DNA of 64,000 bases from Caldifarciminota bacterium (GTDB lineage: Bacteria > Hydrothermota > Hydrothermia > UBA1063 > CAJXJZ01). Positions 1 to 64,000 of the stretch are shown here, in pieces. Both the position numbers and the translations under genes were made by a program. Numbering within the stretch: the first letter of the stretch is position 1; every line of letters begins with the position of its first letter. Below the pieces are notes generated by a model that was not told where the DNA came from, did no database searches, and worked only from the letters and a program-made list of their open reading frames with translations. The stretch spans positions 1 to 64,000 of the forward strand of contig JALSNX010000026.1 in assembly GCA_026986775.1 (NCBI GenBank), read 5' to 3'.

Positions 1-121
1 TATACTGCTTACAGGGAATGGATTAAAAGACCCAAAGGCAATCAGGAATATTGTAAAAAAGGATGTCCCTGTTCTCTCATCAGATGACCTTGATGGTGTA
101 ATTAAAGCAATAGAAAGGTAA
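1..121 (+). CDS. thrC: Threonine synthase, C-terminal end (partial)
   Basis: An open frame enters from the left edge (codons in phase with position 2) and stops with TAA at 119-121. The 39 visible residues begin with a threonine-synthase-like C-terminal signature, LLTGNGLKDPKAI, followed by a short region rich in V/D/I. ThrC is the PLP enzyme that converts O-phosphohomoserine to threonine. The catalytic part lies outside the window, so the call rests on one short motif. Confidence 0.7.
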   Translation, partial: ILLTGNGLKDPKAIRNIVKKDVPVLSSDDLDGVIKAIER

Positions 122-215
122 CACCAGTTTATACCATTCACAAAAATTTATCAACATTTTACTGTTCGCAACTCTAACTTTATAATTTATATATCAATTA
201 AGGGTGGCTTATTTT

Positions 216-1184
216 ATGAAAGACTTTCTAATAATAAAAGAGGGGTGGCGGGATAAGCTTCCAGAATTACCTGAAACCTTTGAAATCATAGAATACACAG
301 AAGATACGTTTAACAAGGTAATTTTCAGGATAATTGCAACAAATGATAAAAACATCATCATAGTAAACGATTTCCATCCGGAGCTCAAAGAAATACTCAC
401 ATCCCTTCCTGCAAATAGAGAAAGTCAAATAATAAGGGTTGAGCCACAGCCCTTTACTCATCCCACATGTCACTTCTCTGCTTTTTTCCTTTTTTCAATA
501 TTCTGGCTTTTAAAGAATCCTGAACTCGTAAGTTCACACTCTTATATGACACTGCTTCCTGCAAACATGTTTAATTCAGAGGAAATTCAACATATTGTCA
601 GCGTATCACATAGCGCAGGCGCCTTTAATCTCGGCATCCTGGCTCTTGCCCTTCATAAGAATCTGGACGTAAAAAGAATTCACCTTGTCCCGGAGCGATC
701 ATCCAGAATGTTATACGAGGTACTTAAAAATGAATTCATACACTCTGTTGCAACTTTAATGAAAGTACTGGAAATCACAAAACCCAATCTGTCATCCAGT
801 AATGTGAAGGTTGACAGTATCAATATAAAACACCAGGAAAAACTTCAGATTCCAGGGCATCCATTTCTTACGAGAGAATTTATATCTGGCTTCAGAAAAT
901 ATGCACCTTTCTGGAAAGAACATCTATTTGATGATCATTTTGCTTTACTCTCTGCAATATATGCTGGAAAAGAGGATAGTGTAATTAATGACAGGATATG
1001 GATAAGAATAATGTTTGAACTTCTAAATGCCTCTCTGAAATATCCTGATAAAATGAAAATTGCAAGACGCATCTTTCCGGTCTATGCTTTATATTTAAAT
1101 TCAATAAACGAATCCATTATAAGTGAAAGATTTAATACTTACATTGAAATCCTCAAAGAGGAGTATGGTTTAATAAGTAATTAG
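216..1184 (+). CDS. Protein of unknown function, 322 aa
   Basis: I do not recognise this protein. I place the start at ATG 216 (MKDFLIIKEGW) because an SD-like AGGGTGG sits at 201-207, 8 nt upstream. A GTG at 204 in the same frame would add four residues but overlaps that SD. There is no signal peptide. A hydrophobic patch (SAFFLFSIFWLL) near residue 90 and an alternating alpha/beta pattern (HIVSVSHSAGAFNLGILALAL) suggest a soluble or peripheral protein, perhaps with a Rossmann-like half. It follows thrC by 94 nt and converges with the DUF4321 gene, overlapping its stop by 4 nt. Confidence 0.6.
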   Translation: MKDFLIIKEGWRDKLPELPETFEIIEYTEDTFNKVIFRIIATNDKNIIIVNDFHPELKEILTSLPANRESQIIRVEPQPFTHPTCHFSAFFLFSIFWLLKNPELVSSHSYMTLLPANMFNSEEIQHIVSVSHSAGAFNLGILALALHKNLDVKRIHLVPERSSRMLYEVLKNEFIHSVATLMKVLEITKPNLSSSNVKVDSINIKHQEKLQIPGHPFLTREFISGFRKYAPFWKEHLFDDHFALLSAIYAGKEDSVINDRIWIRIMFELLNASLKYPDKMKIARRIFPVYALYLNSINESIISERFNTYIEILKEEYGLISN

Positions 1185-1444
1185 TGTTTAATAAGCAGAT
1201 ATATCATAAGAAAGACGAAGAAAACAGTGAATACATTAAACACCACATGAAACGAAAAGCCGAGACGCAAAAAAACAAGGTTTAACTTTATACTGTCAAG
1301 ACCAAAAACTATATCCTTAAAGAGTATTGTTTTAACATTACTGTCAGGGACAATAACTTTTATAATTGAACCCAGCAAGGTACCGAATGCTGCCCCCAGC
1401 GTAAGAACTATAAGTACATTTGAGGTTGTTCTTTTTAGTAGCAT
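1181..1444 (-). CDS. DUF4321-type small membrane protein
   Basis: An 87-residue protein with two hydrophobic segments: residues 8-33 ([18 protein letters not shown]) and a C-terminal helix of about 25 residues ending at the stop. Between them is a short loop with the [21 protein letters not shown] region. Length, two-helix layout and the GLD...LNL...LGFSF pattern fit the DUF4321 family, whose function is unknown. The gene lies 10 nt downstream of tRNA-Leu on the same strand and may share its transcript. No good SD is visible before the ATG. Confidence 0.6.
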
Positions 1445-1454
1445 GTTTCTAAAA

Positions 1455-1537
1455 TGCCGGAGGCGGGACTTGAACCCGCACGGGGTTTCCCCCAGGGGAT
1501 TTTAAGTCCCCTGCGTCTGCCATTCCGCCACCCCGGC
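1455..1537 (-). tRNA. tRNA-Leu (UAA)
   Basis: An 83-nt class II tRNA on the minus strand. The acceptor pairs GCCGGGG with CTCCGGC. The anticodon stem AGGGG/CCCCT encloses the loop CTTAAAA, giving anticodon TAA. There is a long variable arm (GGGGGAAACCCC-like) and a T loop TTCAAGT. The discriminator base is A and CCA is not encoded, which fits the presence of a CCA-adding enzyme at 16650. Confidence 0.95.
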
Positions 1538-1545
1538 ATAGAAAG

Positions 1546-1619
1546 AGGCGGCGCCCGGATTCGAACCGGGGAATAACGGTTTTGCAAACCGTCGCCTTAG
1601 GCCGCTTGGCTACGCCGCC
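1546..1619 (-). tRNA. tRNA-Cys (GCA)
   Basis: A 74-nt tRNA on the minus strand. The acceptor is GGCGGCG/CGCCGCC, the anticodon arm is ACGGT-TTGCAAA-ACCGT (anticodon GCA), and the T arm is CCCGG-TTCGAAT-CCGGG. The discriminator is U, the usual base for tRNA-Cys. CCA is not encoded. It sits 8 nt upstream of tRNA-Leu, so the two are probably co-transcribed. Confidence 0.95.
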
Positions 1620-1814
1620 ATATATAAAATTATATTCCAAACATAATGAATGGTCAAAATCTGATATTAATTTTGGAGAGAGACGAAAAAATTGACACCT
1701 TAGAGTGAAGATAACCTTAACATAAACTTATCGGTCTGTTTCATCAATCTTTGACTTTCTAAAGAAGGATAATATTTTTAAAAAACTATCCCTAACTGTT
1801 TATTTTACCCCTGC

Positions 1815-1843
1815 TTGACAATTCAACTCATTCGTTGCATAAT
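1815..1843 (+). promoter_or_regulatory. Sigma-70-type promoter of the 1.9-5.5 kb secreted-protein locus
   Basis: TTGACA at 1815-1820, a 17-nt spacer and CATAAT at 1838-1843 predict a start near 1850. This is 19 nt before the ATG at 1869, which has a strong SD (GGGGAGGTG). The promoter overlaps an in-frame upstream TTG at 1815, so that TTG is not the translation start. Confidence 0.75.
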
Positions 1844-1868
1844 ATTGAAAGCAAACGGGGAGGTGTAT

Positions 1869-2414
1869 ATGAAAAAGTGGCTTATACCTGTAATAATAGG
1901 CGTGTGGGCTGTAAGTCTGAATGCAGGGCTTAGTTTTGGCATAGCCCCAGGGGCTACTCTCAATGATAGTGTCAGGGTCCATATTGTAATCCCTTCAATA
2001 ATTGGTTTATATGTGAGTACCGATTCAGTAGTATTTGATTTTAATGTCTATGTCAGCAATGGAACCTATCCTCCCTCTTCTTTCCCTGCCTATTATGACC
2101 CCACTACAGGTACTGCTGAAAATCCTAATGGTGTAGGGGTTAGAGTGTTTTCAAACTCTCCTACATACACATGGCATCTTGAAACGTGGGGAAGTGGTGA
2201 TTTCAGCACCACTGTGACCCTTGACCAGCTTGAATATTCTCCTCGTGGTGCTGCTACATGGTCTTCATTTTCTACAACACAGACTGAAATAGCCACTGGA
2301 GGAAAGACCGGTGGTTGGGCTAACAACGACCAGGATTACAGATTCAGGGCTGAAGCAGATGACGAACCAGTAGATGCAGGAGTGTATATTTATTACAGGT
2401 TATACGCCAACTGA
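1869..2414 (+). CDS. Secreted beta-rich subunit-like protein A
   Basis: A 181-residue protein with an N-terminal signal peptide (MKKWLIPVIIGVWAVSL..., cleavage likely near residue 20). The start at 1869 follows the SD GGGGAGGTG. The mature part is rich in Ser/Thr/Val/Tyr and looks all-beta (VHIVIPSIIGLYV, VVFDFNVYV, TYTWHLETWGSG). It ends with a DDEP motif and a final strand, GVYIYYRLYAN. The next gene has the same tail plan (ESDDEP...IYIRFYGL), so the two look like diverged paralogues. No enzyme motif is visible. As first gene of an operon with a chaperone-like and a barrel protein, it may be a surface-fibre or surface-layer subunit. That role is inference. Confidence 0.7.
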   Translation: MKKWLIPVIIGVWAVSLNAGLSFGIAPGATLNDSVRVHIVIPSIIGLYVSTDSVVFDFNVYVSNGTYPPSSFPAYYDPTTGTAENPNGVGVRVFSNSPTYTWHLETWGSGDFSTTVTLDQLEYSPRGAATWSSFSTTQTEIATGGKTGGWANNDQDYRFRAEADDEPVDAGVYIYYRLYAN

Positions 2415-2436
2415 GCTATTATCAGGGAGGGGAGGT

Positions 2437-2991
2437 ATGAGATATAAAATCATACTTCCCCTCCTTATTGTTTTTTTTACAGTGTGTTTTCCCCACAAAG
2501 TCCAGGCAATAAGTATTATCATTTTATCAGTTGATAAAGGCAATTCTAATGTGGAACTTACATTTGATTTAGGAAATAGCCCTGACTTCCCACCTCCTCA
2601 ACTACCGGCATGTTACTACCCATCTCAGGGAACCCAGACAAACTCCAAAGGTATATACATTGAAGTAAGGGTTATAAATATTTTCGGTCAATCAATCTCA
2701 AATGCCTATCTTGATATTAAGGCGTATCCTAATCCCTCTGCTTCTGTAACCTGTGATCAGATTTACTGGACAATTACCCCCACAACCCTTCCCTCACCCG
2801 GCACTGAACCACAACCTCCATGGACACCTCTCAGCCTGAACTGGGATAATGTTGATATTATCCCGATAGGACGGAGAAGCATTTACAGGGAATATTATAT
2901 GGATATGTGCTTTAAACTTGAAAGTGACGATGAACCCACTCCACCTTCTGGCATAGAGACAACAATATATATAAGGTTTTATGGACTATGA
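2437..2991 (+). CDS. Secreted beta-rich subunit-like protein B
   Basis: A 184-residue protein. The start at ATG 2437 follows the strong SD GGGAGGGGAGGT; an upstream ATG at 2374 lies inside the preceding gene. The signal peptide is MRYKIILPLLIVFFTVCF..., cleaved near KVQA. The mature part is Pro/Ser/Thr-rich with predicted beta strands and two widely spaced cysteines (TCDQIYW and MDMCFKL). The tail (ESDDEPTPPSG...IYIRFYGL) parallels that of the preceding gene. It overlaps the next gene by 4 nt (ATGA), which indicates translational coupling. Function is unknown; it may be a second structural subunit. Confidence 0.7.
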   Translation: MRYKIILPLLIVFFTVCFPHKVQAISIIILSVDKGNSNVELTFDLGNSPDFPPPQLPACYYPSQGTQTNSKGIYIEVRVINIFGQSISNAYLDIKAYPNPSASVTCDQIYWTITPTTLPSPGTEPQPPWTPLSLNWDNVDIIPIGRRSIYREYYMDMCFKLESDDEPTPPSGIETTIYIRFYGL

Positions 2992-3704
2992 ATGGTTTAA
3001 TTTATATATTTATCCTTATATCACAGGGTTTTATGGTACAGCCGGGCCGAATAGAGGTTGAGGCTGTTCCAGGACAGAGTATAACAAAGAGGTTTATAAT
3101 TACCAATATTTCTCAGGATACAATATTCTTGCGCACCCATGTTGAGAACTTTACTCAGGATTCATTTGGGAAAACCATCTTTTCTCCTTACGAGGGTTCT
3201 GATGTTATTATAAACCCTTCGGAATTTTCCGTACCTCCAGGTGATAATTATACAGTGAGGGTTACAGTAAAATCACCAGATGACTTAAATGAAGAACGCT
3301 GGTATATGATAATTTTTTCACAGATACCACCTCCTCTTGAACAATTTGCAGCGATTAAATTTGTTAGAGAAATAGGTGTCCCATTTTATCTTATACCGAT
3401 AGGCGCTTTGCCAGAATTTGACATTGATACATCATTTTTACACGGTGATACTCTCTATTTCAGGCTGAAAAACAGTGGTTTGAGACACATAAGGGCACGG
3501 GGTATTTTCAGGGTATTCAATATAGACAATCAGCAAACCCCCGTTATAGAAGAAGAAGTTAAGGGTATTTTCGTTCTGCCTGAGAGAAGTATTTATAAAC
3601 CATTTGTCATTGATTCCTTACCTTCGGGAAAGTATATAGCCCGATTTCGGGTTGATTTTGGCGGACCATATGCCATAGAGGGCGTTAAATCATTTTCCCG
3701 TTAA
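2988..3704 (+). CDS. Periplasmic PapD-like/chaperone-like protein
   Basis: A 238-residue secreted protein with a short signal peptide (MNGLIYIFILISQGF). The first domain (about 20-125) has an immunoglobulin-like pattern common to pilus chaperones and MSP/PapD-like folds: an opening strand IEVEAVPGQSITKRFIITN, then strands with NPSEFSVPPGDNYTVRVTV and WYMIIFSQ. The second part (130-238) is also beta-rich (GDTLYFRLKNSG, FVIDSLPSGKYIARFRVDFGG). Classical FGS/FGL chaperone motifs are not obvious, so this is a resemblance of architecture. It sits between two secreted subunit-like proteins and an outer-membrane barrel, the gene order expected of a chaperone-usher system. Confidence 0.55.
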   Translation: MNGLIYIFILISQGFMVQPGRIEVEAVPGQSITKRFIITNISQDTIFLRTHVENFTQDSFGKTIFSPYEGSDVIINPSEFSVPPGDNYTVRVTVKSPDDLNEERWYMIIFSQIPPPLEQFAAIKFVREIGVPFYLIPIGALPEFDIDTSFLHGDTLYFRLKNSGLRHIRARGIFRVFNIDNQQTPVIEEEVKGIFVLPERSIYKPFVIDSLPSGKYIARFRVDFGGPYAIEGVKSFSR

Positions 3705-3705
3705 C

Positions 3706-5454
3706 ATGATTGTTTTTCTGCTTTTTTCTCTATCAGGACAGATGAATATGGGATTTTATTCTTATGGAGAAAAACCTTTTTTGGGAAATTACAGAAACGT
3801 AAATCTATTTTTGCAAAAAAGGGAAACACAGTTCAACCTCTCTTTGAATTTTTCTCCTAAACGTGATAGAACCTTAAGTTCTATATATCTGAAATTTCCA
3901 ATAGATGCTCTCGGCTATATTCACATGGGTTATACAAGACTCAATGCGGGAAAACTCACGGTATTGCCACGTGATTATATAGGACTTAACTTTTTCAATC
4001 CTGAATTTTCCTTTGGCGTATTTAAAAGGAATGAAAGAAATGGACTTAATACTTATACTTTGTTGACATCCATAAAAAGAGGTCATCAGTATAACAACTT
4101 GCTCATCACGAAAGACGATACCATGAATGCTGTTATAGATTACGTGGCAGGCTATAATACCCACAACTTTCAAATGGAAGCAGTATTATCCCTTTCACGG
4201 TATCTGTCAATGGCCCTTTATGGAAGAAAGACTGTAAGAGGAGAAAAATCCTCTCTTTCTGTGAATATAAGCAAATACTTTAAAAACTTTTATACGGGAA
4301 CAAGAAGGGTGAATCCGTTTTTATCAATCAACTCTTCGTTTTCAATAAGAATGCTGGAAAATCTTTTTTATGTGAATCAGGCGAATTTCATGGACAGGTC
4401 AGGACACAGAAGCATTCTTTTCAACAATAGACTTATATATAACTCGGAAAAATTTGGTGTATTTAATCTGCATTACAGGCATGCAACTTCTGGTATACCG
4501 GGGTTTGCATACAGAAAAAACTTCCAATCCATAATGTTTAACCTTTCCATAGAACCCGGAAACAGAACTTATTCTTTCACTTTCAGAAGAAAGCCTCTGA
4601 CAGTTAAATTAACGAGATACATACAGGATGAGGATGTAATGTCAAAAATTTACACTTCTTTAGACTATGGTAAATTCCAGTCGTCAATAGAATACTTTGT
4701 CTCCTCATCAAGACAGTACATTGTATCAATAAATACCATTAGATTTCATGGAATTAACTTTTTTGAGAATATATACTTTTATAGCCACGATACCACAAAG
4801 AATGTTCGTTTTACTACTGGTCTTAATATATTTTCTCCACTCAAAATACCCGCCCTTTCCACAATAAAAGGCCGCGTCTATTTCGATAAAAACGCAAATG
4901 GTTTATTTGACGAAGAAGATGAACCATTGGATAGTATTAAAATTATACTTGACAATGAAAAATACACTTATACAGATGAAAATGGTAACTTTGCTTTTAA
5001 ATATGTATCACGGGGACATCATTCAGTAAAATTAGACCTCGGACTTATGCCTGCAGAAGTTGGTGCAACAGAAGGTGATGCAAAAATGGTTAAAACAGGT
5101 TTTATGGACACAAAATATATTGAGTTTAGAGTATCTGCACTTGGAGAAGTTTCAGGTCGTCTTTTCATTGACAACAATGTAAATGGTGTGTTTGATGACC
5201 ACGATATTCCTCTTGAGGGATGTATTGTGAGTTTAAACGGGAAAAGAACGTGGACATGGGAGGAGGGCAAATACAGATTTTCAAATGTACCACCCGGGTC
5301 TTACAGGGTTAAAGTGGAATACTGCCCTCAAAAACTCACGCCACTGAATAAAAACTTCTATGACATTTATGTGATGCCCAAAGATAAGATAAAAGGCCTT
5401 GACTTTCCTTTTATACAGGGAGAGGAAATAAAGGTAAAAGTCAAGGAATTTTGA
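3706..5454 (+). CDS. Outer-membrane barrel with two SdrD_B/CNA_B-like domains (usher-like)
   Basis: A 582-residue protein with a short signal peptide (MIVFLLFSLSGQ). Residues about 15-380 alternate polar and hydrophobic residues with many aromatic ends (NMGFYSYG, SLSRYLSMALYG, FNLHYRHATSG, YSFTFRRKPL), as in an outer-membrane beta-barrel. Two prealbumin-like domains follow: 386-445 (KGRVYFDKNANGLFDEEDEP...) and 478-540 (SGRLFIDNNVNGVFDDHDIP...). Both carry the Asp/Asn-rich D-x-N-x-NGxFD calcium-type loop of SdrD_B repeats. It starts 1 nt after the chaperone-like gene stops. By position and plan it could export or anchor the two upstream subunits. True ushers are larger (about 800 aa) and have a plug domain, which I cannot see here. 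Confidence 0.55.
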   Translation: MIVFLLFSLSGQMNMGFYSYGEKPFLGNYRNVNLFLQKRETQFNLSLNFSPKRDRTLSSIYLKFPIDALGYIHMGYTRLNAGKLTVLPRDYIGLNFFNPEFSFGVFKRNERNGLNTYTLLTSIKRGHQYNNLLITKDDTMNAVIDYVAGYNTHNFQMEAVLSLSRYLSMALYGRKTVRGEKSSLSVNISKYFKNFYTGTRRVNPFLSINSSFSIRMLENLFYVNQANFMDRSGHRSILFNNRLIYNSEKFGVFNLHYRHATSGIPGFAYRKNFQSIMFNLSIEPGNRTYSFTFRRKPLTVKLTRYIQDEDVMSKIYTSLDYGKFQSSIEYFVSSSRQYIVSINTIRFHGINFFENIYFYSHDTTKNVRFTTGLNIFSPLKIPALSTIKGRVYFDKNANGLFDEEDEPLDSIKIILDNEKYTYTDENGNFAFKYVSRGHHSVKLDLGLMPAEVGATEGDAKMVKTGFMDTKYIEFRVSALGEVSGRLFIDNNVNGVFDDHDIPLEGCIVSLNGKRTWTWEEGKYRFSNVPPGSYRVKVEYCPQKLTPLNKNFYDIYVMPKDKIKGLDFPFIQGEEIKVKVKEF

Positions 5455-5461
5455 TGCTCAT

Positions 5462-5490
5462 TTCATAAAACACCACCAATAATTTAAAAT
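5462..5490 (+). promoter_or_regulatory. Candidate promoter for thiC-thi4-lipA
   Basis: TTCATA at 5462-5467, a 17-nt spacer and TAAAAT at 5485-5490 lie 38 nt before the thiC ATG. The leader would be only about 30 nt, too short for a TPP riboswitch, and none of the THI-box core is visible. Confidence 0.4.
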
Positions 5491-5527
5491 AATAATGCAA
5501 CTTAGATTTGAAAATTAAGGAGGCATT

Positions 5528-6790
5528 ATGAAAACACTTATTCAAACCCTGAGAGAGGGCACCATACCAGATGACCTTGTGGAAATAGCTCAAAAGGAAG
5601 GCATTGACCCGCAGGAACTTGTAAAAAACATATTGAGTGGTGAAGCTGTAGTAATTGGATATAGAACCAGAAGAGGGCCAAGGGTTATAGGAAAAGGAAC
5701 AAGAGTTAAGGTAAATGCAAATATAGGAACAAGCACACTACGCTCCAGCTTAAAAGAGGAAAGAGAAAAACTTCACGCTGCTCTTTCTGCAAAAACTGAT
5801 GCTGTAATGGACCTGTCTCTATCTGATGATCTGGTAGAAATAAGAAAAATGGTTCTTTCAGAATCCACTGTTCCGGTGGGAACTGTTCCCATTTATGAAG
5901 CAGCCACACTTGCAAGAATCAAAAGAGGTGCTGTTGTAAGACTTGACACAGAAGAATTCTTTGATGTAATAGAAAGACAGCTTGAGGAAGGTGTTGACTT
6001 TATTACCGTTCATGCAGGTGTCGTAAAAAAATTTATTGATAAGTATGGAAAGGGTAAAAGAATAGGTGGTATAGTATCAAGAGGTGGTGCTATTACTGCT
6101 GCCTATATTAAAAACACAGGCCAGGAAAATCCTCTTTATGAACACTTTGACCGTCTCCTTGACATTGCTAAAAAATACGACGCAGTGCTTTCTCTTGGCG
6201 ACGGAATGAGGCCGGGAGCCATACATGATGCAGGTGATATGTTTGAGGTTGGGGAACAGGAGGTACTGGGAGAACTGCAGAAGCGTGCGCTTGAAAGAGG
6301 AGTTATGAGCATGATCGAGGGGCCGGGACACGTTCCTTTACACCTTGTAAAACCTGCAGTGGAAAGAATCAAAAAACTTACCAACAATGCACCACTTTAC
6401 CTTCTTGGGCCAATTGTCACAGATGTTGCACCAGGATATGACCATATAACATCTGCAATAGGGGCTGCAATGGCCGCCTGGTCTGGTGCTGATTTTATAT
6501 GTTATGTTACACCAGCAGAACATCTTGGACTTCCCACCAAAGAGGATGTCCATGAAGGGGTAATTGCTTCAAGAATTGCAGCACATGCCGCCGATATAGC
6601 AAGGGGATTAAAAGGTGCAGATGAATGGGATAGAGAAATATCCATTGCACGAAAATCCCTTGACTGGGACAGGCAGATAGAACTCTCCATAGACCCCGAA
6701 AAGGCGGCAAAAATGAGAAAAGAACGTTCAGGAGAAGGGCCGTGTACCATGTGTGGTGAATACTGTGTATTTTTAATCTTAGGAGACTAA
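5528..6790 (+). CDS. thiC: Phosphomethylpyrimidine synthase ThiC
   Basis: A 420-residue radical-SAM enzyme of thiamin synthesis that turns aminoimidazole ribotide into HMP-phosphate. Recognisable motifs include VNANIGTS (about residue 59), VDFITVHAGV, SRGGAI, SLGDGMRPG, MIEGPGHVP and DFICYVTPAEHLGLP. The C-terminal cluster ligands are C406-x2-C409-x3-C413 (CTMCGEYC), one residue shorter than the CX2CX4C of the E. coli enzyme. The length fits the short anaerobic/archaeal-type ThiC that lacks the long N-terminal extension. The SD is AAGGAGG before ATG 5528. thi4 follows after 10 nt, so pyrimidine and thiazole branches are co-expressed. Confidence 0.97.
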   Translation: MKTLIQTLREGTIPDDLVEIAQKEGIDPQELVKNILSGEAVVIGYRTRRGPRVIGKGTRVKVNANIGTSTLRSSLKEEREKLHAALSAKTDAVMDLSLSDDLVEIRKMVLSESTVPVGTVPIYEAATLARIKRGAVVRLDTEEFFDVIERQLEEGVDFITVHAGVVKKFIDKYGKGKRIGGIVSRGGAITAAYIKNTGQENPLYEHFDRLLDIAKKYDAVLSLGDGMRPGAIHDAGDMFEVGEQEVLGELQKRALERGVMSMIEGPGHVPLHLVKPAVERIKKLTNNAPLYLLGPIVTDVAPGYDHITSAIGAAMAAWSGADFICYVTPAEHLGLPTKEDVHEGVIASRIAAHAADIARGLKGADEWDREISIARKSLDWDRQIELSIDPEKAAKMRKERSGEGPCTMCGEYCVFLILGD

Positions 6791-6800
6791 AGGAGGCATC

Positions 6801-7571
6801 ATGAAAGAACTTGATATTTCCAGATCCATATTGAAAAGTCATTTCAATGAACTTCTGAATAACCTCACAACCGATGTGGTTATCGTTGGAGCAGGACCAT
6901 CAGGCCTTGTAGCAGGAGGTTATCTTGCTGAAAAGGGGATAAAGGTAACAATCCTTGAAAAAAGGCTGTCTCCCGGAGGTGGTATATGGGGAGGAGGTAT
7001 GGGATTTAAGTATGCAGCGGTTCAAAAAGAGGCCATCCCGGTTTTAGAGGATTTTAATATCTCCTACAGAGAAGATGAATCAGGATTATTTATGGTAGAT
7101 TCAATAGAACTTGCTTCAGGATTGATATTCGGTGCCATACAGAAAGGTGCTCATCTGTTTAATCTCATTACTGTGGAAGACCTAATTTTAAGAGAAAATA
7201 GAGTAGCTGGAGTGGTAATAAATAACACATTTGCTCTTATGGAGCATTTTCCTATTGACCCACTTACAATTGAAGCAAAATATGTTGTAGATGCAACGGG
7301 TCACGAACACGATGTTGTAGCCACGCTATCAAGAAAAAACGATGTTAAACTCAATACCCCCACTGGAAAACCTATGGGTGAACGCTCTCTATTTGCAGAA
7401 CCAGCTGAAAAGGGTGTGATTGAAAATACGAAAGAAGTTTATCCAGGCCTCTTTGTATGTGGAATGTCCACAGCAGCAGTGTTCGGATATTACAGGATGG
7501 GCCCCATTTTTGGAGGTATGTTGCTTTCAGGTAAGAAACTATCTGAAATCCTCATAAAGAGGTTATCCTGA
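6801..7571 (+). CDS. thi4: Thiazole synthase Thi4, sulfide-dependent type
   Basis: A 256-residue flavoprotein-fold enzyme that makes ADP-thiazole from NAD, glycine and sulfur. The Rossmann motif GAGPSG is at 30-35, then LEKRLSPGGGIWGGGMGF at 52-69 and VVDATGHEHD at 162-171. The site that is the sulfur-donating Cys in yeast Thi4 is His168 here (DATGH). In archaeal enzymes this marks the catalytic form that uses free sulfide and iron and is not consumed. The C-terminal block MSTAAVFGYYRMGPIFGGML is typical. The SD AAAGGAGG precedes ATG 6801. It is co-transcribed with thiC and abuts lipA with no gap. Confidence 0.93.
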   Translation: MKELDISRSILKSHFNELLNNLTTDVVIVGAGPSGLVAGGYLAEKGIKVTILEKRLSPGGGIWGGGMGFKYAAVQKEAIPVLEDFNISYREDESGLFMVDSIELASGLIFGAIQKGAHLFNLITVEDLILRENRVAGVVINNTFALMEHFPIDPLTIEAKYVVDATGHEHDVVATLSRKNDVKLNTPTGKPMGERSLFAEPAEKGVIENTKEVYPGLFVCGMSTAAVFGYYRMGPIFGGMLLSGKKLSEILIKRLS

Positions 7572-8456
7572 ATGGAGATAAAGAGAAAACCAGAATGGCT
7601 TAAAATAAAACTTCCCGGAGGGGGTGAATTCAGAGACGTAAAAAGGGCCCTGAGAAAATACAGGCTCCATACTGTATGCGAAGAAGCAAGATGTCCAAAT
7701 CTTGGTGAATGCTGGGGTGAAGGAACGGCTACATTTATGATTCTGGGTAACGTTTGCACAAGATTCTGTAAATTCTGCGCCACACAGACAGGAAACCCAC
7801 GAGGGATAATAGATGAGACAGAACCTTTCAGAGTGGCAGAAGCAGTAAGAGAGTTAAAACTAAAGTACGTTGTTTTAACGTCAGTGACGAGGGATGACCT
7901 TGAGGATCAGGGAGCAAGTATATATAAAGAGACAATAAGGGCAATAAAAAATAAGAATCCAGATACCCATGTCGAAGTTCTGACACCCGACTTCTATGCA
8001 AAAGAAGAACTGATTGAAACGGTAGTAAAAGCAGGCCCTGATGTGTTTGCACACAATGTTGAAACTGTCAGAAGGCTTACCCCCATAGTAAGAGACAGAA
8101 GATTCTCTTATGAAAAATCCATAAAAACTCTTAAAATAACCAAAAAAATACGCCCTCATATAGTGACGAAATCCGGTTTCATGGTGGGGCTTGGAGAAAA
8201 AGAGGATGAAGTTTTTGAGACGATAAAAGACCTTAAAAATGCCGGGTGCGAAATACTTACTATTGGACAATATTTGCAACCTACTAAAAGGCATTTACCT
8301 GTGGAAAGATACGTAACATTAGAGGAATTCCAGAGATACAGGGACTTTGCTTTAGAAATGGGGTTTAAGTATGTGGCATCCGGACCCTTGGTAAGGTCTT
8401 CTTACAGAGCAGGCGAGATATTTGCCTCATCTTTCCTTGACAAATCGGGGAAATAA
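7572..8456 (+). CDS. lipA: Lipoyl synthase LipA
   Basis: A 294-residue radical-SAM enzyme that inserts two sulfurs into octanoyl chains on carrier proteins. The auxiliary cluster ligands are C36-x4-C41-x5-C47 and the SAM cluster ligands are C62-x3-C66-x2-C69. The C-terminal RSSYRAGE carries the conserved Ser that ligates the auxiliary cluster. Length is normal for LipA. The ATG directly follows the thi4 stop codon, so translation is probably coupled. All three genes of this operon make sulfur-containing cofactors with iron-sulfur or iron enzymes. Confidence 0.97.
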   Translation: MEIKRKPEWLKIKLPGGGEFRDVKRALRKYRLHTVCEEARCPNLGECWGEGTATFMILGNVCTRFCKFCATQTGNPRGIIDETEPFRVAEAVRELKLKYVVLTSVTRDDLEDQGASIYKETIRAIKNKNPDTHVEVLTPDFYAKEELIETVVKAGPDVFAHNVETVRRLTPIVRDRRFSYEKSIKTLKITKKIRPHIVTKSGFMVGLGEKEDEVFETIKDLKNAGCEILTIGQYLQPTKRHLPVERYVTLEEFQRYRDFALEMGFKYVASGPLVRSSYRAGEIFASSFLDKSGK

Positions 8457-8465
8457 GCATAAAAT
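8437..8465 (+). promoter_or_regulatory. Sigma-70-type promoter inside the lipA 3' end
   Basis: TTGACA at 8437-8442, a spacer of exactly 17 nt and TAAAAT at 8460-8465 predict a start near 8472. The SD AAAAAGGAG and ATG 8486 follow. The -35 lies within lipA codons, so the secreted-protein genes downstream can be expressed separately from the cofactor operon. Confidence 0.65.
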
Positions 8466-8485
8466 AATATAAAAAAGGAGTAGGT

Positions 8486-9679
8486 ATGTTCTCTGTATTT
8501 CTAAGTGTAGCGTTGTTATATACGAGTTTTCAAACAGGCTCCCCTGATTTTTCAAAACTGGCAGGACCCTATGAGGCTGTGGTTTATCCAATACCAAATA
8601 GATTTTATCTACCGGGTATAAAAAACCTTTTTAAAAAGGCAAAAAAAGAAATAAGGGTTTTTATATTCACGGCACGGTATTACAGGGAGTACAAAGGTGA
8701 CGTGGGCAAAAAACTTCTGTCCTATCTGAAAGATGCCCTCAAGAGAGGTGTAAGGGTAGAACTTATACTTGATGCCTCAGACTGGAACAAGAGAAACAGT
8801 CTGCACAACAAAATGTTTGCTGAAGAACTAAAAAAGTACGGGGCTGAGGTATGGTATGATCCCCCAGACATAACGAGTCACGATAAGGTTATTGTGGTGG
8901 ATAGTGAATACGTTGTAGTTGGTTCAACTAACTGGAGTTTCTATGCTTTAATGGCCAATAATGAGGCATCTGTAATTATAAAATCGCCCGGACTTGCTGA
9001 ATACTATCTAAGATACATGGATGAAGTAAAACGGGTATCCATGAAAGACCTTCCACCTTATTATGGATGGAAAAAGTTTTATGAAAGGCAGATGAAGAAG
9101 ATTCCAAATTCAAAAGAAGGCTCATCCATGCCAAGGAGTCTTGCAGCACCCGCACCGGATATAGATGGATATAAAGCACTTGTATATGCAGTTCCGAACC
9201 GCAACTATACAATAGCGTTGCATGAACTCTTAACACATGCGAAAGACAGTGTCCTTATTGCCATGCTTTCAGCAAGAACCTATGAAAGGGACACATTTAT
9301 ATTCAACGAAATAATACTGGATGACCTGAGAAAACTCGGTAAAAGTGGAGTTTACACAGAGCTCATACTGGATGGTTCAAATTTTAACAGAGTCAATACT
9401 GTCCAGAATAAAGAAGAGTTCATTGACCTTTTGAGGCCTTATGGTGTTAACGCACATTTTGACGCGTATGATATAACCACACATGCAAAGCTCATTCTTG
9501 TTGATGAAAAATATCTTCTGTTCGGCTCTTCAAACTGGACACTTCCTGCTCTTGAATGGAATGATGAAGGCAATGTTCTCATAATTTCAGGGGGAGCCTC
9601 AAGGTATTTCAGGCAGTATTTTAATGTAATAAAAAAGGATTCTCCTAAAAACTTACCTTCATGGTACAGAACAAATTAG
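8486..9679 (+). CDS. Secreted phospholipase D-like protein with two HKD domains
   Basis: A 397-residue protein with a signal peptide (MFSVFLSVALLYTSFQTG). It has two PLD domains of about 170 residues. Each starts with a similar block (YEAVVYPIPNRFYLPGI and YKALVYAVPNRNYTIAL), so the protein arose by internal duplication. The catalytic motifs are H132-x-K134-x4-D139 with GSTNWS, and H333-x-K335-x4-D340 with GSSNWT. Both HKD sets are complete, as needed for one active site per pair. Family members cleave phosphodiesters in DNA or phospholipids; the substrate cannot be read here. The next gene starts 9 nt after the stop, with SD AGGAGGTAG. Confidence 0.85.
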   Translation: MFSVFLSVALLYTSFQTGSPDFSKLAGPYEAVVYPIPNRFYLPGIKNLFKKAKKEIRVFIFTARYYREYKGDVGKKLLSYLKDALKRGVRVELILDASDWNKRNSLHNKMFAEELKKYGAEVWYDPPDITSHDKVIVVDSEYVVVGSTNWSFYALMANNEASVIIKSPGLAEYYLRYMDEVKRVSMKDLPPYYGWKKFYERQMKKIPNSKEGSSMPRSLAAPAPDIDGYKALVYAVPNRNYTIALHELLTHAKDSVLIAMLSARTYERDTFIFNEIILDDLRKLGKSGVYTELILDGSNFNRVNTVQNKEEFIDLLRPYGVNAHFDAYDITTHAKLILVDEKYLLFGSSNWTLPALEWNDEGNVLIISGGASRYFRQYFNVIKKDSPKNLPSWYRTN

Positions 9680-9688
9680 GAGGTAGAG

Positions 9689-10582
9689 ATGTTTATTAAA
9701 CTCTTGGTATTTATGCTTATCGGAAAGATAGATACGGTAAAAATCGTATTTACAAATGATATTATAGGGCAATTTGGTGAAAGGGGTGCCACATTTATAA
9801 ATCCCGTATTTCCTCCCCCGCTTGGAGGAGCGGCCGCCTTTTATACCTACCTCAAAGATGCTCGCAAAAAAGACCCCTCTTTGCTTCTCTTTGATACAGG
9901 TAATATGACAGGGGGATATGTATCAGGACAGTATATAGACCTTGATAAGGTCATAAAATTCTATAAACTCATGGGATACAACGCTATGGTGCCGGGCTGG
10001 AGGGAGTTCTTCAAGGGCGAGAATGGACTCAGATATTTGAAAGACAACGGAATCACTTTTCTTGCTGCCAATTTAACATATAAGAAAGACTCTCTTAAAT
10101 ATTTTGACGGTGTGCTACCGTATAAAATCTTTAACGTAAATGGCATTAAAGTCGGTGTGTTCGGGCTTACTACAGAAAAGATGCCTCTTTTTGCAAATGA
10201 CTGGTGGGTTAAAAACTCATTCTTTTTGAGGGAGATACCCACTGCGAGAAGAATTGTCAACGCACTTAAAAAAGAAGGTGCTGATATTGTCATACTTCTT
10301 TCTTCCACAGGTTCATCAAGAGAAAAAGTTATAGCAGATAGCGTAGCAGGAATTGACTTTATATTTGGAGGTTTTATGGGTTACGGTCTGAGAGAGCCCT
10401 ATGAAAACTGGTACACCCACACTGTACTTTTAAGACAGTACAGATACTTTGCATCAGCAATGGAATTAAATATATTTTATGACAGAAACAATCGGTGTAT
10501 AACCGGTTACAGGGCAAAGCAGATAACCCTGATGGAGGAAGATTACGAACCTGAACCAGAGATAAAAAGAGAGTTTGAGTAA
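9689..10582 (+). CDS. Degenerate 5'-nucleotidase/metallophosphatase-like secreted protein
   Basis: A 297-residue protein whose plan follows the N-terminal domain of UshA/5'-nucleotidases: VKIVFTNDIIGQFG, LLLFDTGN, an alpha/beta core, VGVFGLTTEKMP, ADIVILLSSTGS and FIFGGFMGYG. The metal-binding motifs of active enzymes are largely missing. TND-x-HG became TNDIIG, DxGD became DTGN, GNHEFD became PGWREF, LSHxG became LSSTG and GHxH is lost. I therefore expect no metallophosphatase activity. The nucleotidase C-terminal domain is also absent. A short signal-like segment (MFIKLLVFMLIG) suggests export. It shares a transcript with the PLD protein. Confidence 0.7.
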   Translation: MFIKLLVFMLIGKIDTVKIVFTNDIIGQFGERGATFINPVFPPPLGGAAAFYTYLKDARKKDPSLLLFDTGNMTGGYVSGQYIDLDKVIKFYKLMGYNAMVPGWREFFKGENGLRYLKDNGITFLAANLTYKKDSLKYFDGVLPYKIFNVNGIKVGVFGLTTEKMPLFANDWWVKNSFFLREIPTARRIVNALKKEGADIVILLSSTGSSREKVIADSVAGIDFIFGGFMGYGLREPYENWYTHTVLLRQYRYFASAMELNIFYDRNNRCITGYRAKQITLMEEDYEPEPEIKREFE

Positions 10583-10605
10583 AAAGACACGGGGAGGTGG
10601 TTAGT

Positions 10606-10668
10606 ATGTACACATTGATGTTACAGATATTGCTCCTTGTAACACCAGGAGCAAAAAATTGCCCATAA
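10606..10668 (+). CDS. Signal-peptide frame of a frameshifted secreted protein
   Basis: ATG 10606 has a very strong SD (GGGGAGGTGG) and encodes a 20-residue signal-peptide-like frame (MYTLMLQILLLVTPGAKNCP) that stops at TAA 10666-10668. The downstream 160-residue frame has no good start of its own and no signal peptide. The two frames overlap at a run of six A (10653-10658). A shift of -1 there joins the signal peptide to the downstream protein as ...TPGAKKLPIKSG.... This is either a one-base loss (mutation or sequencing error) or recoding; see the findings. Confidence 0.55.
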   Translation: MYTLMLQILLLVTPGAKNCP

Positions 10669-11141
10669 AAAGTGGGCATGGGGTGAAACTCCAGAAGAGA
10701 ACAGATGTAACAATACAGCCTTATTCAGGTAATATTAAGCCTTCTTTTTACTATCTTCTAAAGAGTGCCGGCGAATTTGATGAAAATACTCTGCGTTCGT
10801 TTCTTAACACAGAGGGAGTAAAGAGAAAGGTAAAAGCAGAGATAGAACCCGTGAAAAATAGAAATAACATTTTCAAAAGAGAATACGTATCTTACGCAGA
10901 GATACTTGCCAATCTCCGAACCATGGCAGAATGGAAATCCACTCAGAACAAACTCAAAAACGGTGAAATAAGAAATGTTCAGCTTGCCAAACTGCAGATG
11001 GAAGAAAAAATAAGAAAAGAGAGGCTTGAACTTGCAAGGCAATTTGGAACTCCAAAGGACTATGAGAGAGAACTTGAGGCATACAGGAAATTTGAGACCT
11101 TCAAGGCTAACTTCCTCAAAGGGAAGGAGGTGGAAAAATGA
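10659..11141 (+). CDS. Small secreted coiled-coil protein, main frame (start displaced by frameshift)
   Basis: This is the body of the protein whose signal peptide is at 10606. The nominal start, TTG 10659, has no SD and lies at the frameshift, so the true product probably starts at 10606. Residues 1-60 are mixed (VKLQKRTDVTIQPYSG). Residues 75-155 are strongly charged and helical (LANLRTMAEW, NVQLAKLQMEEKIRKERLELARQ), likely coiled coil. No family is recognised. It overlaps the next start by 4 nt (ATGA at 11138), tying it to the protease gene, for which it could be a helper or inhibitor. That role is inference. Confidence 0.6.
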   Translation: MPIKSGHGVKLQKRTDVTIQPYSGNIKPSFYYLLKSAGEFDENTLRSFLNTEGVKRKVKAEIEPVKNRNNIFKREYVSYAEILANLRTMAEWKSTQNKLKNGEIRNVQLAKLQMEEKIRKERLELARQFGTPKDYERELEAYRKFETFKANFLKGKEVEK

Positions 11142-11341
11142 AACGGATTATATACGTTTCTGTGGCCCTTCTTTTATTGGTTCCATCATACCTCGGTGCA
11201 GGATTCATTCATTCACATCTAATGGAAACACTAAAAAACAAGAGTGAGAATGATATAATACCCGTAATAGTTTATGTGAGATGATATCCTGATTTTTCCA
11301 CCTTCAAAGAAAACGATTATAAAGGTAAAAAGAATACCTGA
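11138..11341 (+). pseudogene. Broken 5' part of the subtilase gene (signal peptide and propeptide)
   Basis: ATG 11138 has the SD GGAAGGAGG and encodes a clear signal peptide (MKRIIYVSVALLLLVPSYLGAG) and the start of an I9-like propeptide (DIIPVIVYVR). The frame hits TGA at 11282-11284, continues recognisably (YPDFSTFKENDYKGKK), and stops again at TGA 11339-11341. Near 11327-11334 homology passes to the -1 frame (EYLKEYTRLAQQPVIDYI), which runs without a stop into the protease. Two lesions thus separate the signal peptide from the enzyme: one nonsense change and one base missing near an A-run. Confidence 0.7.
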
Positions 11342-11472
11342 AAGAATACACAAGGCTTGCACAACAACCTGTTATTGACTATATAAAATCAAAATATCCC
11401 AAAGCCACATTCAGACGTTACTGGGTATTCAACGGCTTTTCTACAAAAATACCTAAATGGCTTATTGAAGAG

Positions 11473-14400
11473 GTGGCACAGAGGGAGGATGTTGACTACA
11501 TTATTGATGTGTATACAATTCACCTTGATGTTCCAGAATATACAAGGACAGCCTATCCATCCGGCTCAGAGGAGGTGCCATGGGACAAAAAACTTATGAA
11601 TGCTCACAAGGCATGGGAAATGGGCTATACAGGAAAAGGCGTTGTTATTGGTCTTATGGACACAGGCTCAGATGTAAAACATCCTGCACTGAAGAACAAA
11701 TGGAGGGGGATAGAAGCCTGGTTTGATGCGATGACGAGGGATCCAGAACCAAATGACCATGGTGAGCACGGTACAGCATGCTCAAGTATTATGGTGGGCG
11801 ATTACAGTATTGGAGTGGCACCCGGTGCCAAATACATAGTTGTATCCATATTTGATACAGCAGGAAACGCGAATACTGATTCCATCCACAGTGCTTTTCA
11901 ATGGGTTGCCAACTTGCCTGATTCTTTAAGACCAAGAGTTATGTCCAATTCTTGGGGAAGAAGTGCCTGGAATGACCAGACATACTGGCAGGACTGTTTA
12001 ACATGGAAAAATCTCGGTATATTACCCGTTTTCGCAATAGGTAACGATGGTTCGGATCCAACGCTTCAGAGCACTCCCGGGACATATCCCACGGTGCTGG
12101 CAGTTGGTGCTACAGATAAATACGATAACATACTCAGTTATAGTTCAAGGGGAGGCGCACCAGATTCTGTTCCATGGAATGATACTCAGTACTGGTACAC
12201 ACCTGACTGGAACCTTCATAAACCTGATGTTGTTGCACCGGCAGACCCTGTTCTTGCTGCAGCACCTGGAGGAGATTATATAAATAACTTTAATGGTACA
12301 AGTTCAGCAACGCCACATGTTGCCGGGCTTGCAGCACTTATTCTGCAGAAAAACCCCAATTTAACAGTATCAGAACTCTATAAAATCATCAGGGACAACA
12401 CATATAAAACCCTTGCAGATACCCATGATTACCCTAATGATACATTTGGCTGGGGAAGGGTTGATGCTTATAAAGCATTAATGAATACTCCAGACCCAAC
12501 CACTCCCAATATATTTATTGACACTGTGCTTATAGGAGACAGAAACGGTGACGGAGATGGTTTCCTTGACCCGGGAGAATCCAATATAGACCTTATAGTG
12601 AGATTAACAAACTGGGGAACGCATGCAACCAATGTACAGCCTTTAATAACTTATTTATCATCATCATATCTGACAATTAATAGCTCACCTGTAGCATTTC
12701 GCGATTTTTACAAATATGATACTCTGGATGTAATATTCAATGTATCCCTCAGCACAACACAACCTGAGAGTTCATACATTTATTTTACTCTTAAAATAAC
12801 AGACGATGAGGGAGACACAATTTATAAATTCTTTGATATATTTATCCCCATGCAGGATAAGCCTGCCGAAACAGACACCCTGGTTAATGACAATGGAAAT
12901 GCCTCTTACAATACCGACAATGATTCTCATTATGGAAACTGGATTTATTTTGCGGAGAGATTTGAAGTAACTGCACCATGTACTCTCAAGGCAATTCAAC
13001 TTTACTGGGATGACGTAGCCTCTCAGGAAACTCTGTTCGTATGGCATCATAATGAAGATTACAATGCACCTGATTCTACAATCTGGGGATATGCCCTTAT
13101 TGATGTAACAGCTTCAGATCAATGGACAACAGTAACTCTTCCAAACCCCATATACATGGGAGAGGCGGGCTACTTCTGGGTTGGTGTAAGAAAATCTTCT
13201 TCAACTGCTGTTCCATGGCAGGACAGTGATGCTGCTCCTGATGGTGTCAACCTTGCTACCAACGATAGAACTGATCCAGGCTCATGGGACGACAGGACAT
13301 GGTGGTACACATTCATGATGAGACCAATAGTAGGATTGGAGGCTATTACGAAACCAAAAATTACTCGGATTTCCTCATATAGAATTGATGACTCTGAATA
13401 TGGTAATGATAATGGATATATCGACCCAGGAGAGAAAGTTGGTCTGTACGTTTCTTTGAAAAATATTGGAACAGCTGCATTTAACGCAAACGCTATTTTG
13501 ACTTTTGTACCCAGTGATACAATAACCCCAAAAAGAATACGGATAATTGATTCTACTGCATATATTGGAGAAATACAGAATGGAGACGAAGGGGGGACAA
13601 ATAACAATGATCCATTTATTATCCAGATGATTGACTCTCTTATTGAAAATATGAGCGGTGCTGACCCTGAATTTAGATTAATTATAAATTACAGTTACGA
13701 TGGTGGAAGCGGTGCAGATACAGTAAACTTTTCAATTACAGGTCCATGGACTCCACGGGCATATGCAGAATACTTTTATCCATGGGGTTCGGATAATCTT
13801 TATTTACTCAATGATGCGGGCTGGAGTTACTACTTTGCCACCTTTGCACACTTTGGGCTGGATACCCTTGATTCTGTATATATTGATACTGTTTACATTT
13901 ACGCATATAATGACGGTAATAATCAGAAAACTTTAGAGTTCTATATATGGGATACTGACCCTGTTAATTTTACACCGAGGAATGTATTGTTTTCTACCAG
14001 CACCAGTGTCCCGTCAGGTACGAGTGGCTGGATTGCATTTAGAGTAAATAGATGGTTACCGGGTTATTTCTGGTACGGACAGAATTCAAGTGTATCTTCA
14101 TGGACAGGTACAGGTTTACATCCCGTGTGGTGGGGTGGTCCTTTGATTGGTCAGGATTATACTTTAGTAAGTTCAAGTGCAACAGATTGGTCAAGCCCTG
14201 CTGGTGAAGTTTACCTCCCTATTTCTGGTTATGCTGAAATCACTCACCATCATCCCCAGATTTCCTATTACAGACCAGCCAACTGGGCATGGCCCATTGC
14301 AGTAAGTAATAGCCCAAATGACCAGGGGAACACAGATGTTATCTATGCAGACAGCACGGTTTATATATCAGGGTGGGTTGCACTTGAAAGAACGGATTCT

Positions 14401-15693
14401 GCCGCAATTATCAGAGGCGGTGATACAATGTGGAACTATCTATTCCTTGACAACTATGGTAGAGGCGCAGTCATTCTTCCGGGACCTGATACTCTCCCGG
14501 GATGGAGTTATACATATTACCCTGATTTTCCAGACACAATACCTGCAGGTAGGCATACCCTTTACGTCGGACTTGATTGGGACCATGTTATCCCGTCAAA
14601 TATCTTCAACAACTATCTGAGATACTGGGGACAGCCCTATACATTCAGGCCTCTTGAAAGGATGCAGCCAAACACTGTGTATAAGTCAAAAGAGATGGCT
14701 CCTGAACTCTTTGGAACATCGGGAGGATACAATCATCAAACGGATATTTACAGGATAAGGGCCAATACTCCACAGTGGATTGTGGTGGGTATGCGTAACT
14801 CTAACTATGGAAACAGTGGAGATTCCATAGACCTTGACCTGAGACTCTATCTTGATGAACCGACAAGTGCCACAACAGGATACACAGATGTTGCAGAGGC
14901 TTCAATGCACGGACCTGATACTATTGAGGTTATAGCCATATCCAGTAAAGATCTGCCACTGAGTTCAATGAACCTGTGGCCCGGTGTGAATTCTTTCGGT
15001 ACAGTGAGAGACAGTTACTTTATTGAATACGGTGCACCGGAATATTTCCTTGAATACTCACCTACAGGAGGGAGTCAGACTATTACTCTCAACACAACTG
15101 ATATAGTGCACATAGAAGACCTGTATGTGGCAGGGGGAACGGGTACTGTATCTATAACCGTCACCAACAAAAGCACCACACAGGATATCGCAGTATATGT
15201 ATTTGAGACCAATTATGACGAGGTCACTGACCCCTACAAGACACTTGACGAAGCCTATGCCAGTGCTGATGCCAACGGTGCAGGTGGAGATGAAACTGTG
15301 ACTTTCAATGTGACTAATGCGGATACATTCGGATTGCTTATAGTGAACAAAAATCCCACACAGACAAAAGCAACATTTGATGTGGAAATCAGTAATATAG
15401 GAACTGCTCTTAGAGTGAGAGAGGATAATAGATTAAGGGTTGCAAGACCCATGCTTATTGTTCAGAATCCTGTAAATAAAGTCGGAACCATCACATTTGC
15501 CCTGCCAGAGAAGTCCAACATAGAGGTAAATCTCTTTGACATCAATGGCAGAAAGGTAAAGACGCTGTTTTCTGGCACCGCTAATGCTGGTTATCATACC
15601 TACGAAATCTCCAATCTCAAGGCCGGCGTTTACTTTGTAACAATGAAGAGCGACAGAATAAATCTGAACAGGAAATTTGTTGTGATCCGATAA
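11473..15693 (+). CDS. Large S8 subtilisin-like protease with C-terminal sorting domain
   Basis: The catalytic frame is open from about 11329; GTG 11473 is only the first start-like codon and has no good SD. Numbered from 11473, the triad is D63 (GLMDTGSDV), H99 (DHGEHGTACS) and S277 (FNGTSSATPHVAG). Residues about 330-1320 are long beta-rich modules with calcium-type loops (DRNGDGDGFLDPGESN, NDNGYIDPGEKVG). The last 80 residues (IVQNPVNKVGTITFALPEK ... GVYFVTMKS) are a type IX-secretion-like sorting domain. Family knowledge: exported endoprotease attached to the cell surface. In the sequence as given the gene is separated from its signal peptide, so it is either a pseudogene or affected by sequence errors. 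The active-site motifs are intact. Confidence 0.88.
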   Translation: MAQREDVDYIIDVYTIHLDVPEYTRTAYPSGSEEVPWDKKLMNAHKAWEMGYTGKGVVIGLMDTGSDVKHPALKNKWRGIEAWFDAMTRDPEPNDHGEHGTACSSIMVGDYSIGVAPGAKYIVVSIFDTAGNANTDSIHSAFQWVANLPDSLRPRVMSNSWGRSAWNDQTYWQDCLTWKNLGILPVFAIGNDGSDPTLQSTPGTYPTVLAVGATDKYDNILSYSSRGGAPDSVPWNDTQYWYTPDWNLHKPDVVAPADPVLAAAPGGDYINNFNGTSSATPHVAGLAALILQKNPNLTVSELYKIIRDNTYKTLADTHDYPNDTFGWGRVDAYKALMNTPDPTTPNIFIDTVLIGDRNGDGDGFLDPGESNIDLIVRLTNWGTHATNVQPLITYLSSSYLTINSSPVAFRDFYKYDTLDVIFNVSLSTTQPESSYIYFTLKITDDEGDTIYKFFDIFIPMQDKPAETDTLVNDNGNASYNTDNDSHYGNWIYFAERFEVTAPCTLKAIQLYWDDVASQETLFVWHHNEDYNAPDSTIWGYALIDVTASDQWTTVTLPNPIYMGEAGYFWVGVRKSSSTAVPWQDSDAAPDGVNLATNDRTDPGSWDDRTWWYTFMMRPIVGLEAITKPKITRISSYRIDDSEYGNDNGYIDPGEKVGLYVSLKNIGTAAFNANAILTFVPSDTITPKRIRIIDSTAYIGEIQNGDEGGTNNNDPFIIQMIDSLIENMSGADPEFRLIINYSYDGGSGADTVNFSITGPWTPRAYAEYFYPWGSDNLYLLNDAGWSYYFATFAHFGLDTLDSVYIDTVYIYAYNDGNNQKTLEFYIWDTDPVNFTPRNVLFSTSTSVPSGTSGWIAFRVNRWLPGYFWYGQNSSVSSWTGTGLHPVWWGGPLIGQDYTLVSSSATDWSSPAGEVYLPISGYAEITHHHPQISYYRPANWAWPIAVSNSPNDQGNTDVIYADSTVYISGWVALERTDSAAIIRGGDTMWNYLFLDNYGRGAVILPGPDTLPGWSYTYYPDFPDTIPAGRHTLYVGLDWDHVIPSNIFNNYLRYWGQPYTFRPLERMQPNTVYKSKEMAPELFGTSGGYNHQTDIYRIRANTPQWIVVGMRNSNYGNSGDSIDLDLRLYLDEPTSATTGYTDVAEASMHGPDTIEVIAISSKDLPLSSMNLWPGVNSFGTVRDSYFIEYGAPEYFLEYSPTGGSQTITLNTTDIVHIEDLYVAGGTGTVSITVTNKSTTQDIAVYVFETNYDEVTDPYKTLDEAYASADANGAGGDETVTFNVTNADTFGLLIVNKNPTQTKATFDVEISNIGTALRVREDNRLRVARPMLIVQNPVNKVGTITFALPEKSNIEVNLFDINGRKVKTLFSGTANAGYHTYEISNLKAGVYFVTMKSDRINLNRKFVVIR

Positions 15694-15715
15694 GAGATAC
15701 AAATTCATCATGTAA

Positions 15716-15741
15716 GGGGCGCATGCATGCGCCCCTTTTTT
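15716..15741 (+). terminator. Rho-independent terminator after the subtilase
   Basis: A perfect 20-nt palindrome, GGGGCGCATGCATGCGCCCC (15716-15735), is followed by six T. It is placed 23 nt after the protease stop codon. Confidence 0.85.
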
Positions 15742-15771
15742 ATTACGGAAAACACCCTTTAAAATAACCAC

Positions 15772-16653
15772 ATGTTTACAGCTATTCTTTGGGCAGCAAT
15801 ATTTATCCAGACAAAAAACATCGTGTTACCGCACACTAATGTGGAAGATGTTAGACTTGCAAAAGATTATTCTGGAGTCTGTCTCAAGATTGATGGAGAG
15901 TATGCACTTTACAAGAAGATATGGAAAAAAGTGTTTGTCAGAAAAACATGTGATGATAGTTTGATAATTTTGCCTGATACATCAAAGAAAATAACTTCCT
16001 TCAGATTTGATTTAAACGGGGATGGAAAAATAGAAACAGTGAGTTTTAAAAAGGGTATTCTTACCATAGCACGGACAGGAAACAAACCAGAACGTTATTC
16101 TGACATTAAATCATTTGTCTTTTACGATGTTGATAATAACGGCTCGCTTGACCTCATATATGTAGACACGGATAATATTCTACATGTTCTCTTAAACAAA
16201 TACAGAGTGCAAAACTATGCTCTGATATATTCCCCCAGGCATTTCACAGTAAATTACATTTCAAGGAAAAGAACTTATCCCGTTACTGTGTATCCTTATC
16301 TGGTTGAAGGCAAAATTCCGCTTTACGGCTGGGATAAAGTATATCTTGTGTATCAGGGAAGTAAAATGCCTCTTAAAAGTGGTAAAACTATAAACCTCTA
16401 TAATGTTGAAAACCCTGTTCGATTTATAGTATATGAAAATGATACGCTCAAATTAGGAATAACTCTATCTGAAAAGCAAAACTATATAATTGAGATTAAT
16501 GGGCAGGATTCAAAAAGAAAGATTGCTGAGGGCATACTTCCGCAGGGCGTTTACAGGTTTGAATACTTTGTTGGTCCTCTTAAAAGAGGAAAACATAGAC
16601 TTGTCATAACGCTTGGTAAAAGAACATTCACACGTGAAATATCTGTAAAATGA
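15772..16653 (+). CDS. Secreted FG-GAP/dockerin-like calcium-loop protein
   Basis: A 293-residue protein with a short signal peptide (MFTAILWAAIFIQTKNI). It has two Asp-rich calcium-type loops, FDLNGDGKIETV (about residue 80) and YDVDNNGSLDLIYVD (about 120), of the kind found in FG-GAP/VCBS repeats. The rest is beta-rich (YNVENPVRFIVYENDTLKLGITL) and ends in an Ig-like strand series. No enzyme motif is seen. TAAAAT (15760-15765) lies 6 nt before the ATG with no SD, so the mRNA is probably leaderless. It overlaps the CCA-adding enzyme gene by 4 nt. Confidence 0.65.
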   Translation: MFTAILWAAIFIQTKNIVLPHTNVEDVRLAKDYSGVCLKIDGEYALYKKIWKKVFVRKTCDDSLIILPDTSKKITSFRFDLNGDGKIETVSFKKGILTIARTGNKPERYSDIKSFVFYDVDNNGSLDLIYVDTDNILHVLLNKYRVQNYALIYSPRHFTVNYISRKRTYPVTVYPYLVEGKIPLYGWDKVYLVYQGSKMPLKSGKTINLYNVENPVRFIVYENDTLKLGITLSEKQNYIIEINGQDSKRKIAEGILPQGVYRFEYFVGPLKRGKHRLVITLGKRTFTREISVK

Positions 16654-18035
16654 TGTTAAACTCTATTCCTGAACATGTGATTAATCTAATTGAGAGGTTC
16701 AATCTGTTTCTTGTAGGTGGTACCGTTAGAGACATTGTCATGGAAAGAAAACCACGTGATTTTGACCTTGTAGGTAAAAACATAGAAGAGGTGCTTAATA
16801 ATCTGAAGTCAAAGGGTAAAATTGTTATTCTTGATGAAAAAGAGAAGGAGTATCGTATAGTCTTTAAAGACTACTGGATTGATCTTTCTGAAATGAAGGG
16901 TATAACGATAGAAGAAGACCTGAAAAAAAGGGATTTTACCATAAACAGTATGGCCATTGGAAAAAGCGGAGAGTTGATAGACCCCTTTAATGGTAAAGAA
17001 GACATAGAAAACCGTCTTTTGAGAACTCCTCACACAGAAAATGTGATAAAAGACCCTGTAAGAATCCTGCGTGCATTCAGATTTATGGCCACTCTGGATT
17101 TTAATATTGAAAAGAATACCATTTTTTCTATTCTGGATAATAGAAGTCTTCTTAAAAAAGTAGCAGGTGAGCGTATACATCAGGAACTTCTTCTGATTCT
17201 TGAATCAAAAAATGTATATAAAGCATTTGAAAGCATGTGCAGATATAAAGTGATGGACATTATTTTCCCTGAAATTGAAGGACTTCGTAAGACATCTCAG
17301 AGGTATTACAACGAACAGAATCTTTTATATCATTCTCTTTTGGTTTTGAAGTTTCTTGAAGAACAACTTTACTTTTCAAATATATTTTACGAGCCCTGGT
17401 ATATACTCGGCGCATTCCTTCACGATATAGGTAAACCTGTAACCATCTCCTATGATGAAGAGGGTAATACGCATTTTCATGGACACGACAAAGAAGGTGC
17501 CAGACTCATAGAAAACAGATTAAAGGATCTCCGATTTTCTGGCAGGGAGATTGAGGATATAAAAAATATCATATCATTTCACATGTATCCCCATCATCTT
17601 GCAGGTATAGAGAACCTTACCAGTAAAGCCGTTGCAAGGTTTTTAAGAAGAACTGGAAAATATGCTGATTTTTTGCTTTTGTTTGCAGAAAGTGACGCAA
17701 AGGCATCACCACCACGAGAGGGAGGCTTAAACGGATATAAGAGGCTAAGAGAAATGATAAATGAAATAAGACAAAAATCAAAGAACAAACCCAGAAGAAT
17801 AATTACAGGTCATGATTTGATAGCAATGGGTTTTGAACCCTCCCCACTTTTTCGTATAATACTGGAGGATGTACAGGATGAATTCATATCAGGAAATTTG
17901 AAAACTAAAGAGGATGCTTTAAAATATATACAAGATAAGTATAGGTATAGAAACAAAAAGGAGGGAGCGTATGATAAAAATAATAGTGACAGCCCTGCTC
18001 ATACAGGGGATAACGGGAGTAAAACTGTCTACTGA
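16650..18035 (+). CDS. CCA-adding enzyme / tRNA nucleotidyltransferase family with HD domain
   Basis: A 461-residue class II nucleotidyltransferase. The N-terminal head has VGGTVRDIVMERKPRDFDLV (about 20-40; the metal-binding pair is D-x-D in RDFDL), RDFTINSMA (about 95) and DPVRILRAFRF (ERxxxE-type region follows). The C-terminal half has an HD domain, GAFLHDIGKP (about 255) with H-x-HD at HFHGHDKEGA. The domain order fits bacterial CCA-adding or A-adding enzymes. Neither tRNA in this window encodes CCA, so the cell needs this activity. The C-terminus is unusual: the last 22 codons overlap the next gene, whose SD and ATG lie inside this frame. Confidence 0.88.
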   Translation: MMLNSIPEHVINLIERFNLFLVGGTVRDIVMERKPRDFDLVGKNIEEVLNNLKSKGKIVILDEKEKEYRIVFKDYWIDLSEMKGITIEEDLKKRDFTINSMAIGKSGELIDPFNGKEDIENRLLRTPHTENVIKDPVRILRAFRFMATLDFNIEKNTIFSILDNRSLLKKVAGERIHQELLLILESKNVYKAFESMCRYKVMDIIFPEIEGLRKTSQRYYNEQNLLYHSLLVLKFLEEQLYFSNIFYEPWYILGAFLHDIGKPVTISYDEEGNTHFHGHDKEGARLIENRLKDLRFSGREIEDIKNIISFHMYPHHLAGIENLTSKAVARFLRRTGKYADFLLLFAESDAKASPPREGGLNGYKRLREMINEIRQKSKNKPRRIITGHDLIAMGFEPSPLFRIILEDVQDEFISGNLKTKEDALKYIQDKYRYRNKKEGAYDKNNSDSPAHTGDNGSKTVY

Positions 18036-21000
18036 TAAAAATGTAACAAAAAAGCCTGCCAGTAAAATGGAGCTAAATTCCGAGTCAAAGATATACGAAG
18101 CACCGGGAAAAATAAGTTCAATAACAAAAGGGTCATTTACTCTGCTGCAATATCATAAATATATCAATACCTCTAACTCAAACAAATACAACTACCTTCT
18201 TACTGAGGACTTTGAAGGTGATTTTCCACCAGCAGAATGGACAGTTCAATCTCAAAATGTGGCTGATTCTACATGGCACCAGGATTCAAGATGGTCACAT
18301 TCAGGTTCAAACTCCGCTATTGTATGGTGGTCATATCAACCACAAAATGAATGGCTCATAACGGATTCGGTAATACTTTCTGGCTCACCCAATGATAGAT
18401 ATTATTTTTCATTCTGGACATATGCACACAAAGGTTCAAGTTATGGTGACCATTACTATGTTCTGATAAAAACCGTATCACAGACTGAATGGGATACACT
18501 CTTAGATTTTGCAGACTTTGTGGCACCCGATACAGGCTGGGTTGATACACAGTACATATTTGACATTTCACATTATGCAAATGATACTGTTCAGATTGCC
18601 TTTCAGGCAGTTGCAGATAGTGGCATATGGTATATATGGGCTATTGATGATGTTGAGTTCTACAGCCCTTACAACCATGATGTTGCCGTGTTTTCTATTA
18701 CATCGCCCCAAACAGATACGGTTTTCCCTGATGATACTGTAGAGGTTAAGGCAATTATAGGTAATATTGGAATAAATGAAGAGACGTTTAATGCAAGGTG
18801 TATAATAGATTCTGAGGGAGTTGTGGTCCGGGATACCGCCATTGCAAGCATCACACTGAGTGCGGATTCGTCTTTAGAGGTATCATTTGGTAATTTTGTA
18901 TTTAAGGGAAATCACGTAAACTACGGAATATCAGTTATAACCGAATTGGCAACCGATGAAGACGCAACAAATGATACTTTGAAAACTGTAATTTATACCA
19001 ATAACCCGCATGCAGGGGGTCCTGATGGATATGGCTATACATTTATAGATAGTGATGAATCAGGTGGTCCAACCTTTTCATGGATAGATCCAACTTCAGG
19101 GACGCCCATCACGTTAGGTGATGATGATACTGTAACAATTGAACTTCCTTTCTCATTCCCATTTTATGAAAGTGCAATTACCCATATTGTACTATCGTCA
19201 AATGGTTTTCTTGCTGAAAGGACCAGCAATAAAGGAATATTGAATCATGAACTACCGGATACCACAAAATTCAATCTCATTGCCCCATGGTGGGATGATA
19301 TGAACCCATCCGCTCAGGGTAATATTTACTATTATGTTCCTGTTGATTCCTCCTATGCGGTTATTGCTTTTATGAATGTTCCTCACTATGGCCAGACGGA
19401 TGGTAATACATTTGAAGTTGTCCTGTATCCTAATGGTAACATTTTAATGCAGTATGAACATCTTGGTTTGAATCATATAAATAGCAGTACTATAGGTATT
19501 CAAGGCGGGAAGGGTCTTAGCAATTATCATCTATTATACACTTATAATGGTACACCAGTAATGCCTCATGATAGTCTTGCCGTTATGTTTATAAGACCCG
19601 TTTATAATCACGATATTGTGCTAAAAAATGTTAACTTTGACAAACTGTCCAGGATAAACATGGATATGCCTGTGGAAGTTGCTATATTTAATAATGGTAT
19701 AAATTCTGAAAGCAATGTAGAAATCAGAGTTGACGTATTATCAGCGGATAGCACACTTATAAGTTCAACATCCAAAACTGTGGCATTTATAGATACATAT
19801 TCAACTGTGATAGATACTCTTGTCATTCCAGGAATAGGCAATTCAGGAAAGTATTATATTACTGCCTATTCTACTCTAACCACGGACGAAAGACCAGATA
19901 ATGATACTATAGAAACATCTTTTTACATTGTTAATAGAGCCATTGATTTTGAATATTCTTCTGACAGGTTCATGCTGGAATCAGGCTGGCAGTGGGGAGA
20001 ACCTAAATCAGAAGATGAACCTGTAGCTCATAGCGGAACAAAACTCCTTGGAACGATTCTTGGTGATAATTACGGAAACGATGCTAATTTTTCAATGGAG
20101 AGAAAGTTTGTGATAACAGGTGACAATCCTGTTCTTCTCTTTTATCACTGGTACGACACAGAATCAAGATACGATGGCGGAAATGTAAAAATCTCAAAGG
20201 ATAATGGGCAGACTTTCGAAATACTTTATCCTGAAAATGGATATCCGTATGATACAATTTCTAATTCTAATGCAGCTATTCCAGGTGAACCCGGTTTTTC
20301 AGGTCACCCGAGAAAATGGGAACTTGTTGCTATGCCAATAACGGATGTCAGTGCAGGAGACACTGTAATTATTAAATGGCAGTTCGGTTCGGATGGTTCA
20401 GTGGGATATTACCCTGGATGGTACATTGATGATGTTACGGGTGTTGATATACAGCCATACTATCCGGAACATGACCTGATGGTTACTGAAATAGAGCCAT
20501 CCTATGTGGTAGAACCGAACTCTTACTTTATTCCAGAGGTGCATCTTGTGAATATGGGCCTATCCAGTGAGAATTTTGTCCTCGTCACCCTCATTGACTC
20601 TGAAGGTGTCAATATAGATGGACAGACATTCCAGGTGCAACTTGATTCTTTTTCTCAGACAATAGTATATCTCAACCCTGTATTTACCGGTAATGAGGGT
20701 ATAACCTATCATGTAAAAGCGAAAATACTACCAGTTGAAGGTGAAGATACAACGAATAACTACCTTGAAAAGGCATTTACAACTGCAAGACTGGAAAAAA
20801 TAATAGATATACCTGTCGCACTTTATAGCCCAGATATTGACGGAATTATAAAGCAAGGTGAGTGGGATGATGCAAGGAGTATGGAACTCTCTGATGTGTA
20901 CGGTCAGGCAGGCACTGAAATTCAACCCCTTACTGCAAAAATGTATTTTAAGGTTGATACAGTTAATTCAAGACTTTTCATTGCTGTTTTGGAGAAATAC

Positions 21001-21699
21001 GATTCTGTCCTTTCAGACTATGACCAGATTGGACTGTTCTTTGATGACAATAACGATGGACTTTACCCGGCTCCTGGAAGCAATACAGAAGGAAATTACT
21101 GGCTCATTTACCATGTAGGTGGAGTAAGTTACAACTTCAGACCAATCTATAGCGATGGAACCACGGGAGATACAATAGTCATGTCCTATGCAAGAGGCAT
21201 ATCACTTACAGATGGAACCGTATCCTTTGAAGTTGAAATTCCGTTTGGGACACAGCCAGAAATGATTAATGCAAATCCCGGTGATACTCTGGGTTTCTTT
21301 GCCTATGCTTATGATGTAGATAACGATGTCTTCTATGGATGGTGGCCACAGGACCTTGCAATGTCAAACTGGAACAAGCCAGCGTACTATGGTAAATTGG
21401 TTCTTCCTGCATGGACAGCAGTAAGGGAGCAGGAGAAACATAGACACAATCTCATGCTCCTTACCAGAAATAATATTTTCACACGCTCACCAGAACTTAC
21501 TCTGAGCATACCGGAAAGGACCACACTCACGCTCAATGTCTATGATATACAGGGTAGAACCGTGGAAAATAAGACTCTCACACTTGAAAAGGGAATACAC
21601 ACATTGAAACTGAGACAAAGCCTTGCAAGCGGAGTTTACTTTGTGCGTATTGCTACAAAGACAGAGACCTTAAAGAAGCGTATTATAATTTCACATTGA
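17971..21699 (+). CDS. Giant sorted surface protein with MAM-like, CARDB-like and CBM9-like domains
   Basis: A 1242-residue exported protein. The SD AAAAAGGAGGG precedes ATG 17971; the signal peptide is MIKIIVTALLIQGITGV. A choice-of-anchor-J/MAM-like domain lies at about 70-225 (LTEDFEGDFPPAEWTV ... IDDVEF). CARDB-like repeats follow at about 230-330 and 560-660. A second MAM-like domain sits near 660-820 (ISKDNGQTFEIL ... WYIDDVTG). A CBM9-like domain is at about 945-1130 (YSPDIDGIIKQGEWDDA; FDDNNDGLYPAPGSN). The last 75 residues form a type IX-secretion-like sorting tail (TLTLNVYDIQGRTVE ... GVYFVRIATK). A surface adhesin or carbohydrate binder is plausible; no catalytic motif is visible. 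Confidence 0.8.
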   Translation: MIKIIVTALLIQGITGVKLSTDKNVTKKPASKMELNSESKIYEAPGKISSITKGSFTLLQYHKYINTSNSNKYNYLLTEDFEGDFPPAEWTVQSQNVADSTWHQDSRWSHSGSNSAIVWWSYQPQNEWLITDSVILSGSPNDRYYFSFWTYAHKGSSYGDHYYVLIKTVSQTEWDTLLDFADFVAPDTGWVDTQYIFDISHYANDTVQIAFQAVADSGIWYIWAIDDVEFYSPYNHDVAVFSITSPQTDTVFPDDTVEVKAIIGNIGINEETFNARCIIDSEGVVVRDTAIASITLSADSSLEVSFGNFVFKGNHVNYGISVITELATDEDATNDTLKTVIYTNNPHAGGPDGYGYTFIDSDESGGPTFSWIDPTSGTPITLGDDDTVTIELPFSFPFYESAITHIVLSSNGFLAERTSNKGILNHELPDTTKFNLIAPWWDDMNPSAQGNIYYYVPVDSSYAVIAFMNVPHYGQTDGNTFEVVLYPNGNILMQYEHLGLNHINSSTIGIQGGKGLSNYHLLYTYNGTPVMPHDSLAVMFIRPVYNHDIVLKNVNFDKLSRINMDMPVEVAIFNNGINSESNVEIRVDVLSADSTLISSTSKTVAFIDTYSTVIDTLVIPGIGNSGKYYITAYSTLTTDERPDNDTIETSFYIVNRAIDFEYSSDRFMLESGWQWGEPKSEDEPVAHSGTKLLGTILGDNYGNDANFSMERKFVITGDNPVLLFYHWYDTESRYDGGNVKISKDNGQTFEILYPENGYPYDTISNSNAAIPGEPGFSGHPRKWELVAMPITDVSAGDTVIIKWQFGSDGSVGYYPGWYIDDVTGVDIQPYYPEHDLMVTEIEPSYVVEPNSYFIPEVHLVNMGLSSENFVLVTLIDSEGVNIDGQTFQVQLDSFSQTIVYLNPVFTGNEGITYHVKAKILPVEGEDTTNNYLEKAFTTARLEKIIDIPVALYSPDIDGIIKQGEWDDARSMELSDVYGQAGTEIQPLTAKMYFKVDTVNSRLFIAVLEKYDSVLSDYDQIGLFFDDNNDGLYPAPGSNTEGNYWLIYHVGGVSYNFRPIYSDGTTGDTIVMSYARGISLTDGTVSFEVEIPFGTQPEMINANPGDTLGFFAYAYDVDNDVFYGWWPQDLAMSNWNKPAYYGKLVLPAWTAVREQEKHRHNLMLLTRNNIFTRSPELTLSIPERTTLTLNVYDIQGRTVENKTLTLEKGIHTLKLRQSLASGVYFVRIATKTETLKKRIIISH

Positions 21700-21704
21700 T
21701 TTAA

Positions 21705-21728
21705 GGGCGCCACAGGGCGCCCTTTTTT
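21705..21728 (+). terminator. Rho-independent terminator
   Basis: The hairpin GGGCGCC-ACAG-GGCGCCC (21705-21722) is followed by six T (21723-21728), directly after the giant surface protein gene. Confidence 0.85.
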
Positions 21729-21760
21729 GTTTACTTTAGTTTCCATTTATCATTTTAAGA

Positions 21761-22936
21761 GTGAACTTTAGAAAAAAACAGTTCGTCTTTTTTCTGAGCA
21801 TCCTTTATTTATGGTCATTATTTATTTCAATCAGTCTCCAGACCATTATTCTCGCTTTTTTCCTTGCTTATGTAATCTTTTTTCATGATGCCGCTCTGTT
21901 TCTTAAAAGCAGGATTATACGGGCTTTTTTTGTATTCTTTATTATTTCAATTATTACGTCCTTCTTCTCGCATTTTAAATTGTATGCTATAAAGAAAACC
22001 ACAGGGGTTATGTTTGACACAGTTGTTCCATTTATGTTTGGACTTCTAATCACTGAATATGGCCTTAAAGATAGAGTTAAAAATCATGGTTTTATTGCTT
22101 TTCTCATACTTTCAACGCTTTCACTTGTGTTTTACATTTATTCTCCTCGTGGCTTTTCGCCTACCTTAAATAAACATGGCATTTTAACCGGTTTCCTTGG
22201 TGGCAAATTAACCTATGCTGGAGTAATAAACTCATTTAGTGGTGTAATTATTGAAAAAGTTGCAGAACAGCGGAACATCTTATCTTTTTTGGCACTCTTT
22301 GTTCTGGTACTTTCCACAGGAATAAACACATCACGTAGTTATATGGGTGGAATACTCATATCAGCCATTACCATAACTTTCCTTAATTTCAAACGATATT
22401 ATCGGTATTTTATTCTGATACTCTTCCTCTTTATCCTTGCTGCAATTTTCTTTCCTAAAACCAGAAATAGGTTGAAAACCACCACACCCCATCATCCAGA
22501 TAGCAGCATTAAAATACGCATTGACCTGTGGAAAATGGGTATACATATAATAAAACAGCATCCTTTTACGGGTCTGGGCTTTGAAGTATGGCCAAAAGTG
22601 GCAGATAGCATGGTAGAAAAATTTGGAAGCGAACTTCTAAAATCAAAGATTAAAACAAATTCAACAAGTGCACGGGCAATAAGGGGTCATTTTCACAATA
22701 CTTATCTTCAGATGGCTGTAAATGGAGGTATTATTTTGCTTGTCTTTTACCTCTACCTTATATTTACAATGCTTAAGGAGTCTTTTTACTTAGAAGAACC
22801 AATGAAATCGGCATATCTCTTTATGTTTATAACATTTTTAGTGGCAGGTTTTTTTGAATACAATTTTTCAGATGCTGAAGTTGCCCATGCAGTCTTCTTC
22901 TTCTCTGGTATATACCTCCAAAGGAGAAGTACATGA
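21761..22936 (+). CDS. O-antigen ligase/polymerase family membrane protein
   Basis: A 391-residue protein with about 10-11 hydrophobic segments. It has the large soluble loop typical of the Wzy/WaaL superfamily before the last helices. The conserved region reads HPFTGLGFEVWPK ... RAIRGHFHNTYLQMAVNGG, with the His-Asn pair (HNTYLQ) of O-antigen ligases. The likely role is transfer or polymerisation of surface glycan on a lipid carrier. The start is GTG 21761 with no SD; TATCAT at 21748-21753 lies 7 nt upstream, so the mRNA may be leaderless. It overlaps the glycosyltransferase gene by 4 nt. Confidence 0.8.
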   Translation: MNFRKKQFVFFLSILYLWSLFISISLQTIILAFFLAYVIFFHDAALFLKSRIIRAFFVFFIISIITSFFSHFKLYAIKKTTGVMFDTVVPFMFGLLITEYGLKDRVKNHGFIAFLILSTLSLVFYIYSPRGFSPTLNKHGILTGFLGGKLTYAGVINSFSGVIIEKVAEQRNILSFLALFVLVLSTGINTSRSYMGGILISAITITFLNFKRYYRYFILILFLFILAAIFFPKTRNRLKTTTPHHPDSSIKIRIDLWKMGIHIIKQHPFTGLGFEVWPKVADSMVEKFGSELLKSKIKTNSTSARAIRGHFHNTYLQMAVNGGIILLVFYLYLIFTMLKESFYLEEPMKSAYLFMFITFLVAGFFEYNFSDAEVAHAVFFFSGIYLQRRST

Positions 22937-23691
22937 ATATATCTCTTGTTATTATCACATATAATGAGGAGGAATACATAAAAGAGTGCATTGAAAGTGC
23001 AAGGGATATTGTGAATGAGGTTATTGTTGTGGATTCTTATTCAGAAGACAGAACTGTTGAAATAGCAGAGTCAATGGGCGCAAAGGTTATAAAAAGGCCA
23101 TTTAAAGGGTATGCTGACCAGAAAAACTTTGCAATAAGAAAGGCTAAGGGTGAGTGGATTATATCCCTTGATGCAGACGAGAGGCTATCAGAAGACCTCA
23201 AAAACGAAATCAGAGAAAGATTGGGAAAAGAAGATTATGTGGCATACTATGTGCCGAGAAAAAATTACTATCTCGGTAAACCTCTAAAATGCTGGTCACC
23301 TGATAGAATTGTCAGGATTGTAAAAAAAGGTAAGGCAGAGTGGAAAGGGCTTGTACATGAGAAAATGGAGGTTAAGGGGAAAACAGGAACGATGAAAAGT
23401 CCTGTTATACACTTTCCCTTTGAGAACCTCATGGACCAATACCGAAAGAACTTAAAATACGCAGAACTCCTTGCACAGGAAAAGTTTAGAGAGGGAAGAA
23501 AATTCAGGTTATTTGACCTTCTTTTAAGGCCTTATCTAAACTTTCTAAAGCATTATGTTTTGAAGGGCTGTATAAAAGAAGGCATTCGGGGACTTATTTT
23601 TTCTCTTTTTTATTTCTCATACACAGTATGGAAATACAGTTTTCTTTATGAACTCTGGCACACGGAGGGAGAAAATGGTAAAGACCTATGA
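22933..23691 (+). CDS. Family 2 glycosyltransferase (LPS-core WaaE/KdtX-like)
   Basis: A 252-residue GT-A enzyme. The N-terminus is ISLVIITYNEEEYIKECIES. A nucleotide-binding VIVVDSYSEDRTVEIAE follows, then the metal-binding DADERL (about residue 78). The K-x-FAIRKAKGEWI block, the KCWSPDRIVRIVKKG region and a C-terminal basic amphipathic part resemble the WaaE/KdtX branch, which adds sugars to LPS inner core. Coupled to the O-antigen ligase gene, it fits lipid-linked surface glycan assembly. The exact donor is unknown. The last 17 nt overlap yjbQ. Confidence 0.85.
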   Translation: MNISLVIITYNEEEYIKECIESARDIVNEVIVVDSYSEDRTVEIAESMGAKVIKRPFKGYADQKNFAIRKAKGEWIISLDADERLSEDLKNEIRERLGKEDYVAYYVPRKNYYLGKPLKCWSPDRIVRIVKKGKAEWKGLVHEKMEVKGKTGTMKSPVIHFPFENLMDQYRKNLKYAELLAQEKFREGRKFRLFDLLLRPYLNFLKHYVLKGCIKEGIRGLIFSLFYFSYTVWKYSFLYELWHTEGENGKDL

Positions 23692-24091
23692 AATCGTTCT
23701 CGAAACCAGAGGATTCTGTGATATTCATGATATTACAGGTAAAGTGGAAGAAAAATTAAGTGAAAGCGGCATAAAAGAAGGTATGTGCCTTGTGTTTATT
23801 CCGGGTGCCACTGGCGCTGTTACCACCACTGAATTTGAACCCGGGAATATAAAAGACTATCAGGAATTCATGGAACGGATTATTCCAGACAGTATTCCTT
23901 ACCATCATAACCAGACATGGCATGACGGAAACGGATTTTCACACTTAAGAGCAAGTCTGCAAAAACCTTCTCTGTGCATTCCCTTTAAAGATGGCAAACT
24001 CATAAGAGGCACATGGCAGAACATAGTTGTTATAGACTATGATAATAGAAAAAGAACAAGACGGGTAATAATTCAATTCATGGGTGAATGA
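23675..24091 (+). CDS. yjbQ: YjbQ/UPF0047 family protein
   Basis: A 138-residue protein. I chose ATG 23675 because SD GGAGGGAG lies just upstream; a more upstream ATG at 23648 would sit deep inside the glycosyltransferase gene. Conserved features of the family are visible: FIPGATGAVTTTEFEPG, YHHNQTWHDGNGFSHLRASL and GTWQNIVVIDYDNR. YjbQ proteins form small beta-barrel trimers with His/Cys-lined pockets. A weak thiamin-phosphate synthase activity has been reported in the family, but the true role is unclear. The neighbouring genes give no further hint. Confidence 0.9.
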   Translation: MVKTYEIVLETRGFCDIHDITGKVEEKLSESGIKEGMCLVFIPGATGAVTTTEFEPGNIKDYQEFMERIIPDSIPYHHNQTWHDGNGFSHLRASLQKPSLCIPFKDGKLIRGTWQNIVVIDYDNRKRTRRVIIQFMGE

Positions 24092-24146
24092 CAGAGATGA
24101 TTATACATGTATTGAAGATTATAATAAAGAAAACACGGGGGTATAA

Positions 24147-25061
24147 ATGACAGAACAGGACATTATAAAAGAAATTAATAGGCTGAAAGAAGAAAAGAAT
24201 GCCGTTATTCTTGCACACAATTACCAGAGGAAAGAAATACAGGAAATTGCGGATATTTTAGGTGATTCTCTGGACCTATCACGTAAGGCAAAGGAACTTG
24301 ACAAAGATATAATTGTTTTTGCCGGGGTTCGATTTATGGCTGAAACAGCAAAAATCCTCTCTCCACATAAAAAAGTGCTTCTTCCACATCCAGATGCCAC
24401 CTGCGAAATGGCGGATATGGTAACAAGAGAGGATGTTATAGAGCTCAGAAAAAAGTACCCTGACGCAAAAATCGTGTGCTATGTTAACACCTATGCTGAT
24501 GTTAAAGCAGAATGTGATATATGCTGCACATCAAGAAATGCAGAAAATGTTGTAAGGAGCCTTGATGCAAAGAGGATAATATTCATTCCCGACAGGAATC
24601 TCGCAGCTTATGTACAGAGTAAAGTTCCTGAAAAAGAGATCATCCCATTTGACGGGTACTGCTATGTGCATGATGAACTCATAACGCAGAAAGACTTAAT
24701 AATTGCTAAAGAAAAGCATCCTGACGCTAAAGTAATCACTCACCCCGAGGCAAGAGAGGAGATACTTAAAATGTCGGATTTTGTGGCATCAACCAATGGA
24801 ATGCTGACAATTGTAAAAGAGACACCATATAATGAGTTTATTATCGCAACTGAGGTGGATATGGTAACCCGCCTCAAAGAGATGTTTCCCGACAAAAAAT
24901 TCTATCCTGCAAGTAAAAATGCTATCTGCAGGGGCATGAAAACCATAACCCTTGAAAGCATATACAAAAGCCTCTTAAAAGAGCAGTATGAAGTTGTGCT
25001 TTCTTCTGAAATTATTGAAAAAGCAAAAAGTGCACTTGAAAAAATGATAGAAATTTCCTGA
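24147..25061 (+). CDS. nadA: Quinolinate synthase NadA
   Basis: A 304-residue iron-sulfur enzyme that condenses iminoaspartate with dihydroxyacetone phosphate to make quinolinate for NAD. Visible landmarks: AHNYQRKEIQEIADILGDSLDLSR (about 24-47), VFAGVRFMAETAKIL, HPDATCEMAD (first cluster Cys), CYVNTYADVKAECDICCTS, PDRNLAAYV, GYCYVHD and CRGMKTITLESIY (last Cys). The three cluster cysteines are present. The SD is CGGGGG before ATG 24147. Neither nadB nor nadC is adjacent. The citryl-CoA module starts 16 nt after the stop, with a weak SD (AGGGG). Confidence 0.97.
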   Translation: MTEQDIIKEINRLKEEKNAVILAHNYQRKEIQEIADILGDSLDLSRKAKELDKDIIVFAGVRFMAETAKILSPHKKVLLPHPDATCEMADMVTREDVIELRKKYPDAKIVCYVNTYADVKAECDICCTSRNAENVVRSLDAKRIIFIPDRNLAAYVQSKVPEKEIIPFDGYCYVHDELITQKDLIIAKEKHPDAKVITHPEAREEILKMSDFVASTNGMLTIVKETPYNEFIIATEVDMVTRLKEMFPDKKFYPASKNAICRGMKTITLESIYKSLLKEQYEVVLSSEIIEKAKSALEKMIEIS

Positions 25062-25077
25062 AAACAAGGGGAAAAAT

Positions 25078-26640
25078 ATGGCAAAACTCTTTGAATATCA
25101 GTCAAAAGAAATACTGAAGAAGTACGGTGTAAAGATACCGGAGGGAGGCATTGCAAAGACCGCAGATGAGGCGGTCAGTATAGCGGAAAAAATAGGATAT
25201 CCTGTGGTCATAAAGGTGCAGATATGGGAGACGGGAAGAAAGGGAAAAGGCGGTATAGCCTTCTGCGAAAACAAAGAATGTGTAAAAGAACACGCCGAAA
25301 AATTCCTTGGAAAAGAGTGGGGACAGTTTACTGTTGATACGGTTCTTGTAGAAAAGATGCTCCCTGTAAAGCAGGAACTCTTTGCAGGCTTCATAATTGA
25401 TGATGCTACAGCTCAGCCTGTTTTAATATTCTCAAGCATAGGTGGGTCGGGTATTGAAGAGATAGCCAGAGAACATCCTGATAAGGTTGCAAAGATGCAT
25501 ATTGACTATATAAGAGGACTTTACGCTTATCAGGCAAGGGAAGTTGCAAGAAAGGCAGGTATAAAGGGGAAAATACTCAATAAAATAGGCTCCACGCTCG
25601 CAAAACTCTATAAAGCCATGAAGGAATACGACGCAAGAAGCCTTGAGACCAATCCGCTTGCCATAACAGAAGATGGAGATGTGGTTGCGCTTGATGCCCA
25701 TATTGTGATTGACGATTACGGTGTTTACAGACACCCTGACCTCGGCATAGAGATAGCAAGAGAATTCCCAAGACCAGCAACAGAACTTGAAAAAATTGCA
25801 TGGAATGTGGAAAAGAACGATTACAGGGGAACATTCTACTTCATTCAGATGGTAACAGATGTGCCAAAAGATGGCAAACACATCGCATTTCATGGCGCAG
25901 GTGGCGGTGGTTCCATGATGAGTATGGATGCAGTTTTGAATGCAGGCTTTAAAATTGCCAACTTCACAGACACAAGCGGGAATCCGCCGGCATCAAAGGT
26001 TTACAGGGCAGCAAAAATAATCCTCTCACAGCCCAATGTTGTGGGATACTTCGCTTCGGGTTCAGGCGTGGCTTCTCAGGAGCAGTTCCATTCCGCAAGA
26101 GGGTTCGTTAAGGCATTTTTAGAGGACAATATTGATATTCCTGCAGTTCTGAGACTTGGGGGAAACTACGAAGAGGTGGCCGTTGAAATCCTCCACACAT
26201 ATTTAAAAGACCTTCCCGTTAAGGTTGAAGGTTACGGAAAAGACGATTCACCCGATTTCTGTGCAAACAGGTTAAAAGAATTAGTGGAAGAAAACGAAAG
26301 AAAGCCACACAGGGTTGTGCCCCATAAGGAATTTACCCCAAAGGGCACAGAGTATAAAATAGAGACAATGACAGGTGCCATTTACATAGACCACGAGGTT
26401 TGCAAAAATTGTGAGGAAAAGCCCTGTGTGAATGCCTGTCAGTACGATGTTATTGAACTTAAAGACGGAAAACCGGTTTTGAAAATAGACCCCGAGGAGG
26501 CAAAGAAAGGAAAATGTACGGAATGTCTTGCCTGTGAGATAGCATGTAAATTCCATGGAAAAGGTGCACTATACATACATCTTCCCATACCCGGACTTAG
26601 AGAATACAGGGAAAAAATCATCAAAAAACAGGGGGCATAA
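25078..26640 (+). CDS. Citryl-CoA synthetase-like beta/large subunit fused to a 2x[4Fe-4S] ferredoxin domain
   Basis: A 520-residue protein. Residues 1-410 follow the ATP-grasp plus CoA-ligase order of succinyl-CoA synthetase beta, ATP-citrate lyase N-part and CcsA (LFEYQSKEILKKYGV at 4-18, SLETNPLAI at 188-196, GAGGGGSMMSMDAV at 273-286, LRLGGNYEEVAVEIL). The block FTDTSGNPPASKVYRAAKIIL resembles the citrate-type enzymes. Residues about 432-505 are an added ferredoxin domain with C442-x2-C445-x4-C450-x3-C454 and C480-x2-C483-x2-C486-x3-C490, enough for two [4Fe-4S] clusters. The gene is followed by alpha-like and citryl-CoA lyase-like genes, so ATP-dependent citrate activation is the best reading. 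The ferredoxin fusion is not part of known Ccs or succinyl-CoA synthetase subunits and suggests an electron-transfer or redox-sensing role. That is inference. Confidence 0.8.
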   Translation: MAKLFEYQSKEILKKYGVKIPEGGIAKTADEAVSIAEKIGYPVVIKVQIWETGRKGKGGIAFCENKECVKEHAEKFLGKEWGQFTVDTVLVEKMLPVKQELFAGFIIDDATAQPVLIFSSIGGSGIEEIAREHPDKVAKMHIDYIRGLYAYQAREVARKAGIKGKILNKIGSTLAKLYKAMKEYDARSLETNPLAITEDGDVVALDAHIVIDDYGVYRHPDLGIEIAREFPRPATELEKIAWNVEKNDYRGTFYFIQMVTDVPKDGKHIAFHGAGGGGSMMSMDAVLNAGFKIANFTDTSGNPPASKVYRAAKIILSQPNVVGYFASGSGVASQEQFHSARGFVKAFLEDNIDIPAVLRLGGNYEEVAVEILHTYLKDLPVKVEGYGKDDSPDFCANRLKELVEENERKPHRVVPHKEFTPKGTEYKIETMTGAIYIDHEVCKNCEEKPCVNACQYDVIELKDGKPVLKIDPEEAKKGKCTECLACEIACKFHGKGALYIHLPIPGLREYREKIIKKQGA

Positions 26641-26642
26641 TC

Positions 26643-27539
26643 ATGGCTATCTTAATAGACGAAAACACAAGGGTTCTGGTTCAGGGCATTACTGGACGGG
26701 AAGGAAGAACAAGAACCCGTCTTATGAAAGAATACGGCACGAAGGTTGTAGCAGGAGTGACTCCAGGTAAAGGTGGGCAGGAGGTTGAAGGCATACCGGT
26801 TTATGATACGGTATTTGAGGCGTGGGAAAAAGAAGGCCCAATAGATGCCTCTGCCATATTCGTTCCCGCACCACTTGTAAAAGAGGCAGCCCTTGAGGCA
26901 ATTGAAGCAGGCATTAAACTTTTACTTTTAGTTCCTGACAGGGTACCCATACACGATGTGCTTGAAATTCATGCCTATGCCAGAGAAAAGGGAGCAAAGT
27001 TCATAGGCCCAAATACCCTCGGCATATTGAGTCCCGGCAAGGCTGTTATGGGTATGATTGGCGGAAGGGCCAAGTCTGCAAGGGAGTGGTTTAAGCCCGG
27101 GCCTGTTGGCGTGTCATCAAGAAGTGGTGGTATAACAAGTGCCATATCATACTATATTTCACAGGCAGGGCTTGGACAATCAACAATAGTGCATGTTGGC
27201 GGCGATGCAGTTGTTGGACTGCCTCATCCTGAGATAATGAAACTATTTGAAAAAGACCCGCAAACAGAGGTCATTGTTATGTTCGGAGAAATAGGGACAT
27301 CTCAGGAGGAGCGCGTTGCAGAACTCATTAAAAAAGGCGAACTCACAAAACCTCTTGTGGCCTTTATTGGTGGAAAGGCTGCACAAAAGGGCACAAGATT
27401 CTCACATGCAGGTGCCATTGTTGAAGGAAACAGGGGCTCATGGGAAAGCAAGGTAACAGCTTTGAAAGAAGCAGGTGCCATTGTAGTTGATAAGATAACA
27501 GACATACCAGAGGCCGTAAAAAAGGTTCTTGGAAAATAG
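26643..27539 (+). CDS. Citryl-CoA synthetase-like alpha/small subunit
   Basis: A 298-residue protein of the succinyl-CoA synthetase alpha/CcsB family. The CoA-binding Rossmann start is [18 protein letters not shown] (11-28), with [13 protein letters not shown] at 38-50. [13 protein letters not shown] at 121-133, [12 protein letters not shown] at 159-170 and [14 protein letters not shown] follow. The phospho-histidine is H255 in [11 protein letters not shown]. The site is complete, so the subunit should be catalytic. It begins 2 nt after the beta-like gene and ends 9 nt before the lyase gene. Succinyl-CoA synthetase is the main alternative, but the adjacent lyase favours citrate. Confidence 0.85.
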
Positions 27540-27548
27540 GAGGGCAAA

Positions 27549-28325
27549 ATGGGTGATAATCACTGGACAACAAAAATAACAAAAATAGAACCCAATAAGA
27601 TTTATGTGAGAGGTTATAGAATTGACAAACTCATGGGGAAAATCTCCTTCCCCCAGGCCATCTATCTCATATTGAAAGGTGAACTTCCAGATGAAAATAC
27701 AGGGAAAATGATTGATGCCATTTTCGTATCATCCATTGACCACGGAGCAACTCCCCCATCCACCCTTGCTGCAAGAACCATAGCATCTACGGGAAGTCCC
27801 TTAAATGCAGCACTTGCCGGCGGCATTCTGGCCATCTACAAATGGCACGGAGGTGCCATAGAACAGGCAATGCACCATTATATAGATGTTCTTAACCTTG
27901 CAAAGGAAAAGGGTATATCCATTGAGGATGCTGCATTTGAATACACAAAAGACGCCCTTTCAAACAAAAGGAGGCTGTCCGGATTCGGTCACAGATACCA
28001 TACAAACGACCCAAGGACAACGAAACTCTTTGAAATAGCGAAAGAGACAGGATTCTACGGAGATTATGTAAAGGCAGCTTTATCAATCAAAGACGCCATA
28101 TACAAGATAAAAGGGAAAAACCTACCCATCAATGTTGACGGTGCCATTGGTGCCATACTGTGTGAAATGGGCTTTCCACCACAGTTAGGCAACGCCTTCT
28201 TCATAATAGCAAGGGTGCCAGGCATGATTGCCCATATCTATGAGGAACAGACAGAGCAAAAGCCCATGCGTAAAATAGACCCCATAGACCACGAATATAT
28301 CGGGGAGGTACACGATGAAGAATGA
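27549..28325 (+). CDS. Citryl-CoA lyase-like citrate synthase homologue
   Basis: A 258-residue short citrate-synthase-fold protein, far shorter than true citrate synthase (about 370-430) and close to the Hydrogenobacter-type citryl-CoA lyase and the C-terminal lyase part of ATP-citrate lyase. Motifs: VSSIDHGATPPSTLAARTIA (60-79), KWHGGAIEQAM (98-108; His100), SGFGHRYHTNDPRT (144-157; H148), INVDGAIGAIL (194-204; D198) and ARVPGMIAHIYEE (221-233). Together with the two preceding genes it would split citrate to acetyl-CoA and oxaloacetate by way of citryl-CoA, the key step of a reductive TCA cycle. SD is AGGAGGGC. Confidence 0.85.
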   Translation: MGDNHWTTKITKIEPNKIYVRGYRIDKLMGKISFPQAIYLILKGELPDENTGKMIDAIFVSSIDHGATPPSTLAARTIASTGSPLNAALAGGILAIYKWHGGAIEQAMHHYIDVLNLAKEKGISIEDAAFEYTKDALSNKRRLSGFGHRYHTNDPRTTKLFEIAKETGFYGDYVKAALSIKDAIYKIKGKNLPINVDGAIGAILCEMGFPPQLGNAFFIIARVPGMIAHIYEEQTEQKPMRKIDPIDHEYIGEVHDEE

Positions 28326-28851
28326 AATTTTAAAACTCTTTCCACGAATAAACGATATACAGGACAATGAACTCAAGGAAAAAACCATAAAATGCTGGGA
28401 AAGGGCAATTGAACTTTCACCCTTTGAACTTTCAGACCTTGACAGAATACCGTTTACACTCCTTCTGGAGGAGACAGACATAAGCCTTCTTAAGCATACA
28501 AATGCAGTAACAAACACCGCTATAAAAATTGCAGAGAGTTTTATAGAAAACTATGGGGATAAAAAACCTATAAACATGGACTGGGTCATATCCGGTGCCA
28601 TCCTTCACGATGTGGGCAAAGTTCTTGAATTTGAGAGGGATGAGAATGGAAAGGTTGTAAAAAGTTATCACGGAAAAAGGCTGAGACACCCTGTATCGGG
28701 CGGCATCATAGCAAGCGAAGTGGGACTTCCCCTTGAGGTTGTGCACATTATAGTGGCACACTCAAAGGAGGGCAATTTTACAAAGAGAATAACGGAGTCC
28801 TGGATTATCCATCACGCAGATTTTGTCAATTTTGAACCCTTCAAAGAATAA
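28315..28851 (+). CDS. HD-domain phosphohydrolase-like protein
   Basis: A 178-residue protein that overlaps the lyase gene by 11 nt and is therefore part of that operon. HD-family metal ligands are visible: KHTNAVTNTAIKIAE (His at about residue 62), GAILHDVGKVLEF (HD at about 100), KRLRHPVSGGIIA, and HIIVAHSKEG plus WIIHHADF. This matches small HD hydrolases of the YqeK/HDIG type, which act on nucleotides or cyclic nucleotides. A housekeeping or regulatory role for the citrate module is possible but not shown. Confidence 0.8.
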   Translation: MKNEILKLFPRINDIQDNELKEKTIKCWERAIELSPFELSDLDRIPFTLLLEETDISLLKHTNAVTNTAIKIAESFIENYGDKKPINMDWVISGAILHDVGKVLEFERDENGKVVKSYHGKRLRHPVSGGIIASEVGLPLEVVHIIVAHSKEGNFTKRITESWIIHHADFVNFEPFKE

Positions 28852-28880
28852 AAAAGGGGCCTGTAGCCCCTTTCACGTTT
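28847..28880. terminator. Bidirectional terminator between convergent genes
   Basis: The hairpin AAAGGGGC-CTGTA-GCCCCTTT (28853-28873) has a T-rich tail on both strands: TTTCACGTTTTTA on the plus strand and TTTTTTATT on the minus strand. It separates the HD gene (plus) from the unknown gene ending at 28905 (minus). Confidence 0.8.
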
Positions 28881-28904
28881 TTATTTCATTTTCTCCTTTA
28901 CAGA

Positions 28905-29546
28905 CTAAGTATGTCTGAAAATATACCCTAAAAGTGACCTATTCTCTTTTCTGGAAAGTATGTATGCTTTAACAAGCGTAATATAGCTATTATTCTGAGG
29001 AAGATAATCTATAAGAAATTCCATTTTCTCAACTTTTCTGCGCTCTTCCTTTCCTTTGCACTCACGAGATATAATTCTTATGTACGGAAATGAGGTAGCA
29101 TCATCCCAAGGAACTTCAATCTCCCATATCCATTCATGGTGTTTTAGAAAAAGAGCGTTCCTTATCTTTTCTGCATCATCCTTAATCTTATCGACATACG
29201 GAGAATTTGAGATAGGTAAGGGAAAATCCTGTAAAATTTTAGAAAGTTTTATAAGCCTATCTGATAGGGAAGGTAGTAGAACGCCTATATTAGTATGTTT
29301 AAACGAGTCACCCACGAGTACAGCCCAGAAATTTTCACCAGCAAGGTCTTTTAATCTATTTTCTAAAATATCCAGCTCTAAGAGACTATCAATTTTTTCT
29401 TTTACACTAAATCTCAGAACAATGTGCTGGCCTGCTTCGGGAAGCACAATGTATTCTTGAAGATTTACATTGTAAGACAAATTGAAAGAAATCTTTTTAA
29501 GTACGTTCTCTATTTCCCTTCTTAACTGGTGCGTGACAAATAGCAT
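28905..29546 (-). CDS. Protein of unknown function, 213 aa
   Basis: I do not recognise this family. The protein is soluble, with no signal peptide. An N-terminal alpha/beta part (REIENVLKKISFNLSYNVN, IVLPEAGQHIVLRFSV) is followed by a helical middle and WIWEIEVPWDDATSFPYIRI, which looks like a beta strand pair. Many charged residues and single aromatics fit a cytoplasmic protein. The ATG directly follows the stop codon of the upstream GNAT gene with no gap, so the two are co-translated. It could be a partner or substrate of that acetyltransferase; this is only a guess from position. Confidence 0.6.
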   Translation of the reverse strand: MLFVTHQLRREIENVLKKISFNLSYNVNLQEYIVLPEAGQHIVLRFSVKEKIDSLLELDILENRLKDLAGENFWAVLVGDSFKHTNIGVLLPSLSDRLIKLSKILQDFPLPISNSPYVDKIKDDAEKIRNALFLKHHEWIWEIEVPWDDATSFPYIRIISRECKGKEERRKVEKMEFLIDYLPQNNSYITLVKAYILSRKENRSLLGYIFRHT

Positions 29547-30149
29547 TTACAAACTCTTTTTCATCCTGTAGAAAGAAAGTATTTCTTCTTTGTTTAAAGC
29601 AATGGTAAATTCTTTATCTACTTCGTACCCAAGTTTCTTATACAAAGAGATAGCCGGAACATTATCTTTTTCAACATCAAGAACCATTCTTTTTATTTTT
29701 CTTTTAACAGCATAATTTTCAGATTCAATCATGAGCCTTCTACCAATACCCCTTCCTCTGTATTCTGGATAAACTGCCACATTGCTTATATAAAACTCAT
29801 CCTTTTCTAACTTTCCAACTGTATTATTGAAATTAAGTAAAACTTTAATATTCCTGAGCAGGTAAAAACCTGAATACTTAAACAGTAAAAGACCGGTTCT
29901 GAAATTTTCCCTTTTCTTGGTTTCGTAGTCATATCCTAACAGCATTCCCGCAAGTTCTCCATTATATTCAGCGATATAAACGTGTTCAAAACTGAAAAGA
30001 TTGTAACGCAAGGAAAATAAACTCTCTAACGTATATTCTATCCTCTTCCCGAACAGGGTATGAAAATAAGGAGCGGACATCAAAATAAGTTGAGCAAATA
30101 CCTTGCTTTCTTCATGAGTAGGACCACCTTTTATTATTTTAATACCCAT
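29547..30149 (-). CDS. GNAT-family N-acetyltransferase
   Basis: A 200-residue acetyltransferase. The core is at about 110-180: FYISNVAVYPEYRGRGIG (acetyl-CoA-binding R/Q-x-x-G-x-G/A motif as RGRGIGRRL), then RMVLDVEKDNVPAISLYKKLGYEV, typical of the C-terminal part. The N-terminal 100 residues are less conserved, with YIAEYNGELAGMLLGYDYE as the usual beta hairpin. The substrate is unknown. The upstream region has a possible TATACT -10 box about 16 nt before the ATG and no clear SD. Confidence 0.85.
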   Translation of the reverse strand: MGIKIIKGGPTHEESKVFAQLILMSAPYFHTLFGKRIEYTLESLFSLRYNLFSFEHVYIAEYNGELAGMLLGYDYETKKRENFRTGLLLFKYSGFYLLRNIKVLLNFNNTVGKLEKDEFYISNVAVYPEYRGRGIGRRLMIESENYAVKRKIKRMVLDVEKDNVPAISLYKKLGYEVDKEFTIALNKEEILSFYRMKKSL

Positions 30150-30221
30150 CGCGAGTAAACCTGTTAGTATAAAATAGTATATAAACCTATGGTAGAAAAA
30201 TCAAATATCCGATTTTTCATC

Positions 30222-30251
30222 TTGACAGTCCACAAACTAAGGATTATATAT
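30222..30251 (+). promoter_or_regulatory. Promoter of tmRNA
   Basis: TTGACA at 30222-30227 is followed after 17-18 nt by an AT-only -10 (TTATAT at 30245 or TATATA at 30246-30251). A start near 30258 leaves about 30 nt of 5' leader to be removed from the mature tmRNA, which begins at 30287. Confidence 0.7.
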
Positions 30252-30286
30252 AAAAAACCTTGAGGGTGTATAGCTCTTTGAAAAAG

Positions 30287-30629
30287 GGGGCGTATGGACT
30301 CGACGGGGCCAGAAGGCCTCCGAAAGTGCATGCAGGGTGTGGGACCCTTAAACCCACAGAAATAACTGCCAACACAAATTACGCACTGGCTGCCTAAATA
30401 AAGAGCAGCCCGTCCCCCGAAAGGCTCCACCCACTTTCGGGCAGGGCGTCATAGAGGGTGGAAACCCCATATGGCATTTCCGGTCTGCCATATGGTGGTC
30501 TTTACGACCGGACTCTGGCTCTTTTGACCTGCCCGTGGGTCAGAGTCAGAGTATAAACACGGGCTAAGCATGTAGGGCTTTCGGAGGCCGGGCAACCGGA
30601 CGCGGGTTCGATTCCCGCCGCCTCCACCA
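30287..30629 (+). ncRNA. ssrA: tmRNA (transfer-messenger RNA)
   Basis: A 343-nt tmRNA. The 5' end GGGGGCG pairs with CGCCTCC at the 3' end, and the T arm is GCGGG-TTCGATT-CCCGC. The discriminator A and CCA (30627-30629) are encoded. The conserved GACTCGACGGGGCC follows the 5' acceptor. The tag frame is 30369-30395, stop TAA 30396-30398, and encodes ANTNYALAA. The tag ends in the usual ALAA degron-like sequence. Several hairpins between 30405 and 30530 fit the pseudoknot region. The molecule rescues stalled ribosomes and marks the partial products for proteolysis. Confidence 0.97.
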
Positions 30630-30631
30630 TT

Positions 30632-32104
30632 TTAATTGTCCAGTTTAAAGGATTTTTTTGATATATAGAGGTTAAGCAGGTACCCCAGCACCAAGAACAA
30701 AACAATTGTGACCTTAAGAAAACAAAAGGAGTGTATCTTATATAGAAAATTGAAAAATCCAGCAGCCATAGGGACCAAAACAAAAGAAACAAAAAGTTCT
30801 TTCAGTGAATTAATACCCCTTTCAAATCCTGCACGTGAAAAAAGCATTGATGGGCGAACTATAAGAAGTAATTGCATGAAGAAATAGCTTACCACTAAAC
30901 CATATATTGTTGGCAATATCGCATTTGTTAAATGAATTCCTTTGAAGAGAAAAACGACAAGAACAAAAACTCCGTATGGAATCACAATATATAAAAATCC
31001 AGCATTCAGCCCCATTGCAATGATATCTCCGTTCAACAGGGGAGCTTTCTTAAGCATCCATGCAGCTTTATACGAGTCACTGATAAAAAGCCCAAGTGAA
31101 GCTATTACACTCATAAATACAAGTGTCCATACACCAAAGAAAATGATGCTTCGGGCGTCCTTATTAAAACTCCACAAAAACAATACAACCATGTTGATTA
31201 TAGTAGGAGCAATAAGCGTTCTTTTGGTTATTCTGCTTCTTGCAAGATGTGTCAGTACAAGGGCATAAATCCCCCTTTTTTTCCGGTTTTTTACCAGAAG
31301 AAATCTCTCCAGCTCTTTTACCTTATCGTCTTTTTTAGTCTCTTTCTCATTAAATCCTAAAAGTAATGCAGCAAGAAGGGGAAATACTATATATAGAGCC
31401 GCTGCTATGAGGTTTCCAACGCTAAAGTGCCGGGTGATATCTACAAAGACAGCAAAGGGCATAATCCTGAACCATACGTTAGTGCTCACTGTGCCTGAGT
31501 CTATAGCATCAAGCAGTGGTGCAAGGTTAGGGGAAAAGGCAAAAATAAGACCAAAGAATATTCCAAGTGCTATCTGTATTTTTGCAACTACATCAGCAGA
31601 ATCTGAACCTCTAAAAATGCGTAACAACAGCGCATATATAAACATTGCAAATGCCACACTGAAAAACGTACTTAACAGTAAAGCAAAGAACACCCGGTAA
31701 AAAGGTAAAATCGTTCTTGCCCATATGTAAGCCCCTATAGAATGTCCTGAAAAAGCAACCACAGTAAATATAATTCCGAAAAGACCTATTAGAAGTCCTT
31801 TTGCGGTGTAATATTCTTTATCCAACACAGGAAGTCTCTTAACAATTCTTATATCTTCCTCAAAAAAAATAAAGTGCTTGAGTTCAAAGATAAAACTCAT
31901 TAAAAGATACAGAAAAAAGGTGAATGTAAGAGCGAAAATACCTGTCTGGACTTTGACACGCCTGTAAAGAATAGCCATGAAAAATGCAACAACAAACAGG
32001 GAGATAAAATACAGAATCTCTGCCTTTCTTCGTATCTTCCTTCTACCCTTAAAAAATAGTGTAATATCCTTGTAAAATAAGGTTAAAATCCGCTTAAAAG
32101 ACAT
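30632..32104 (-). CDS. ABC-2-type exporter permease
   Basis: A 490-residue membrane protein with about 12 hydrophobic segments and a basic cytoplasmic N-terminus (FKRILTLFYKDITLFFKGRRKIRRKAE). Two similar halves of about six helices are joined by a charged loop (NEKETKKDDKVKELERF). This resembles putative ABC exporter permeases rather than importers. It is 1 nt downstream of the ATPase gene (minus strand), so the two form a complete exporter. The substrate is unknown. Its stop codon is 2 nt from the tmRNA 3' end on the opposite strand. Confidence 0.8.
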   Translation of the reverse strand: MSFKRILTLFYKDITLFFKGRRKIRRKAEILYFISLFVVAFFMAILYRRVKVQTGIFALTFTFFLYLLMSFIFELKHFIFFEEDIRIVKRLPVLDKEYYTAKGLLIGLFGIIFTVVAFSGHSIGAYIWARTILPFYRVFFALLLSTFFSVAFAMFIYALLLRIFRGSDSADVVAKIQIALGIFFGLIFAFSPNLAPLLDAIDSGTVSTNVWFRIMPFAVFVDITRHFSVGNLIAAALYIVFPLLAALLLGFNEKETKKDDKVKELERFLLVKNRKKRGIYALVLTHLARSRITKRTLIAPTIINMVVLFLWSFNKDARSIIFFGVWTLVFMSVIASLGLFISDSYKAAWMLKKAPLLNGDIIAMGLNAGFLYIVIPYGVFVLVVFLFKGIHLTNAILPTIYGLVVSYFFMQLLLIVRPSMLFSRAGFERGINSLKELFVSFVLVPMAAGFFNFLYKIHSFCFLKVTIVLFLVLGYLLNLYISKKSFKLDN

Positions 32105-32105
32105 T

Positions 32106-32876
32106 TTAAAGAAGCTTTTTGGCTTTCTCTACTCTTTCTGATAGAACATCTTTTCCTGTAAGTTGAGTGAAAAACTCCTCAAGAGTTGACATTTTCATAA
32201 TCTCATCCATGGTTCCCTGTGCTATAACATTTCCCTTATCAATAATGACCACTCTATCACAGACCTTTTCTATAACCTCAAGTATATGTGAAGAAAACAG
32301 AATGGCTTTCCCTTTATTCCTGAGGTCTTTAATAATTTCGCGAACTATAATGGTTGACTCAGCATCCATACTGGCAAGCGGCTCATCAAGTAAGAGTATT
32401 TCAGGGTCTGTCATAACTGTGAGAATGAAAAGTAATTTCTGTTTCATCCCTTTAGAAAAACCGTAAATCTGTCTGTTTAGATAGTCTGAAAGTCCGAAAA
32501 CTTCAAGAAGTTCATATGCCACTTTCTTCCTCTTTTCATCAAGCCCATAAATGTTATAGTAAAAATTAACTATTTCCTCTACTGTAAAATGCTCATAAAT
32601 TGAGGCATCTTCCGGAAGATAGCCAAGTTTGAGTTTGTAATTTAAATCAGAGGTGGGCTCAATGAGCTGGCCATTAAACAGTATCTCTCCAGATGTTTTT
32701 GTGATAACCCCACCAAGTATATTCAATGTTGTTGTTTTGCCTGCACCATTTGGGCCAAGATAACCCAGTATTTCTCCACTATTGAGGGTAAAATTAACAC
32801 CCCTAAGCGCTACAAATTGGCCATATGATTTCTTTAAATTTACTACTTCAAGTACTGATTCAGATGAAGAGTGCAC
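32106..32876 (-). CDS. ABC exporter ATP-binding protein
   Basis: A 256-residue ATPase. Walker A is LGPNGAGKTTTLN (about 37-49), the Q-loop region is LGYLPEDASIYEHFTVEE, the signature is GFSKGMKQKLLF (about 138), and Walker B is ILLLDEPLASMDAE. The H-loop follows in LFSSHILEVIEKV. The signature SKGMKQ is typical of the bacitracin/ABC-2 exporter class. It pairs with the permease 1 nt downstream. The start is GTG within the last codons of prs (17-nt overlap). Confidence 0.92.
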   Translation of the reverse strand: MHSSSESVLEVVNLKKSYGQFVALRGVNFTLNSGEILGYLGPNGAGKTTTLNILGGVITKTSGEILFNGQLIEPTSDLNYKLKLGYLPEDASIYEHFTVEEIVNFYYNIYGLDEKRKKVAYELLEVFGLSDYLNRQIYGFSKGMKQKLLFILTVMTDPEILLLDEPLASMDAESTIIVREIIKDLRNKGKAILFSSHILEVIEKVCDRVVIIDKGNVIAQGTMDEIMKMSTLEEFFTQLTGKDVLSERVEKAKKLL

Positions 32877-33801
32877 TTACTGATTCCTCTTTATGAATTC
32901 TTCTTATGGCCTCTGCTAAGAGTGGAGCGACAGAAAGAATTTTGAGTTTTTTCATATTAAATTCTTTCCTGTGTTCAATGGAATTTGTTATAACCACCTC
33001 CTCTACCGGTGCTCTGCAGAGTTTTTCCACTGCATTGTCTGAAAACAGAGCATGTGCTGCTGCCACCCTTATCTCAAGTGCACCCAGTTCTTTTAATCTA
33101 TTGGCAGCCACAACTATTGTGTTGCCTGTGTCTATTATATCATCAAGAATTAAAAGTTTTTTACCTTCCACTGTACCTATAACATTGAGTACCTCAGCAA
33201 CATTGGGCTCAGGTCGCCTTTTGTCTATGAGTGCAAGTGGAAGGTTACCAAGTTTTCTTGCGATTGCCCGTGCTCTTTTGGTGGCTCCCACATCGGGGGC
33301 AACAACGGTCCATATTGAAGGGTCCAGCTCCCCAAAATACTCTTTTATTACAGGAGTTACAAAGAGGTTATCAACAGGAATATCAAAAAATCCCTGTATC
33401 TGGTCAGCATGGAGGTCAAGGGTTAAAACCCTGTTTACTCCTACTACCTGAATCAGGTCTGCCATTACCTTGGCTGATATGGGAACTCTTGGCTGGTCTT
33501 TTCTATCCTGTCTTGCATAGCCAAAATAAGGTATAACTGCTGTTATTCTTTTTGCTGAAGCCCTCTTTGCAGCATCAGCCAGAAGTAAAAGCTCAAGTAG
33601 ATTGTCAGCCGGGGGATTTGTTGACTGTATAATAAAAACATCGGAGCCTCTAATATTCTCCTTTATCTGAACACGGATTTCGCCGTCCTTGAATTTCGTT
33701 ACAAGAACATCTGTAAGTTTAACTCCAAGATGACGGGAAATTTCCTCCGCCAGTCTGGCGGAGGCATTGCCGTGTATAAGGGTTATACCCTTTGCTTTCA
33801 T
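32860..33801 (-). CDS. prs: Ribose-phosphate pyrophosphokinase
   Basis: A 313-residue PRPP synthetase that makes the precursor of nucleotides, NAD, His and Trp. Class I motifs: NASARLAEEISRHLG at the start, FIIQSTNPPADNLLELLLL, PYFGYARQDRKDQPRVPISAK (ATP loop), DLHADQIQGFFDIPVDN, DVGATKRARAIA and the PRPP loop LLILDDIIDTGNTIV. Length and all loops are normal. It overlaps hppA by 4 nt. Pairing with hppA makes sense because PRPP-using reactions release pyrophosphate; that link is inference. Confidence 0.97.
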   Translation of the reverse strand: MKAKGITLIHGNASARLAEEISRHLGVKLTDVLVTKFKDGEIRVQIKENIRGSDVFIIQSTNPPADNLLELLLLADAAKRASAKRITAVIPYFGYARQDRKDQPRVPISAKVMADLIQVVGVNRVLTLDLHADQIQGFFDIPVDNLFVTPVIKEYFGELDPSIWTVVAPDVGATKRARAIARKLGNLPLALIDKRRPEPNVAEVLNVIGTVEGKKLLILDDIIDTGNTIVVAANRLKELGALEIRVAAAHALFSDNAVEKLCRAPVEEVVITNSIEHRKEFNMKKLKILSVAPLLAEAIRRIHKEESVSALFI

Positions 33802-35939
33802 TTTACAAGAAACCTTATTATGTTATACTTAACAACGAATCCAGCAAATACGATTGAAACCATTGACATTAGCTTTATGAGAATATTTAGGGAAGGACCG
33901 GCTGTATCTTTAAGAGGGTCACCTACTGTGTCACCTGTAACTCCTGCCTTGTGCGGCTCACTACCCTTACCGCCAAAATTACCCTTCTCTATGTATTTCT
34001 TTGCATTATCCCATGCACCACCAGAATTTGCCATAAAAAGAGCAACTGCAAATCCACTTGTAAGTGCACCAGCGAGAAGTCCCATTACTGCATTTGGTCC
34101 CATAAAGTATCCCACAAGAATCGGTACTAAAATAGCCAGAAGGGATGGAAGTATCATCTCTTTCTGGGCTGCTTTCGTGCTTATGTAAACAGCCCTGCCA
34201 TAATCCGGTTTTGCCTTACCTTCAAGAAGACCCTTAATTTCTTTAAACTGCCTTCTCACCTCAACAACTATTTCCTGAGCCGCTCTTCCTACTGCCTTAA
34301 TTGCAAGTGCAGAGAATAAAAATGGCATCATAGCACCGATGAAAATGCCTCCCATAACAAGGGGATCCTGCAAAAGAGGTTTAAACTGCTTCACAAAATC
34401 TAAAAGGCCAAACTGTCTGCCCCATCTTAAAACATCTTCATTATAAGCTGCAATCAGAGCAAGTGCTGTAAGTGCAGCAGAGCCAATGGCAAAGCCTTTA
34501 CCTGTGGCTGCTGTGGTATTACCAAGTGAATCAAGAGCATCCGTTCTCTCTCTTACCTCTTTTGGAAGGCCTGCCATTTCAGCGTTTCCACCGGCATTGT
34601 CTGCAACAGGACCATAAGCATCTGTCGCAAGTGTTATCCCCAGCGTAGAAAGCATTCCAACTGCAGAAAGCCCCACACCATAAAGGCCAAGCTGCACATT
34701 GCTGTATCCACCTGAAACAAAGAAACTCACAAGTGTTGCTGCCACTACGGCAATTACAGGAACTGCCGTTGACATCATTCCTGTGGCAAGGCCTTCAAGT
34801 ATGAAGGTGGCATGCCCGGTGAGTCCTGATTTAGAAATAGCCCTTGTGGGAGAATAATTATCGGACGTGAAGTATTCGGTGGAATAACCAATAATAAGAC
34901 CTGCAAGTAATCCTGCTATAACCGCATAAAAAATACTGAAATCCTCTGGAGGAAGAATAAATCTGATTGCAATAAAGGCAGCAACAACGAATATGGCACT
35001 TGCGCCCCATACTCCCTTACGGAGTGCTGCAAGAAGTGCACTCTGTGTAGCATCCTCTTTCGTATGAACAAAAAAGGTTCCTATGATAGAAGCGATTACT
35101 CCCACTCCTGCGAGAACCATTGGAAGTACTACACCCCTCATACCCAGTGCTGCTGCAGCAGCAAGGGACATGGTGGCAATAATTGAATCTGCATAGGATT
35201 CGTAAAGGTCCGCTCCCATTCCTGCAACATCACCAACATTGTCCCCCACGTTATCAGCGATGACTGCAGGGTTACGGGGGTCATCCTCCGGAATACCTGC
35301 CTCTATCTTACCTACAATATCTGCTCCAACATCTGCTGCTTTTGTGAAAATACCTCCTCCCACACGTGCAAACAATGCCTGTGATGAGGCGCCCATTCCA
35401 AAACTGAGCATAGTAAATGTGATATTGTTCAAAAGTTCATTTCCAGTAAGGTGCTGAACAGAACCATAGTACCATTTCAACACCTGAAACCAGATACTCA
35501 TATCAAGGAGAGCAAGTCCCACAACCACAAGTCCCATCACTCCACCAGCAGAGAATGCAACTCGCAGAGCACTGTTCAGACTCTTACGTGCAGCATTAGC
35601 GGTTCTTGCACTTGCACGTGTTGCCACACTCATTCCAATAAAACCTGAAAGACCTGAGAAGAACCCACCTGTAATAAATGCAAATGGTACAAATATTGGC
35701 TGCAGGCCCTTAAGCGCTAAAAGTAGAAGGATGAAGAATGCCACTATGAAAAAGAGTGTAACCACTGAATACTGTCTTTTGAGATATGCAGTCGCGCCCT
35801 CTCGTACTGCCTCTGCTATTTCCCGCATTCTATCCGTGCCCTCATCCTCTTTTCTTACTTTTGCATATAGATAGTAAGCAAAAATTAACGCAAGTATTGA
35901 GCCCACTGGCGCAAACCAGTACAGTTTACCGTAATCCAT
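33798..35939 (-). CDS. hppA: Membrane-bound ion-pumping pyrophosphatase
   Basis: A 713-residue protein with about 16 membrane segments that couples pyrophosphate hydrolysis to H+ or Na+ pumping. The catalytic signature is KAADVGADIVGKIEAGIPEDD followed by DNVGDNVGDVAGMGADLYESY. Further Asp-rich sites are TDAYGPVADNAGG and NSGGAWDNAKKYIE with GDTVGDPLKDTAGPSLN. The segment LGNTTAATGKGFAIGSAAL has Ala-Ala-Thr-Gly where K+-independent enzymes carry Lys, so I read it as the K+-dependent class. Whether it moves Na+ or H+ cannot be told from sequence alone. SD AAGGGGGAG precedes the ATG. Confidence 0.97.
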   Translation of the reverse strand: MDYGKLYWFAPVGSILALIFAYYLYAKVRKEDEGTDRMREIAEAVREGATAYLKRQYSVVTLFFIVAFFILLLLALKGLQPIFVPFAFITGGFFSGLSGFIGMSVATRASARTANAARKSLNSALRVAFSAGGVMGLVVVGLALLDMSIWFQVLKWYYGSVQHLTGNELLNNITFTMLSFGMGASSQALFARVGGGIFTKAADVGADIVGKIEAGIPEDDPRNPAVIADNVGDNVGDVAGMGADLYESYADSIIATMSLAAAAALGMRGVVLPMVLAGVGVIASIIGTFFVHTKEDATQSALLAALRKGVWGASAIFVVAAFIAIRFILPPEDFSIFYAVIAGLLAGLIIGYSTEYFTSDNYSPTRAISKSGLTGHATFILEGLATGMMSTAVPVIAVVAATLVSFFVSGGYSNVQLGLYGVGLSAVGMLSTLGITLATDAYGPVADNAGGNAEMAGLPKEVRERTDALDSLGNTTAATGKGFAIGSAALTALALIAAYNEDVLRWGRQFGLLDFVKQFKPLLQDPLVMGGIFIGAMMPFLFSALAIKAVGRAAQEIVVEVRRQFKEIKGLLEGKAKPDYGRAVYISTKAAQKEMILPSLLAILVPILVGYFMGPNAVMGLLAGALTSGFAVALFMANSGGAWDNAKKYIEKGNFGGKGSEPHKAGVTGDTVGDPLKDTAGPSLNILIKLMSMVSIVFAGFVVKYNIIRFLVK

Positions 35940-35969
35940 TACTCCCCCTTGTTTTGATGTGCCAATAGT

Positions 35970-37205
35970 CTAAAGTATGCGCATAGAACGTTCAAACATA
36001 AAGTTTTTATTGCCCAGCACCAATCCCACATTCACCCTTCTGACCTCAGCATCCATAGAATAACCCAGATAAATACCATAATCCGTGCCTGTATAAGAAA
36101 TACCCATATCCAGCCAATACTCTTTCTTTAGAGCACCTGCATCTGCAAATAGCGCAAGTTTTTCTTTTAACGGAACAGATAATCCTATTGTAGTACAGGT
36201 AAAGAGTTTATCAGGATAAAGGGGTATCTGTAACACTCTAAGAGGCTTATTTAAAATGAGATAGTGCATAACATTGGAAAGCACAAGGCTCTGCTCTACT
36301 TTAACACCTAACACATCGTTAAATACCAGAATATAGCTGAAACTCCAGCCTTTGCCTTTACGGAGTCTTAATCCTTCACGCCAGCTTCTCCCATTTAATG
36401 AAAGCTCCAGAAAAGAATATAACTCAGCATTACTCTTTCCAGCTCCAACTGTAATACCTCCATTTTTTTTCCAGTATGAGACCTCCCCTTTACTTACCCT
36501 TGCCATGCTGTTACCTGGAATTTGTATTGCAGCAAATGTCAATACCATTCCCTTCACATAAGGAAGTAGAACACTGCTTTGAGCGCTATAATAGTTTATA
36601 CCACCATCAGATAGTCCCGCACTTAAGTCAAAACCCATACCTGATGACAGTATGCTCGGATGTGCAAAGGACATAGTGCCTGAAATACCATTTCTGCTGT
36701 TTCCTGTAAGATTCACATAAAAGGCTTCACGGTAAGGCTGAAGTTTGACCAATAGCCTGTAGCTATTGGTTTTAGAAAGCCGAAGAAAAAAGTATTTTGC
36801 ATCAGAGATTTTACCAGCATTGCGCAATATGCCGAAACTCTCCATCAGCATACTGCGACGAAATATTCCCTCTTTAAAAGGAAAATACGTGTAGATGGTA
36901 GGCTCTGGCAGTCTAAAACCTTCTACCTGTACCTCATTTATCACGGGAATGCGTGAAATTATTGGTTTAATTTCTAAACCGATTGTATCTCTCTTCAATG
37001 AGTCAATAGTTACATCAAATTTTACATTAAAAAAACCTGCCTCCTCGTAAATCTTGAACAGGCTATCAATAACCTCATGAATTTCAATGCTTCTGTTGGA
37101 GAAGTAATCGGTGAACTCTTTTTTATTTGTGCTATCAATAATAAAATCCCCCTCTACCTCAACTTTTGTGAGATAGAGGGAGAAAAGAAGAATAAAAACG
37201 AGCAA
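35970..37205 (-). CDS. POTRA-containing outer-membrane barrel protein (Omp85-like)
   Basis: A 411-residue protein with a short signal peptide (TTG start, LVFILLFSLYLTKV). Residues about 13-150 contain two POTRA-like units (IEIHEVIDSLFKIYEEAGFFNVKFDVTID and PVINEVQVEGFRLPE), with the classic EAGFFNVKF turn. The rest alternates like barrel strands (SFAHPSILSSGMGFDLSAGLS; MDMGISYTGTDYGIYLGYSM) and ends near NFMFERSMRIL. It is smaller than BamA. It may insert outer-membrane proteins or secrete partners. It lies just downstream of the TPR lipoprotein, a partnership seen with BamA-BamD pairs. This similarity is inference. Confidence 0.5.
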   Translation of the reverse strand: MLVFILLFSLYLTKVEVEGDFIIDSTNKKEFTDYFSNRSIEIHEVIDSLFKIYEEAGFFNVKFDVTIDSLKRDTIGLEIKPIISRIPVINEVQVEGFRLPEPTIYTYFPFKEGIFRRSMLMESFGILRNAGKISDAKYFFLRLSKTNSYRLLVKLQPYREAFYVNLTGNSRNGISGTMSFAHPSILSSGMGFDLSAGLSDGGINYYSAQSSVLLPYVKGMVLTFAAIQIPGNSMARVSKGEVSYWKKNGGITVGAGKSNAELYSFLELSLNGRSWREGLRLRKGKGWSFSYILVFNDVLGVKVEQSLVLSNVMHYLILNKPLRVLQIPLYPDKLFTCTTIGLSVPLKEKLALFADAGALKKEYWLDMGISYTGTDYGIYLGYSMDAEVRRVNVGLVLGNKNFMFERSMRIL

Positions 37206-37207
37206 TA

Positions 37208-38518
37208 CTACTTATATGTTGCTATTTTATGACAAACCCTGTAAGCAAGTTTTCTTGATTTTTCAAGAGCATCCAGTCTCTTATTTATAGTGTTTTTGAT
37301 TGATGGGTCCTGGGCATACTTCATCGCATTCGCATAGTTCTTTTTCGCATTATCATAGCTTAAAACAGCATCGCAGGCATATTTGTAATCTCTTTTCTTC
37401 TTACCTTCGGAATAAATGTTATATCCAATTCTGTAATCAGCTTCTCCAAGAAGGAAGTAAGCCCAGTATCTGTATGCATCATTCAGATTTTCCATGGCAA
37501 GCACTTTATTAACATACTCTTTTGCCTTTGCATAGTTTTTAAGACTGTATATATACAGTGAAGCAAGTTTCATGCTTGGTAGAGGATTATTGGAAGATGC
37601 AAGTTCAATGGCTTTTTTGTAATCTGATTCGGCAAGCCTGTAGTATTTCATTGCAGTCTTCTTTTGTTTCTTTGACCTGTAAGCATCTCCTATTCCCTCA
37701 TAAGCTGTCGCTCTTCTGAAATAATACGTGTACTTTGTGGAGTCAATCATTATGAGGGAATCAGCCTGTGCAGCTGCTTTTAAATAGAGTTCTATCTTTT
37801 TGTCATTGTCCTTTTCTTTTGATGCTATTTTTATGTATGAGTCCAGAAGAGCATTTCTCACTTCTTTTTCACTCTTTTTACTGAGTCCTATATCAAGCGA
37901 CTTCTCAAGATAATGTGTACATTTATCAAGTTCTCCCTTTTCTTTATAAAAAAGACCAGCCGACTTGAGAAGTGGGGCAAAGTCTGGCTTTTTCTTTATA
38001 GCCTCTTCATACAATGTATCGCAGAGTTCTGGTTTTCCTTCTTTTTCGTATAATTTTGCCAGTCCAAAATAGGCATCTGCATTGGAAGGGTCTATTTCAA
38101 TGGCCTTTTTATAATACTTTTCTGCTTCAGGATAGTTTTTCTCTATGATTCCATATACAAAACCAAGTCCCTGATAACCTTTTGAACTGGATGGATTGAT
38201 TTCAAGAACCTTTTTATAAATAATCTTGGCAGAATCAATCATTCCAAGACCAAGATATGCCTTTGCAAGACCGAGATATGCTGGTTCAAACTCTTTATCA
38301 TAGGAGAGGGAACGATAATAGTTCTTTATGGCTCTACGATAGTAAGAGGTATCTCTCTTAAGTTCAGCCTTCTGTGCATAGTCTCTGGCAATGGAATACC
38401 ATGCCTTTGCTGAATCCGGATTGTAAACATGTTTTTCTACTTTCTGGGCATTCTGCCCTGTTGTTGCACAAGAAGCCACAAAACCTGCAAACAGAGCGAC
38501 CATTAAAAACTTGCGCAT
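37208..38518 (-). CDS. TPR-repeat lipoprotein
   Basis: A 436-residue protein with a lipoprotein signal, MRKFLMVALFAGFVASC (Cys17). At least eight tetratricopeptide repeats follow, for example AYLGLAKAYLGLGMIDSAKI, KGYQGLGFVYGIIEKNYPEA, DAYFGLAKLYEKEGKPEL and KSAGLFYKEKGELDK. TPR lipoproteins act as periplasmic scaffolds. It starts 2 nt before the V-ATPase I stop region (minus-strand order I then TPR) with SD AGGAGGAG. It sits between ATPase subunits and a POTRA-barrel gene; a role in outer-membrane assembly is plausible. Confidence 0.85.
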   Translation of the reverse strand: MRKFLMVALFAGFVASCATTGQNAQKVEKHVYNPDSAKAWYSIARDYAQKAELKRDTSYYRRAIKNYYRSLSYDKEFEPAYLGLAKAYLGLGMIDSAKIIYKKVLEINPSSSKGYQGLGFVYGIIEKNYPEAEKYYKKAIEIDPSNADAYFGLAKLYEKEGKPELCDTLYEEAIKKKPDFAPLLKSAGLFYKEKGELDKCTHYLEKSLDIGLSKKSEKEVRNALLDSYIKIASKEKDNDKKIELYLKAAAQADSLIMIDSTKYTYYFRRATAYEGIGDAYRSKKQKKTAMKYYRLAESDYKKAIELASSNNPLPSMKLASLYIYSLKNYAKAKEYVNKVLAMENLNDAYRYWAYFLLGEADYRIGYNIYSEGKKKRDYKYACDAVLSYDNAKKNYANAMKYAQDPSIKNTINKRLDALEKSRKLAYRVCHKIATYK

Positions 38519-38520
38519 AG

Positions 38521-40446
38521 CTACTCCTCCTGTGTTTTGACTCTATAATATTTGCCTCTCCACGAAAATGGAACAAAGGCCTTACCACCGTTTTCATAAA
38601 ACTTGTTGAAAAATTCTACGTATTGTAATCTCAAACTGTGTACGAAAGCACCCATGACGTTTACAAATACACTGAAAGCATGTCCACCGATAAAAATTAG
38701 AGGAGCAAGGACATAACCAAGATATGGAATGCCAAAAACGAGTTTTGTAAGTATGTTAACAGCCATTGCAATACCAGCAGTAACAATTCCAAGTGCCATT
38801 AACCTTACATAAGAAAGCAAATCACCAATAAGCCCTATCCCTCCATAAAGATTGTATGCACCCTTTAATACCCTGATAACAGGATTTCTGCTACTGGCAG
38901 AAAACAGAAGAATGAGAACTGCAAAACCTATCGCCATGTAATTGAGCAGGGTCTTTTTAAGATAAACGCCCAGTGGAAGCGCTATGAGTATGCCTATCCA
39001 GGCAATTTCATTAAAAATCCCATCTAAAACACTACCATTCTTCGCCTTTTTATAAAATCCAACAAAAAGGCCAACAATTATCTGGAAGTACCCAAGAGCA
39101 AGAGCAAGAGCAAAGAACTTCATTGGCTCATTCATCGGATCAAATAGGAGAAACTTGTTTCTGAAAACATTGAAACCAGACCAGAGATTCTGAATATCAC
39201 CAAACCAGCCACCTGTAATAGCACCCGCGAAAATCGTGGCGAAACCACCCATAAAAAGCGTCCAGAAAAGATCATAACCAGCCTTAATTTTTTTCATAAG
39301 ATAATATGAAAGGAGCATAAGTACTATTCCATATCCTGCATCAGTCAAACAGAGTGCAAAGAACACAGTAAAAAATGGAGCCATAAGGGCAGTGGGGTCA
39401 ACCTCTCTATAATTGGGCAAACCATATAACCTGACGAGTGTCTCAAATGGCCAGGTCAACTTCTTGTTTTCAAGGTAGATGGGCGGGTCTTCTCCTTTCT
39501 CAGGTTCTATTTTCATAAAAGATGCAGTTTCAAAGTCACCAACGATCTTCTTCAATTTGTCTATATTCCTTTTTTCAACCCACCCTGTGATGAAAGTGGC
39601 GCAATTAGTTTCAACTCCTTTTGCATCTACAAGTTCCCTATCAAGGATTGAAACATAATAATCATGAAGCATTCTGTATACAGGTAAATTATCTGCATGC
39701 TCTTTAAAAACTCTATCTATCACTCTTCTTTCTTCTTCAAGGACTTCAATTTCTTTCTCTATCAGGGAAAGCTCCTCTTTTGGTGTAAACCTGTAGCCAT
39801 GGAACTCCACCTGCTCAAACTCGTACTCCACAAGCTTTCTCTTTATTTCATCAATGTCTTCTATAAAGGCTGCCACGATGACATAAACGAATCTGGCGTC
39901 CTCTGATACCTTTTCAAATGGAATGTCTTTAAGTTCTGTAAGATAACGGGAGCTGATTTTGCCTGCAATGAACCTTATCCTGCCATACCCTTCCATAAAC
40001 GTCTTAAGTGACAGATCAAGATTAACCCACGGTTTCAAAAACTCAAGCTGGGTGTAAAGATTTTTGAGGCGCGTATCAAGAAACACATTATCCTGAATCA
40101 AGGCTCCAAGTTCTTCAAGTCGTTCCTCAATATTAATAGATCTCACTGTTCTGAGTAACTCTTCTTTAGATACTTCCTCCTTCTTCTCAAACAACGACTC
40201 TAAAAATCCCACAGGCTCAGCATACTTTTCCAGAACATCAATAATTCTTTCAAGACTCTTTACCTTATCTTCAAGACCCTTTTCAATCCTCTCTTCTTCC
40301 CTATCGTAAACATCAAATTCCTTCCTAATCTCTTCACCAATTTCGGAGATATGCAGGATGCCAGAATCCTGCAATTTTTCCAGAATACTATCCTTCTCAC
40401 TTTTATGAAATGTTATATAGACCTTTTCAACAGGTATTATAGCCAT
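38521..40446 (-). CDS. atpI: V-type ATP synthase subunit I
   Basis: A 641-residue subunit a/I of an archaeal-type V/A-ATPase. The N-terminal half is coiled coil and cytoplasmic (VEKVYITFHKSEKDSILEKL at the start). The C-terminal 300 residues have about seven helices. The conserved LSYVRLMALGIVTAGIAMAVN carries the essential Arg facing the proteolipid ring, followed by GGHAFSVFVNVMGAFVHSLRLQYVEFFNKFY. It starts 2 nt after the H-subunit stop. The proteolipid (K) and head subunits are not in this window, which is unusual for a V-ATPase operon. Confidence 0.93.
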   Translation of the reverse strand: MAIIPVEKVYITFHKSEKDSILEKLQDSGILHISEIGEEIRKEFDVYDREEERIEKGLEDKVKSLERIIDVLEKYAEPVGFLESLFEKKEEVSKEELLRTVRSINIEERLEELGALIQDNVFLDTRLKNLYTQLEFLKPWVNLDLSLKTFMEGYGRIRFIAGKISSRYLTELKDIPFEKVSEDARFVYVIVAAFIEDIDEIKRKLVEYEFEQVEFHGYRFTPKEELSLIEKEIEVLEEERRVIDRVFKEHADNLPVYRMLHDYYVSILDRELVDAKGVETNCATFITGWVEKRNIDKLKKIVGDFETASFMKIEPEKGEDPPIYLENKKLTWPFETLVRLYGLPNYREVDPTALMAPFFTVFFALCLTDAGYGIVLMLLSYYLMKKIKAGYDLFWTLFMGGFATIFAGAITGGWFGDIQNLWSGFNVFRNKFLLFDPMNEPMKFFALALALGYFQIIVGLFVGFYKKAKNGSVLDGIFNEIAWIGILIALPLGVYLKKTLLNYMAIGFAVLILLFSASSRNPVIRVLKGAYNLYGGIGLIGDLLSYVRLMALGIVTAGIAMAVNILTKLVFGIPYLGYVLAPLIFIGGHAFSVFVNVMGAFVHSLRLQYVEFFNKFYENGGKAFVPFSWRGKYYRVKTQEE

Positions 40447-40448
40447 TT

Positions 40449-40763
40449 TTAGTCTTCAAAGATTCTTTTTAACAGATACTGTGTTGCTTGATCCATTTTG
40501 CTTTTGGCTTCTTCCTCCACCTTCTTGAGTTCAGCAAGATACATTTTCTTCATATGTTCCACCTCACGGGCTGCCTCTTCTTCTGCCTCCCTGAGAGCTC
40601 GCTCTTTTATGAGAAGTGCTTCCTTCTTGGCCTTCTCTATTATCTTTTCTGCTTCTCTGTGGGCTTCTTCTATAATCTTCTTTTTCTTATCTTCCGCTTC
40701 TTTTACAATCCTCTGTGCTTCCTCTTCCGTTTTCTTAACCTTTGTAATGAGTTCAACCTGCAT
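40449..40763 (-). CDS. ahaH: V-type ATP synthase peripheral-stalk subunit H
   Basis: A 104-residue, almost wholly helical, charged protein (KKTEEEAQRIVKEAEDKKKK, AEKIIEKAKKEALLI, REVEHMKKMY). This is the right-handed coiled-coil profile of the G/H stalk subunit of A/V-ATPases, which pairs with subunit E. I chose ATG 40763 because SD AGAGGAGGT lies directly upstream; a further ATG at 40784 would put the SD inside the gene. It is the first gene of a run of eight minus-strand genes to 30632. Confidence 0.8.
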   Translation of the reverse strand: MQVELITKVKKTEEEAQRIVKEAEDKKKKIIEEAHREAEKIIEKAKKEALLIKERALREAEEEAAREVEHMKKMYLAELKKVEEEAKSKMDQATQYLLKRIFED

Positions 40764-40823
40764 TCTTACCTCCTCTGAATGCAATTATTTTAATTCAACA
40801 TCAATGTATGAACAACCATATAC

Positions 40824-40852
40824 TTGACATATCGCACTTCTTTCTGTATTAT
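40824..40852 (+). promoter_or_regulatory. Promoter of RNase P RNA
   Basis: TTGACA at 40824-40829, a 17-nt spacer and TATTAT at 40847-40852. The predicted start is at or just before 40861, the paired 5' end of the RNA. It is divergent from the V-ATPase run. Confidence 0.85.
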
Positions 40853-40860
40853 TTTATTAT

Positions 40861-41196
40861 GCAGGGGGCGGGGAGCCGCGCCAGAAGGCGAGGAAAGTCC
40901 GGGCTCCAGAGGGCAGGGTGCCACCTAACAGGTGGGCGCCGCAAGGCGACGGACAGGGCCACAGAAACCAGACAGCCGATGGCCTCATAAGAGGCACAGG
41001 CTAAGGTGAAACCGTGGGGTAAGAGCCCACGACGTGGCAGGGCAACCTGTCACGTGGTAACCCCCACCCGGAGCAAGGCCAGACAGGGACCGGCTGGCCC
41101 GGCCAATGGTCCCGGGTAGGCCGCTTGAGACAGGGGAGCAATCTCCTGTCCAGAGAAATGGCTCCCTCAGACAGAACCCGGCTTACAGCCCCCTGC
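40861..41196 (+). ncRNA. rnpB: RNase P RNA, bacterial type A
   Basis: A 336-nt RNA. The 5' GCAGGGGG pairs with CCCCCTGC at the 3' end (P1). The universal core is visible: GAGGAAAGTCCGGGCTCC (40889-40906), ACAGAAACC and CGTGGGGTAAGAGCCCACG further in, a GAAATGGCTCCC block and ACAGAACCCGGCTTACAG near the end. The RNA is GC-rich (unlike its AT-rich surroundings), as expected for a thermophile. It trims tRNA precursors with the RnpA protein, which is not encoded here. Confidence 0.97.
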
Positions 41197-41215
41197 ATGT
41201 ACATTTGGGAGTACG

Positions 41216-43117
41216 ATGGCAAGTTTAATTTTTATTACCTTATTTTTATCAACAACTTTCTACTGGACTGAAAATACATTTCAGGATTTTGCAGACGGGC
41301 ATTCTCCATGTATGGGGACTAATCTATACGCAACTTCAAAGGGCACTTTAACTCCACTCAACTTTGACAGGGATTTAAACGATGATGGATACATAGATGC
41401 TATTCTCATAAATGAATGGGCACTTACTTACAACGGATTTAAACATGACACCGTATCCTATATATACTGGAACAGTCTAAGAGGATTTAGTATTCGGAAA
41501 CGTGACTCTTTCAAAACCTATGGAGCTGAGGCTGCCGCTATAGAAGACATAAACAATGATGGTTACGAGGATATTATTGTTGCAAACAGCGGGTATGATA
41601 TAACCTTTCCTTATACATATATATATTACGGAAAACCAGATGGTTTTTCTTATTTTCCTGATGATTCTATTCTATCCTACCCCAATCATGGAAGTATCTC
41701 AGTCGGTGATATTAATCTTGATGGTTACCTTGATATAGTCACAAGCACATGGTATGGAAGCGACTATTCATTTATTTTTTACGGTAACGAGGGAGAATAC
41801 TCAAAAGTCTATTGTGATTCATTTCTAACTCACCAGGCACATGGCAACAAAATAGCCGACTTTGATAAAAATGGCCTGCCAGATGTATTTTTTGCTATTT
41901 ATTCAGCAAATAATAATGCAGATACGTGGTCATATATATATTACCAGAAAGGCACCCGCATATGGATAAAGGACTCTATCAAAACAATGGGCGCAGGAGA
42001 TGATATTTCTGTTATAGATCTAAATAGAGACGGTTTTTTAGATATTGTTATCCCAAACCACTCATCTGAGCCAATCCACCACTCTACTTATCACTGGTCA
42101 TACATTTACTACGGTTCTTTAAATGGATTTTCACACTTACCAGACGACTCTATTTATACTTTTGCCTCGTGGTCCTGCAGTGTCGGATATCTTAATGATG
42201 ATACTTTCCCTGATGTAGTATTTTCCAACTTTCCATATGATACTCAATATTCTTACTCTTATATTTATTACTCCAGAGACGGAACATTCGCACCTTATCC
42301 AGATGATTCATTACCTATAAACTGTGGTACTGGTATTACAATAGCCGATTTTGATAATGATGGTTCAGATGAAATTCTTATTGGCAGTCAGGAACACTCA
42401 CGTATAAACAATGCAATCTTATACAAAAAAAACTCAGCAGGGACATGGGTAGCAATAGATTATCTTCCAGCATACGGACAGGACGCTGGAATTACACAGG
42501 ACGCAGGCAACATTTATGATTTGAGTGACACTGTTACCTACTTTTCATCTGTGTTTGATGCATATTCCATAAAAGAGAAAGAAGTTATATGTGATACGGT
42601 TTTTTGGGAGACACAGATGACTTTTCATGGGGATACTGCGTTGGATACATTGCTGAGACCCTATATAGATGTATTTATTAGACACGGAACAGGAATAACA
42701 CCAGTTTCTATAAAATGGAGTTCATGGCACAAAGTTTTAAATCACTCAAAACTGCACAGTGCAAGATGCAGATTTGTCCAATACAAGGTGGTATTCCATA
42801 AGTTATGTTTTTCTTATATAGCACTGAAAAGTATAACAATAGGCTTGAAGATACCGGAAGATACCCTTCCGCCTGCAGTTGTTTATAATGTGATAAAAAA
42901 CCATGCAAGGCTTCCCGTACTCTTTGGACATCATACACCTGCAAACATAAATATTCTTGACAGGAACGGGCGAATACATGAACTTTTTAAAGGAGATATT
43001 ACAGGAAATGTATACTTTCTTGAACTTCCGGAAAAAATTACCACTGGCATTTACTGGATTATAATTAAGACTCCGTCTCGTAATTACAGAACACCAATTT
43101 TGATTATAAGAAACTAA
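41216..43117 (+). CDS. Secreted VCBS/FG-GAP repeat protein
   Basis: A 633-residue protein with a signal peptide (MASLIFITLFLSTTFYWT). Residues about 50-400 are at least six FG-GAP/VCBS repeats with Ca-binding cores such as DRDLNDDGYIDAIL, EDINNDGYEDIIVAN, GDINLDGYLDIVTST, DLNRDGFLDIVIPN and ADFDNDGSDEILIG. Each is joined to a W/Y-S-Y-IYY strand, as in a seven-bladed propeller. The last 70 residues (ANINILDRNGRIHELF ... GIYWIIIK) look like a shortened sorting tail. The SD GGGAG lies just before ATG, 19 nt after the rnpB 3' end. The role is probably adhesion or ligand binding. Confidence 0.75.
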   Translation: MASLIFITLFLSTTFYWTENTFQDFADGHSPCMGTNLYATSKGTLTPLNFDRDLNDDGYIDAILINEWALTYNGFKHDTVSYIYWNSLRGFSIRKRDSFKTYGAEAAAIEDINNDGYEDIIVANSGYDITFPYTYIYYGKPDGFSYFPDDSILSYPNHGSISVGDINLDGYLDIVTSTWYGSDYSFIFYGNEGEYSKVYCDSFLTHQAHGNKIADFDKNGLPDVFFAIYSANNNADTWSYIYYQKGTRIWIKDSIKTMGAGDDISVIDLNRDGFLDIVIPNHSSEPIHHSTYHWSYIYYGSLNGFSHLPDDSIYTFASWSCSVGYLNDDTFPDVVFSNFPYDTQYSYSYIYYSRDGTFAPYPDDSLPINCGTGITIADFDNDGSDEILIGSQEHSRINNAILYKKNSAGTWVAIDYLPAYGQDAGITQDAGNIYDLSDTVTYFSSVFDAYSIKEKEVICDTVFWETQMTFHGDTALDTLLRPYIDVFIRHGTGITPVSIKWSSWHKVLNHSKLHSARCRFVQYKVVFHKLCFSYIALKSITIGLKIPEDTLPPAVVYNVIKNHARLPVLFGHHTPANINILDRNGRIHELFKGDITGNVYFLELPEKITTGIYWIIIKTPSRNYRTPILIIRN

Positions 43118-43172
43118 AACATAACATAATATATCTTTTGCACCACCGCTGTGTTTACTTTAATCTTATAAT

Positions 43173-44582
43173 ATGCTGTTTGTTTTACTGGTATTTCTAT
43201 TTCCGGTATCTTTTAATGGATATCTTGAGTCAGAATTCTATACGGAAAAAGAACAGAATTCTGTTTACTGGAACCTGTATAATCCAAAGAACTATCTGGA
43301 ATTTAAAGTAAGTGCTCATCCCTCTGGCATCGGTGAACTCTATCTTTCCTTCAATGCCCTGTCAAACTCCAACGGCACTCAATTTTTCTTCAACCAGGGC
43401 CATATTCAAACAAATGGTAAGCACCACAACATAGCCATATTTGCAAGAGAGGACAGATACTGGGTGCAGAGTCCTCTACTCTACCTTGCCAATCAGGACA
43501 GACTAAAGGACGATAATTTCGGGCCGAAAGGTGAGGGCATGCGACTGGATTTCTGGGAAACTTACGGATTTTTTGGTACATTTCTTGTATCCAAATATAA
43601 GAGCTGGGACGGAGAAGCATATATTGGTAGATTTGGAAGAAATTTCGGCAAAACTCTAACTCTAAGTTATCTATACATGAAGAAAGACTGGCGCGGCGGC
43701 AGAGAACCATCATATAACAGCATTAATTCTGGATATTTAAGACTGCATCTTTTCAGAACGCTTTACCTCTCTTCTGAATTCGCAACCTCAGTTCATCCAA
43801 ATCAGCCAGATAAAGACAGTATGAATGTTATGGACAAAAGTGCCATTGAGGTTGAACTCAGAAGAATTTATTTTAAAGGTTTTAATATTGCAGGCTCCTA
43901 TTTTAATTACGGAAAATTCTTTATTGACGAAATGTCAAACAAATTTAACCCCGGCTTTGACCACGAATTTGGCAGAGAGGGATTTTACGGCGAAGTACTC
44001 TATCTTGTTCCATACAGAGCAATCAACATTCTTTATAAAATTAGAAGATATAAGACCTGGTATGATTATCCTGTATTACTTCAATCTCCTTACATAGTAA
44101 CATGGCAATACGGTGAGGTATATGCTGAATTTAGAAAAGGGGTATCTGCCAAAATATTTGCAGAAAGGATTCTTAACAGGAAGGGCGATTGGAAACATGT
44201 GTTTTTCCAGATACAGGGAGAAAATACTCGCATGAAAGTGAAGTTACAGTATAAGATCAAGGACATAGGTATCAACGTTAATGGCAAAGATAATGACTAC
44301 TCCATTGGAGAGCGCTCTATTTTAGGTACTGAAATGTGGATTAATTTAACAGGCTGGCTCCAATTTTATATGCGAGGTGCGTTTGGTAATGGACAGGGCC
44401 TTAACTGGAACTCATTTTTTGCTCAACTTGCCATTAGAAAGTTCACAAACAGTGAGATTTTCATTGAATACGGGGATCCGGGGGCAACAGATGCAGACCT
44501 TGTTAATGACCCGGACATCTCTGACTTTCCTTATCAGAAAATCAGAGACAGATTCAAGATTCTCTTAAAATACTGGTTCTAA
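43173..44582 (+). CDS. Outer-membrane beta-barrel protein
   Basis: A 469-residue protein with a signal peptide (MLFVLLVFLFPVSFN). The mature part is a long run of amphipathic strands with aromatic girdles (GELYLSFNALSNSN, LTLSYLYMKKDW, IAGSYFNYGKFF, KLQYKIKDIGINV, LQFYMRGAFGN) and ends in a terminal Phe (ILLKYWF). This is the usual barrel end signature. It has no known family and is followed 14 nt later by the CBM48-barrel gene. It may be a pore for the ligand bound by that cluster. Confidence 0.65.
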   Translation: MLFVLLVFLFPVSFNGYLESEFYTEKEQNSVYWNLYNPKNYLEFKVSAHPSGIGELYLSFNALSNSNGTQFFFNQGHIQTNGKHHNIAIFAREDRYWVQSPLLYLANQDRLKDDNFGPKGEGMRLDFWETYGFFGTFLVSKYKSWDGEAYIGRFGRNFGKTLTLSYLYMKKDWRGGREPSYNSINSGYLRLHLFRTLYLSSEFATSVHPNQPDKDSMNVMDKSAIEVELRRIYFKGFNIAGSYFNYGKFFIDEMSNKFNPGFDHEFGREGFYGEVLYLVPYRAINILYKIRRYKTWYDYPVLLQSPYIVTWQYGEVYAEFRKGVSAKIFAERILNRKGDWKHVFFQIQGENTRMKVKLQYKIKDIGINVNGKDNDYSIGERSILGTEMWINLTGWLQFYMRGAFGNGQGLNWNSFFAQLAIRKFTNSEIFIEYGDPGATDADLVNDPDISDFPYQKIRDRFKILLKYWF

Positions 44583-44596
44583 AAAGGAGAAGGTTT

Positions 44597-46414
44597 ATGA
44601 TGCTTAAAATTTTTGCTTTTCTGCTTTTATCCTTTCCAGAAGGGACAAAAGAAGGTGTAAAGTTTACATACTTTGATCCCAATGCAAAAAGCGTATATCT
44701 TGTAGGAGACTTCAATAACTGGAATACATCTGCCACACCCATGGAGAGAAATTCAGAAGGTTTATGGAGCGTGATTATCCCGCTTTCACCGGGAAAATAC
44801 CAGTACAAATTCTTTGTTGATGGTAGATATGAACAGGACCCCACAAATCCTATTACTGAAGGTCCTTATGGGAACTCTGTTATAAAAGTTGGCAGAGGCT
44901 TTAAAGTCTTCCCCCCAACAATGTCAAACAATACACCCATGAACTCTTACGTAACTTTTGGGGGCAAAGCGAAGGGATTTTTAAAGATGGATAAAGATAC
45001 GTCCCGGCACTACCGTCTTATGAATACTGAAACAGACGTGAGAATGTCCGTTTCTGTTAATATAAAAGATGAGTCAAATCTTATAGCAATTCTACATTAT
45101 AATACGAATGCGGGACAGAACCCTTCAACACATCAGATTCCATTTTACTTTGAAAGGGCAAAACTCAATTTTGAAAAGGGTAATCTACGCTTTGTTTCAT
45201 TTTACAATATGTTTGCCTATGAAAGTTCTGACCCGATAAAACTTGTAGGCCGTGTTAATGAATTTGGATATCCCCTGGGAAGAGATGAGCAGGGTGTTTT
45301 AACTGAAATTTCTACAAACATAATCTCAAAAGTTACGGGCCTTTACTCAAATGAAATCTCAACTGGCAGAGATCTCGGTTTTATGAGATTGGCAAGAAAC
45401 TATAATAGATTTTACAGCGCCATTAGTTTTTATATATCCCATGGGAACAATATAGAGTATCAGGTTGTATCTCCTGATAGCGAAAAAGTGAATGATTCAA
45501 CACTTCTGCATTTCAACACATATGAAGACAGATATATATATTCCCTTGAATTCGGCGAAAAAAACGGCCTTAAATTTCAATTACTGTCAGGGCATGATGT
45601 AAAGCGTGCAAACTTCTACGATGTTGATGGTACCAAAACCCAGCAAAGTCCCATTGATAGAAAATGGGACATGGAAAAATGGTATAAATTCAGAACGGTT
45701 TATGATAATGAAAAACTCAATGCATACGTTGACATAGAACACCATAGTTTTGATAGTTTATTTGAATCTTACTATGGCAAGGGATTCAGTAAATTAAAGA
45801 CAGGCATACTTTTGAACATAAAACATTTTAAGGCGGGCTTTACCCAGCATTTTCTCTTTGCACATAAATACTCAACCACATGGGACGCACTTTTCAGGTC
45901 TTTTGATATAAACAGGCTCCCTTACATTGAATACCCTCTTTTAGGGTATTCAAGATATATGACTCTGTACGGAAAATGTAGATTTGAAATTTTCAAACTC
46001 CTTGACCTTGAGTTTTCTTTGAAGACAGCAAGATACGCCTTAAACCAGCCTCCACGCAGTGACGAGGCCCTCCTACGGGTTGCGCTTCCGGTAAAACGTG
46101 CAAAGGTCTATTATGACTTGAGATACTACCACCTGAAATCGTCTTTCCTGAACTTAGATAAAGAGTTTTTTGACCATTATCTGGAACTTTCATATGCGTT
46201 CTCAAGGAATCTTAAAACAAAGATAGGTTATGGGTTCTACCCTTACAATCTTCTTGATGAATACACTGCAAGGAGGGAATATCTCTCTAAAGCAGGAATT
46301 AACCTTACACAACTTCAAAATAACTATAGAGGTTTGGGTGGCATTATTGAGGAAGGAGAACTTCATCTGAAAAATACAAAGGAGATACGTGTATGGTTAG
46401 AACTATCTTTTTAA
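44597..46414 (+). CDS. CBM48-like glucan-binding domain fused to an outer-membrane barrel
   Basis: A 605-residue exported protein. After a short signal peptide (MLKIFAFLLLSF), residues about 20-100 form a CBM48/isoamylase-N-like domain (VKFTYFDPNAKSVYLVGDFNNWN ... GLWSVIIPLSPGKYQYKFFVDG ... DPTNP), with the sugar-binding W/GKYQYKF-type residues. Residues about 130-600 alternate as beta strands with many aromatics and end in WLELSF, a barrel-type C-terminus. The domain pairing suggests a surface protein that binds starch- or glycogen-like glucan at a porin-like barrel. I know of no described family with this exact fusion. SD AAAGGAGAAGG. Confidence 0.7.
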   Translation: MMLKIFAFLLLSFPEGTKEGVKFTYFDPNAKSVYLVGDFNNWNTSATPMERNSEGLWSVIIPLSPGKYQYKFFVDGRYEQDPTNPITEGPYGNSVIKVGRGFKVFPPTMSNNTPMNSYVTFGGKAKGFLKMDKDTSRHYRLMNTETDVRMSVSVNIKDESNLIAILHYNTNAGQNPSTHQIPFYFERAKLNFEKGNLRFVSFYNMFAYESSDPIKLVGRVNEFGYPLGRDEQGVLTEISTNIISKVTGLYSNEISTGRDLGFMRLARNYNRFYSAISFYISHGNNIEYQVVSPDSEKVNDSTLLHFNTYEDRYIYSLEFGEKNGLKFQLLSGHDVKRANFYDVDGTKTQQSPIDRKWDMEKWYKFRTVYDNEKLNAYVDIEHHSFDSLFESYYGKGFSKLKTGILLNIKHFKAGFTQHFLFAHKYSTTWDALFRSFDINRLPYIEYPLLGYSRYMTLYGKCRFEIFKLLDLEFSLKTARYALNQPPRSDEALLRVALPVKRAKVYYDLRYYHLKSSFLNLDKEFFDHYLELSYAFSRNLKTKIGYGFYPYNLLDEYTARREYLSKAGINLTQLQNNYRGLGGIIEEGELHLKNTKEIRVWLELSF

Positions 46415-46794
46415 GTGCAGTTATTCTTATCTCTGGGTGTGTAATTTTGAAAGAGGTAAAACCAAGACTTCCAGCACCGCACAAAACAAGGAAAGGCGTT
46501 CTGTTCCAATTTTACGCTCCTTCCGCAAGCTACGTCAATGTATGCGGCGATTTTAACAGATGGTGTGGCACACAGGATGGACCTTTTAACCCACACATAG
46601 GAAGGATGCATGACGACGGGAAAGATGGGGACAAAAAGGCGAAGGATGGTATATGGACCCTCATAATCCCCCTTCAGAACGGAAGTTATCAATATAAATA
46701 CGTGGTAAATGGCACAAGCTGGTATCTTGACCCATCAAATCCGGAGACAGTTCAGTCAGGAGGTTTTCAGAATTCTCTGTTAAGGGTAGAGTGA
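46393..46794 (+). CDS. CBM48-like lipoprotein
   Basis: A 133-residue lipoprotein with lipobox ILISGC (Cys16). It is a single CBM48-like domain: VLFQFYAPSASYVNVCGDFNRWC ... GIWTLIIPLQNGSYQYKYVVNG, then WYLDPSNPETV. The SD (GGAGA) lies inside the previous gene, which overlaps by 22 nt. A lipid-anchored glucan binder is likely; an extra Cys pair in the domain (VCGDF, WCGTQ) may form a disulfide. Confidence 0.85.
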   Translation: MVRTIFLSAVILISGCVILKEVKPRLPAPHKTRKGVLFQFYAPSASYVNVCGDFNRWCGTQDGPFNPHIGRMHDDGKDGDKKAKDGIWTLIIPLQNGSYQYKYVVNGTSWYLDPSNPETVQSGGFQNSLLRVE

Positions 46795-47162
46795 TGATAA
46801 AAACGTTTTACATTATAAACATAATCTCATTGTTACTTTATATCCCCGGTTTTTTCGTCCATATACAAAACACCTCATCTGTCCCATATCTCAATGTTCT
46901 TTTTTTGCTATTCGTTGCCATGCTTTTTCTATCCCTCAGAGTTGTAGCAACTGTGGTAAAGCGTTTTGCCAAACGATCAATAAAAACCGTATTGGGGTAT
47001 TTTATCGCTGTATTTCCATTGATTTTTCCGCTTTCAGGAGTTTTTCTATCTGCTTATCTTGATGATAAAAGGCAGATGATTCCATATATAGCCTTTCAGG
47101 TCTATTATTTTATCCGTTTTTATCCTGTTTTAAAACAAATGGAGGTTTACCATTATGTTTAG
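46791..47162 (+). CDS. Small multi-helix membrane protein
   Basis: A 123-residue protein with about three or four transmembrane helices (IINIISLLLYIPGFFV; VLFLLFVAMLFLSLRVVATV; VLGYFIAVFPLIFPLSGVFL). No family is recognised. It overlaps the previous gene by 4 nt and the next by 8 nt, so it belongs to the CBM cluster. Basic loops (KRFAKRSIK) suggest an inner-membrane protein. Confidence 0.65.
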   Translation: MMIKTFYIINIISLLLYIPGFFVHIQNTSSVPYLNVLFLLFVAMLFLSLRVVATVVKRFAKRSIKTVLGYFIAVFPLIFPLSGVFLSAYLDDKRQMIPYIAFQVYYFIRFYPVLKQMEVYHYV

Positions 47163-48462
47163 AAAATATTTTAAAGCAACAATCAGTTTAATGACTTTTA
47201 TCATCATAAGTTCATGTGCCAGCAAAGAGGGCAACGTGATAGTAAATCCACCTGGTGAAGAATTTAAAACCCAGTATCGGTCAATGCAACTTGTTGGTGA
47301 TTTCAATGGCTGGGCACTTGAAGACCTTTCATCAACAGAAATGAATCTGGTGGCAGACTGGACATGGGAAAAAATACAGTATTTTTCAGGAACAAGAGAC
47401 AGTATAATGTTTAAATTCGTTCCAAATAGTAACTGGGATCTTGCATTTGGAACACAGGGACCTGATAGTGGGCTTTCAGGTTATGCAGAACCTAACTGTA
47501 CAGGCACCGGTAATCATATCACAGCCGGTCCAATAAATAAGGCAGGATACTGGAAATTTACCTTCAATGAACAAACTCTGTTTTATTCCATAACCTTCTA
47601 TTCTGCACCTGGCGGTGCTATAAAGGGTACTGTTGATTTTACTGATGTAACATCTCCTCCATACCCCCCTACCACAATTTCCGCATACAGTGCTTCAGAA
47701 AAAATAGCAGAAACTCATACAGATACAATGACATCCGAATATCTTTTATCTCCCCTTCCTAATGGGACTTATACCATTGTTTTTCAGGCTCCAGGATACA
47801 TACCGGATACTGTTCAAAATGTGACAGTCAACAATGATACTGCTTCAATAGATGTGGTGCTTGAGAAAGCTCATGGCATCATTATTGATGGCGACCTTTC
47901 AGATTGGGATACGCCTTCAGTATACGACACCATAGGAGACAGCCCCTGGGGAAGCAATGGCGATATAGGGTCACTATACGCCACCATAGAAAACGACACA
48001 CTGTTTATAGGGGTACAGGGAGAAGTTACCAACAATGCCCTTATAGTATATTTCCATGTAGAGCCATATGATTCCTCGCTTGGATATACAGATATGGACA
48101 ATATAGATTTTTATGCACGTAAATTCACTTTTCCTGACAGTTTAAAGGCTCAATACATTCTGGCACAGTGGGTTGATGGTAGTGTGACACCTGGTTTCAG
48201 AAGTATAGATACCACAGGCCGAACAGTTGACTTAACAGATTCTATAAATGTGGCAAGTTCTCTGAAGCCATCAAGTATCGGAGCAATAGAAGCGGCCATC
48301 CCCATACAACTCATAAGCACGGGACAGCATGGTAGAATTGGAATAGTAGCAGTAATCGCAGGTGGTGACCATTATGACGGCCCTGAAAGTGTGCCATCCA
48401 ACAATTTACAGGGTAATGGAAGCGGGGCCATCCTTAACAATCTCTATTTTATTCAGTTTTAG
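47155..48462 (+). CDS. Multidomain surface lipoprotein with CBM-like domains
   Basis: A 435-residue lipoprotein, lipobox IISSC (Cys21). The first domain (about 35-155) is a glucan-binding-like fold: MQLVGDFNGWALEDLSS ... FKFVPNSNWDLAFG ... GYWKFTFNEQTLFYSI, similar in plan to SusE/F or CBM48-type starch-binding units. A carboxypeptidase-regulatory-like domain follows (GAIKGTVDFTDVTSPP ... LPNGTYTIVFQAPGYIPD). A C-terminal CBM9/DOMON-like domain begins at DGDLSDWDTPSVYD (about 240-435). There is no hydrolase motif. It completes a five-gene cluster that looks built to bind glucan at the cell surface. Confidence 0.75.
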   Translation: MFRKYFKATISLMTFIIISSCASKEGNVIVNPPGEEFKTQYRSMQLVGDFNGWALEDLSSTEMNLVADWTWEKIQYFSGTRDSIMFKFVPNSNWDLAFGTQGPDSGLSGYAEPNCTGTGNHITAGPINKAGYWKFTFNEQTLFYSITFYSAPGGAIKGTVDFTDVTSPPYPPTTISAYSASEKIAETHTDTMTSEYLLSPLPNGTYTIVFQAPGYIPDTVQNVTVNNDTASIDVVLEKAHGIIIDGDLSDWDTPSVYDTIGDSPWGSNGDIGSLYATIENDTLFIGVQGEVTNNALIVYFHVEPYDSSLGYTDMDNIDFYARKFTFPDSLKAQYILAQWVDGSVTPGFRSIDTTGRTVDLTDSINVASSLKPSSIGAIEAAIPIQLISTGQHGRIGIVAVIAGGDHYDGPESVPSNNLQGNGSGAILNNLYFIQF

Positions 48463-48471
48463 GATAGACAG

Positions 48472-49836
48472 ATGATAGACATAAAGAAAGTTCTAATACC
48501 GGATATTAAGGAGTTCATTCAGGAAAAAGAATTGGGTCACTTAAAAGAGTTCCTGAAATACTTAAAGCCACAGGATATTGCTGACCTTCTTTCTCTTGAG
48601 GAGTTCAGACCATCAGAAAAGGCATTATTATTCAGATTGCTTGATAAAGATGTGGCGGCTCTTGTTTTCAGCGAACTGCATTTTGATGACCAGGAGAAAC
48701 TGTTAAAATATCTTTCAAGCGCTGAAACCATATCCCTGCTTGAGGACATGGACCCTGATGACAGAGCACGCCTTTTTGATGAACTTCCAACTGAAGTTGT
48801 AAAGCAACTACTTTTAAAACTTTCTCCCGAAGAACGTGACGAGACAGTAACACTACTTAATTACCCTCCCGACTCCGTGGGAAGAGCAATGACCCCTGAC
48901 GTACTTGACGTTACAGAGGACATGACAGTTGATGAGGTTATACAGAAAATAAGAGAGGCAGCACAGGAAGTGGAGACCATCTATGATATATATGTGCTTG
49001 ATAAGGATAAAAGGCTTATCGGGAAGGTGGACCTCAAATCACTGGTTCTTTCCAGAGGTGATGTAAAAATCAAAAACATTATGGAAAAAGACCCCGTGTA
49101 TGTAAGAGCACAGGACGATCGTGAAAAAGCCGCAAAATTAATTAAAAAATATGACCTTATATCAATTCCTGTAGTTGACAGTGAGAACAAGTTATTGGGT
49201 ATTATAACAGTTGATGATGTGCTTGACATAATGGAACATGAGGCAACAGAAGACATTTATAAAATGGCTGCTGTGGAGGCACCTGAGATTGAAGAAGAGT
49301 ACTTCAGACTATCTCCCATAGAACGTGTAAAAAAGAGAATACCGTGGCTTGTGGGCCTCCTTGTAGCAGAAATAGCTTCAAGTTCAGTTCTCAAAAAGTT
49401 TGATGAAACGTTATCAGCCATTGTTTCACTGGCGTTTTTTATTCCCATGTTAACCGATACAGGAGGAAACGTTGGATCCCAGGCTGTTACACTTATAGTA
49501 AGAGCACTGGCTACTGGAGAAATAGACGAAAAGAAACTCGGAAAAGTCATACTCAACGAAATACTTACATCATTCGTGCTTGCAATCCCACTCTCACTGG
49601 TGGGATTTATAATTGCCATATTTGTAAGCGGAAGCCCCCACATCGCCTTCGTTGTGTCCTTTGCTCTTCTGGTAGTTATCGTACTTTCCAATACAGTAGG
49701 ACTCCTTTTACCTCTATTTTTCCGAATATTCAAGATTGACCCCGCAGTTTCCTCAAGTCCTCTTATCACCACGGTGGTTGATATTTTAGGGCTTCTATCC
49801 TACTTCACTCTTGCCACCCTGCTCCTCCTTAAATAA
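48472..49836 (+). CDS. mgtE: Magnesium transporter MgtE
   Basis: A 454-residue Mg2+ channel. An N-terminal superhelical domain (LLSLEEFRPSEKALLFRLLDKD, LLEDMDPDDRARLFDELP) is followed by a CBS pair (DEVIQKIREAAQEVETIYDIYVLDKDKRL, and IPVVDSENKLLGIITVDDVLDIM). Five membrane helices follow, with the pore motif FIPMLTDTGGNVGSQAVTLIVRAL. It is full length. The CBS part normally senses cytosolic Mg2+. It starts 9 nt after the CBM lipoprotein, with a poor SD. Confidence 0.96.
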   Translation: MIDIKKVLIPDIKEFIQEKELGHLKEFLKYLKPQDIADLLSLEEFRPSEKALLFRLLDKDVAALVFSELHFDDQEKLLKYLSSAETISLLEDMDPDDRARLFDELPTEVVKQLLLKLSPEERDETVTLLNYPPDSVGRAMTPDVLDVTEDMTVDEVIQKIREAAQEVETIYDIYVLDKDKRLIGKVDLKSLVLSRGDVKIKNIMEKDPVYVRAQDDREKAAKLIKKYDLISIPVVDSENKLLGIITVDDVLDIMEHEATEDIYKMAAVEAPEIEEEYFRLSPIERVKKRIPWLVGLLVAEIASSSVLKKFDETLSAIVSLAFFIPMLTDTGGNVGSQAVTLIVRALATGEIDEKKLGKVILNEILTSFVLAIPLSLVGFIIAIFVSGSPHIAFVVSFALLVVIVLSNTVGLLLPLFFRIFKIDPAVSSSPLITTVVDILGLLSYFTLATLLLLK

Positions 49837-49842
49837 TTAAAA

Positions 49843-49887
49843 TTATAATCATTCTCATTTGCATTTACGGGTTTAATCTCTTATAAT
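49843..49887 (+). promoter_or_regulatory. feoAB promoter with probable Fur site
   Basis: TTGCAT (49859-49864), a 17-nt spacer and TATAAT (49882-49887) lie 6 nt before the feoA ATG. TTATAATCATTCTCA at 49843-49857 matches the 7-1-7 Fur consensus with two mismatches and abuts the -35. Iron-bound Fur there would block polymerase. No SD is visible, so the transcript is probably leaderless. Confidence 0.65.
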
Positions 49888-49893
49888 ACAGTT

Positions 49894-50124
49894 ATGACAC
49901 TATTTGATGCGCAGGTAGGGGCACGGCTCAGAGTTATACAGATAGCCGGAGGTAGAGGTGTAAGGGCCAGACTCTTTGCAATGGGTCTCAATCCAGGGGA
50001 CTACATAAGAATCATACAGATAGCACCATTTAGAGGCACTTTTTTCATTGAAAACCTATCCAATGGCTCCAAATTTGCAATTGGCAGGGGCATAGCAAGA
50101 AAAATCATTGTGGAGTATGCCTGA
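49894..50124 (+). CDS. feoA: Ferrous iron transport protein FeoA
   Basis: A 76-residue SH3-like cytoplasmic protein, a partner of FeoB. Family motifs: GARLRVIQIAGGRGVRARLFAMGLNPGDYIRIIQI, FRGTFFIE and SKFAIGRGIARKIIVE. Length fits the FeoA family. It overlaps feoB by 8 nt. Start ATG 49894 lies 6 nt downstream of a TATAAT box without SD. Confidence 0.93.
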   Translation: MTLFDAQVGARLRVIQIAGGRGVRARLFAMGLNPGDYIRIIQIAPFRGTFFIENLSNGSKFAIGRGIARKIIVEYA

Positions 50125-52045
50125 AAAGAAATTGAAAATCGTCCTGATAGGACAACCCAACTGCGGAAAAAGCACGCTCTTTAATCATCTTGTGGGATTT
50201 AAGGCCCGGATTTCCAATCTACCTGGGACAACTGTACAGATTGAAAGGGGCGAATTTAAGAGGGGAGGAAAACTCTTTGAAATTATAGACCTTCCTGGTA
50301 TATATTCACTTACACAGGGAGACGAGGCGGAAAACAGAACCCTAAAGTTTCTGCTTGAAGAAGATTATGACCTTATGGTGAATATCCTTGATGCATCAAT
50401 GCTTTCAAGAGGACTTGAACTTACCCTGCAACTTTTAAAACTTGGAAAACCCATGGTGCTTGTTTTGAATATGGTTGATGAGGCAAATAGAAAGGGGATC
50501 CATATTGACGTTAAAAAGCTGGAAAAAATCCTTAATATTCCTGTTATACCTGCAATAGCTTCAAGAGGTATTGGGATTAAAGAACTCTTTGATGTAATAG
50601 AAAACAGCAATTTTAAAACTTCCTGCTTTCTTAAGGACCTTCCGGGAAATATTCTTAAAGAAGTTCAGAAGATTAAAACAATTCTTTCAGAATGTATTGC
50701 TCACAAATCAGAGTGTACTCTGTTCTTTTTTGCCACAAAAATACTCGGGGGAGAAATGGCTCCTTGGGACGTTATAAGTGAAGAGAGATGCCTTGACAGA
50801 ATTAATACTCAGATTTCAGAATCCAGAAGGGTGTTTGAGAAGGAATTCTCCATGGAGCCAGAGGATGTTATACATGCCTTAAGACATCACACAGCCATGA
50901 CAATTGCGGAGAAAGTTGTCACATTCAAAAGAAAAAAGAGTTATTCCATTGATGAACGAATAGACCAGATAGTCATGCATCCCTTTCTGGGATACATTGT
51001 AATGGCCTTTGTATATCTGGGCTTATTTTACCTTGTTTTTAAGATTGGCTCAATGGTAGAAGGTTATTTTACCAAACCATTTGAGCTTCTCTATTCACAA
51101 AAAACGGGCCTTGCATTCTCTCTGTGGAACTCTTTCATTGATGGGCTTTCAGGAGGCATAGGAATTGTCTTTCCATACCTCTTGCCGCTCATGTTCTTTA
51201 TTTCTCTCCTTGAAGATATCGGATATATACCAAGAGCTGCCTATTTGATGGATACAATAATGCACAGATTCGGACTTCATGGAAAATCTGTTGTGCCTTT
51301 ACTTCTTGGATACGGATGCAATGTTCCAGCAATTACCGCCACACGTATTATTGAAGAGGAAAGAAACAGGATACTTACTGCTTTACTGGTACCATTCATA
51401 CCCTGTTCAGCACGCCTTACGGTCTTGCTGGCAATTTCCAATAAATTTCTCGGACCTTTATTTGCTGTAGGTGTTTTACTTATTAACTTGCTGGTAGTTG
51501 GTATCGTGGGTAAATTACTCACACTTCTTAAAAAAGAAGACTCTCCCGGGATTGTTCTTGAAATTCCATCTTACAGAACACCATCATTAAAGATTACCCT
51601 TTCAAAAACCTGGTTACACGCAAAAGAGTTTCTTTTCATAGCATGGCCAATGCTTATCGCAGGAAGTATGGTTCTTGGCGCAATACAGTTTTACGGAATA
51701 GAGCAGATTATAAACAGCATTTTATATCCATTTACTTCGGGTTTACTTGGTCTTCCCGATAAGGTAGGCGTTACTCTCCTATTTGGAATTCTTAGAAAAG
51801 AGCTTACCCTCATAATGTTGCAAACAGCAATGGGTACACCTCTCTCTGGTCTGAAGAATGTCATGAGCAATGCTCAACTTGCTACATTTGTGGTATTTTC
51901 AGTGTTTTATATACCATGTATTGCTACCCTCGCTGCAATATACAGAGAGTTCAATAAAAAGGTGATGTTCTATTCTATCCTGCTTTCAACTACAGTGGCA
52001 ACCATTCTTGCACTTCTTACAAGGCTTCTTTATTCATGGCTATAG
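50117..52045 (+). CDS. feoB: Ferrous iron transporter FeoB
   Basis: A 642-residue membrane GTPase for Fe2+ uptake. I chose ATG 50117 (SD TGGAG at 50111) over the upstream TTG. The G domain has G1 GQPNCGKSTLFN (about 13), G2 PGTTVQ, G3 DLPGIYSL and G4 NMVD. A helical GDI-like spacer follows, then a transmembrane core from about residue 285 with the Gate motifs (LLLGYGCNVPAITATRIIEEERNR; PCSARLTVLLAI) and the later FGILRKELTLIML. It is full length. The next gene overlaps by 10 nt. Confidence 0.96.
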   Translation: MPEKKLKIVLIGQPNCGKSTLFNHLVGFKARISNLPGTTVQIERGEFKRGGKLFEIIDLPGIYSLTQGDEAENRTLKFLLEEDYDLMVNILDASMLSRGLELTLQLLKLGKPMVLVLNMVDEANRKGIHIDVKKLEKILNIPVIPAIASRGIGIKELFDVIENSNFKTSCFLKDLPGNILKEVQKIKTILSECIAHKSECTLFFFATKILGGEMAPWDVISEERCLDRINTQISESRRVFEKEFSMEPEDVIHALRHHTAMTIAEKVVTFKRKKSYSIDERIDQIVMHPFLGYIVMAFVYLGLFYLVFKIGSMVEGYFTKPFELLYSQKTGLAFSLWNSFIDGLSGGIGIVFPYLLPLMFFISLLEDIGYIPRAAYLMDTIMHRFGLHGKSVVPLLLGYGCNVPAITATRIIEEERNRILTALLVPFIPCSARLTVLLAISNKFLGPLFAVGVLLINLLVVGIVGKLLTLLKKEDSPGIVLEIPSYRTPSLKITLSKTWLHAKEFLFIAWPMLIAGSMVLGAIQFYGIEQIINSILYPFTSGLLGLPDKVGVTLLFGILRKELTLIMLQTAMGTPLSGLKNVMSNAQLATFVVFSVFYIPCIATLAAIYREFNKKVMFYSILLSTTVATILALLTRLLYSWL

Positions 52046-52902
52046 TATTTTCCCTCCTTTCCGCAGTATTTGGGGGAATGCAACCTGTTCTTCTCAAGAA
52101 AAGTGCAACTCTTGCAAAACCCACTGTAATAACATTCCTGAAATCAGCTTCGTCTTTTATTGTGCTTTTGTTATTTATCTTTTTTTATATGCCATCGTGG
52201 TATGTTTATATAACCACAAAAGTCCTGCTCCTTGTTGCAATTACATCTTTTATAGGCCCTATTCTGGCGTGGTATTTTTATGTACGTGCCATGAGGAGTC
52301 TTGATATCACAGTGGTACACCCACTTGTAAATTCTTATCCTGCCGTATCCATACTGCTTGATCTTGCTTTTTTCGGCATCATCCCTAAAATGCTCTCTCT
52401 TGTGGGCTTTGTTCTTATTCTTCTTGGACTTCATAACATGAGAAGAAGTGACAAAAAAAGGAGACACGGAGAAAAACATGCCATCTTATTCGCTTTAATA
52501 ACGGCCTTTTTATGGGGAATCAATTCCTTTATCTTCAAGATAGTCCTCTTTGAACTCCCAGCCATCACGATGACACTTTTAAGAGCCTTTTTCTCCATGG
52601 CTTTCCTTCTGGTCTTTAACCTTCTGGTCTTTAAAAGCACTATCTTCCATGAAATCCGAAAAGTTGTACTACACGAAGTGGTACTTGCAGGTATAGCAGG
52701 TGACTTTCTCAGTATGTTTTTCTTCTTTCTTGCAATACAGAAAGGAGCTCTGTATGTCGTTCTACCCATTTCTTCTACAAGCCCATTTATGAGCGCTATC
52801 TATGCCAGACTGTTATTTAGAGAACGCATAGACAGTCTTAGAATTGGAGGAATAATACTTATAGTATTAGGTGGTATTCTGGTTGGAATAGGAAAACTTT
52901 AA
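52036..52902 (+). CDS. EamA-family (DMT superfamily) transporter
   Basis: A 288-residue protein with ten predicted helices in two EamA repeats (first helix AIVFSLLSAVFGGMQPVLLKK; second repeat starting AILFALITAFLWGINSFIFK). The repeat ends LLGIILIVLGGILV-like (GGIILIVLGGILVGIGKL) are typical of drug/metabolite exporters. The substrate is unknown. Its stop codon abuts the stop of the kinase-helicase gene on the other strand, with no spacer and no terminator. Confidence 0.88.
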   Translation: MAIVFSLLSAVFGGMQPVLLKKSATLAKPTVITFLKSASSFIVLLLFIFFYMPSWYVYITTKVLLLVAITSFIGPILAWYFYVRAMRSLDITVVHPLVNSYPAVSILLDLAFFGIIPKMLSLVGFVLILLGLHNMRRSDKKRRHGEKHAILFALITAFLWGINSFIFKIVLFELPAITMTLLRAFFSMAFLLVFNLLVFKSTIFHEIRKVVLHEVVLAGIAGDFLSMFFFFLAIQKGALYVVLPISSTSPFMSAIYARLLFRERIDSLRIGGIILIVLGGILVGIGKL

Positions 52903-55581
52903 TCACACTTCAGGTTTCAAGAACATTTCCGATATAAAAATGGACGGCTCATTACGATACCTTCCATATCTAAATTTAGGATAGGATAAGTAGAGTTTAT
53001 CCTGCGAGCGGGTAATTGCAACGTAAAATAGCCTTCTTTCCTCTTCTATATCCTCATCCTTACCATACCTGCTTAAAAGAGGAAATCTTCCCTCATAAAG
53101 CCCAACCACAAAGACGCATGGAAATTCAAGACCCTTGGCCTGATGAACGGTCATCAATTTAACACCACGCTGACTCTGAGATTCAATTCCAAGAGTTCTC
53201 AAAAGTGCCACATCGTTCTGCAACTTCCTGTGTTCTCCCCTTTTGTATCTGCCGATAAACTCAAGAAATTCCAGAACATTTTCTCTCTCCTGTATGCGGG
53301 CAGAACTTCTTGCCCGTTCAAGCCTTTCAAAATATCCAAATTGCTCAAGAAAACTCTCCACTACCTCAAGGGGTGTCAATTCAGAAAGCAATTTCTCATC
53401 ATAACTTTTTGCAAACTGTTTAAGAACTGAAATGGCGGAATCCGCATTTTCTTTTTCCTCCATGCTTAATCTAATTTTAGTTCTCCTGCCTGTAAATTTT
53501 GAAGCAACATACCTTGAAGTTTTTCCAGAAAGACCAATGAACCTTCTTGCAATAAGTTCCACATCACCATAAGAAGCATTTTTTTCTGCGAGTTTGAGAA
53601 TACCTATTATTGACCGTATTTCTTCTCTCTCATAAAAACCACCTTCACTCTGAAGATTGTAAGGAATATCCTCTCTCATAAAGGTCTCCTCAAAATATCT
53701 GGAATAGGCATTCACCCTGTAAATTACGCTTATGTCGTCATACTGTAAGCCCTTCTCCACTTCTTCCTTGATTGTTTTTGCCACCCATGAGGCTTCTTCC
53801 TCTTCTGAAGTGGCTTCTTTTAAAAGTATAACCCCTTCTGTTTTAGCCATGGACACCATTGGCTTTTTAACCCTTTTTTTGTTAAACGATATGAGTCTTT
53901 CAGCAGTTTCAAGTATCCTCTGTGGAACCCTGAAACTCGTGGTCAGATAGAACCTTTTAACTTTTCCCTCATAGTACCTTTCAAGTTCTTTAATAAATTC
54001 AGGATTTGCCCCGCGAAATCCATAAATTGACTGGTCATCATCACCCGTCAAAAACAGATTTCCATGCTTTTCTGAAAGAATCATAAGCAGGCGAAATTGT
54101 GCCGGGTCAATGTCCTGAAACTCATCAACCAGAATATATCTAAATCTTGATGTAAATTCATCCCGTATGTCTTCAAATTCTTCAAGGACTTTAACGGCAT
54201 ACATGAGTATGTCACCATAGTCCACCATATTCCTTGACATGAGGAGATTCTGATAACTCATATAAACCGTTGCTATACGCTTTTCCCATGACGTCTTTGC
54301 CAGTTTTCTGTAATCTTCCGGGCTTATAAGATTCGTCTTTGCACGGTCAATGGCACGCTTTATACCCTTTGCTCTCCCCGAAGATGAAAGGTTCTCAATT
54401 ATAGAAAGCGCATCCTCAGGGGAAATGATTACAAGGTCTTCCTCACGGAATCCCAATCTATCAGCACCAGCCAGGAAAATTCTCAAAGCCATCTGGTGAA
54501 ATGTACCTGCCCACAGTTTTCTGGTAGCAAGTTCGCCCAGTAAGGACGCCACTTCCATTTTAAGATTGTAAGCGGCTTTTCCAGTAAAAGTAATCGCAAG
54601 AATATTTTCAGGTTTTACATGTTTTTCCCTGATTAAATATACAATACGGCGTGCAAGGGTATAAGTCTTGCCAGTACCAGCACTACCTATAATCAGCACA
54701 ACACCATCGCCATCAAGTACCGCTTCTTCCTGTGCTGGAGTAAGACCTGAAAGAATTTCGCTTTTTTTCGCTCTATCCTCAAGTAATCCAGAGATTTCAA
54801 GCATGTAACCACTCTTTTTAAGTGCATTTATTAACTCCTCACATGACTGAAATCTATCATCAGGCCTTCTTGACATGGCTTTCTTTACCAGATACCAGAG
54901 GTCAGGCGAAAGCCCCCTTATTTTTCTGAGTTTTCCATGCAATATTCTCTGTCTGAGTTCCTCAAAAGACTCACCTTCATAAGGTAATCTCCCTGATAGC
55001 ATTTCATATAAAATAACACCTATTGAGTAAATGTCACTTCTTTTATCATACTCTCCCTTCCATGCTTCAGGTGACATATACACAGGTGTTCCTGCAACAG
55101 ACAGCGAAAGGGAAAGGCCTGTTTTTATTCTGGCAAGACCAAAATCAGTTATTTTAACCTTACCATCATCTGTTAAGAGTATATTCTCAGGTTTTAAGTC
55201 TCTATGCAGAATACCCTTTCTGTGAGCATACCCAACCCCTTGAAGTATCATCTCAACAATAGAAACTGCCTTTTCCATGCCAACTTTTCTCAAACGGTCC
55301 ATATAACTCCTCAAAGACTCACCTTCAACATACTCCATGGTAAGAACAATTCTTCCATCTATCTCCTCAAGGGAATAAAATCTCACTATGTTGGGATGCT
55401 CTAAAGAAGCAAGAACCTTTGCTTCCTGCTTCAACATTTCTATGTCTTTTGCCCTCTGTCTTGAGATTTTAATGGCAAACTCCCGCTCAATAAGCGTGTC
55501 AACTGCTAAAAACACATCGGAAAACTGCCCACCTCCTATCCACTTTATGATTCTGTACTTTCCCAGTCTATCACCTAACAT
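52903..55581 (-). CDS. Fusion of Hanks-type Ser/Thr protein kinase and UvrD/PcrA-type helicase
   Basis: An 892-residue single open frame. Residues 1-262 are a complete eukaryotic-like kinase: glycine loop IGGGQFSDV (15-23), AIK lysine K38, alphaC Glu53, HRDLKPEN (126-133; catalytic D128), DFG (146-148) and SPE (170-172). Residues about 277-892 are an SF1A helicase: Q motif LTPAQEEAV (280-288), Walker A GSAGTGKT (299-306), TFTGKAA, DEFQD (486-490), GDDDQSIYGFRGA (513-525), TTSFRVP, VHQAKGLEFP and RLFYVAITR. Both catalytic sets look intact. No frameshift or stop separates them, and TATAAT lies 6 nt before the ATG. I do not know of a described protein of this type. A kinase that controls helicase loading or phosphorylates DNA-repair partners is plausible but inferred. 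Confidence 0.93.
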   Translation of the reverse strand: MLGDRLGKYRIIKWIGGGQFSDVFLAVDTLIEREFAIKISRQRAKDIEMLKQEAKVLASLEHPNIVRFYSLEEIDGRIVLTMEYVEGESLRSYMDRLRKVGMEKAVSIVEMILQGVGYAHRKGILHRDLKPENILLTDDGKVKITDFGLARIKTGLSLSLSVAGTPVYMSPEAWKGEYDKRSDIYSIGVILYEMLSGRLPYEGESFEELRQRILHGKLRKIRGLSPDLWYLVKKAMSRRPDDRFQSCEELINALKKSGYMLEISGLLEDRAKKSEILSGLTPAQEEAVLDGDGVVLIIGSAGTGKTYTLARRIVYLIREKHVKPENILAITFTGKAAYNLKMEVASLLGELATRKLWAGTFHQMALRIFLAGADRLGFREEDLVIISPEDALSIIENLSSSGRAKGIKRAIDRAKTNLISPEDYRKLAKTSWEKRIATVYMSYQNLLMSRNMVDYGDILMYAVKVLEEFEDIRDEFTSRFRYILVDEFQDIDPAQFRLLMILSEKHGNLFLTGDDDQSIYGFRGANPEFIKELERYYEGKVKRFYLTTSFRVPQRILETAERLISFNKKRVKKPMVSMAKTEGVILLKEATSEEEEASWVAKTIKEEVEKGLQYDDISVIYRVNAYSRYFEETFMREDIPYNLQSEGGFYEREEIRSIIGILKLAEKNASYGDVELIARRFIGLSGKTSRYVASKFTGRRTKIRLSMEEKENADSAISVLKQFAKSYDEKLLSELTPLEVVESFLEQFGYFERLERARSSARIQERENVLEFLEFIGRYKRGEHRKLQNDVALLRTLGIESQSQRGVKLMTVHQAKGLEFPCVFVVGLYEGRFPLLSRYGKDEDIEEERRLFYVAITRSQDKLYLSYPKFRYGRYRNEPSIFISEMFLKPEV

Positions 55582-55587
55582 GTGAGT

Positions 55588-55593
55588 ATTATA
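55588..55593 (-). promoter_or_regulatory. -10 box for the kinase-helicase gene (leaderless)
   Basis: On the minus strand TATAAT occupies 55593-55588, then ACTCAC and the ATG at 55581. The TSS would coincide with the start codon. No SD is present. The -35 is weak (T-rich run). Confidence 0.55.
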
Positions 55594-55623
55594 AAAGAGG
55601 ATAAGTGTTTAAAAAACGAATAG

Positions 55624-55651
55624 AAAAAGAGCAAGGAGGAACTCCCTGCTC
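55624..55651 (-). terminator. Terminator after the clostripain gene
   Basis: On the minus strand, GAGCAGGGAG-TTC-CTCCTTGCTC (10-bp stem with one G-T pair, 55651-55629) is followed by TTTTTC (55628-55623). It is 12 nt after the clostripain stop. Confidence 0.8.
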
Positions 55652-55663
55652 ATGAATCAGTGT

Positions 55664-57313
55664 TCAGTGCTTTAGAGGTTTTGCTCTCAAAAGCACATCC
55701 TTTACTATACCACCTGTCCTAACCTTTGTACAATAATCTGGAACATAGTAATTTAAAGCAATACTCAGACCACTGTACGAAGTGGCAAAATTCAAAAATC
55801 CTTCACTTCCACCATTATCCGGATAAAATCCCAAAATAAGATCATCAGCATTACCATCATTATCAGCATCATAACAGTTTCCACTATAGGCTATGAACCC
55901 GACGTAGTCACCTTCACCATACCCCTCAGGTACACTAACTTCAGTATCAAAAGTAGTGGAATTACCGAGAGATACCGTGGAGGAGGAATCAGAGGCATCC
56001 CAGTTCTGGTCATGGCTGAAATCCACTTCAAGGTAATAATTTCCAAGACCTATCTGGTCCTGGATGCTTCCTGAGACACTGATAGTTGCGCCATTACCAC
56101 CTCCACCTCCATTTCCAAGGTCTATGGTAAACTTTGAGACAAAACTGTACCAGTTGGTTTCCTTGAATTTAAGAGAAACGTATTTTGCAGAATCCTGTGC
56201 AAATATAGCATGGTCAATGGGGAGGTAAATTGTAAGTCCACCTCTTGACATCTGAGCATTGGTCCATGTATATGGTACAGATTCATTGAGTTTTGCAATT
56301 ACCGAGTCAATATCATCCTTCAAGACCTGAATATTTCCCAGATTCGGTTCATTTTTTAAATTGAGCACAAACTCCCTTAAATCAACATTATTGGGGTCAT
56401 CCAGTGAGGATACATGAGTATTTCCCCATGCATCATAAATTTCGTTCGCATAATTACCTGACTGGGTAACAAGGTCATTGGCAAGATTCCCAACTTTGGC
56501 ACCCAGGGACCTCATCCCTTCCGTTTTGATGACTGCCATGTGCACCGTCTTATTCTGTCTGACCCCTTCATCATATACAGCCCTTGCCACCTCCCTTGCA
56601 AGGTCAAGTGATGACATATCAGGGTTGTTTACAAGAGCCGAAAGCCACGCTGCGGGATTTAAAACACTGAGCATGGGCATGGAAAATTCTGACGCTACAA
56701 CATAGTCTGTAATGTCCTTCAATTCATAGGCTACCTCAAGCATTCCCATAAGGCAGGCATGGAAGACAACTATATCTGGATGTATATTAACCTCCTCCAT
56801 GGCAGACCTCACATCCTGTATTGACATCAGACTGCCTGCACCATTTATCTCATCAACACAGCAACCTCTCCAGCCTCCACCATGGTCATCAAGTATCAGC
56901 ATATAATGTTCTGCAGGATAGTTTTCCTTAACATAACTCAGAAAGTCCTTTAATGTCCTTTTATCGGACATGTCCTTTGTTCCAAGGTCCGTAAGTTCTT
57001 TTGAACTTATGGAGTCAGGGAGTTCATCCGTGTGTTTTTCTATATAATAGTATTTTACCACTCCACCCTTCTTCTTGCTGCCCACAGCCACAACAATTTT
57101 GACCTCATCTGTACTGCCCACACTCTCAAGGTCCTGGACGTCTTTTATCACATAGGAAGTACCATTATTACTCTCGTCAAGGTTATTGTTTCCATCCATG
57201 TAGCCTATAATAACCCATTTTGTTGTATGTTCTTCCGATTCATTTGTTTCTTTTTTACAGGAAGAGACGTATATCAATAACATACCTGCAACAATTACCA
57301 ACCACCTCTTCAT
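55664..57313 (-). CDS. Clostripain-family (C11) cysteine peptidase lipoprotein
   Basis: A 549-residue lipoprotein. I start at the second ATG (57313), which has 7 nt to SD AAAGGAGG; the first ATG at 57319 would be too close. The lipobox is IYVSSC (about Cys19). The peptidase domain (about 30-380) has the catalytic His in ILDDHGGGWRG and Cys in VVFHACLMGMLEVAYEL, with ASEFSMPMLS following. The C-terminal 150 residues form a beta-sandwich (NYYLEVDFSHDQNWDASDSS; calcium-type loop YDADNDGNADDLILG). C11 enzymes cut after Arg/Lys and many are cell-surface proteases. A role in processing surface proteins is possible. Confidence 0.9.
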   Translation of the reverse strand: MKRWLVIVAGMLLIYVSSCKKETNESEEHTTKWVIIGYMDGNNNLDESNNGTSYVIKDVQDLESVGSTDEVKIVVAVGSKKKGGVVKYYYIEKHTDELPDSISSKELTDLGTKDMSDKRTLKDFLSYVKENYPAEHYMLILDDHGGGWRGCCVDEINGAGSLMSIQDVRSAMEEVNIHPDIVVFHACLMGMLEVAYELKDITDYVVASEFSMPMLSVLNPAAWLSALVNNPDMSSLDLAREVARAVYDEGVRQNKTVHMAVIKTEGMRSLGAKVGNLANDLVTQSGNYANEIYDAWGNTHVSSLDDPNNVDLREFVLNLKNEPNLGNIQVLKDDIDSVIAKLNESVPYTWTNAQMSRGGLTIYLPIDHAIFAQDSAKYVSLKFKETNWYSFVSKFTIDLGNGGGGGNGATISVSGSIQDQIGLGNYYLEVDFSHDQNWDASDSSSTVSLGNSTTFDTEVSVPEGYGEGDYVGFIAYSGNCYDADNDGNADDLILGFYPDNGGSEGFLNFATSYSGLSIALNYYVPDYCTKVRTGGIVKDVLLRAKPLKH

Positions 57314-57368
57314 TCGCATTCCTCCTTTTTATGTAATTATTATACTGGTCAATGTATAAATTAACAAG

Positions 57369-58319
57369 TCATATTCGTGCGGAGTAAGGAAGTATATATG
57401 TATTGCCCATAAACTCTCTGAGTTTTACTTTTTTGCTATCCACAAGCCTTTTGAGGAACTCTCTGGCGTCCATTGATACACCACTTTTTCCAAGAATATC
57501 TTTTATTTCATCCATCCTTATAGGATGGCGCCTGATTATTGATAGAATAGCATCTTCTACACTATCAAATCCCTCAATATCAAACTCTCCGTACTCTACC
57601 GTATATATTGGCTCAGCATTGAGCATTTTAAAGGCACTAAACAGGACATCCGGTTCTGGAATTTTTACCCAATTTTCTGCAGGTGGTCTTGTTGGTATGG
57701 ATACAAATCTTCTGTCTGGATTAATCCTGTCAAGGATTTTTTTAATACCTTTTAGAGAAACTTCATCATCATTCAAACCTTTTACAAGCATTGTTTCTAT
57801 CCAGAGTTGTCCCGAAAACTCTTTTCGCAACAATAAAAGGCCTTCAATTACTCTATCAAACACAATTCCTCTGTGGGGCCTGTTTATCCTTTTAAAAACC
57901 CTCTCCGAAGGCGCATCTATTTTTGAGAGTATTACATCAAACAATAAAACATCTTCTCTGACCTCTTTGTAATAAAACAATGCTCCATTTGTAATCAAGG
58001 CAAAGGGCAATTTGCACTCTTTGCGCACAGTATCCAGTATCTTTGCAAGACTACTGTAAAGTGTGGGTTCACCCTCTCCCACAAAAGTCACATAGTCTAT
58101 TTTTTTCTCTTTTCTTCTACAAATCGCTATTATTTCCTCTGCTATTTCCCCTGGCGGAAAAAACTCTCTTCTCGTGTTTGTAAAGTTAATTGCCTTCCCC
58201 AGCTGGCAATAAACACAGGAATAATTACATGTTTTAAAGGGTATAGGATTTACCCCAAGTGAACGACCGAGCCTTCTTGAAGGCACAGGACCAAAGACAT
58301 ATTTTAAACCTTTTTCCAT
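57369..58319 (-). CDS. Radical SAM protein
   Basis: A 316-residue protein. The cluster motif is C-x3-C-x2-C in KTCNYSCVYCQLG (about 30-40), followed by FVGEGEPTLYSSL, LITNGALF, VILSKIDAPSERVF and IETMLVKGLND. The N-terminal FGPVPSRRLGRSLGVNPIP and the C-terminal winged-helix-like region (RRHPIRMDEIKDILGKSG) fit a family of unknown-function radical SAM proteins widespread in anaerobes (COG0731 type). The stop-to-start overlap with the DUF123 gene upstream is 16 nt. Confidence 0.9.
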   Translation of the reverse strand: MEKGLKYVFGPVPSRRLGRSLGVNPIPFKTCNYSCVYCQLGKAINFTNTRREFFPPGEIAEEIIAICRRKEKKIDYVTFVGEGEPTLYSSLAKILDTVRKECKLPFALITNGALFYYKEVREDVLLFDVILSKIDAPSERVFKRINRPHRGIVFDRVIEGLLLLRKEFSGQLWIETMLVKGLNDDEVSLKGIKKILDRINPDRRFVSIPTRPPAENWVKIPEPDVLFSAFKMLNAEPIYTVEYGEFDIEGFDSVEDAILSIIRRHPIRMDEIKDILGKSGVSMDAREFLKRLVDSKKVKLREFMGNTYILPYSARI

Positions 58320-58711
58320 CTCTTTCCCTTAAGTCTTGCAAAATTTTCAAGCACATTCATTATGTCTTCGTCCACCCTGAAAAAATGACTTGCTGCCCTT
58401 GAATCTGACGAGCCAAATCCTGGAACGTAAGTATATATAAGAGAAAGCATTGATGCAAGTTCTTCTTCCACCTCACGTTCAACTTCATAAAGAACATAGC
58501 ATTCACTTGCTGGATGTAATGAACTTATGTAATCAATATGCCACCTTTTCTTTTCTGCTCCTTCTATATGCCTGTAAACCCTTTTAACCACATTCTTTCC
58601 ACCAGAACCCACGTACAGATAAGTCCCTTCAGATAAATCTATCTCTCCAAGCGAACCAATTTTTAATCGCTCTTTTTTCAGTTTGAACATACAAACGTAG
58701 ATACCTCTCAT
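58304..58711 (-). CDS. DUF123/GIY-YIG-like protein
   Basis: A 135-residue protein. The DUF123 pattern is visible: GIYVCMFKLKKER at the start, DLSEGTYLYVGSGGKNVVKRVYRHI, WHIDYISSLHPASECYVL and GFGSSDSRAASHFFRVDE. The GIY-YIG core (GTYLYVGSG) resembles nuclease relatives. Many members occur fused to or next to endonuclease III; none is adjacent here. It overlaps the radical SAM gene, so both are one transcription unit. Confidence 0.85.
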   Translation of the reverse strand: MRGIYVCMFKLKKERLKIGSLGEIDLSEGTYLYVGSGGKNVVKRVYRHIEGAEKKRWHIDYISSLHPASECYVLYEVEREVEEELASMLSLIYTYVPGFGSSDSRAASHFFRVDEDIMNVLENFARLKGKRWKKV

Positions 58712-58714
58712 AAT

Positions 58715-58743
58715 AAATAAAAAGAGGTCCCACCAGGGACCTC
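58715..58743 (-). terminator. Terminator of the NifX-DUF5320 operon
   Basis: On the minus strand GAGGTCCC-TGGT-GGGACCTC (8-bp stem, 58743-58724) is followed by TTTTTATTT. It lies between the NifX-like stop and the DUF123 start. Confidence 0.8.
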
Positions 58744-58773
58744 AAACATTAAAGAACACTTTCCAATTGTTTT

Positions 58774-59196
58774 CTACTTTGATTTTAACTCTCCCTCTAT
58801 TTCCTTTAACCTTGCCTCAATACGTGCTTTTTCCTCTTTAAGTTTTGCAAGTTCCTCTTCCTTTGACAGTGGCTTTATATTGTAACGGGATTTCAACATA
58901 GCAATTGCGTCACGTACAAGTCCCTGAAACTGAATAATCTCAAGTCCGAGTCCCATTATCACTCCTTGCGCATTGGGACCAGGTATTCCGGAAGTTACCA
59001 CCTCCCTCGCACCAGAAGAAGCCACGAAATTTGCAGCCATGGGCCCTGCTCCCCCAAAAGCAGCCTGAGCAGGATTAGGAACCGCCTCGTATCTGTCGGT
59101 GGCAAGGTCATAAACTATAAAATAAGGTGCTCTGCCAAACACGCCGGATACAGGAGAATCAAGAGAGGGACCGTCTGAGGTGATTATCACCTTCAT
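58774..59196 (-). CDS. NifX/NifB-family (dinitrogenase FeMo-cofactor-like) protein
   Basis: A 140-residue protein. Residues 1-110 are the NifX/NafY ribonuclease-H-like fold: IITSDGPSLDSPVSGVFGRAPYFIVYDL, NPAQAAFGGAGPMAANFVASSGAREVVTSGIPG, and GLEIIQFQGLVRDAI. Residues 112-140 form a charged coiled coil (KEEELAKLKEEKARIEARL). There are no nif genes nearby. It shares a transcript with the DUF5320 gene (stop/start overlap TAATG) under a Fur box. Metal or cluster handling is likely; the substrate is unknown. Confidence 0.88.
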   Translation of the reverse strand: MKVIITSDGPSLDSPVSGVFGRAPYFIVYDLATDRYEAVPNPAQAAFGGAGPMAANFVASSGAREVVTSGIPGPNAQGVIMGLGLEIIQFQGLVRDAIAMLKSRYNIKPLSKEEELAKLKEEKARIEARLKEIEGELKSK

Positions 59197-59558
59197 TATT
59201 TTCCCTCCAGTTCCTCTATTCTCTTTGTAATCTCATCCAGCCTTCTTTTCAAAAATTCCGCTTCATTTTCCAAAGTGGCCTTCGTATCTACTGGATTGTA
59301 ACCTGACTGCCATAAATTGGCTACATTCTGGGGAGCATAGGAAGTAGAAATGCCATAAGGAGATCCATAGTTATAACCGTAAGAATATAGAGTGTTAGGA
59401 TAACCATAACCCCATCTCCATCCACGGGGAAGACCTGTCCATGGACAGTACCCCAATCTTGCACCAAAACCGAAACCTCTGCCAAACCCTCTACCATAAC
59501 CCCACGCTCCGAGACCCCAACCTCTACCAAAACCTCTGCCAAACCCTCTACCCCACAT
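59196..59558 (-). CDS. DUF5320-type Gly/Arg/aromatic-rich protein
   Basis: A 120-residue protein. The first 45 residues are low-complexity Gly-Arg-Phe-Trp (repeats of GFGRGFGRGW type); the middle is Gly/Tyr/Pro-rich (YGYPNTLYSYGYNYGSPYG). The last 30 residues are a coiled coil (EAEFLKRRLDEITKRIEELEGK). This layout fits the DUF5320 family, which often neighbours NifX-like genes, as here. Function is unknown; a partner or cofactor-holding protein for NifX is possible. The SD AAAGGAGGTG is strong. Confidence 0.8.
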   Translation of the reverse strand: MWGRGFGRGFGRGWGLGAWGYGRGFGRGFGFGARLGYCPWTGLPRGWRWGYGYPNTLYSYGYNYGSPYGISTSYAPQNVANLWQSGYNPVDTKATLENEAEFLKRRLDEITKRIEELEGK

Positions 59559-59581
59559 AATTACACCTCCTTTTGTTTATT

Positions 59582-59614
59582 GAAAATGATAATCATTTTC
59601 AAACGAACTGTCAA
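59582..59614 (-). promoter_or_regulatory. Fur box over the promoter of the NifX-DUF5320 operon
   Basis: Plus-strand positions 59582-59600 read GAAAATGATAATCATTTTC, a perfect 19-bp palindrome and a near-consensus Fur box. On the minus strand the promoter is TTGACA (59614-59609), a 17-nt spacer and TATCAT (59591-59586), so the Fur box covers the -10 box. Iron repression of this operon is a strong prediction. The site may also affect mazG, 81 nt to the right. Confidence 0.88.
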
Positions 59615-59681
59615 GGCCTATATACATTTTAAGATTTGAATAGCCTGCCTTATCCTAATAAACAAAAGGAGCGTATAAAAA

Positions 59682-60011
59682 ATGAGATTTAAAGAATACG
59701 AGAAACTCGCTGCAAAAACCGCCATTTATCCAGACCGGGGCAAGAACCTCATTTATCCTGTTCTTGGCCTTTCGGGTGAAAGCGGCGAGGTGGCTGAAAA
59801 GGTTAAAAAACTCATACGTGACAAAAATTACAGTATTGATACAGAATTCATTGATAGTATAAAAAAGGAGCTTGGCGATGTACTGTGGTACGTTGCCGCC
59901 ATATGTTTTGAACTCGGAATCTCCATGGAAGACGTGGCAAAAACGAATATAGAAAAACTTGCATCAAGGAAGTCAAGAAATAAGATACACGGCGATGGTG
60001 ATGACAGGTGA
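59682..60011 (+). CDS. MazG-like nucleotide pyrophosphohydrolase
   Basis: A 109-residue protein with a single MazG fold. Motifs: LGLSGESGEVAEKVKKLIRD (acidic metal site E-x2-E) and IKKELGDVLWYVAAICFELGISMEDV (second E-x2-D). It hydrolyses (d)NTPs to NMP and pyrophosphate. Size and single domain match the short MazG-like/NTP-PPase group. SD AAAGGAG precedes ATG 59682. It stands alone on the plus strand. Confidence 0.92.
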   Translation: MRFKEYEKLAAKTAIYPDRGKNLIYPVLGLSGESGEVAEKVKKLIRDKNYSIDTEFIDSIKKELGDVLWYVAAICFELGISMEDVAKTNIEKLASRKSRNKIHGDGDDR

Positions 60012-60232
60012 TGAATTTTCTACACAGAGGATAATCTTTAAAACTTCGCAAAATTAAACTTAATGTTTTAAACAAGAACATGAACTCAGACAGGAAATAG
60101 TAACAAGTATCTCAGTCTATAGGCAAATACAGATTTAATTCATATACAGACAACACACTATAATGCAATCTACACACCATTCTAATTTGCCTTAATTTTA
60201 TTTATTGTCCGCTTTCATTTTCAATCCCTATC

Positions 60233-60261
60233 TTGACAAAATAGGATTAACGCAATATAAT
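60233..60261 (+). promoter_or_regulatory. Consensus sigma-70 promoter
   Basis: TTGACA at 60233-60238, exactly 17 nt, then TATAAT at 60256-60261: a perfect consensus. The start near 60268 gives a 20-nt leader with SD-like GGGGGA before ATG 60288. The rest of the gap 60012-60232 shows no other feature. Confidence 0.88.
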
Positions 60262-60287
60262 AGAATTATAAGAATTGGGGGATAAAG

Positions 60288-61745
60288 ATGAAGACATTCA
60301 GGATAATGGTCGTATTTTTCCTGATGCATGGTTTATTAATGTCCTATGAATTCATAGGTGAGTATTTAAGTGGACACAATGCAGTGGGATGGAGTGTAGC
60401 AGAGGATGATGAGGACGGGTATTATGTAATTTTAACAGGAGAGTGTTTAGATTATGGAGATTATTATTGTGATTCATATAATTACGGTATATTAAGGGTA
60501 GGCAAATATGGAGAGGAGATAGATTATCGTGTGATATTTCATTATGAGTATACGAGGGGTAAAGGAAAAGGCAGGCAAAAGAGGAACAGAGGTTCAAGGA
60601 AGTTGAGGGGTATATGGAAGGACAGGAGTGAGGATGGAGGAGGTAAGATATGGCGATTAAGAGATGGCAGGTATGCAGTGGTAGTGGATGACATATACTA
60701 TTCAGACGATTTTGGGTATTATGGATATCCACATGTAATGTTATTAGACCGTGATTTAAATATAATCTGGTCAAAGGACATATATGCAGACATAGATGCG
60801 TCAACGGAACCTGGTGGAATAAAGGAGACTTCAGATGGGGATTTAATAATGTATTATACGAGTTATCCCTATTGTACGGAGGGAGTAACGATAAAGATGA
60901 GAGTGGAAGATGGTGTTGAGGATTGGCGGATAAATGGGAGCAATGACATAGAGGAGGTAGGAGGTGGTTATATAAGGTGCAGGATGAGTCATATAGGGTT
61001 AATAGATAGTAATGGAGACAGTATATGGGAGAAGGTTTATGAGACAGAGAGTGGGAATGACCCATACAGGACACTGGTGTTAGCAAGTATAGAGAGAGGC
61101 ATAGGCGGTGGATATATAGCAGCAGGAAGATATGAGATGAATCCAGACACTTTCATCGGTTATATAGTGAAGGTAGATGACAGCGGGAGAGTTGAGTGGC
61201 AGAGAGAGTACTTCGGGTGGTTACATGTAAACGGCATATTCAGAGATGGAGACGGTTATGTGGTGGGCGGGACAGCATGGAATGGCATTCATAATTATCC
61301 TGTTATTTATCCATTTATTTACAGGATTGATACAGGGGGTAATATAATATGGGAGAGTTATTATTATGATACGGTAAGCACGATATATCCAAAGGGCATG
61401 AGGAGAGTAAGTGATGGAGGATACATTATAGTAGGAGAGTTTTGGTCACGGGATTCAGGCCGGGAGTATCAACACGTATATTTAATCAAGACCGACAGTA
61501 TAGGGCTGGTGGATGGAGTGGATAGGGAGACAGACACGCCGAAGGTAGAGATGCCAGAAAGAGGGATAGATTACGTGGTAAGGAGTTTATATGAATTAAG
61601 AGCCCTTATTTTCAGAGACAGATTAATCAAGATATACACAGTGACAGGGCGAGAAATAGTAAGCAGAGATTTAAGCGAATTAAACAGAGGAATGTATTTA
61701 TATCGTAGTGGTACAAAGAGAGGGAGATTGCTGATAATAAGATAA
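60288..61745 (+). CDS. Secreted repeat protein with sorting tail and unusual codon use
   Basis: A 485-residue protein with a signal peptide (MKTFRIMVVFFLMHGLLMSYEF). The body has repeats of the type seen in FG-GAP/delta-60/propeller-like proteins: SVAEDDEDGYYVILTGECL, TSDGDLIMYYTSY, GGGYIAAGRYEMN, DGDGYVVGGTAWNG, SDGGYIIVGEFW. The C-terminal 65 residues (LIKIYTVTGREIVSRDLSELNRGMYLYRS) form a type IX-secretion-like sorting tail. Codon use is extreme: Leu is mostly TTA, Arg AGG/AGA, Gly GGA, and the coding strand is very purine-rich, unlike neighbouring genes. It may be recently acquired or under special selection. Confidence 0.7.
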   Translation: MKTFRIMVVFFLMHGLLMSYEFIGEYLSGHNAVGWSVAEDDEDGYYVILTGECLDYGDYYCDSYNYGILRVGKYGEEIDYRVIFHYEYTRGKGKGRQKRNRGSRKLRGIWKDRSEDGGGKIWRLRDGRYAVVVDDIYYSDDFGYYGYPHVMLLDRDLNIIWSKDIYADIDASTEPGGIKETSDGDLIMYYTSYPYCTEGVTIKMRVEDGVEDWRINGSNDIEEVGGGYIRCRMSHIGLIDSNGDSIWEKVYETESGNDPYRTLVLASIERGIGGGYIAAGRYEMNPDTFIGYIVKVDDSGRVEWQREYFGWLHVNGIFRDGDGYVVGGTAWNGIHNYPVIYPFIYRIDTGGNIIWESYYYDTVSTIYPKGMRRVSDGGYIIVGEFWSRDSGREYQHVYLIKTDSIGLVDGVDRETDTPKVEMPERGIDYVVRSLYELRALIFRDRLIKIYTVTGREIVSRDLSELNRGMYLYRSGTKRGRLLIIR

Positions 61746-61909
61746 TGAGGGAGAGTAATGATAGGAGTTATAAGGTGAGTTTAGTTTACACGGTAATATG
61801 GGATGGCAGAGATAGAGATGGCAGGATGCTACACTCAGGTATATACATCGTGAATATGGAAATCGGCTCATTTTACAGGGAAAGTAAAAAGATTGTGCTT
61901 ACAAGGTAG
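61745..61909 (+). pseudogene. Orphan sorting-domain fragment
   Basis: A 54-codon frame that starts by TAATG overlap with the previous stop. Its product contains VIWDGRDRDGRMLHSGIYIVNM and ends FYRESKKIVLTR, which is exactly the last strands of a FlgD/Por-type sorting domain without the secreted protein before it. It is probably a leftover of a lost or recombined surface gene. The upstream gene carries its own, different sorting tail. Confidence 0.65.
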
Positions 61910-61921
61910 TGAAGAAAACAG

Positions 61922-61953
61922 GAGGTATCCCCGTAAACAGGGATACCTCTTTT
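61922..61953 (+). terminator. Terminator after the surface-protein genes
   Basis: GAGGTATCCC (61922-61931), an 8-nt loop, then GGGATACCTC (61940-61949) followed by TTTT. The rest of the 357-nt gap 61910-62266 has no gene that I can support; apart from the promoter at 62232 I see nothing in 61954-62231. Confidence 0.8.
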
Positions 61954-62231
61954 AACAGATTATTTGACATTTGCAATTTAAGTAAGATAGAATCCACCTT
62001 CTTTATGTTTTTAAACACCCTCTTTTAAAGTGCTTTTTGAGAGCGATTTTTAATCAATGCCCAAAAACGTTCTGTGTGATACTGTGTCTGAAGTTTTAGG
62101 CGAAAGTGAGCAGGTAATAACAGATGGTGATTTTTCGACACTCAGTATTGTCTGAAACGCTTCGTAATAAGCCGTAAACTTTCTTATTACTTTGTAACAC
62201 AGGATATTCTAAAATTTCATCTGTCGCTTAT

Positions 62232-62260
62232 TTGATTATTCACTCAGCGAGCGTTATCAT
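62232..62260 (+). promoter_or_regulatory. Promoter of the M23 peptidase gene (leaderless)
   Basis: TTGATT at 62232-62237, 17 nt, TATCAT at 62255-62260, then 6 nt to the ATG at 62267. No SD is present, so transcription should begin at the start codon. Confidence 0.7.
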
Positions 62261-62266
62261 TAAAAT

Positions 62267-63175
62267 ATGAAGAAGCGGCAAATTATAGTAAAGATTTTTA
62301 CCGATGAACTTCATAGCGGAAAAGAGTTCTCAATAAGCAGAAGGCTATTAAGATTTATTCTCGTTTTTTTATTCACCCTTGCAGGATTTTCAGCGTTTTT
62401 ACTATATCACTTTATCAACTATAATGTAGCAAATTACAGATTAAACCGTTATGCTGTGGAAAACAGATACCTAAAAGAGAAAGTGAAACAGCTTGAAGAA
62501 AAGGTTGCTTTATTAGACAGCACAATTGACGATTATTATTACAAATACACTGCACTTACGAAATATGCTGGCGTACAACCTCCTCCCTATGAACTTAAAA
62601 ATATTGGTATTGGAGGAGAGATAGAGGAACCACCATCCCCGGACTTAAAGCCAGTGGTTAACCTTGACGAAAAATTGAGAAAACTGGAAAGATTTGTGGA
62701 TATACAGATGGAATCCTTTAAGAATGTTGAAAATAAACTCAAGAAAGAACAGTATATAAGGGACCATACTCCCTCAATTCTTCCATGTAATGGCAGGTTC
62801 ACCTCAGGGTTTGGAATGCGCAGGGACCCATTCACAGGAAGGATGCACTTTCACTATGGAATTGACCTTGCAGCCCCTATTGGAACGCCTGTATATGCTC
62901 CAGCAGACGGCGTTGTTCGAAGAGTTAAAAGAGACCCACGCGGGTATGGCATTTTACTGGAAATCGACCATGGTATGGGTATTACTACAAGATACGGACA
63001 TTTATCAAAAGTTCTTGTAAAACCTGGAGAGAGAGTAAAAAGAGGTGAGATTATAGCGAAAGTGGGAAATACAGGAAGATCCACAGGGCCACATCTTCAT
63101 TATGAAGTTAGAGTGCTTAATAAACCGGTAAATCCTTTAAACTATATCATTCCCTATCAATCGTTCTTTGATTGA
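62267..63175 (+). CDS. M23-family peptidoglycan endopeptidase
   Basis: A 302-residue protein with an N-terminal cytoplasmic tail, one membrane anchor (LLRFILVFLFTLAGFSAFLL, about 27-48) and a coiled coil (NRYLKEKVKQLEEKVALLDST). The C-terminal domain (about 175-290) is LytM/M23: FGMRRDPFTGRMHFHYGIDLAAP with Zn ligands H-x3-D (HYGID) and the later TGPHLHYEVR. All metal residues are present. It resembles membrane-anchored MepM/NlpD-like enzymes that cut cell-wall cross-links. A GHLSKVLVKPGERVKRG block is typical. It overlaps the next gene by 1 nt (TGATG). Confidence 0.93.
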   Translation: MKKRQIIVKIFTDELHSGKEFSISRRLLRFILVFLFTLAGFSAFLLYHFINYNVANYRLNRYAVENRYLKEKVKQLEEKVALLDSTIDDYYYKYTALTKYAGVQPPPYELKNIGIGGEIEEPPSPDLKPVVNLDEKLRKLERFVDIQMESFKNVENKLKKEQYIRDHTPSILPCNGRFTSGFGMRRDPFTGRMHFHYGIDLAAPIGTPVYAPADGVVRRVKRDPRGYGILLEIDHGMGITTRYGHLSKVLVKPGERVKRGEIIAKVGNTGRSTGPHLHYEVRVLNKPVNPLNYIIPYQSFFD

Positions 63176-64000
63176 TGTTACGTTTACTGCTTTCTTTTCT
63201 GTTCCCTGCGATCTTAACAGCCTATACCTTTGGCAAAAACAAATATGAAACCAGAAGGTATGACTGGAAAATAAGTGAAACCGAACACTTTAAGGTTTAT
63301 TACTATGATGGAGAGAAGTTTCTCAGTACTTTTGCTGTTTCTATACTTGAAAAGACATTCAATGAGTACACACAACTATTTGGCTTTACGCCACAGGACA
63401 AGATTCCTGTAATCATATACGCATCCTTCAAGGACTTTCAGGAAACAAACGTTATACCAGGAATCATTGAGGAGGGCGTAGGTGGCTTCACAGAAATACT
63501 TAAAAACCGTGTGGTTGTGCCATTCTCCGGGTCATATAGAGACTTTCGCCATGTACTCCGCCATGAGCTTGTTCACGTTTTCCAGTACACAATGATAAAA
63601 AATAACTATAAAAACTTTCTATATTCAAGCATTCTCAATACAATACCATTATGGGTGATGGAGGGTATGGCAGAATATTTTTCCCTGGGATGGGATACTG
63701 AAACAGAAGCCTATATAAGGGATATAGCACTTAATGATAAAATTCTTCCCATCAAGGAATTGAATCTTTACGGCGGGTATATCGTCTATAAAGAGGGACA
63801 GCTTATATACCGATTTATAGCGGAAAAATACGGGAAAAAGGCATGTACTGAATTTTTCGGCACCCTGATTTATACGGGGAATTTTAGAAAGGCCATTGAA
63901 GAAACATTCGGCATGGAATTTAACGACTTTGATAGAAGCTTTATGAACTATGTTAGGGTAAAGTATTACCCTGTTCTGGCTTACAAAAAACTTCCCGCAT
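63175..64000 (+). CDS. HExxH metallopeptidase-like protein (peptidase-MA type), 3' truncated by window
   Basis: An open frame from ATG 63175 to the window end (275 residues seen). A signal peptide (MLRLLLSFLFPAILTAYTFG) is followed by an alpha/beta region (FKVYYYDGEKFLSTFAVS). The zinc motif is H-E-L-V-H in FRHVLRHELVHVFQYT (about residue 130), with a gluzincin-like Glu in VMEGMAEYFSLGWD about 25 residues later. This matches the peptidase-MA-like domain found at the start of large surface or TolB-propeller proteins. The C-terminal part lies outside the window. Confidence 0.75.
   Translation, partial: MLRLLLSFLFPAILTAYTFGKNKYETRRYDWKISETEHFKVYYYDGEKFLSTFAVSILEKTFNEYTQLFGFTPQDKIPVIIYASFKDFQETNVIPGIIEEGVGGFTEILKNRVVVPFSGSYRDFRHVLRHELVHVFQYTMIKNNYKNFLYSSILNTIPLWVMEGMAEYFSLGWDTETEAYIRDIALNDKILPIKELNLYGGYIVYKEGQLIYRFIAEKYGKKACTEFFGTLIYTGNFRKAIEETFGMEFNDFDRSFMNYVRVKYYPVLAYKKLPA

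Follow-up and report, generated by a model that had tools for sequence, protein, structure and literature searches.

We found that a four-gene locus at positions 1869-5454 of the window, the 64,000-nucleotide stretch of DNA that was analyzed, probably encodes a divergent assembly pathway of the chaperone-usher type. Its product is most likely a fibre or surface coat, built via a minimal usher that lacks a plug. In E. coli, the chaperone-usher machine builds adhesive surface fibres. Such fibres are known chiefly from Proteobacteria, and their annotation relies on PF00577, while the candidate phylum WOR-3 is a heat-loving and little-studied group of bacteria. The gene set, the homology of the chaperone, the homology of the two subunits to each other, the fold class of the barrel and the conservation of the cassette were each computed directly. 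Together, they place the chaperone-usher plan in WOR-3 and in Deinococcus/Thermus lineages, where PF00577 misses everything, with an usher that is apparently minimal. A prior sequence-only reading had described the locus as having the plan of a chaperone-usher system but unfamiliar parts. Our results support the plan: a conserved operon encodes a PapD-type chaperone, a large outer-membrane barrel and small subunits that are homologous to each other and have donor-strand-like features. The parts are indeed unfamiliar, in that no usher or pilin family was detectable by sequence.

Operon layout and distribution

The open reading frames of the window placed four genes at this locus, all in the same direction (Table 1). 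A single promoter had been noted ahead of them, and one strong promoter-like site does lie 5' of SubA. Gene junctions of 4 or 1 nt had also been described, which proved correct for the SubB and chaperone genes, overlapping by 4 nt (ATGA), and for the chaperone and barrel genes, spaced by 1 nt, but not for the SubA-SubB junction, which is 22 nt. When the same four-gene order was sought in related genomes, it was found to recur in many relatives, which confirms the locus and makes its arrangement far from chance.

Table 1. Features of the four-gene locus, with positions in the window.
Feature	Position	Strand	Basis or remark
Promoter-like site TTGACA-N17-CATAAT, upstream of SubA	1815..1843	+	11/12 consensus matches, the best in the region; consensus match only
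Ribosome-binding site GGGGAGG of SubA	1857..1863	+	Sequence
SubA (P0001), secreted small subunit, 181 aa	1869..2414	+	Family kept in WOR-3; without a Pfam family
SubA mature N-terminal extension, residues 20-42 GLSFGIAPGATLNDSVRVHIVIP, candidate donor strand	1926..1994	+	Inferred from SubA/SubB profile alignment and predicted strand 31-41 (low confidence)
SubB (P0002), secreted subunit homologous to SubA, 184 aa	2437..2991	+	Profile alignment
PapD-type periplasmic chaperone (P0003), two Ig-like domains, 238 aa	2988..3704	+	Pfam PF00345 and profile comparison
Candidate G1 donor strand of the chaperone, residues 121-129 (alternating I123/F125/R127/I129)	3348..3374	+	Aligned to EcpB Ala111-Ile117
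Arg169 of the chaperone, counterpart of EcpB Arg148 / CsuC Arg174 (subunit-carboxylate anchor)	3492..3494	+	Alignment
Usher-like outer-membrane protein (P0004), barrel and two SdrD_B domains, 582 aa	3706..5454	+	Pfam, model, structure matches
Barrel region, residues 12-378, ~26 predicted strands	3739..4839	+	Secondary structure of the model; structure matches
First SdrD_B domain, residues 385-464, at the usher CTD1 position; invariant DxNxNGxxD (D394, N396, N398, D402)	4858..5097	+	Pfam, alignment, model
Second SdrD_B domain, residues 469-571, at the usher CTD2 position; motif D489, N491, N493, D497	5110..5418	+	Pfam, alignment, model
Disordered C-terminal tail ending in conserved K-x-F (K580, F582)	5419..5451	+	pLDDT <50; F582 invariant in alignments A4 and A6

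Among WOR-3 loci with a single chaperone gene and enough contig, this gene was directly followed by the barrel gene in all but one orphan copy. Almost every WOR-3 locus that was examined had the order of subunit genes, chaperone and barrel, with frequent overlaps of 1-4 nt between the last two genes. At E<=0.001, the chaperone family was present in 41 of the 147 WOR-3 genomes; it was also found in about half of the Deinococcota genomes (56/111), and the three Deinococcota loci that were read carried a related chaperone-subunit-barrel set. Some of the Deinococcus relatives are plasmid-borne in cultured strains, where they are annotated as hypothetical proteins; these strains open the system to laboratory testing. 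Within the collection of papers that was searched, nothing relevant was found on WOR-3 or SdrD_B together with chaperone-usher systems, on an usher lacking the plug, or on Thermus with PapD and an usher.

The chaperone and the two subunits

P0003 passed the Pfam PapD_N family (PF00345) right at the cut-off (23.1 vs 23 bits, E=7.8e-5). A profile of its family matched seven E. coli K-12 chaperones across both domains (E=2e-6), in agreement with its earlier description as an Ig-like periplasmic protein of the chaperone type. Against single chaperones, the profile matched EcpB at 9.8e-6 and FimC at 0.11, and gave no match to YehC. Judged by these comparisons, the P0003 family is a true relative of PapD, and the non-classical EcpB is its nearest relative among the E. 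coli chaperones tested. The donor residues of EcpB are Ala111-Ile117, and the proline in chaperone strand D1 (Pro60 in EcpB) is invariant across chaperone-usher chaperones (PMC4654587). Aligned with Pro60 is P77 of P0003, which was invariant in both alignments of the chaperone family (A1 and A8), and R169 was nearly invariant in the family. The alignment also showed that Arg89, the strand F1 subunit-carboxylate anchor of non-classical chaperones, is not kept, the position being occupied by Tyr106 in P0003 and by other non-Arg residues elsewhere, and that the anchor position of EcpB Tyr169 is not Tyr in the family.

The chaperone family also matched Gram-positive WxLIP proteins (EfmWxLIP1, E=6e-4; WxLIP_PGBD, best E=2.3e-6 among members). 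The second chaperone alignment, A8, recovered no WxLIP, and FaeE and EcpB were its weak matches. P0003 ends after domain 2 and has no C-terminal membrane helix.

Compared as profiles, SubA and SubB proved homologous (E = 4.5e-36 across 143 columns), and their likeness extends well past DDEP. They had been described as related small secreted proteins with shared DDEP tails; the relationship stands, but DDEP is a loop motif located about 15-20 residues ahead of the C-terminus, and is not the tail itself. In the profile alignment, SubA carries an N-terminal extension with alternating hydrophobic residues (V35/V37/I39/I41) that is absent from SubB, and the SubA model, which was poor (pLDDT 58), contained a low-confidence strand at residues 31-41. 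An extension in SubA and none in SubB would be the pattern expected of polymerising and tip subunits, and we propose that SubA is the major, polymerising subunit and SubB the tip or initiating subunit. No Pfam pilin family was matched by members of the subunit family, profile comparison revealed no similarity of this family to E. coli K-12 pilins, a search of the PDB with the SubA profile found no known pilin, and Pfam identified no WxL domain in 23 subunit sequences. Structure-search matches of SubA to EcpA, BPSL1626, FimG, AfaE-3 and DraE (Z 3.4-4.6) were level with those to viral jelly rolls and toxin domains and were discarded as evidence.

The outer-membrane protein

The model of P0004 was confident (mean pLDDT 82.5) and consisted of approximately 26 strands followed by two beta-sandwich domains, both of which were identified as SdrD_B by Pfam (E = 1.2e-16). 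This is the outer-membrane barrel with two SdrD_B-like C-terminal domains that had been predicted. The model contained no usher N-terminal domain, the first barrel strand beginning at residue 12, and no segment of plug size, the longest gap between barrel strands being ~13 residues. A Foldseek comparison with solved structures returned FimD or PapC as all of the best twelve matches (E=1e-15 to 5e-8), which spanned the barrel and the C-terminal domains and were followed by LptD (3e-6) and BtuB (5e-6). Using VIA-align, the model was matched to PapC with Z=16.8 over residues 15-570 and to FimD with Z of ~15.7 over residues 9-569; the likeness of the barrel alone was unspecific, as MtrB (Z 17.6), LptD and AlgE scored like PapC.

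Usher families were not recovered in sequence comparisons. None of 11 barrel-family members had a Pfam usher match, the family showed no profile similarity to six E. coli K-12 ushers or to EcpC, and searches of Pfam, NCBIfam and PHROGs with the four operon proteins identified no known usher or pilin. PF00577 was found in 0 of 147 WOR-3 genomes and 0 of 111 Deinococcota genomes; E. coli was the one member of the control set that matched, so this control covers the sensitivity to E. coli ushers and not to archaic ones.

Usher C-terminal domains are periplasmic and bind chaperone-subunit complexes, and in known systems the usher N-terminal domain binds these complexes as well. The sequence-only reading had suggested that the barrel carries a Ca-binding stalk of its own. 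A stalk on the outside of the cell is not supported and was rejected on topology. The SdrD_B domains match the C-terminal domains of FimD and PapC in fold, and because the predicted barrel is even-stranded and they follow its last strand, the model assigns them to the periplasm, the same side as the C-terminal domains of ushers. The cassette raises the question of which usher parts are essential, as the N-terminal domain and the plug seem dispensable here.

Assembly model, alternatives and known systems

We infer a pathway in which donor-strand complementation and exchange lead to fibre formation. SubA and SubB would be exported by Sec, after which the G1 strand of the chaperone would fill the unfinished beta-sandwich of each subunit, and the chaperone would pass the subunits to the usher-like outer-membrane pore, a large barrel from which the N-terminal domain and plug of other ushers are absent. 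Its pair of Ca-binding SdrD_B domains, on the periplasmic side, would replace usher CTD1 and CTD2 and take up the chaperone-subunit complexes. SubB, without an N-terminal extension, would enter first and form the tip; SubA would polymerise next, using its N-terminal extension for donor-strand exchange, to yield a surface fibre or coat. It is quite possible, and we suggest it tentatively, that WOR-3 and Deinococcota have here a fourth, separate chaperone-usher-like pathway. Its usher would be minimal and plugless, with all recruitment left to the Ca-binding C-terminal domains, and its chaperone family, which is also coupled to a secretin outlet in the same phylum, would form a bridge between PapD and Gram-positive WxLIP. 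The sequence matches suggest that PapD chaperones and WxLIP proteins may have a common origin.

The locus might instead be an ordinary archaic (sigma) chaperone-usher operon, with an usher and pilins that have drifted beyond recognition by Pfam. Archaic systems have been listed in Deinococcus-Thermus (PMC4654587), where the related set occurs, and both the affinity of the chaperone to the non-classical EcpB and the usher-like fold of the barrel protein are consistent with such drift. We nevertheless consider it unlikely, given the absence of PF00577 from the WOR-3 and Deinococcota genomes (its control matched in E. coli only), a model without the usher N-terminal domain or plug, the loss of the EcpB Arg89 and Tyr169 anchor residues from the P0003 family, and C-terminal domains that belong to SdrD_B and not to the usher C-terminal families.

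Less probable still, and in our view improbable, is a surface coat of the WxL kind, for which the WxLIP matches of the chaperone family would argue. The chaperone-like protein would then remain bound to the subunits for good and complete them on the surface or on the cell wall, the barrel would merely export or anchor them, and no polymerised fibre would form. However, the subunits are without a WxL domain, P0003 without a C-terminal membrane helix, alignment A8 favored FaeE and EcpB, if weakly, over WxLIP, and the cassette includes a large outer-membrane barrel. That this barrel is a porin or receptor-like outer-membrane anchor, with the SdrD_B domains pointing outward as a stalk or adhesin and the small proteins as partners, seems very improbable. 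SdrD_B domains are frequent in surface adhesins, and MtrB, LptD and AlgE are about equally similar to the barrel alone, but ushers rank first in full-length similarity, the linkage with a PapD-type chaperone and subunits is constant, and domains placed after the last strand of an even-stranded barrel would face the periplasm.

Among known systems, the Gram-positive WxL/WxLIP surface system (DUF916-DUF3324) resembles the locus in that the chaperone family here matches WxLIP in sequence, and in that prediction has one WxLIP strand filling in the WxL sandwich in the fashion of a chaperone. WxLIP, however, has a C-terminal membrane helix and no outer-membrane barrel, and the subunits here carry no WxL domain. 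MtrB and LptD resemble P0004 in strand number and barrel fold in structure comparison, but they have other gene neighbours and other C-terminal domains and are not paired with PapD-type chaperones. P0004 differs from ushers in lacking the N-terminal domain, the plug and a PF00577 match, in its SdrD_B C-terminal domains, and in having ~26 strands vs 24. Relative to the non-classical chaperone-usher systems (EcpAB/EcpC; the archaic Csu), the subunits match no pilin family and the Arg89 anchor is not conserved. Like these systems, the locus is an operon that combines small subunits, a two-domain PapD-type chaperone and a barrel of the outer membrane ending in two beta-sandwich domains, and P0003 is related to EcpB (E=9.8e-6) down to the invariant proline and a counterpart of Arg148.

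The four-gene operon and its relatives in WOR-3

The 2.18-Mb genome holding the window has as its relatives candidate division WOR-3 bacteria, Hydrothermus among them (phylum Caldifarciminota, NCBI taxonomy). Four genes at 1869-5454, for two small secreted proteins (SubA, SubB), a PapD-type chaperone and a barrel protein, run in one direction; tRNA-Leu and tRNA-Cys genes lie upstream in the opposite direction, and a gene for a 420-aa protein starts downstream at 5528. The sequence-only reading had given junctions of 4 nt or 1 nt, which is correct for the second (a 4-nt overlap) and third (1 nt) but not for the first (22 nt).

Relatives were located with the barrel protein and the chaperone as queries, the flanking DNA was then examined, and gene order was read from HMM searches run locally over every reading frame. 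The order SubA, SubB, chaperone, barrel protein, which the sequence-only reading proposed to look for in related genomes, recurs within the genus and in several more lineages; other WOR-3 lineages have SubB, SubA, chaperone, barrel, and some loci have a subunit gene after the barrel gene or no SubB that the scan could detect. In almost all WOR-3 loci that have a single chaperone and sufficient contig, the barrel gene comes straight after the chaperone gene, the exceptions being L093, a second copy without a barrel gene, and L089, where an extra subunit gene separates the two; L091 and L092 are cut off by contig ends, leaving the barrel frame incomplete. Of 147 WOR-3 genomes, 41 carry a member of the chaperone family at E<=0.001, with strong matches in about 30. 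Throughout the genus the same genes flank the operon, a pattern that suggests vertical inheritance rather than a mobile cassette.

In one lineage (L028, L032, L077, L078, L079), the operon is flanked by genes resembling sigma-54-type response regulators and adjoined by a small receiver-like protein (~125 aa), a setting that suggests two-component control. In one relative, a short contig carries the barrel gene as two frames that overlap, with a stop inside the match; the break may be genuine or come from the assembly.

Other cassettes of the chaperone family

A second WOR-3 cassette type encodes a tandem protein of ~510-600 aa with two PapD/WxLIP-like chaperone regions, usually preceded by small secreted proteins and followed by a secretin gene at seven of the eight loci examined (PF00263, E about 1e-41 to 1e-46 in L095 and L096). 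A chaperone-secretin pairing would be unusual; if the double-chaperone proteins are also chaperones, the family has been combined with outlets of at least two kinds. Loci of a third type encode a pair of small secreted proteins, a member of the chaperone family and then a large protein of 662 or 940 aa.

A related chaperone-subunit-barrel set was found at one Thermaceae locus and on two large Deinococcus plasmids, where the copies are annotated as hypothetical. The Deinococcota barrel protein is ~980-1070 aa, with extra N-terminal and C-terminal regions, and profiles tie the two sets together (C-terminal domains, 2.5e-19; subunits, 7e-12). Of 111 Deinococcota genomes, 56 have a match to the chaperone profile and none has one to the usher family PF00577, a model that may miss archaic ushers.

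Features of the window and of related loci
Feature	Sequence	Positions	Remark
Promoter-like site, TTGACA-N17-CATAAT	window	ahead of the four genes at 1869-5454	consensus match
Conserved K-x-F ending the WOR-3 barrel protein	window and relatives	5419-5451 (window)	tail disordered in model
892-aa frame	window	52903-55581 (-)	by eye, resembles a serine/threonine protein kinase domain joined to a helicase of UvrD type
Split barrel gene	L033 (G002:C127)	1-1549	
Double-chaperone locus with secretin	L094	261-3206	
Double-chaperone locus with secretin	L095	2157-7264	
Double-chaperone locus with secretin	L096	3273-6983	
Double-chaperone locus with secretin	L134	3037-7300	
Double-chaperone locus with secretin	L135	38-2886	
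Double-chaperone locus with secretin	L137	2768-5826	
Double-chaperone locus with secretin	L138	2835-7712	
Third cassette type	L139	1919-5892	
Third cassette type	L140	879-5626	
Deinococcota relative	L110	4058-9871	much longer barrel protein
Deinococcota relative	L121	4907-10653	much longer barrel protein
Deinococcota relative	L122	4950-10523	much longer barrel protein

Subunits and chaperone

SubA and SubB are homologous (profile E=4.5e-36). SubB, past its presumed signal peptide, begins ~23 mature residues into SubA and lacks an N-terminal stretch that in SubA ends with VRVHIVI, an alternating pattern. The donor strand of chaperone-usher subunits is an extension of this sort, and the tip subunit has none. 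By this analogy, SubA may be the polymerising subunit and SubB the tip subunit. The SubA model was poor (pLDDT 58).

The window's chaperone, P0003, matches PapD_N at its cut-off, a match that is marginal taken alone because PF00345 is matched in no other WOR-3 genome. A much stronger result came from comparing a 15-row alignment of the family with seven E. coli K-12 chaperones (E=2e-6, both domains). Against single chaperones, the profile gave 9.8e-6 for EcpB versus 0.11 for FimC and no match for YehC, a ranking that points to an affinity with the non-classical type. Invariant P77 of the family aligns with EcpB Pro60, a proline described as invariant in the chaperones of chaperone-usher systems (PMC4654587), nearly invariant R169 aligns with Arg148 of the EcpB carboxylate anchor, and I123/F125/R127/I129 of P0003 align with EcpB donor residues; the EcpB hallmarks Arg89 and Tyr169 are not conserved in the family. 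Enterococcus WxLIP, predicted to complete the sandwich of WxL with one of its strands (PMC10599100), was found by one family alignment (E=6e-4) and not by a second, and Pfam WxLIP_PGBD reached 2.3e-6 at best in the family. We regard a possible WxLIP link as a lead.

The barrel protein compared with ushers

The model of the barrel protein (mean pLDDT 82.5) has ~26 strands in residues 12-378, then two SdrD_B domains, and has no space for either the N-terminal domain or the plug of an usher. The model gives a large barrel good support. In a Foldseek search of the PDB, the twelve best matches were all FimD or PapC (1e-15 to 5e-8), with LptD and BtuB behind. In VIA-align, MtrB had a Z of 17.6 over just the barrel; with the C-terminal part included, PapC reached 16.8 and FimD ~15.7, and LptD scored 15.5. 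Because MtrB and LptD score like PapC and FimD, the predicted usher likeness rests on the barrel and C-terminal domains together, plus gene context. No sequence tie to ushers was found by Pfam on family members or by profile comparison with E. coli K-12 ushers, and PF00577 matches none of the 147 WOR-3 genomes.

Both SdrD_B domains have a conserved Ca-binding motif, DxNxNGxxD. The sequence-only reading had suggested that the barrel could carry its own Ca-binding stalk; the position of the domains after an even-stranded barrel, which should make them periplasmic, argues against an external one.

The locus is not counted as a chaperone-usher member, because neither the usher family nor the two usher domains were found. 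The proposed chaperone-usher plan nevertheless stands, in that both the layout of the genes and the chaperone belong to this pathway. A mechanism of the same type is likely at the locus, and fibre formation by the system is putative. With new subunits and an outlet of predicted usher-like architecture, minimal and unrelated to ushers by sequence, the locus is most aptly described as a divergent chaperone-usher variant.

What the first reader, a model, noticed from the sequence alone, without database searches (positions are those of the whole stretch)
43173..48462. Surface cluster built around three glucan-binding-like proteins and two barrels
Seen: a barrel, a CBM48-like domain fused to a second barrel, a single-domain CBM48 lipoprotein, a small membrane protein and a lipoprotein with starch-binding-like, regulatory-like and CBM9-like domains. 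The last four overlap. Known: Sus systems use SusC/D plus binding lipoproteins and hydrolases; none of SusC, SusD or a glycoside hydrolase is present here. Inferred: a different glucan capture or import apparatus, or a system that displays the cell's own glycogen-like polymer.
Basis: partly seen in the sequence, partly recalled or inferred. Interest (0 to 1): 0.72.

Follow-up and report, generated by a model that had tools for sequence, protein, structure and literature searches.

The report
Starch-uptake outer-membrane module in WOR-3
Five linked genes of an uncultured WOR-3 bacterium most likely build an outer-membrane device that catches starch- or glycogen-like sugars and passes them inward; its two predicted barrel proteins match no described family, and a version of the same gene set is found in other bacterial phyla.

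Summary
Five same-strand genes, the last four overlapping, encode a predicted outer-membrane barrel (BarA), a CBM48 domain fused to a second predicted barrel, a CBM48 lipoprotein, a small membrane protein and a three-domain lipoprotein. The CBM48 glycogen-binding residues are conserved.

Context strongly supports glucan import. Across 147 genomes of the phylum, BarA and the CBM48-barrel travel together (20 of 21) and co-occur with one MalE-like ABC binding protein (19 of 21) and a secreted CBM48-GH57 enzyme (17 of 21). In two WOR-3 families MalE-like, CBM9-like, BarA and CBM48-barrel genes form one cluster. In families lacking the barrels the same MalE sits between MalFG and alpha-glucan enzymes. 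This genome has those partners at other loci, so 'no hydrolase' is only locally true. Krumholzibacteriota and Latescibacterota carry a similar gene order.

Best reading: a porin-type alpha-glucan uptake module without TonB plug, feeding MalEFG. Display of the cell's own glycogen is unsupported. The fused CBM48 probably faces the periplasm. No experiment was done.

The parts
43173..44582 (+). BarA: predicted outer-membrane beta-barrel, 469 aa, no known family
44597..46414 (+). CBM48-barrel fusion, 605 aa: N-terminal CBM48 followed by a predicted beta-barrel of no known family
44648..44881 (+). CBM48 / AMPK-type glycogen-binding domain of the fusion (aa 18-95)
46393..46794 (+). single-domain CBM48 lipoprotein, 133 aa (lipobox ISGC)
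46791..47162 (+). small membrane protein, 123 aa, about three hydrophobic segments; positional equivalents in relatives, function unknown
47155..48462 (+). LipX, 435 aa lipoprotein: starch-binding-like N-terminal domain, CarboxypepD_reg domain, CBM9-like C-terminal part
47620..47865 (+). CarboxypepD_reg-like domain of LipX (aa 156-237)
47863..48459 (+). CBM9-like part of LipX, homologous to the separate CBM9-like protein that follows the MalE-like gene elsewhere

Best explanation
The cluster encodes the outer-membrane part of an alpha-glucan (starch, glycogen or maltodextrin) uptake route. Shown by sequence: two predicted barrels without a TonB plug domain, one carrying an N-terminal CBM48 with an intact glycogen-binding face, plus a CBM48 lipoprotein and a multi-domain lipoprotein. 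Shown by context: steady association with one MalE-like ABC binding protein and with a secreted CBM48-GH57 enzyme. Inferred steps: the secreted enzyme cuts glucan outside the cell; the lipoproteins and the barrel-borne CBM48 hold chains at the outer membrane; dextrins pass through BarA and/or the CBM48-barrel by porin-type facilitated diffusion; the CBM48 at the periplasmic mouth acts as a receiver that passes chains to the MalE-like protein; MalFG, encoded elsewhere, imports them. Which barrel is the channel and on which side each CBM48 lies is not known.
For: CBM48 with conserved ligand residues. MalE-like gene (NCBIfam MalE E 1.4e-32) and CBM9-like gene directly upstream of BarA and the fusion in families f7 and f29; the same pair in this genome on contig C4. 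Co-occurrence in 147 genomes: BarA with the fusion 20/21, with the MalE-like protein 19/21, with secreted CBM48-GH57 17/21; p about 1e-7 or lower with genera as units. In f36/f37 orthologues of the same MalE lie between MalFG and CBM48-GH57 enzymes, in f37 with phosphorylase and 4-alpha-glucanotransferase; orthologues of that MalFG are on contig C3 of this genome. A similar gene order in Krumholzibacteriota and Latescibacterota.
Against: No fold, no binding and no transport data. The MalE, MalF and MalG matches are below the NCBIfam equivalog cut-offs, so the sugar is inferred. In this genome MalE, MalFG and the hydrolase are on other contigs. Co-occurrence is inflated by shared descent within the class. 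CBM48 also occurs in proteins that act on other glycans (GH9 cellulases, PMC6851124). G047 and G020 have the module but no such GH57 was found in them.
Confidence: 0.7

Rival explanations
1. A capture or adhesion module only: the barrels anchor glucan-binding domains that hold starch or the secreted amylase at the cell, and dextrins enter by another porin or a TonB receptor.
For: Several binding domains and no enzyme in the cluster; a weak SusF_SusE match in one LipX orthologue; TonB receptors are present in this genome and in f37 one lies divergent to the MalFG-MalE operon.
Against: Two barrels would be costly anchors; the lipoproteins could do it alone. In genomes with the module the barrels, not a TonB receptor, sit with the MalE-like gene.
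Confidence: 0.17
2. The system displays or exports the cell's own glycogen-like polymer.
For: The genome can make glycogen: GlgA and a GH57 branching enzyme at C27. Trehalose-synthesis genes are next to the cluster in family f2.
Against: No polymer synthesis or export gene is linked to the module in the other neighbourhoods read; the linked genes are an uptake binding protein and secreted hydrolases.
Confidence: 0.05
3. A part of a type IX-like secretion or surface-attachment system whose CBMs are cargo-linked, with sugar binding secondary.
For: PorV-family match in the Krumholzibacteriota version (L038, E 5e-7, below cut-off) and a T9SS tail in P0001, both inside versions of the module.
Against: No PorV-like gene and no convincing T9SS tail in the window cluster; BarA and the fusion do not match T9SS components; the most regular partners are sugar-uptake genes.
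Confidence: 0.05

Closest known systems
Bacteroidota starch utilisation system (Sus: SusC/D/E/F/G)
   Same: Outer-membrane capture of starch by lipoproteins, a secreted or surface amylase, import into the periplasm
   Different: No SusC/TonB plug and no SusD seen in the module; two plug-free predicted barrels, CBM48 instead of SusD-type binding, and an ABC transporter as the inner-membrane step
Sugar porins LamB and ScrY with MalEFGK
   Same: Plug-free outer-membrane channel feeding a MalE-type ABC importer; ScrY also has an N-terminal periplasmic extension (PMC10542722, PMC6173795)
   Different: No sequence relation to LamB or ScrY; the extension here is a CBM48 domain, not a coiled coil; binding lipoproteins are part of the unit
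AMPK beta glycogen-binding domain / CBM48
   Same: Same domain with the key Trp, Lys, Trp/Tyr and Asn kept
   Different: Fused to a predicted outer-membrane barrel or carried by a lipoprotein, not part of a kinase or a glucan enzyme
CBM9-DUF5916 barrels
   Same: A carbohydrate-binding-like domain joined to an outer-membrane barrel (DUF5916 domain content is from general knowledge); common in this phylum (119 of 147 genomes)
   Different: No profile similarity of BarA or the fusion to DUF5916

Membership tests
CBM48 (glycogen-binding) | Match to the CBM48 or AMPK1_CBM model over the curated cut-off | tested here: met
   56.3 and 38.7 bits against a cut-off of 22.4
CBM48 (glycogen-binding) | Ligand-contact residues kept | tested here: met
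   Residues equivalent to AMPK W100, K126, W133 and N150 in all WOR-3 orthologues
Sus system | SusC-type TonB-dependent transporter in the locus | tested here: not met
   No Plug or TonB barrel match in any protein of the cluster
Sus system | SusD-type lipoprotein in the locus | tested here: not met
   No SusD match among the cluster proteins; the rest of the genome was not searched for SusD
Sus system | SusE/F-type starch-binding lipoprotein | tested here: inconclusive
   One of 11 LipX orthologues matches SusF_SusE at E 0.0028
LamB/ScrY sugar porins | Sequence homology to known sugar porins | tested here: not met
   No Pfam match and no solved chain at E up to 10 that is a porin
LamB/ScrY sugar porins | 18-stranded barrel with inward loop | not testable with these tools
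DUF5916 barrels | Profile similarity to DUF5916 | tested here: not met
   hhalign probability 6.2% or less for BarA and the fusion
Maltodextrin ABC uptake (MalE association) | Linked MalE-like binding protein with MalFG | tested here: inconclusive
   MalE-like gene linked in f7/f29, on another contig in this genome; match to MalE is below the equivalog cut-off

The most novel reading that the evidence does not exclude
A TonB-independent outer-membrane alpha-glucan importer built from two uncharacterised barrel families, one carrying a periplasmic CBM48 as a receiver, shared by several phyla and standing in for a TonB-receptor route that other families of the phylum may use with the same MalEFG.
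Probability: 0.35. Interest if true: 0.7.

Novelty: new variant of a known kind. Interest (0 to 1): 0.52.

Why it matters
Outer-membrane glycan uptake is understood mainly from SusCD and LamB-type porins. A conserved module with two uncharacterised barrel families, and a CBM48 joined to one of them, would be a further solution to the same problem. It occurs in candidate phyla known mostly from assembled genomes, and would give functions to families that at present have no name in Pfam. It also offers a clear test of how a binding domain on a porin changes transport.

Tried and rejected
BarA or the fusion as DUF5916 barrels: suggested by a superficial 'ERRxFF' motif, rejected by profile comparison. 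BarA and the fusion as relatives of each other: no support (6%). Sequence match of the barrels to solved porins: none. FG-GAP protein upstream (41216-43117) as a sixth member: rejected, absent at that place in the three close relatives. Literature on CBM48 fused to an outer-membrane barrel, or on starch uptake in WOR-3: nothing found in the held library, which lacks most subscription journals. The strand-periodicity score is not specific: LipX, which looks like soluble beta domains, also scores 3.6.

Full report
Observation. The window is part of a 2.18 Mb, 30-contig genome whose nearest named relatives are candidate division WOR-3 bacteria, NCBI phylum Caldifarciminota. CBM48 is clear in two proteins, closest among solved structures to the AMPK beta glycogen-binding domain. 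The residues that bind sugar there are kept in all WOR-3 orthologues and only partly in the distant phyla (the AMPK residue numbers are from general knowledge). LipX has a CarboxypepD_reg domain in all 11 orthologues and one weak SusF_SusE match; its C-terminal part belongs to the CBM9-like family aligned here. A Pfam CBM9 match was not obtained.

The barrels. BarA and the part of the fusion behind CBM48 match nothing in Pfam, NCBIfam or the sequences of solved structures (the two hits are 41-residue chance-level matches to SH3 domains). They have signal peptides by eye, an excess of amphipathic strands over shuffled sequence and a C-terminal Phe, 20/20 for the fusion and 19/20 for BarA. They are not detectably related to each other or to DUF5916 barrels. 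BarA has a strongly conserved block around REDR-x-W-x-x-SPLLFLV-x-x-DR-x-x-DD (consensus).

Conservation. Full-length CBM48-barrels were found in 19 of 147 genomes of the phylum, plus one cut by a contig end; BarA in 21. The gene order is kept in the genus, the order and part of the class with different flanks (V-ATPase, MgtE and FeoB in this genus, trehalose synthesis in part of the next family), so the cluster is a unit and not a chance neighbourhood. In family f3 the BarA gene lies on another contig than the fusion. One Krumholzibacteriota and four Latescibacterota records carry a BarA-like gene followed by a CBM48-barrel gene, in four of them with the CBM9-like gene upstream (not seen in L051), and followed in three by one or two CBM48 lipoprotein genes. 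The barrel part of the fusion is homologous across phyla (hhalign 98%, E 1e-13); for BarA the probability is 61 to 97% depending on the set aligned.

Function by context. In f7 and f29 a MalE-like binding protein and the CBM9-like protein are encoded just upstream of BarA and the fusion. The MalE-like protein co-occurs with BarA in 19 of 21 genomes, and with genera as units p is about 1e-8; relatedness within the class inflates all such numbers. In f36/f37, which lack the barrels, orthologues of the same MalE lie between MalFG and CBM48-GH57 enzymes; in f37 a phosphorylase and, in one genome (L153), a 4-alpha-glucanotransferase and a GH13 domain were identified there too, and a TonB receptor is divergent to the operon. 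In the window's genome the pieces are at C1 (secreted 2xCBM48-GH57-Glucodextran_C), C3 (MalFG beside a Glucodextran_C protein), C4 (MalE-like plus CBM9-like) and C26 (this cluster). No GH13 was found in this genome.

Mechanism. Shown: domains, gene order, co-occurrence. Inferred: external cutting, capture, passage through a plug-free barrel, hand-over to MalE, ABC import. Because both ends of an even-stranded barrel face the periplasm (general knowledge), the fused CBM48 is more likely a periplasmic receiver than a surface lure. ScrY, a sucrose porin with a periplasmic N-terminal coiled coil for which a sugar-slide role was proposed (Dumas 2000, known here only by its title as cited in PMC6173795; porin class in PMC3706956), is the closest working analogue; membership in that family was tested by sequence only and not met.

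Verdict. The finding is real. It is a new variant of a known kind (outer-membrane alpha-glucan uptake), with two uncharacterised barrel families as the new element.

Noticed in passing
window 52903-55581 (-): 892-aa protein with an N-terminal Ser/Thr protein kinase domain fused to a UvrD-like helicase (Pfam E 7e-56 and 6e-70); the same fusion is in a close relative (L036).
   Followed up: partly
window 41216-43117 (+): FG-GAP repeat protein with a weak T9SS-type tail just upstream of BarA; not at that place in the three close relatives, so probably a lineage-specific insertion.
   Followed up: partly
L126 9721-12792 (-) (P0001): 1024-aa secreted protein between BarA and the CBM48-barrel in family f7, with a T9SS tail (E 1.3e-5) but no catalytic family match; it reads like a distant GH57-type fold by eye.
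   Followed up: partly
L153, L167: In family f37 a TonB-dependent receptor with a CarboxypepD_reg domain is divergent to the MalFG-MalE-amylase operon, where other families have the BarA module: possible replacement of one import route by another.
   Followed up: partly
L038, L040, L042: In Krumholzibacteriota/Latescibacterota the module is preceded by a protein like pyruvate phosphate dikinase (by eye), and in L040 and L042 also by a DUF4388-type protein (Pfam match in L042).
   Followed up: no

What the first reader, a model, noticed from the sequence alone, without database searches (positions are those of the whole stretch)
52903..55581. Protein kinase fused in frame to a UvrD-type helicase
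Seen: one 892-codon frame carries a full Hanks-type kinase (K38, E53, HRD 126-128, DFG 146-148) and a full SF1A helicase (Walker A 299-306, DEFQD 486-490, GDDDQSIYGFRGA 513-525). Known: bacterial eukaryotic-like kinases usually carry membrane or sensor domains. I know of no characterised kinase-UvrD protein. Inferred: phosphorylation may gate a DNA-repair helicase, or the kinase may sense DNA structures through it.
Basis: partly seen in the sequence, partly recalled or inferred. Interest (0 to 1): 0.88.

Follow-up and report, generated by a model that had tools for sequence, protein, structure and literature searches.

The report
Kinase-helicase fusion with ARPP-1 partner
One bacterial protein joins a signalling enzyme (a Ser/Thr kinase) to a DNA-unwinding motor; the same fusion has been inherited across at least 63 species of one little-known phylum, almost always together with a second uncharacterised protein, which points to an undescribed DNA-linked signalling pathway.

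Summary
The frame is on the MINUS strand (52903-55581, 892 aa) and holds an intact Hanks-type kinase (9-249) and an intact UvrD/PcrA-type helicase (280-867), joined by a short flexible linker. It is not an assembly artefact: the same architecture occurs once per genome in 63 of 147 genomes of the phylum (candidate division WOR-3 / Caldifarciminota), across 19 families. All catalytic residues of both enzymes are retained, dN/dS is low, and the gene tree follows the family taxonomy. It was not found in about 1,030 sampled genomes of other groups, in 72,556 plasmids, 50,697 phages or IMG/VR. New here: it has a partner. A gene for a cytosolic ARPP-1 (DUF6569, PF20208) protein lies directly beside it, on the same strand, in 37 of the 63 (9 families, both gene orders). 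This ARPP-1 subtype is in 60 of 63 fusion genomes and only 3 of 84 others, all three probably assembly losses. In the window's own genome the partner exists but is unlinked. Best reading: a vertically inherited DNA-responsive kinase whose helicase is the DNA sensor or motor, working with ARPP-1, a predicted cysteine-dependent, sugar-reactive domain. The coupling of the two genes is shown; the biochemistry is inferred. I found no described precedent.

The parts
52903..55581 (-). Kinase-UvrD fusion gene, 892 aa
   Evidence: homologues in 63 of 147 genomes of the phylum
54835..55557 (-). Hanks-type Ser/Thr protein kinase domain, residues 9-249; K38, E53, H126, D128, K130, N133, DFG 146-148 invariant
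   Evidence: Pfam PF00069; conservation in 49 proteins; PknB-like fold, TM-score up to 0.90 by target length
55093..55119 (-). Activation-loop segment 155-163 with hydroxyl residues (S/T at 157, 159 and 161 in most family members); low confidence in the model
   Evidence: match to the PknB T171/T173 region is by hand from memory of the PknB sequence
54745..54813 (-). Inter-domain linker, residues 257-279: variable sequence, near-constant length
53974..54744 (-). UvrD-type SF1A helicase N-terminal part (1A/1B), residues 280-536: Q motif, Walker A 299-306, DEFQD 486-490, motif III 513-525
   Evidence: Pfam PF00580
52981..53949 (-). UvrD_C (2A/2B), residues 545-867: motif IV F550-R551, V H813-K816-G817, VI R858; residues 661-790 (2B core) poorly conserved; no PcrA-type C-terminal extension
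   Evidence: Pfam PF13361
55588..55593 (-). TATAAT, 6 nt before the ATG, no Shine-Dalgarno visible: possible leaderless promoter
   Evidence: sequence; consensus match only
55629..55651 (-). 10-bp hairpin plus T run between the upstream C11-peptidase gene and the fusion; suggests the fusion is transcribed alone in this genome

Best explanation
The gene encodes a cytosolic, DNA-responsive Ser/Thr kinase in which the signal-input domain is an active UvrD-type 3'-5' helicase/translocase, and it works with a cytosolic ARPP-1 protein as a two-gene, vertically inherited module of the WOR-3/Caldifarciminota phylum. Proposed mechanism: the helicase loads on single-stranded DNA (gaps, 3' tails, stalled forks) and translocates; loading, stalling or crowding on DNA brings kinase domains together, which autophosphorylate in trans on the activation loop (as DNA does for YabT) and phosphorylate proteins on or near that DNA, probably including the helicase itself and possibly ARPP-1. 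ARPP-1, with an invariant Cys, Gln, Glu and Arg, acts on or traps a sugar moiety, most simply a damaged or end deoxyribose exposed there. Shown here: both catalytic sites kept under purifying selection, single fusion origin, vertical inheritance, near-constant linker length, and genomic coupling to ARPP-1. Inferred: DNA dependence, direction of control, substrates and the ARPP-1 reaction.
For: Both active sites invariant across 49 fusions, 28-74% identical to the window protein. dN/dS about 0.05-0.14 in both halves wherever dS could be estimated, often saturated. The kinase domain is more conserved (50% mean pairwise) than the helicase core (38-40%; last segment 54%) and far more than the 2B core (21%), so the kinase is not a relic. 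One copy per genome in 61 genomes plus 2 cut by contig ends, 19 families; the gene tree needs the minimum of 16 label changes for 17 families. The UvrD halves form one clade against 51 other UvrDs (100 SH-aLRT), the kinase halves one clade against 22 other kinases (96). ARPP-1 gene adjacent and co-directional in 37/63, 35 upstream and 2 downstream, gaps often under 20 bp or overlapping, with otherwise different flanking genes. Cytosolic ARPP-1 is one clade (99), found in 60/63 fusion genomes and 3 others. C101, Q79, E103, R106 and W142 of ARPP-1 invariant in 72/72. [quoted passage not shown] Precedent for a DNA-activated bacterial Hanks kinase acting on genome-maintenance proteins: YabT (PMC3708118, PMC6333020).
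Against: No biochemical data exist. No DNA-repair gene is conserved next to the pair. In the window's own class (families f1-f7, f11) the two genes are not adjacent, and G047, G049 and G017 have the fusion without a detected ARPP-1 (G047 is rated 98% complete). The weakly conserved 2B region leaves true unwinding open. The co-occurrence is not corrected for phylogeny and could partly reflect one joint gain.
Confidence: 0.4

Rival explanations
1. The helicase is the output: the kinase autophosphorylates in cis or trans and switches the UvrD motor on or off (for example through the variable 2B region or the linker) in response to an unknown signal, and has few other substrates.
For: Short, near-constant linker; the 2B subdomain is known from Rep, UvrD and PcrA to be regulatory (own knowledge) and is here the least conserved domain (21%); a second, separate UvrD exists in the genome.
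Against: No sensor domain is present to feed a signal into the kinase (Pfam). The kinase is better conserved than the helicase core, as expected if it has its own conserved substrates.
Confidence: 0.3
2. It is an anti-phage defence protein, like PD-T4-6 kinases, Gabija GajB helicases or ARG/ARPP conflict systems.
For: Best PADLOC profile matches are GajB for the helicase half and MAD6/PD-T4-6 for the kinase half; ARPP belongs to ARG-centred systems proposed as conflict systems, and a plasmid has such an ARPP-ARG cluster.
Against: Strict one copy per genome, family-congruent tree and phylum-wide retention; none found on plasmids, phages or IMG/VR contigs. Identified neighbours in the window are FeoB, EamA, C11 peptidase, radical SAM and DUF123, with no GajA or BREX/MADS parts. 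ARG is in only 3 of 63 fusion genomes. PADLOC matches of this kind reflect general UvrD and kinase homology.
Confidence: 0.12
3. The module handles ADP-ribose or ADP-ribosylated DNA, with ARPP-1 acting on the ribose and the kinase-helicase opening or marking the modified DNA.
For: ARPP-1 was named for its association with ADP-ribosylglycohydrolases and is predicted to act on ribose of ADPr.
Against: Only 11 of 147 genomes, and 3 of 63 fusion genomes, have an ADP-ribosylglycohydrolase; the window's genome has none. Macrodomains, NADAR and DarT were not tested.
Confidence: 0.1
4. The two domains are joined only for co-expression or co-localisation and do not influence each other.
For: The linker sequence is not conserved and is predicted flexible.
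Against: Fused in every detected member across 19 families, with near-constant linker length and conserved partner gene; no stand-alone close relative of either half was seen.
Confidence: 0.08

Closest known systems
YabT of Bacillus subtilis (DNA-activated Hanks kinase)
   Same: Bacterial Hanks kinase without an extracellular sensor; DNA-dependent activation linked to genome maintenance (PMC3708118, PMC6333020), which I propose here by analogy
   Different: YabT has a basic DNA-binding stretch and a membrane anchor, not a motor helicase; no ARPP-1 partner known
RqkA of Deinococcus radiodurans (DNA-damage-responsive kinase)
   Same: Bacterial Ser/Thr kinase tied to the DNA damage response (PMC6052341)
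   Different: No helicase fusion is described in the sources seen
PcrA / UvrD / Rep SF1A helicases
   Same: Full helicase motif set and fold; best PDB matches 1pjr, 3lfu, 1uaa
   Different: Forms a separate clade, scores far below the PcrA, UvrD and Rep equivalog cut-offs, lacks the C-terminal extension, has a divergent 2B core, and carries an N-terminal kinase
PknB/StkP-type kinases
   Same: Closest bacterial solved kinase folds
   Different: No PASTA repeats found; helicase in place of the sensor part
ARG-centred ARPP systems (PMC9503650, Viruses 2022)
   Same: Contains ARPP-1; [quoted passage not shown]
   Different: Partner is a kinase-UvrD fusion, not listed among the published ARPP partners in the passage read; no ARG in most genomes; slow vertical evolution

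Membership tests
Hanks-type (eukaryotic-like) Ser/Thr protein kinase | Gly-rich loop, VAIK Lys, alpha-C Glu, HRDxKxxN, DFG, APE-like Glu, all present and conserved | tested here: met
   Pfam PF00069 189.9 bits against a cut-off of 31.7
Hanks-type (eukaryotic-like) Ser/Thr protein kinase | Phosphotransfer activity | not testable with these tools
   needs purified protein
SF1A UvrD/PcrA/Rep helicase superfamily | Q motif, Walker A, DExx box, motifs III-VI in order with UvrD_C | tested here: met
   fold match to 1pjr, E=3.7e-45
PcrA (TIGR01073), UvrD (TIGR01075), Rep (TIGR01074) equivalogs | Score above the curated equivalog cut-off | tested here: not met
   436 vs 911, 336 vs 1144, 381 vs 951 bits
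Gabija (GajAB) | GajB helicase encoded next to a GajA OLD-family nuclease | tested here: not met
   genes on both sides in the window are EamA and C11 peptidase; no OLD nuclease among the neighbours scanned
BREX PglW / MADS MAD6 kinases | Score above the NCBIfam equivalog cut-off | tested here: not met
   MAD6 179 vs 460; PglW 107 vs 990 bits
ARG-centred ARPP conflict system | ADP-ribosylglycohydrolase encoded with ARPP | tested here: not met
   ARG in 3 of 63 fusion genomes, none in G000
ARPP-1 (PF20208), the partner | Pfam score above cut-off; invariant Cys and Gln | tested here: met
   208-248 bits against 27; Cys, Gln, Glu, Arg invariant in 72/72
DNA-activated bacterial kinases (YabT-like in function) | Autophosphorylation stimulated by DNA | not testable with these tools
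   functional analogy only

The most novel reading that the evidence does not exclude
A bacterial DNA-damage checkpoint built as a self-contained pathway: ARPP-1 recognises or covalently traps a damaged DNA sugar, the UvrD motor reads the DNA around it, and the fused Ser/Thr kinase signals to the cell, as an addition or alternative to RecA-LexA signalling across much of a phylum.
Probability: 0.15. Interest if true: 0.92.

Novelty: new variant of a known kind. Interest (0 to 1): 0.77.

Why it matters
Bacterial Ser/Thr kinases usually sense through membrane or ligand-binding domains; a kinase whose only other domain is an active DNA motor would be a direct molecular link between DNA state and protein phosphorylation. 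The strict pairing with cytosolic ARPP-1 gives that uncharacterised family a concrete partner and a testable DNA context, and the module is an old, vertically inherited feature of a phylum known here only from metagenome assemblies, so it can be tested with two heterologously expressed proteins.

Tried and rejected
Assembly chimera: rejected, 60+ other genomes. Degenerate kinase or helicase: rejected, all catalytic residues invariant and low dN/dS. Mobile or phage-borne element: not found in plasmids, phages or IMG/VR and the tree follows taxonomy. Gabija, BREX or MADS member: cut-offs or partners missing. ARG-centred system: ARG nearly absent. Conserved partner in the window itself: the radical SAM, C11 peptidase, FeoB and EamA neighbours are shared only within the genus. 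GIG motif scan of 2B: my pattern was too strict to be informative (found in 7 of 78 ordinary UvrDs). ARPP-1 in viral contigs: none. ARPP-1 relative in PDB: none. Searching other groups: the two searches around L012 and L014 drew nearly the same genomes, so they count once.

Full report
What is there. The finding's coordinates hold one ATG frame of 892 codons on the minus strand; the plus strand is closed by many stops. Pfam places Pkinase at 9-249, UvrD-helicase at 280-536 and UvrD_C at 545-867. No PASTA or other sensor domain is found. NCBIfam scores the helicase half far below the PcrA, UvrD and Rep equivalog cut-offs. The upstream region has a 10-bp terminator hairpin after the C11-peptidase gene and a TATAAT six bases before the ATG with no Shine-Dalgarno, so in this genome the gene is probably transcribed alone, perhaps as a leaderless message.

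It is a real, widespread family. A translated search of all 147 held genomes of the phylum with a profile of the family finds a full-length or contig-cut fusion in 61 (scores 763-1214 bits), plus two cut by contig ends (G059, G130): 63 genomes in 19 families, one copy each. The phylum is identified through L010, a candidate division WOR-3 bacterium that the taxonomy tool places in Caldifarciminota; L009 and L010 appear to be the same contigs as G048:C2 and G047:C60 (equal lengths), so they are counted once. UvrD-only proteins reach at most 587 bits, so the classes are well separated. No fusion was found in about 1,030 genomes of other groups: about 274 around L012/L014, 199 around L019, 198 around L015, 300 around L011 and 58 around L018. 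Those searches score only a few best candidates per genome, so weak, independent kinase-UvrD fusions elsewhere are not excluded. tblastn found no record with 80% coverage among 72,556 plasmids or 50,697 phages, and IMG/VR gave only single-domain relatives.

Both enzymes are maintained. In 49 aligned fusions K38, E53, H126, D128, K130, N133, D146-F147-G148, T165, E172 and D183 of the kinase never vary, nor do G299, G302, G304-K305-T306, D486-E487, Q489-D490, Q517, R523, F550-R551, H813, K816-G817 and R858 of the helicase wherever the sequence is present. Most carry Ser/Thr at activation-loop positions 157, 159 and 161. Mean pairwise identity is 50% for the kinase, 38-40% for the helicase core, 54% for the last helicase segment, 21% for the 2B core and 14% for the linker. 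dN/dS, where synonymous change is not saturated, is about 0.05-0.14 for both halves. The linker keeps its length (26-37 residues between positions 250 and 280). AlphaFold2 gives mean pLDDT 89 with low confidence in the activation loop and linker; the halves match PcrA 1pjr and PknB.

Origin and inheritance. The helicase halves form one clade against 51 other UvrDs, including the same genome's second UvrD; the kinase halves form one clade against 22 other kinases. The fusion tree needs 16 changes of family label for 17 families, the minimum possible. This fits vertical inheritance of a single fusion event within the phylum, unlike a defence island gene. The trees are quick searches with SH-aLRT support only.

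The partner. Clustering of genes around the fusion in 20 genomes plus the window showed one neighbour shared between unrelated families. It is ARPP-1, PF20208, also named DUF6569. Scanning the phylum and comparing positions, an ARPP-1 gene lies beside the fusion, on the same strand, in 37 of 63 genomes and 9 families: 35 upstream and 2 downstream (f28, f29), often within 20 bp or overlapping (two gaps reach 865 and 1006 bp). Retained adjacency despite changed order and changed flanks argues for a functional link. ARPP-1 proteins split into two clades (99 SH-aLRT): cytosolic ones of about 300 aa, and ones mostly with a signal peptide or N-terminal extension. The cytosolic type is in 60 of 63 fusion genomes whether linked or not, including the window's genome (G000:C27:222000-222860), and in only 3 of 84 others: G021 and G046, congeners of fusion genomes in fragmented assemblies, and G092, where it sits 324 bp from a contig end exactly where the fusion would follow. 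For any ARPP-1 the raw table is 60/3 against 21/63, Fisher p = 2.5e-19, not corrected for phylogeny. The cytosolic type was read directly for 40 sequences and taken for the remaining fusion genomes from adjacency, frame length and score. Cys101, Gln79, Glu103, Arg106 and Trp142 (numbering) are invariant in 72 of 72.

What ARPP-1 may do. Published analysis (PMC9503650) describes ARPP as unrelated to characterised domains, with absolutely conserved Cys and Gln, predicted to act on sugar moieties and perhaps to cross-link like the SRAP domain; [quoted passage not shown] A kinase fused to a 3'-5' SF1A helicase is a further DNA-linked partner, not listed in the passage read. ADP-ribosylglycohydrolase is in only 3 of 63 fusion genomes, so this is not an ARG-centred system.

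Mechanism. I favour a DNA-responsive kinase in which the helicase is the sensor or motor and ARPP-1 handles a DNA sugar or end, by analogy with YabT, whose autophosphorylation is activated by DNA and which phosphorylates RecA and SsbA (PMC3708118, PMC6333020). The reverse direction of control, with the kinase gating the helicase, is almost as likely. Defence, ADP-ribose metabolism and mere tethering are less likely, for the reasons given in the rivals.

Novelty. Each part belongs to a known family; the architecture, its phylum-wide vertical retention and its pairing with cytosolic ARPP-1 have no precedent in the searches made. The library lacks most subscription papers, and UniProt architectures could not be queried, so the architecture may well be listed in domain databases even though no described role was found.

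Noticed in passing
G000:C27:222000-222860 (L213): The window genome's own cytosolic ARPP-1 (DUF6569) gene, the proposed partner, lies on another contig, not next to the fusion.
   Followed up: yes
L199-L208, L222-L227, L231, L232 and others: A second clade of ARPP-1, mostly with signal peptides or N-terminal extensions (about 320-470 aa frames), occurs in this phylum independently of the fusion and keeps the same invariant Cys, Gln, Glu and Arg.
   Followed up: partly
L273 (Pimelobacter plasmid NZ_CP097985.1): ARPP-1 (DUF6569) followed by a short hypothetical gene, an ADP-ribosylglycohydrolase and a TM0106-like RecB nuclease: an ARG-centred cluster on an actinobacterial plasmid.
   Followed up: no
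window 55581-55600: TATAAT six bases upstream of the ATG without a Shine-Dalgarno: possible leaderless transcription in this organism.
   Followed up: no
window 52902/52903: The convergent EamA transporter gene ends on the base next to the fusion's stop codon, with no intergenic space.
   Followed up: no
L012 (JAIXLE010000256.1): Record titled 'Bacteroidales bacterium' draws the same phylum sample as a Gemmataceae genome and its genome holds dozens of kinase matches: the title's taxonomy is probably wrong.
   Followed up: no
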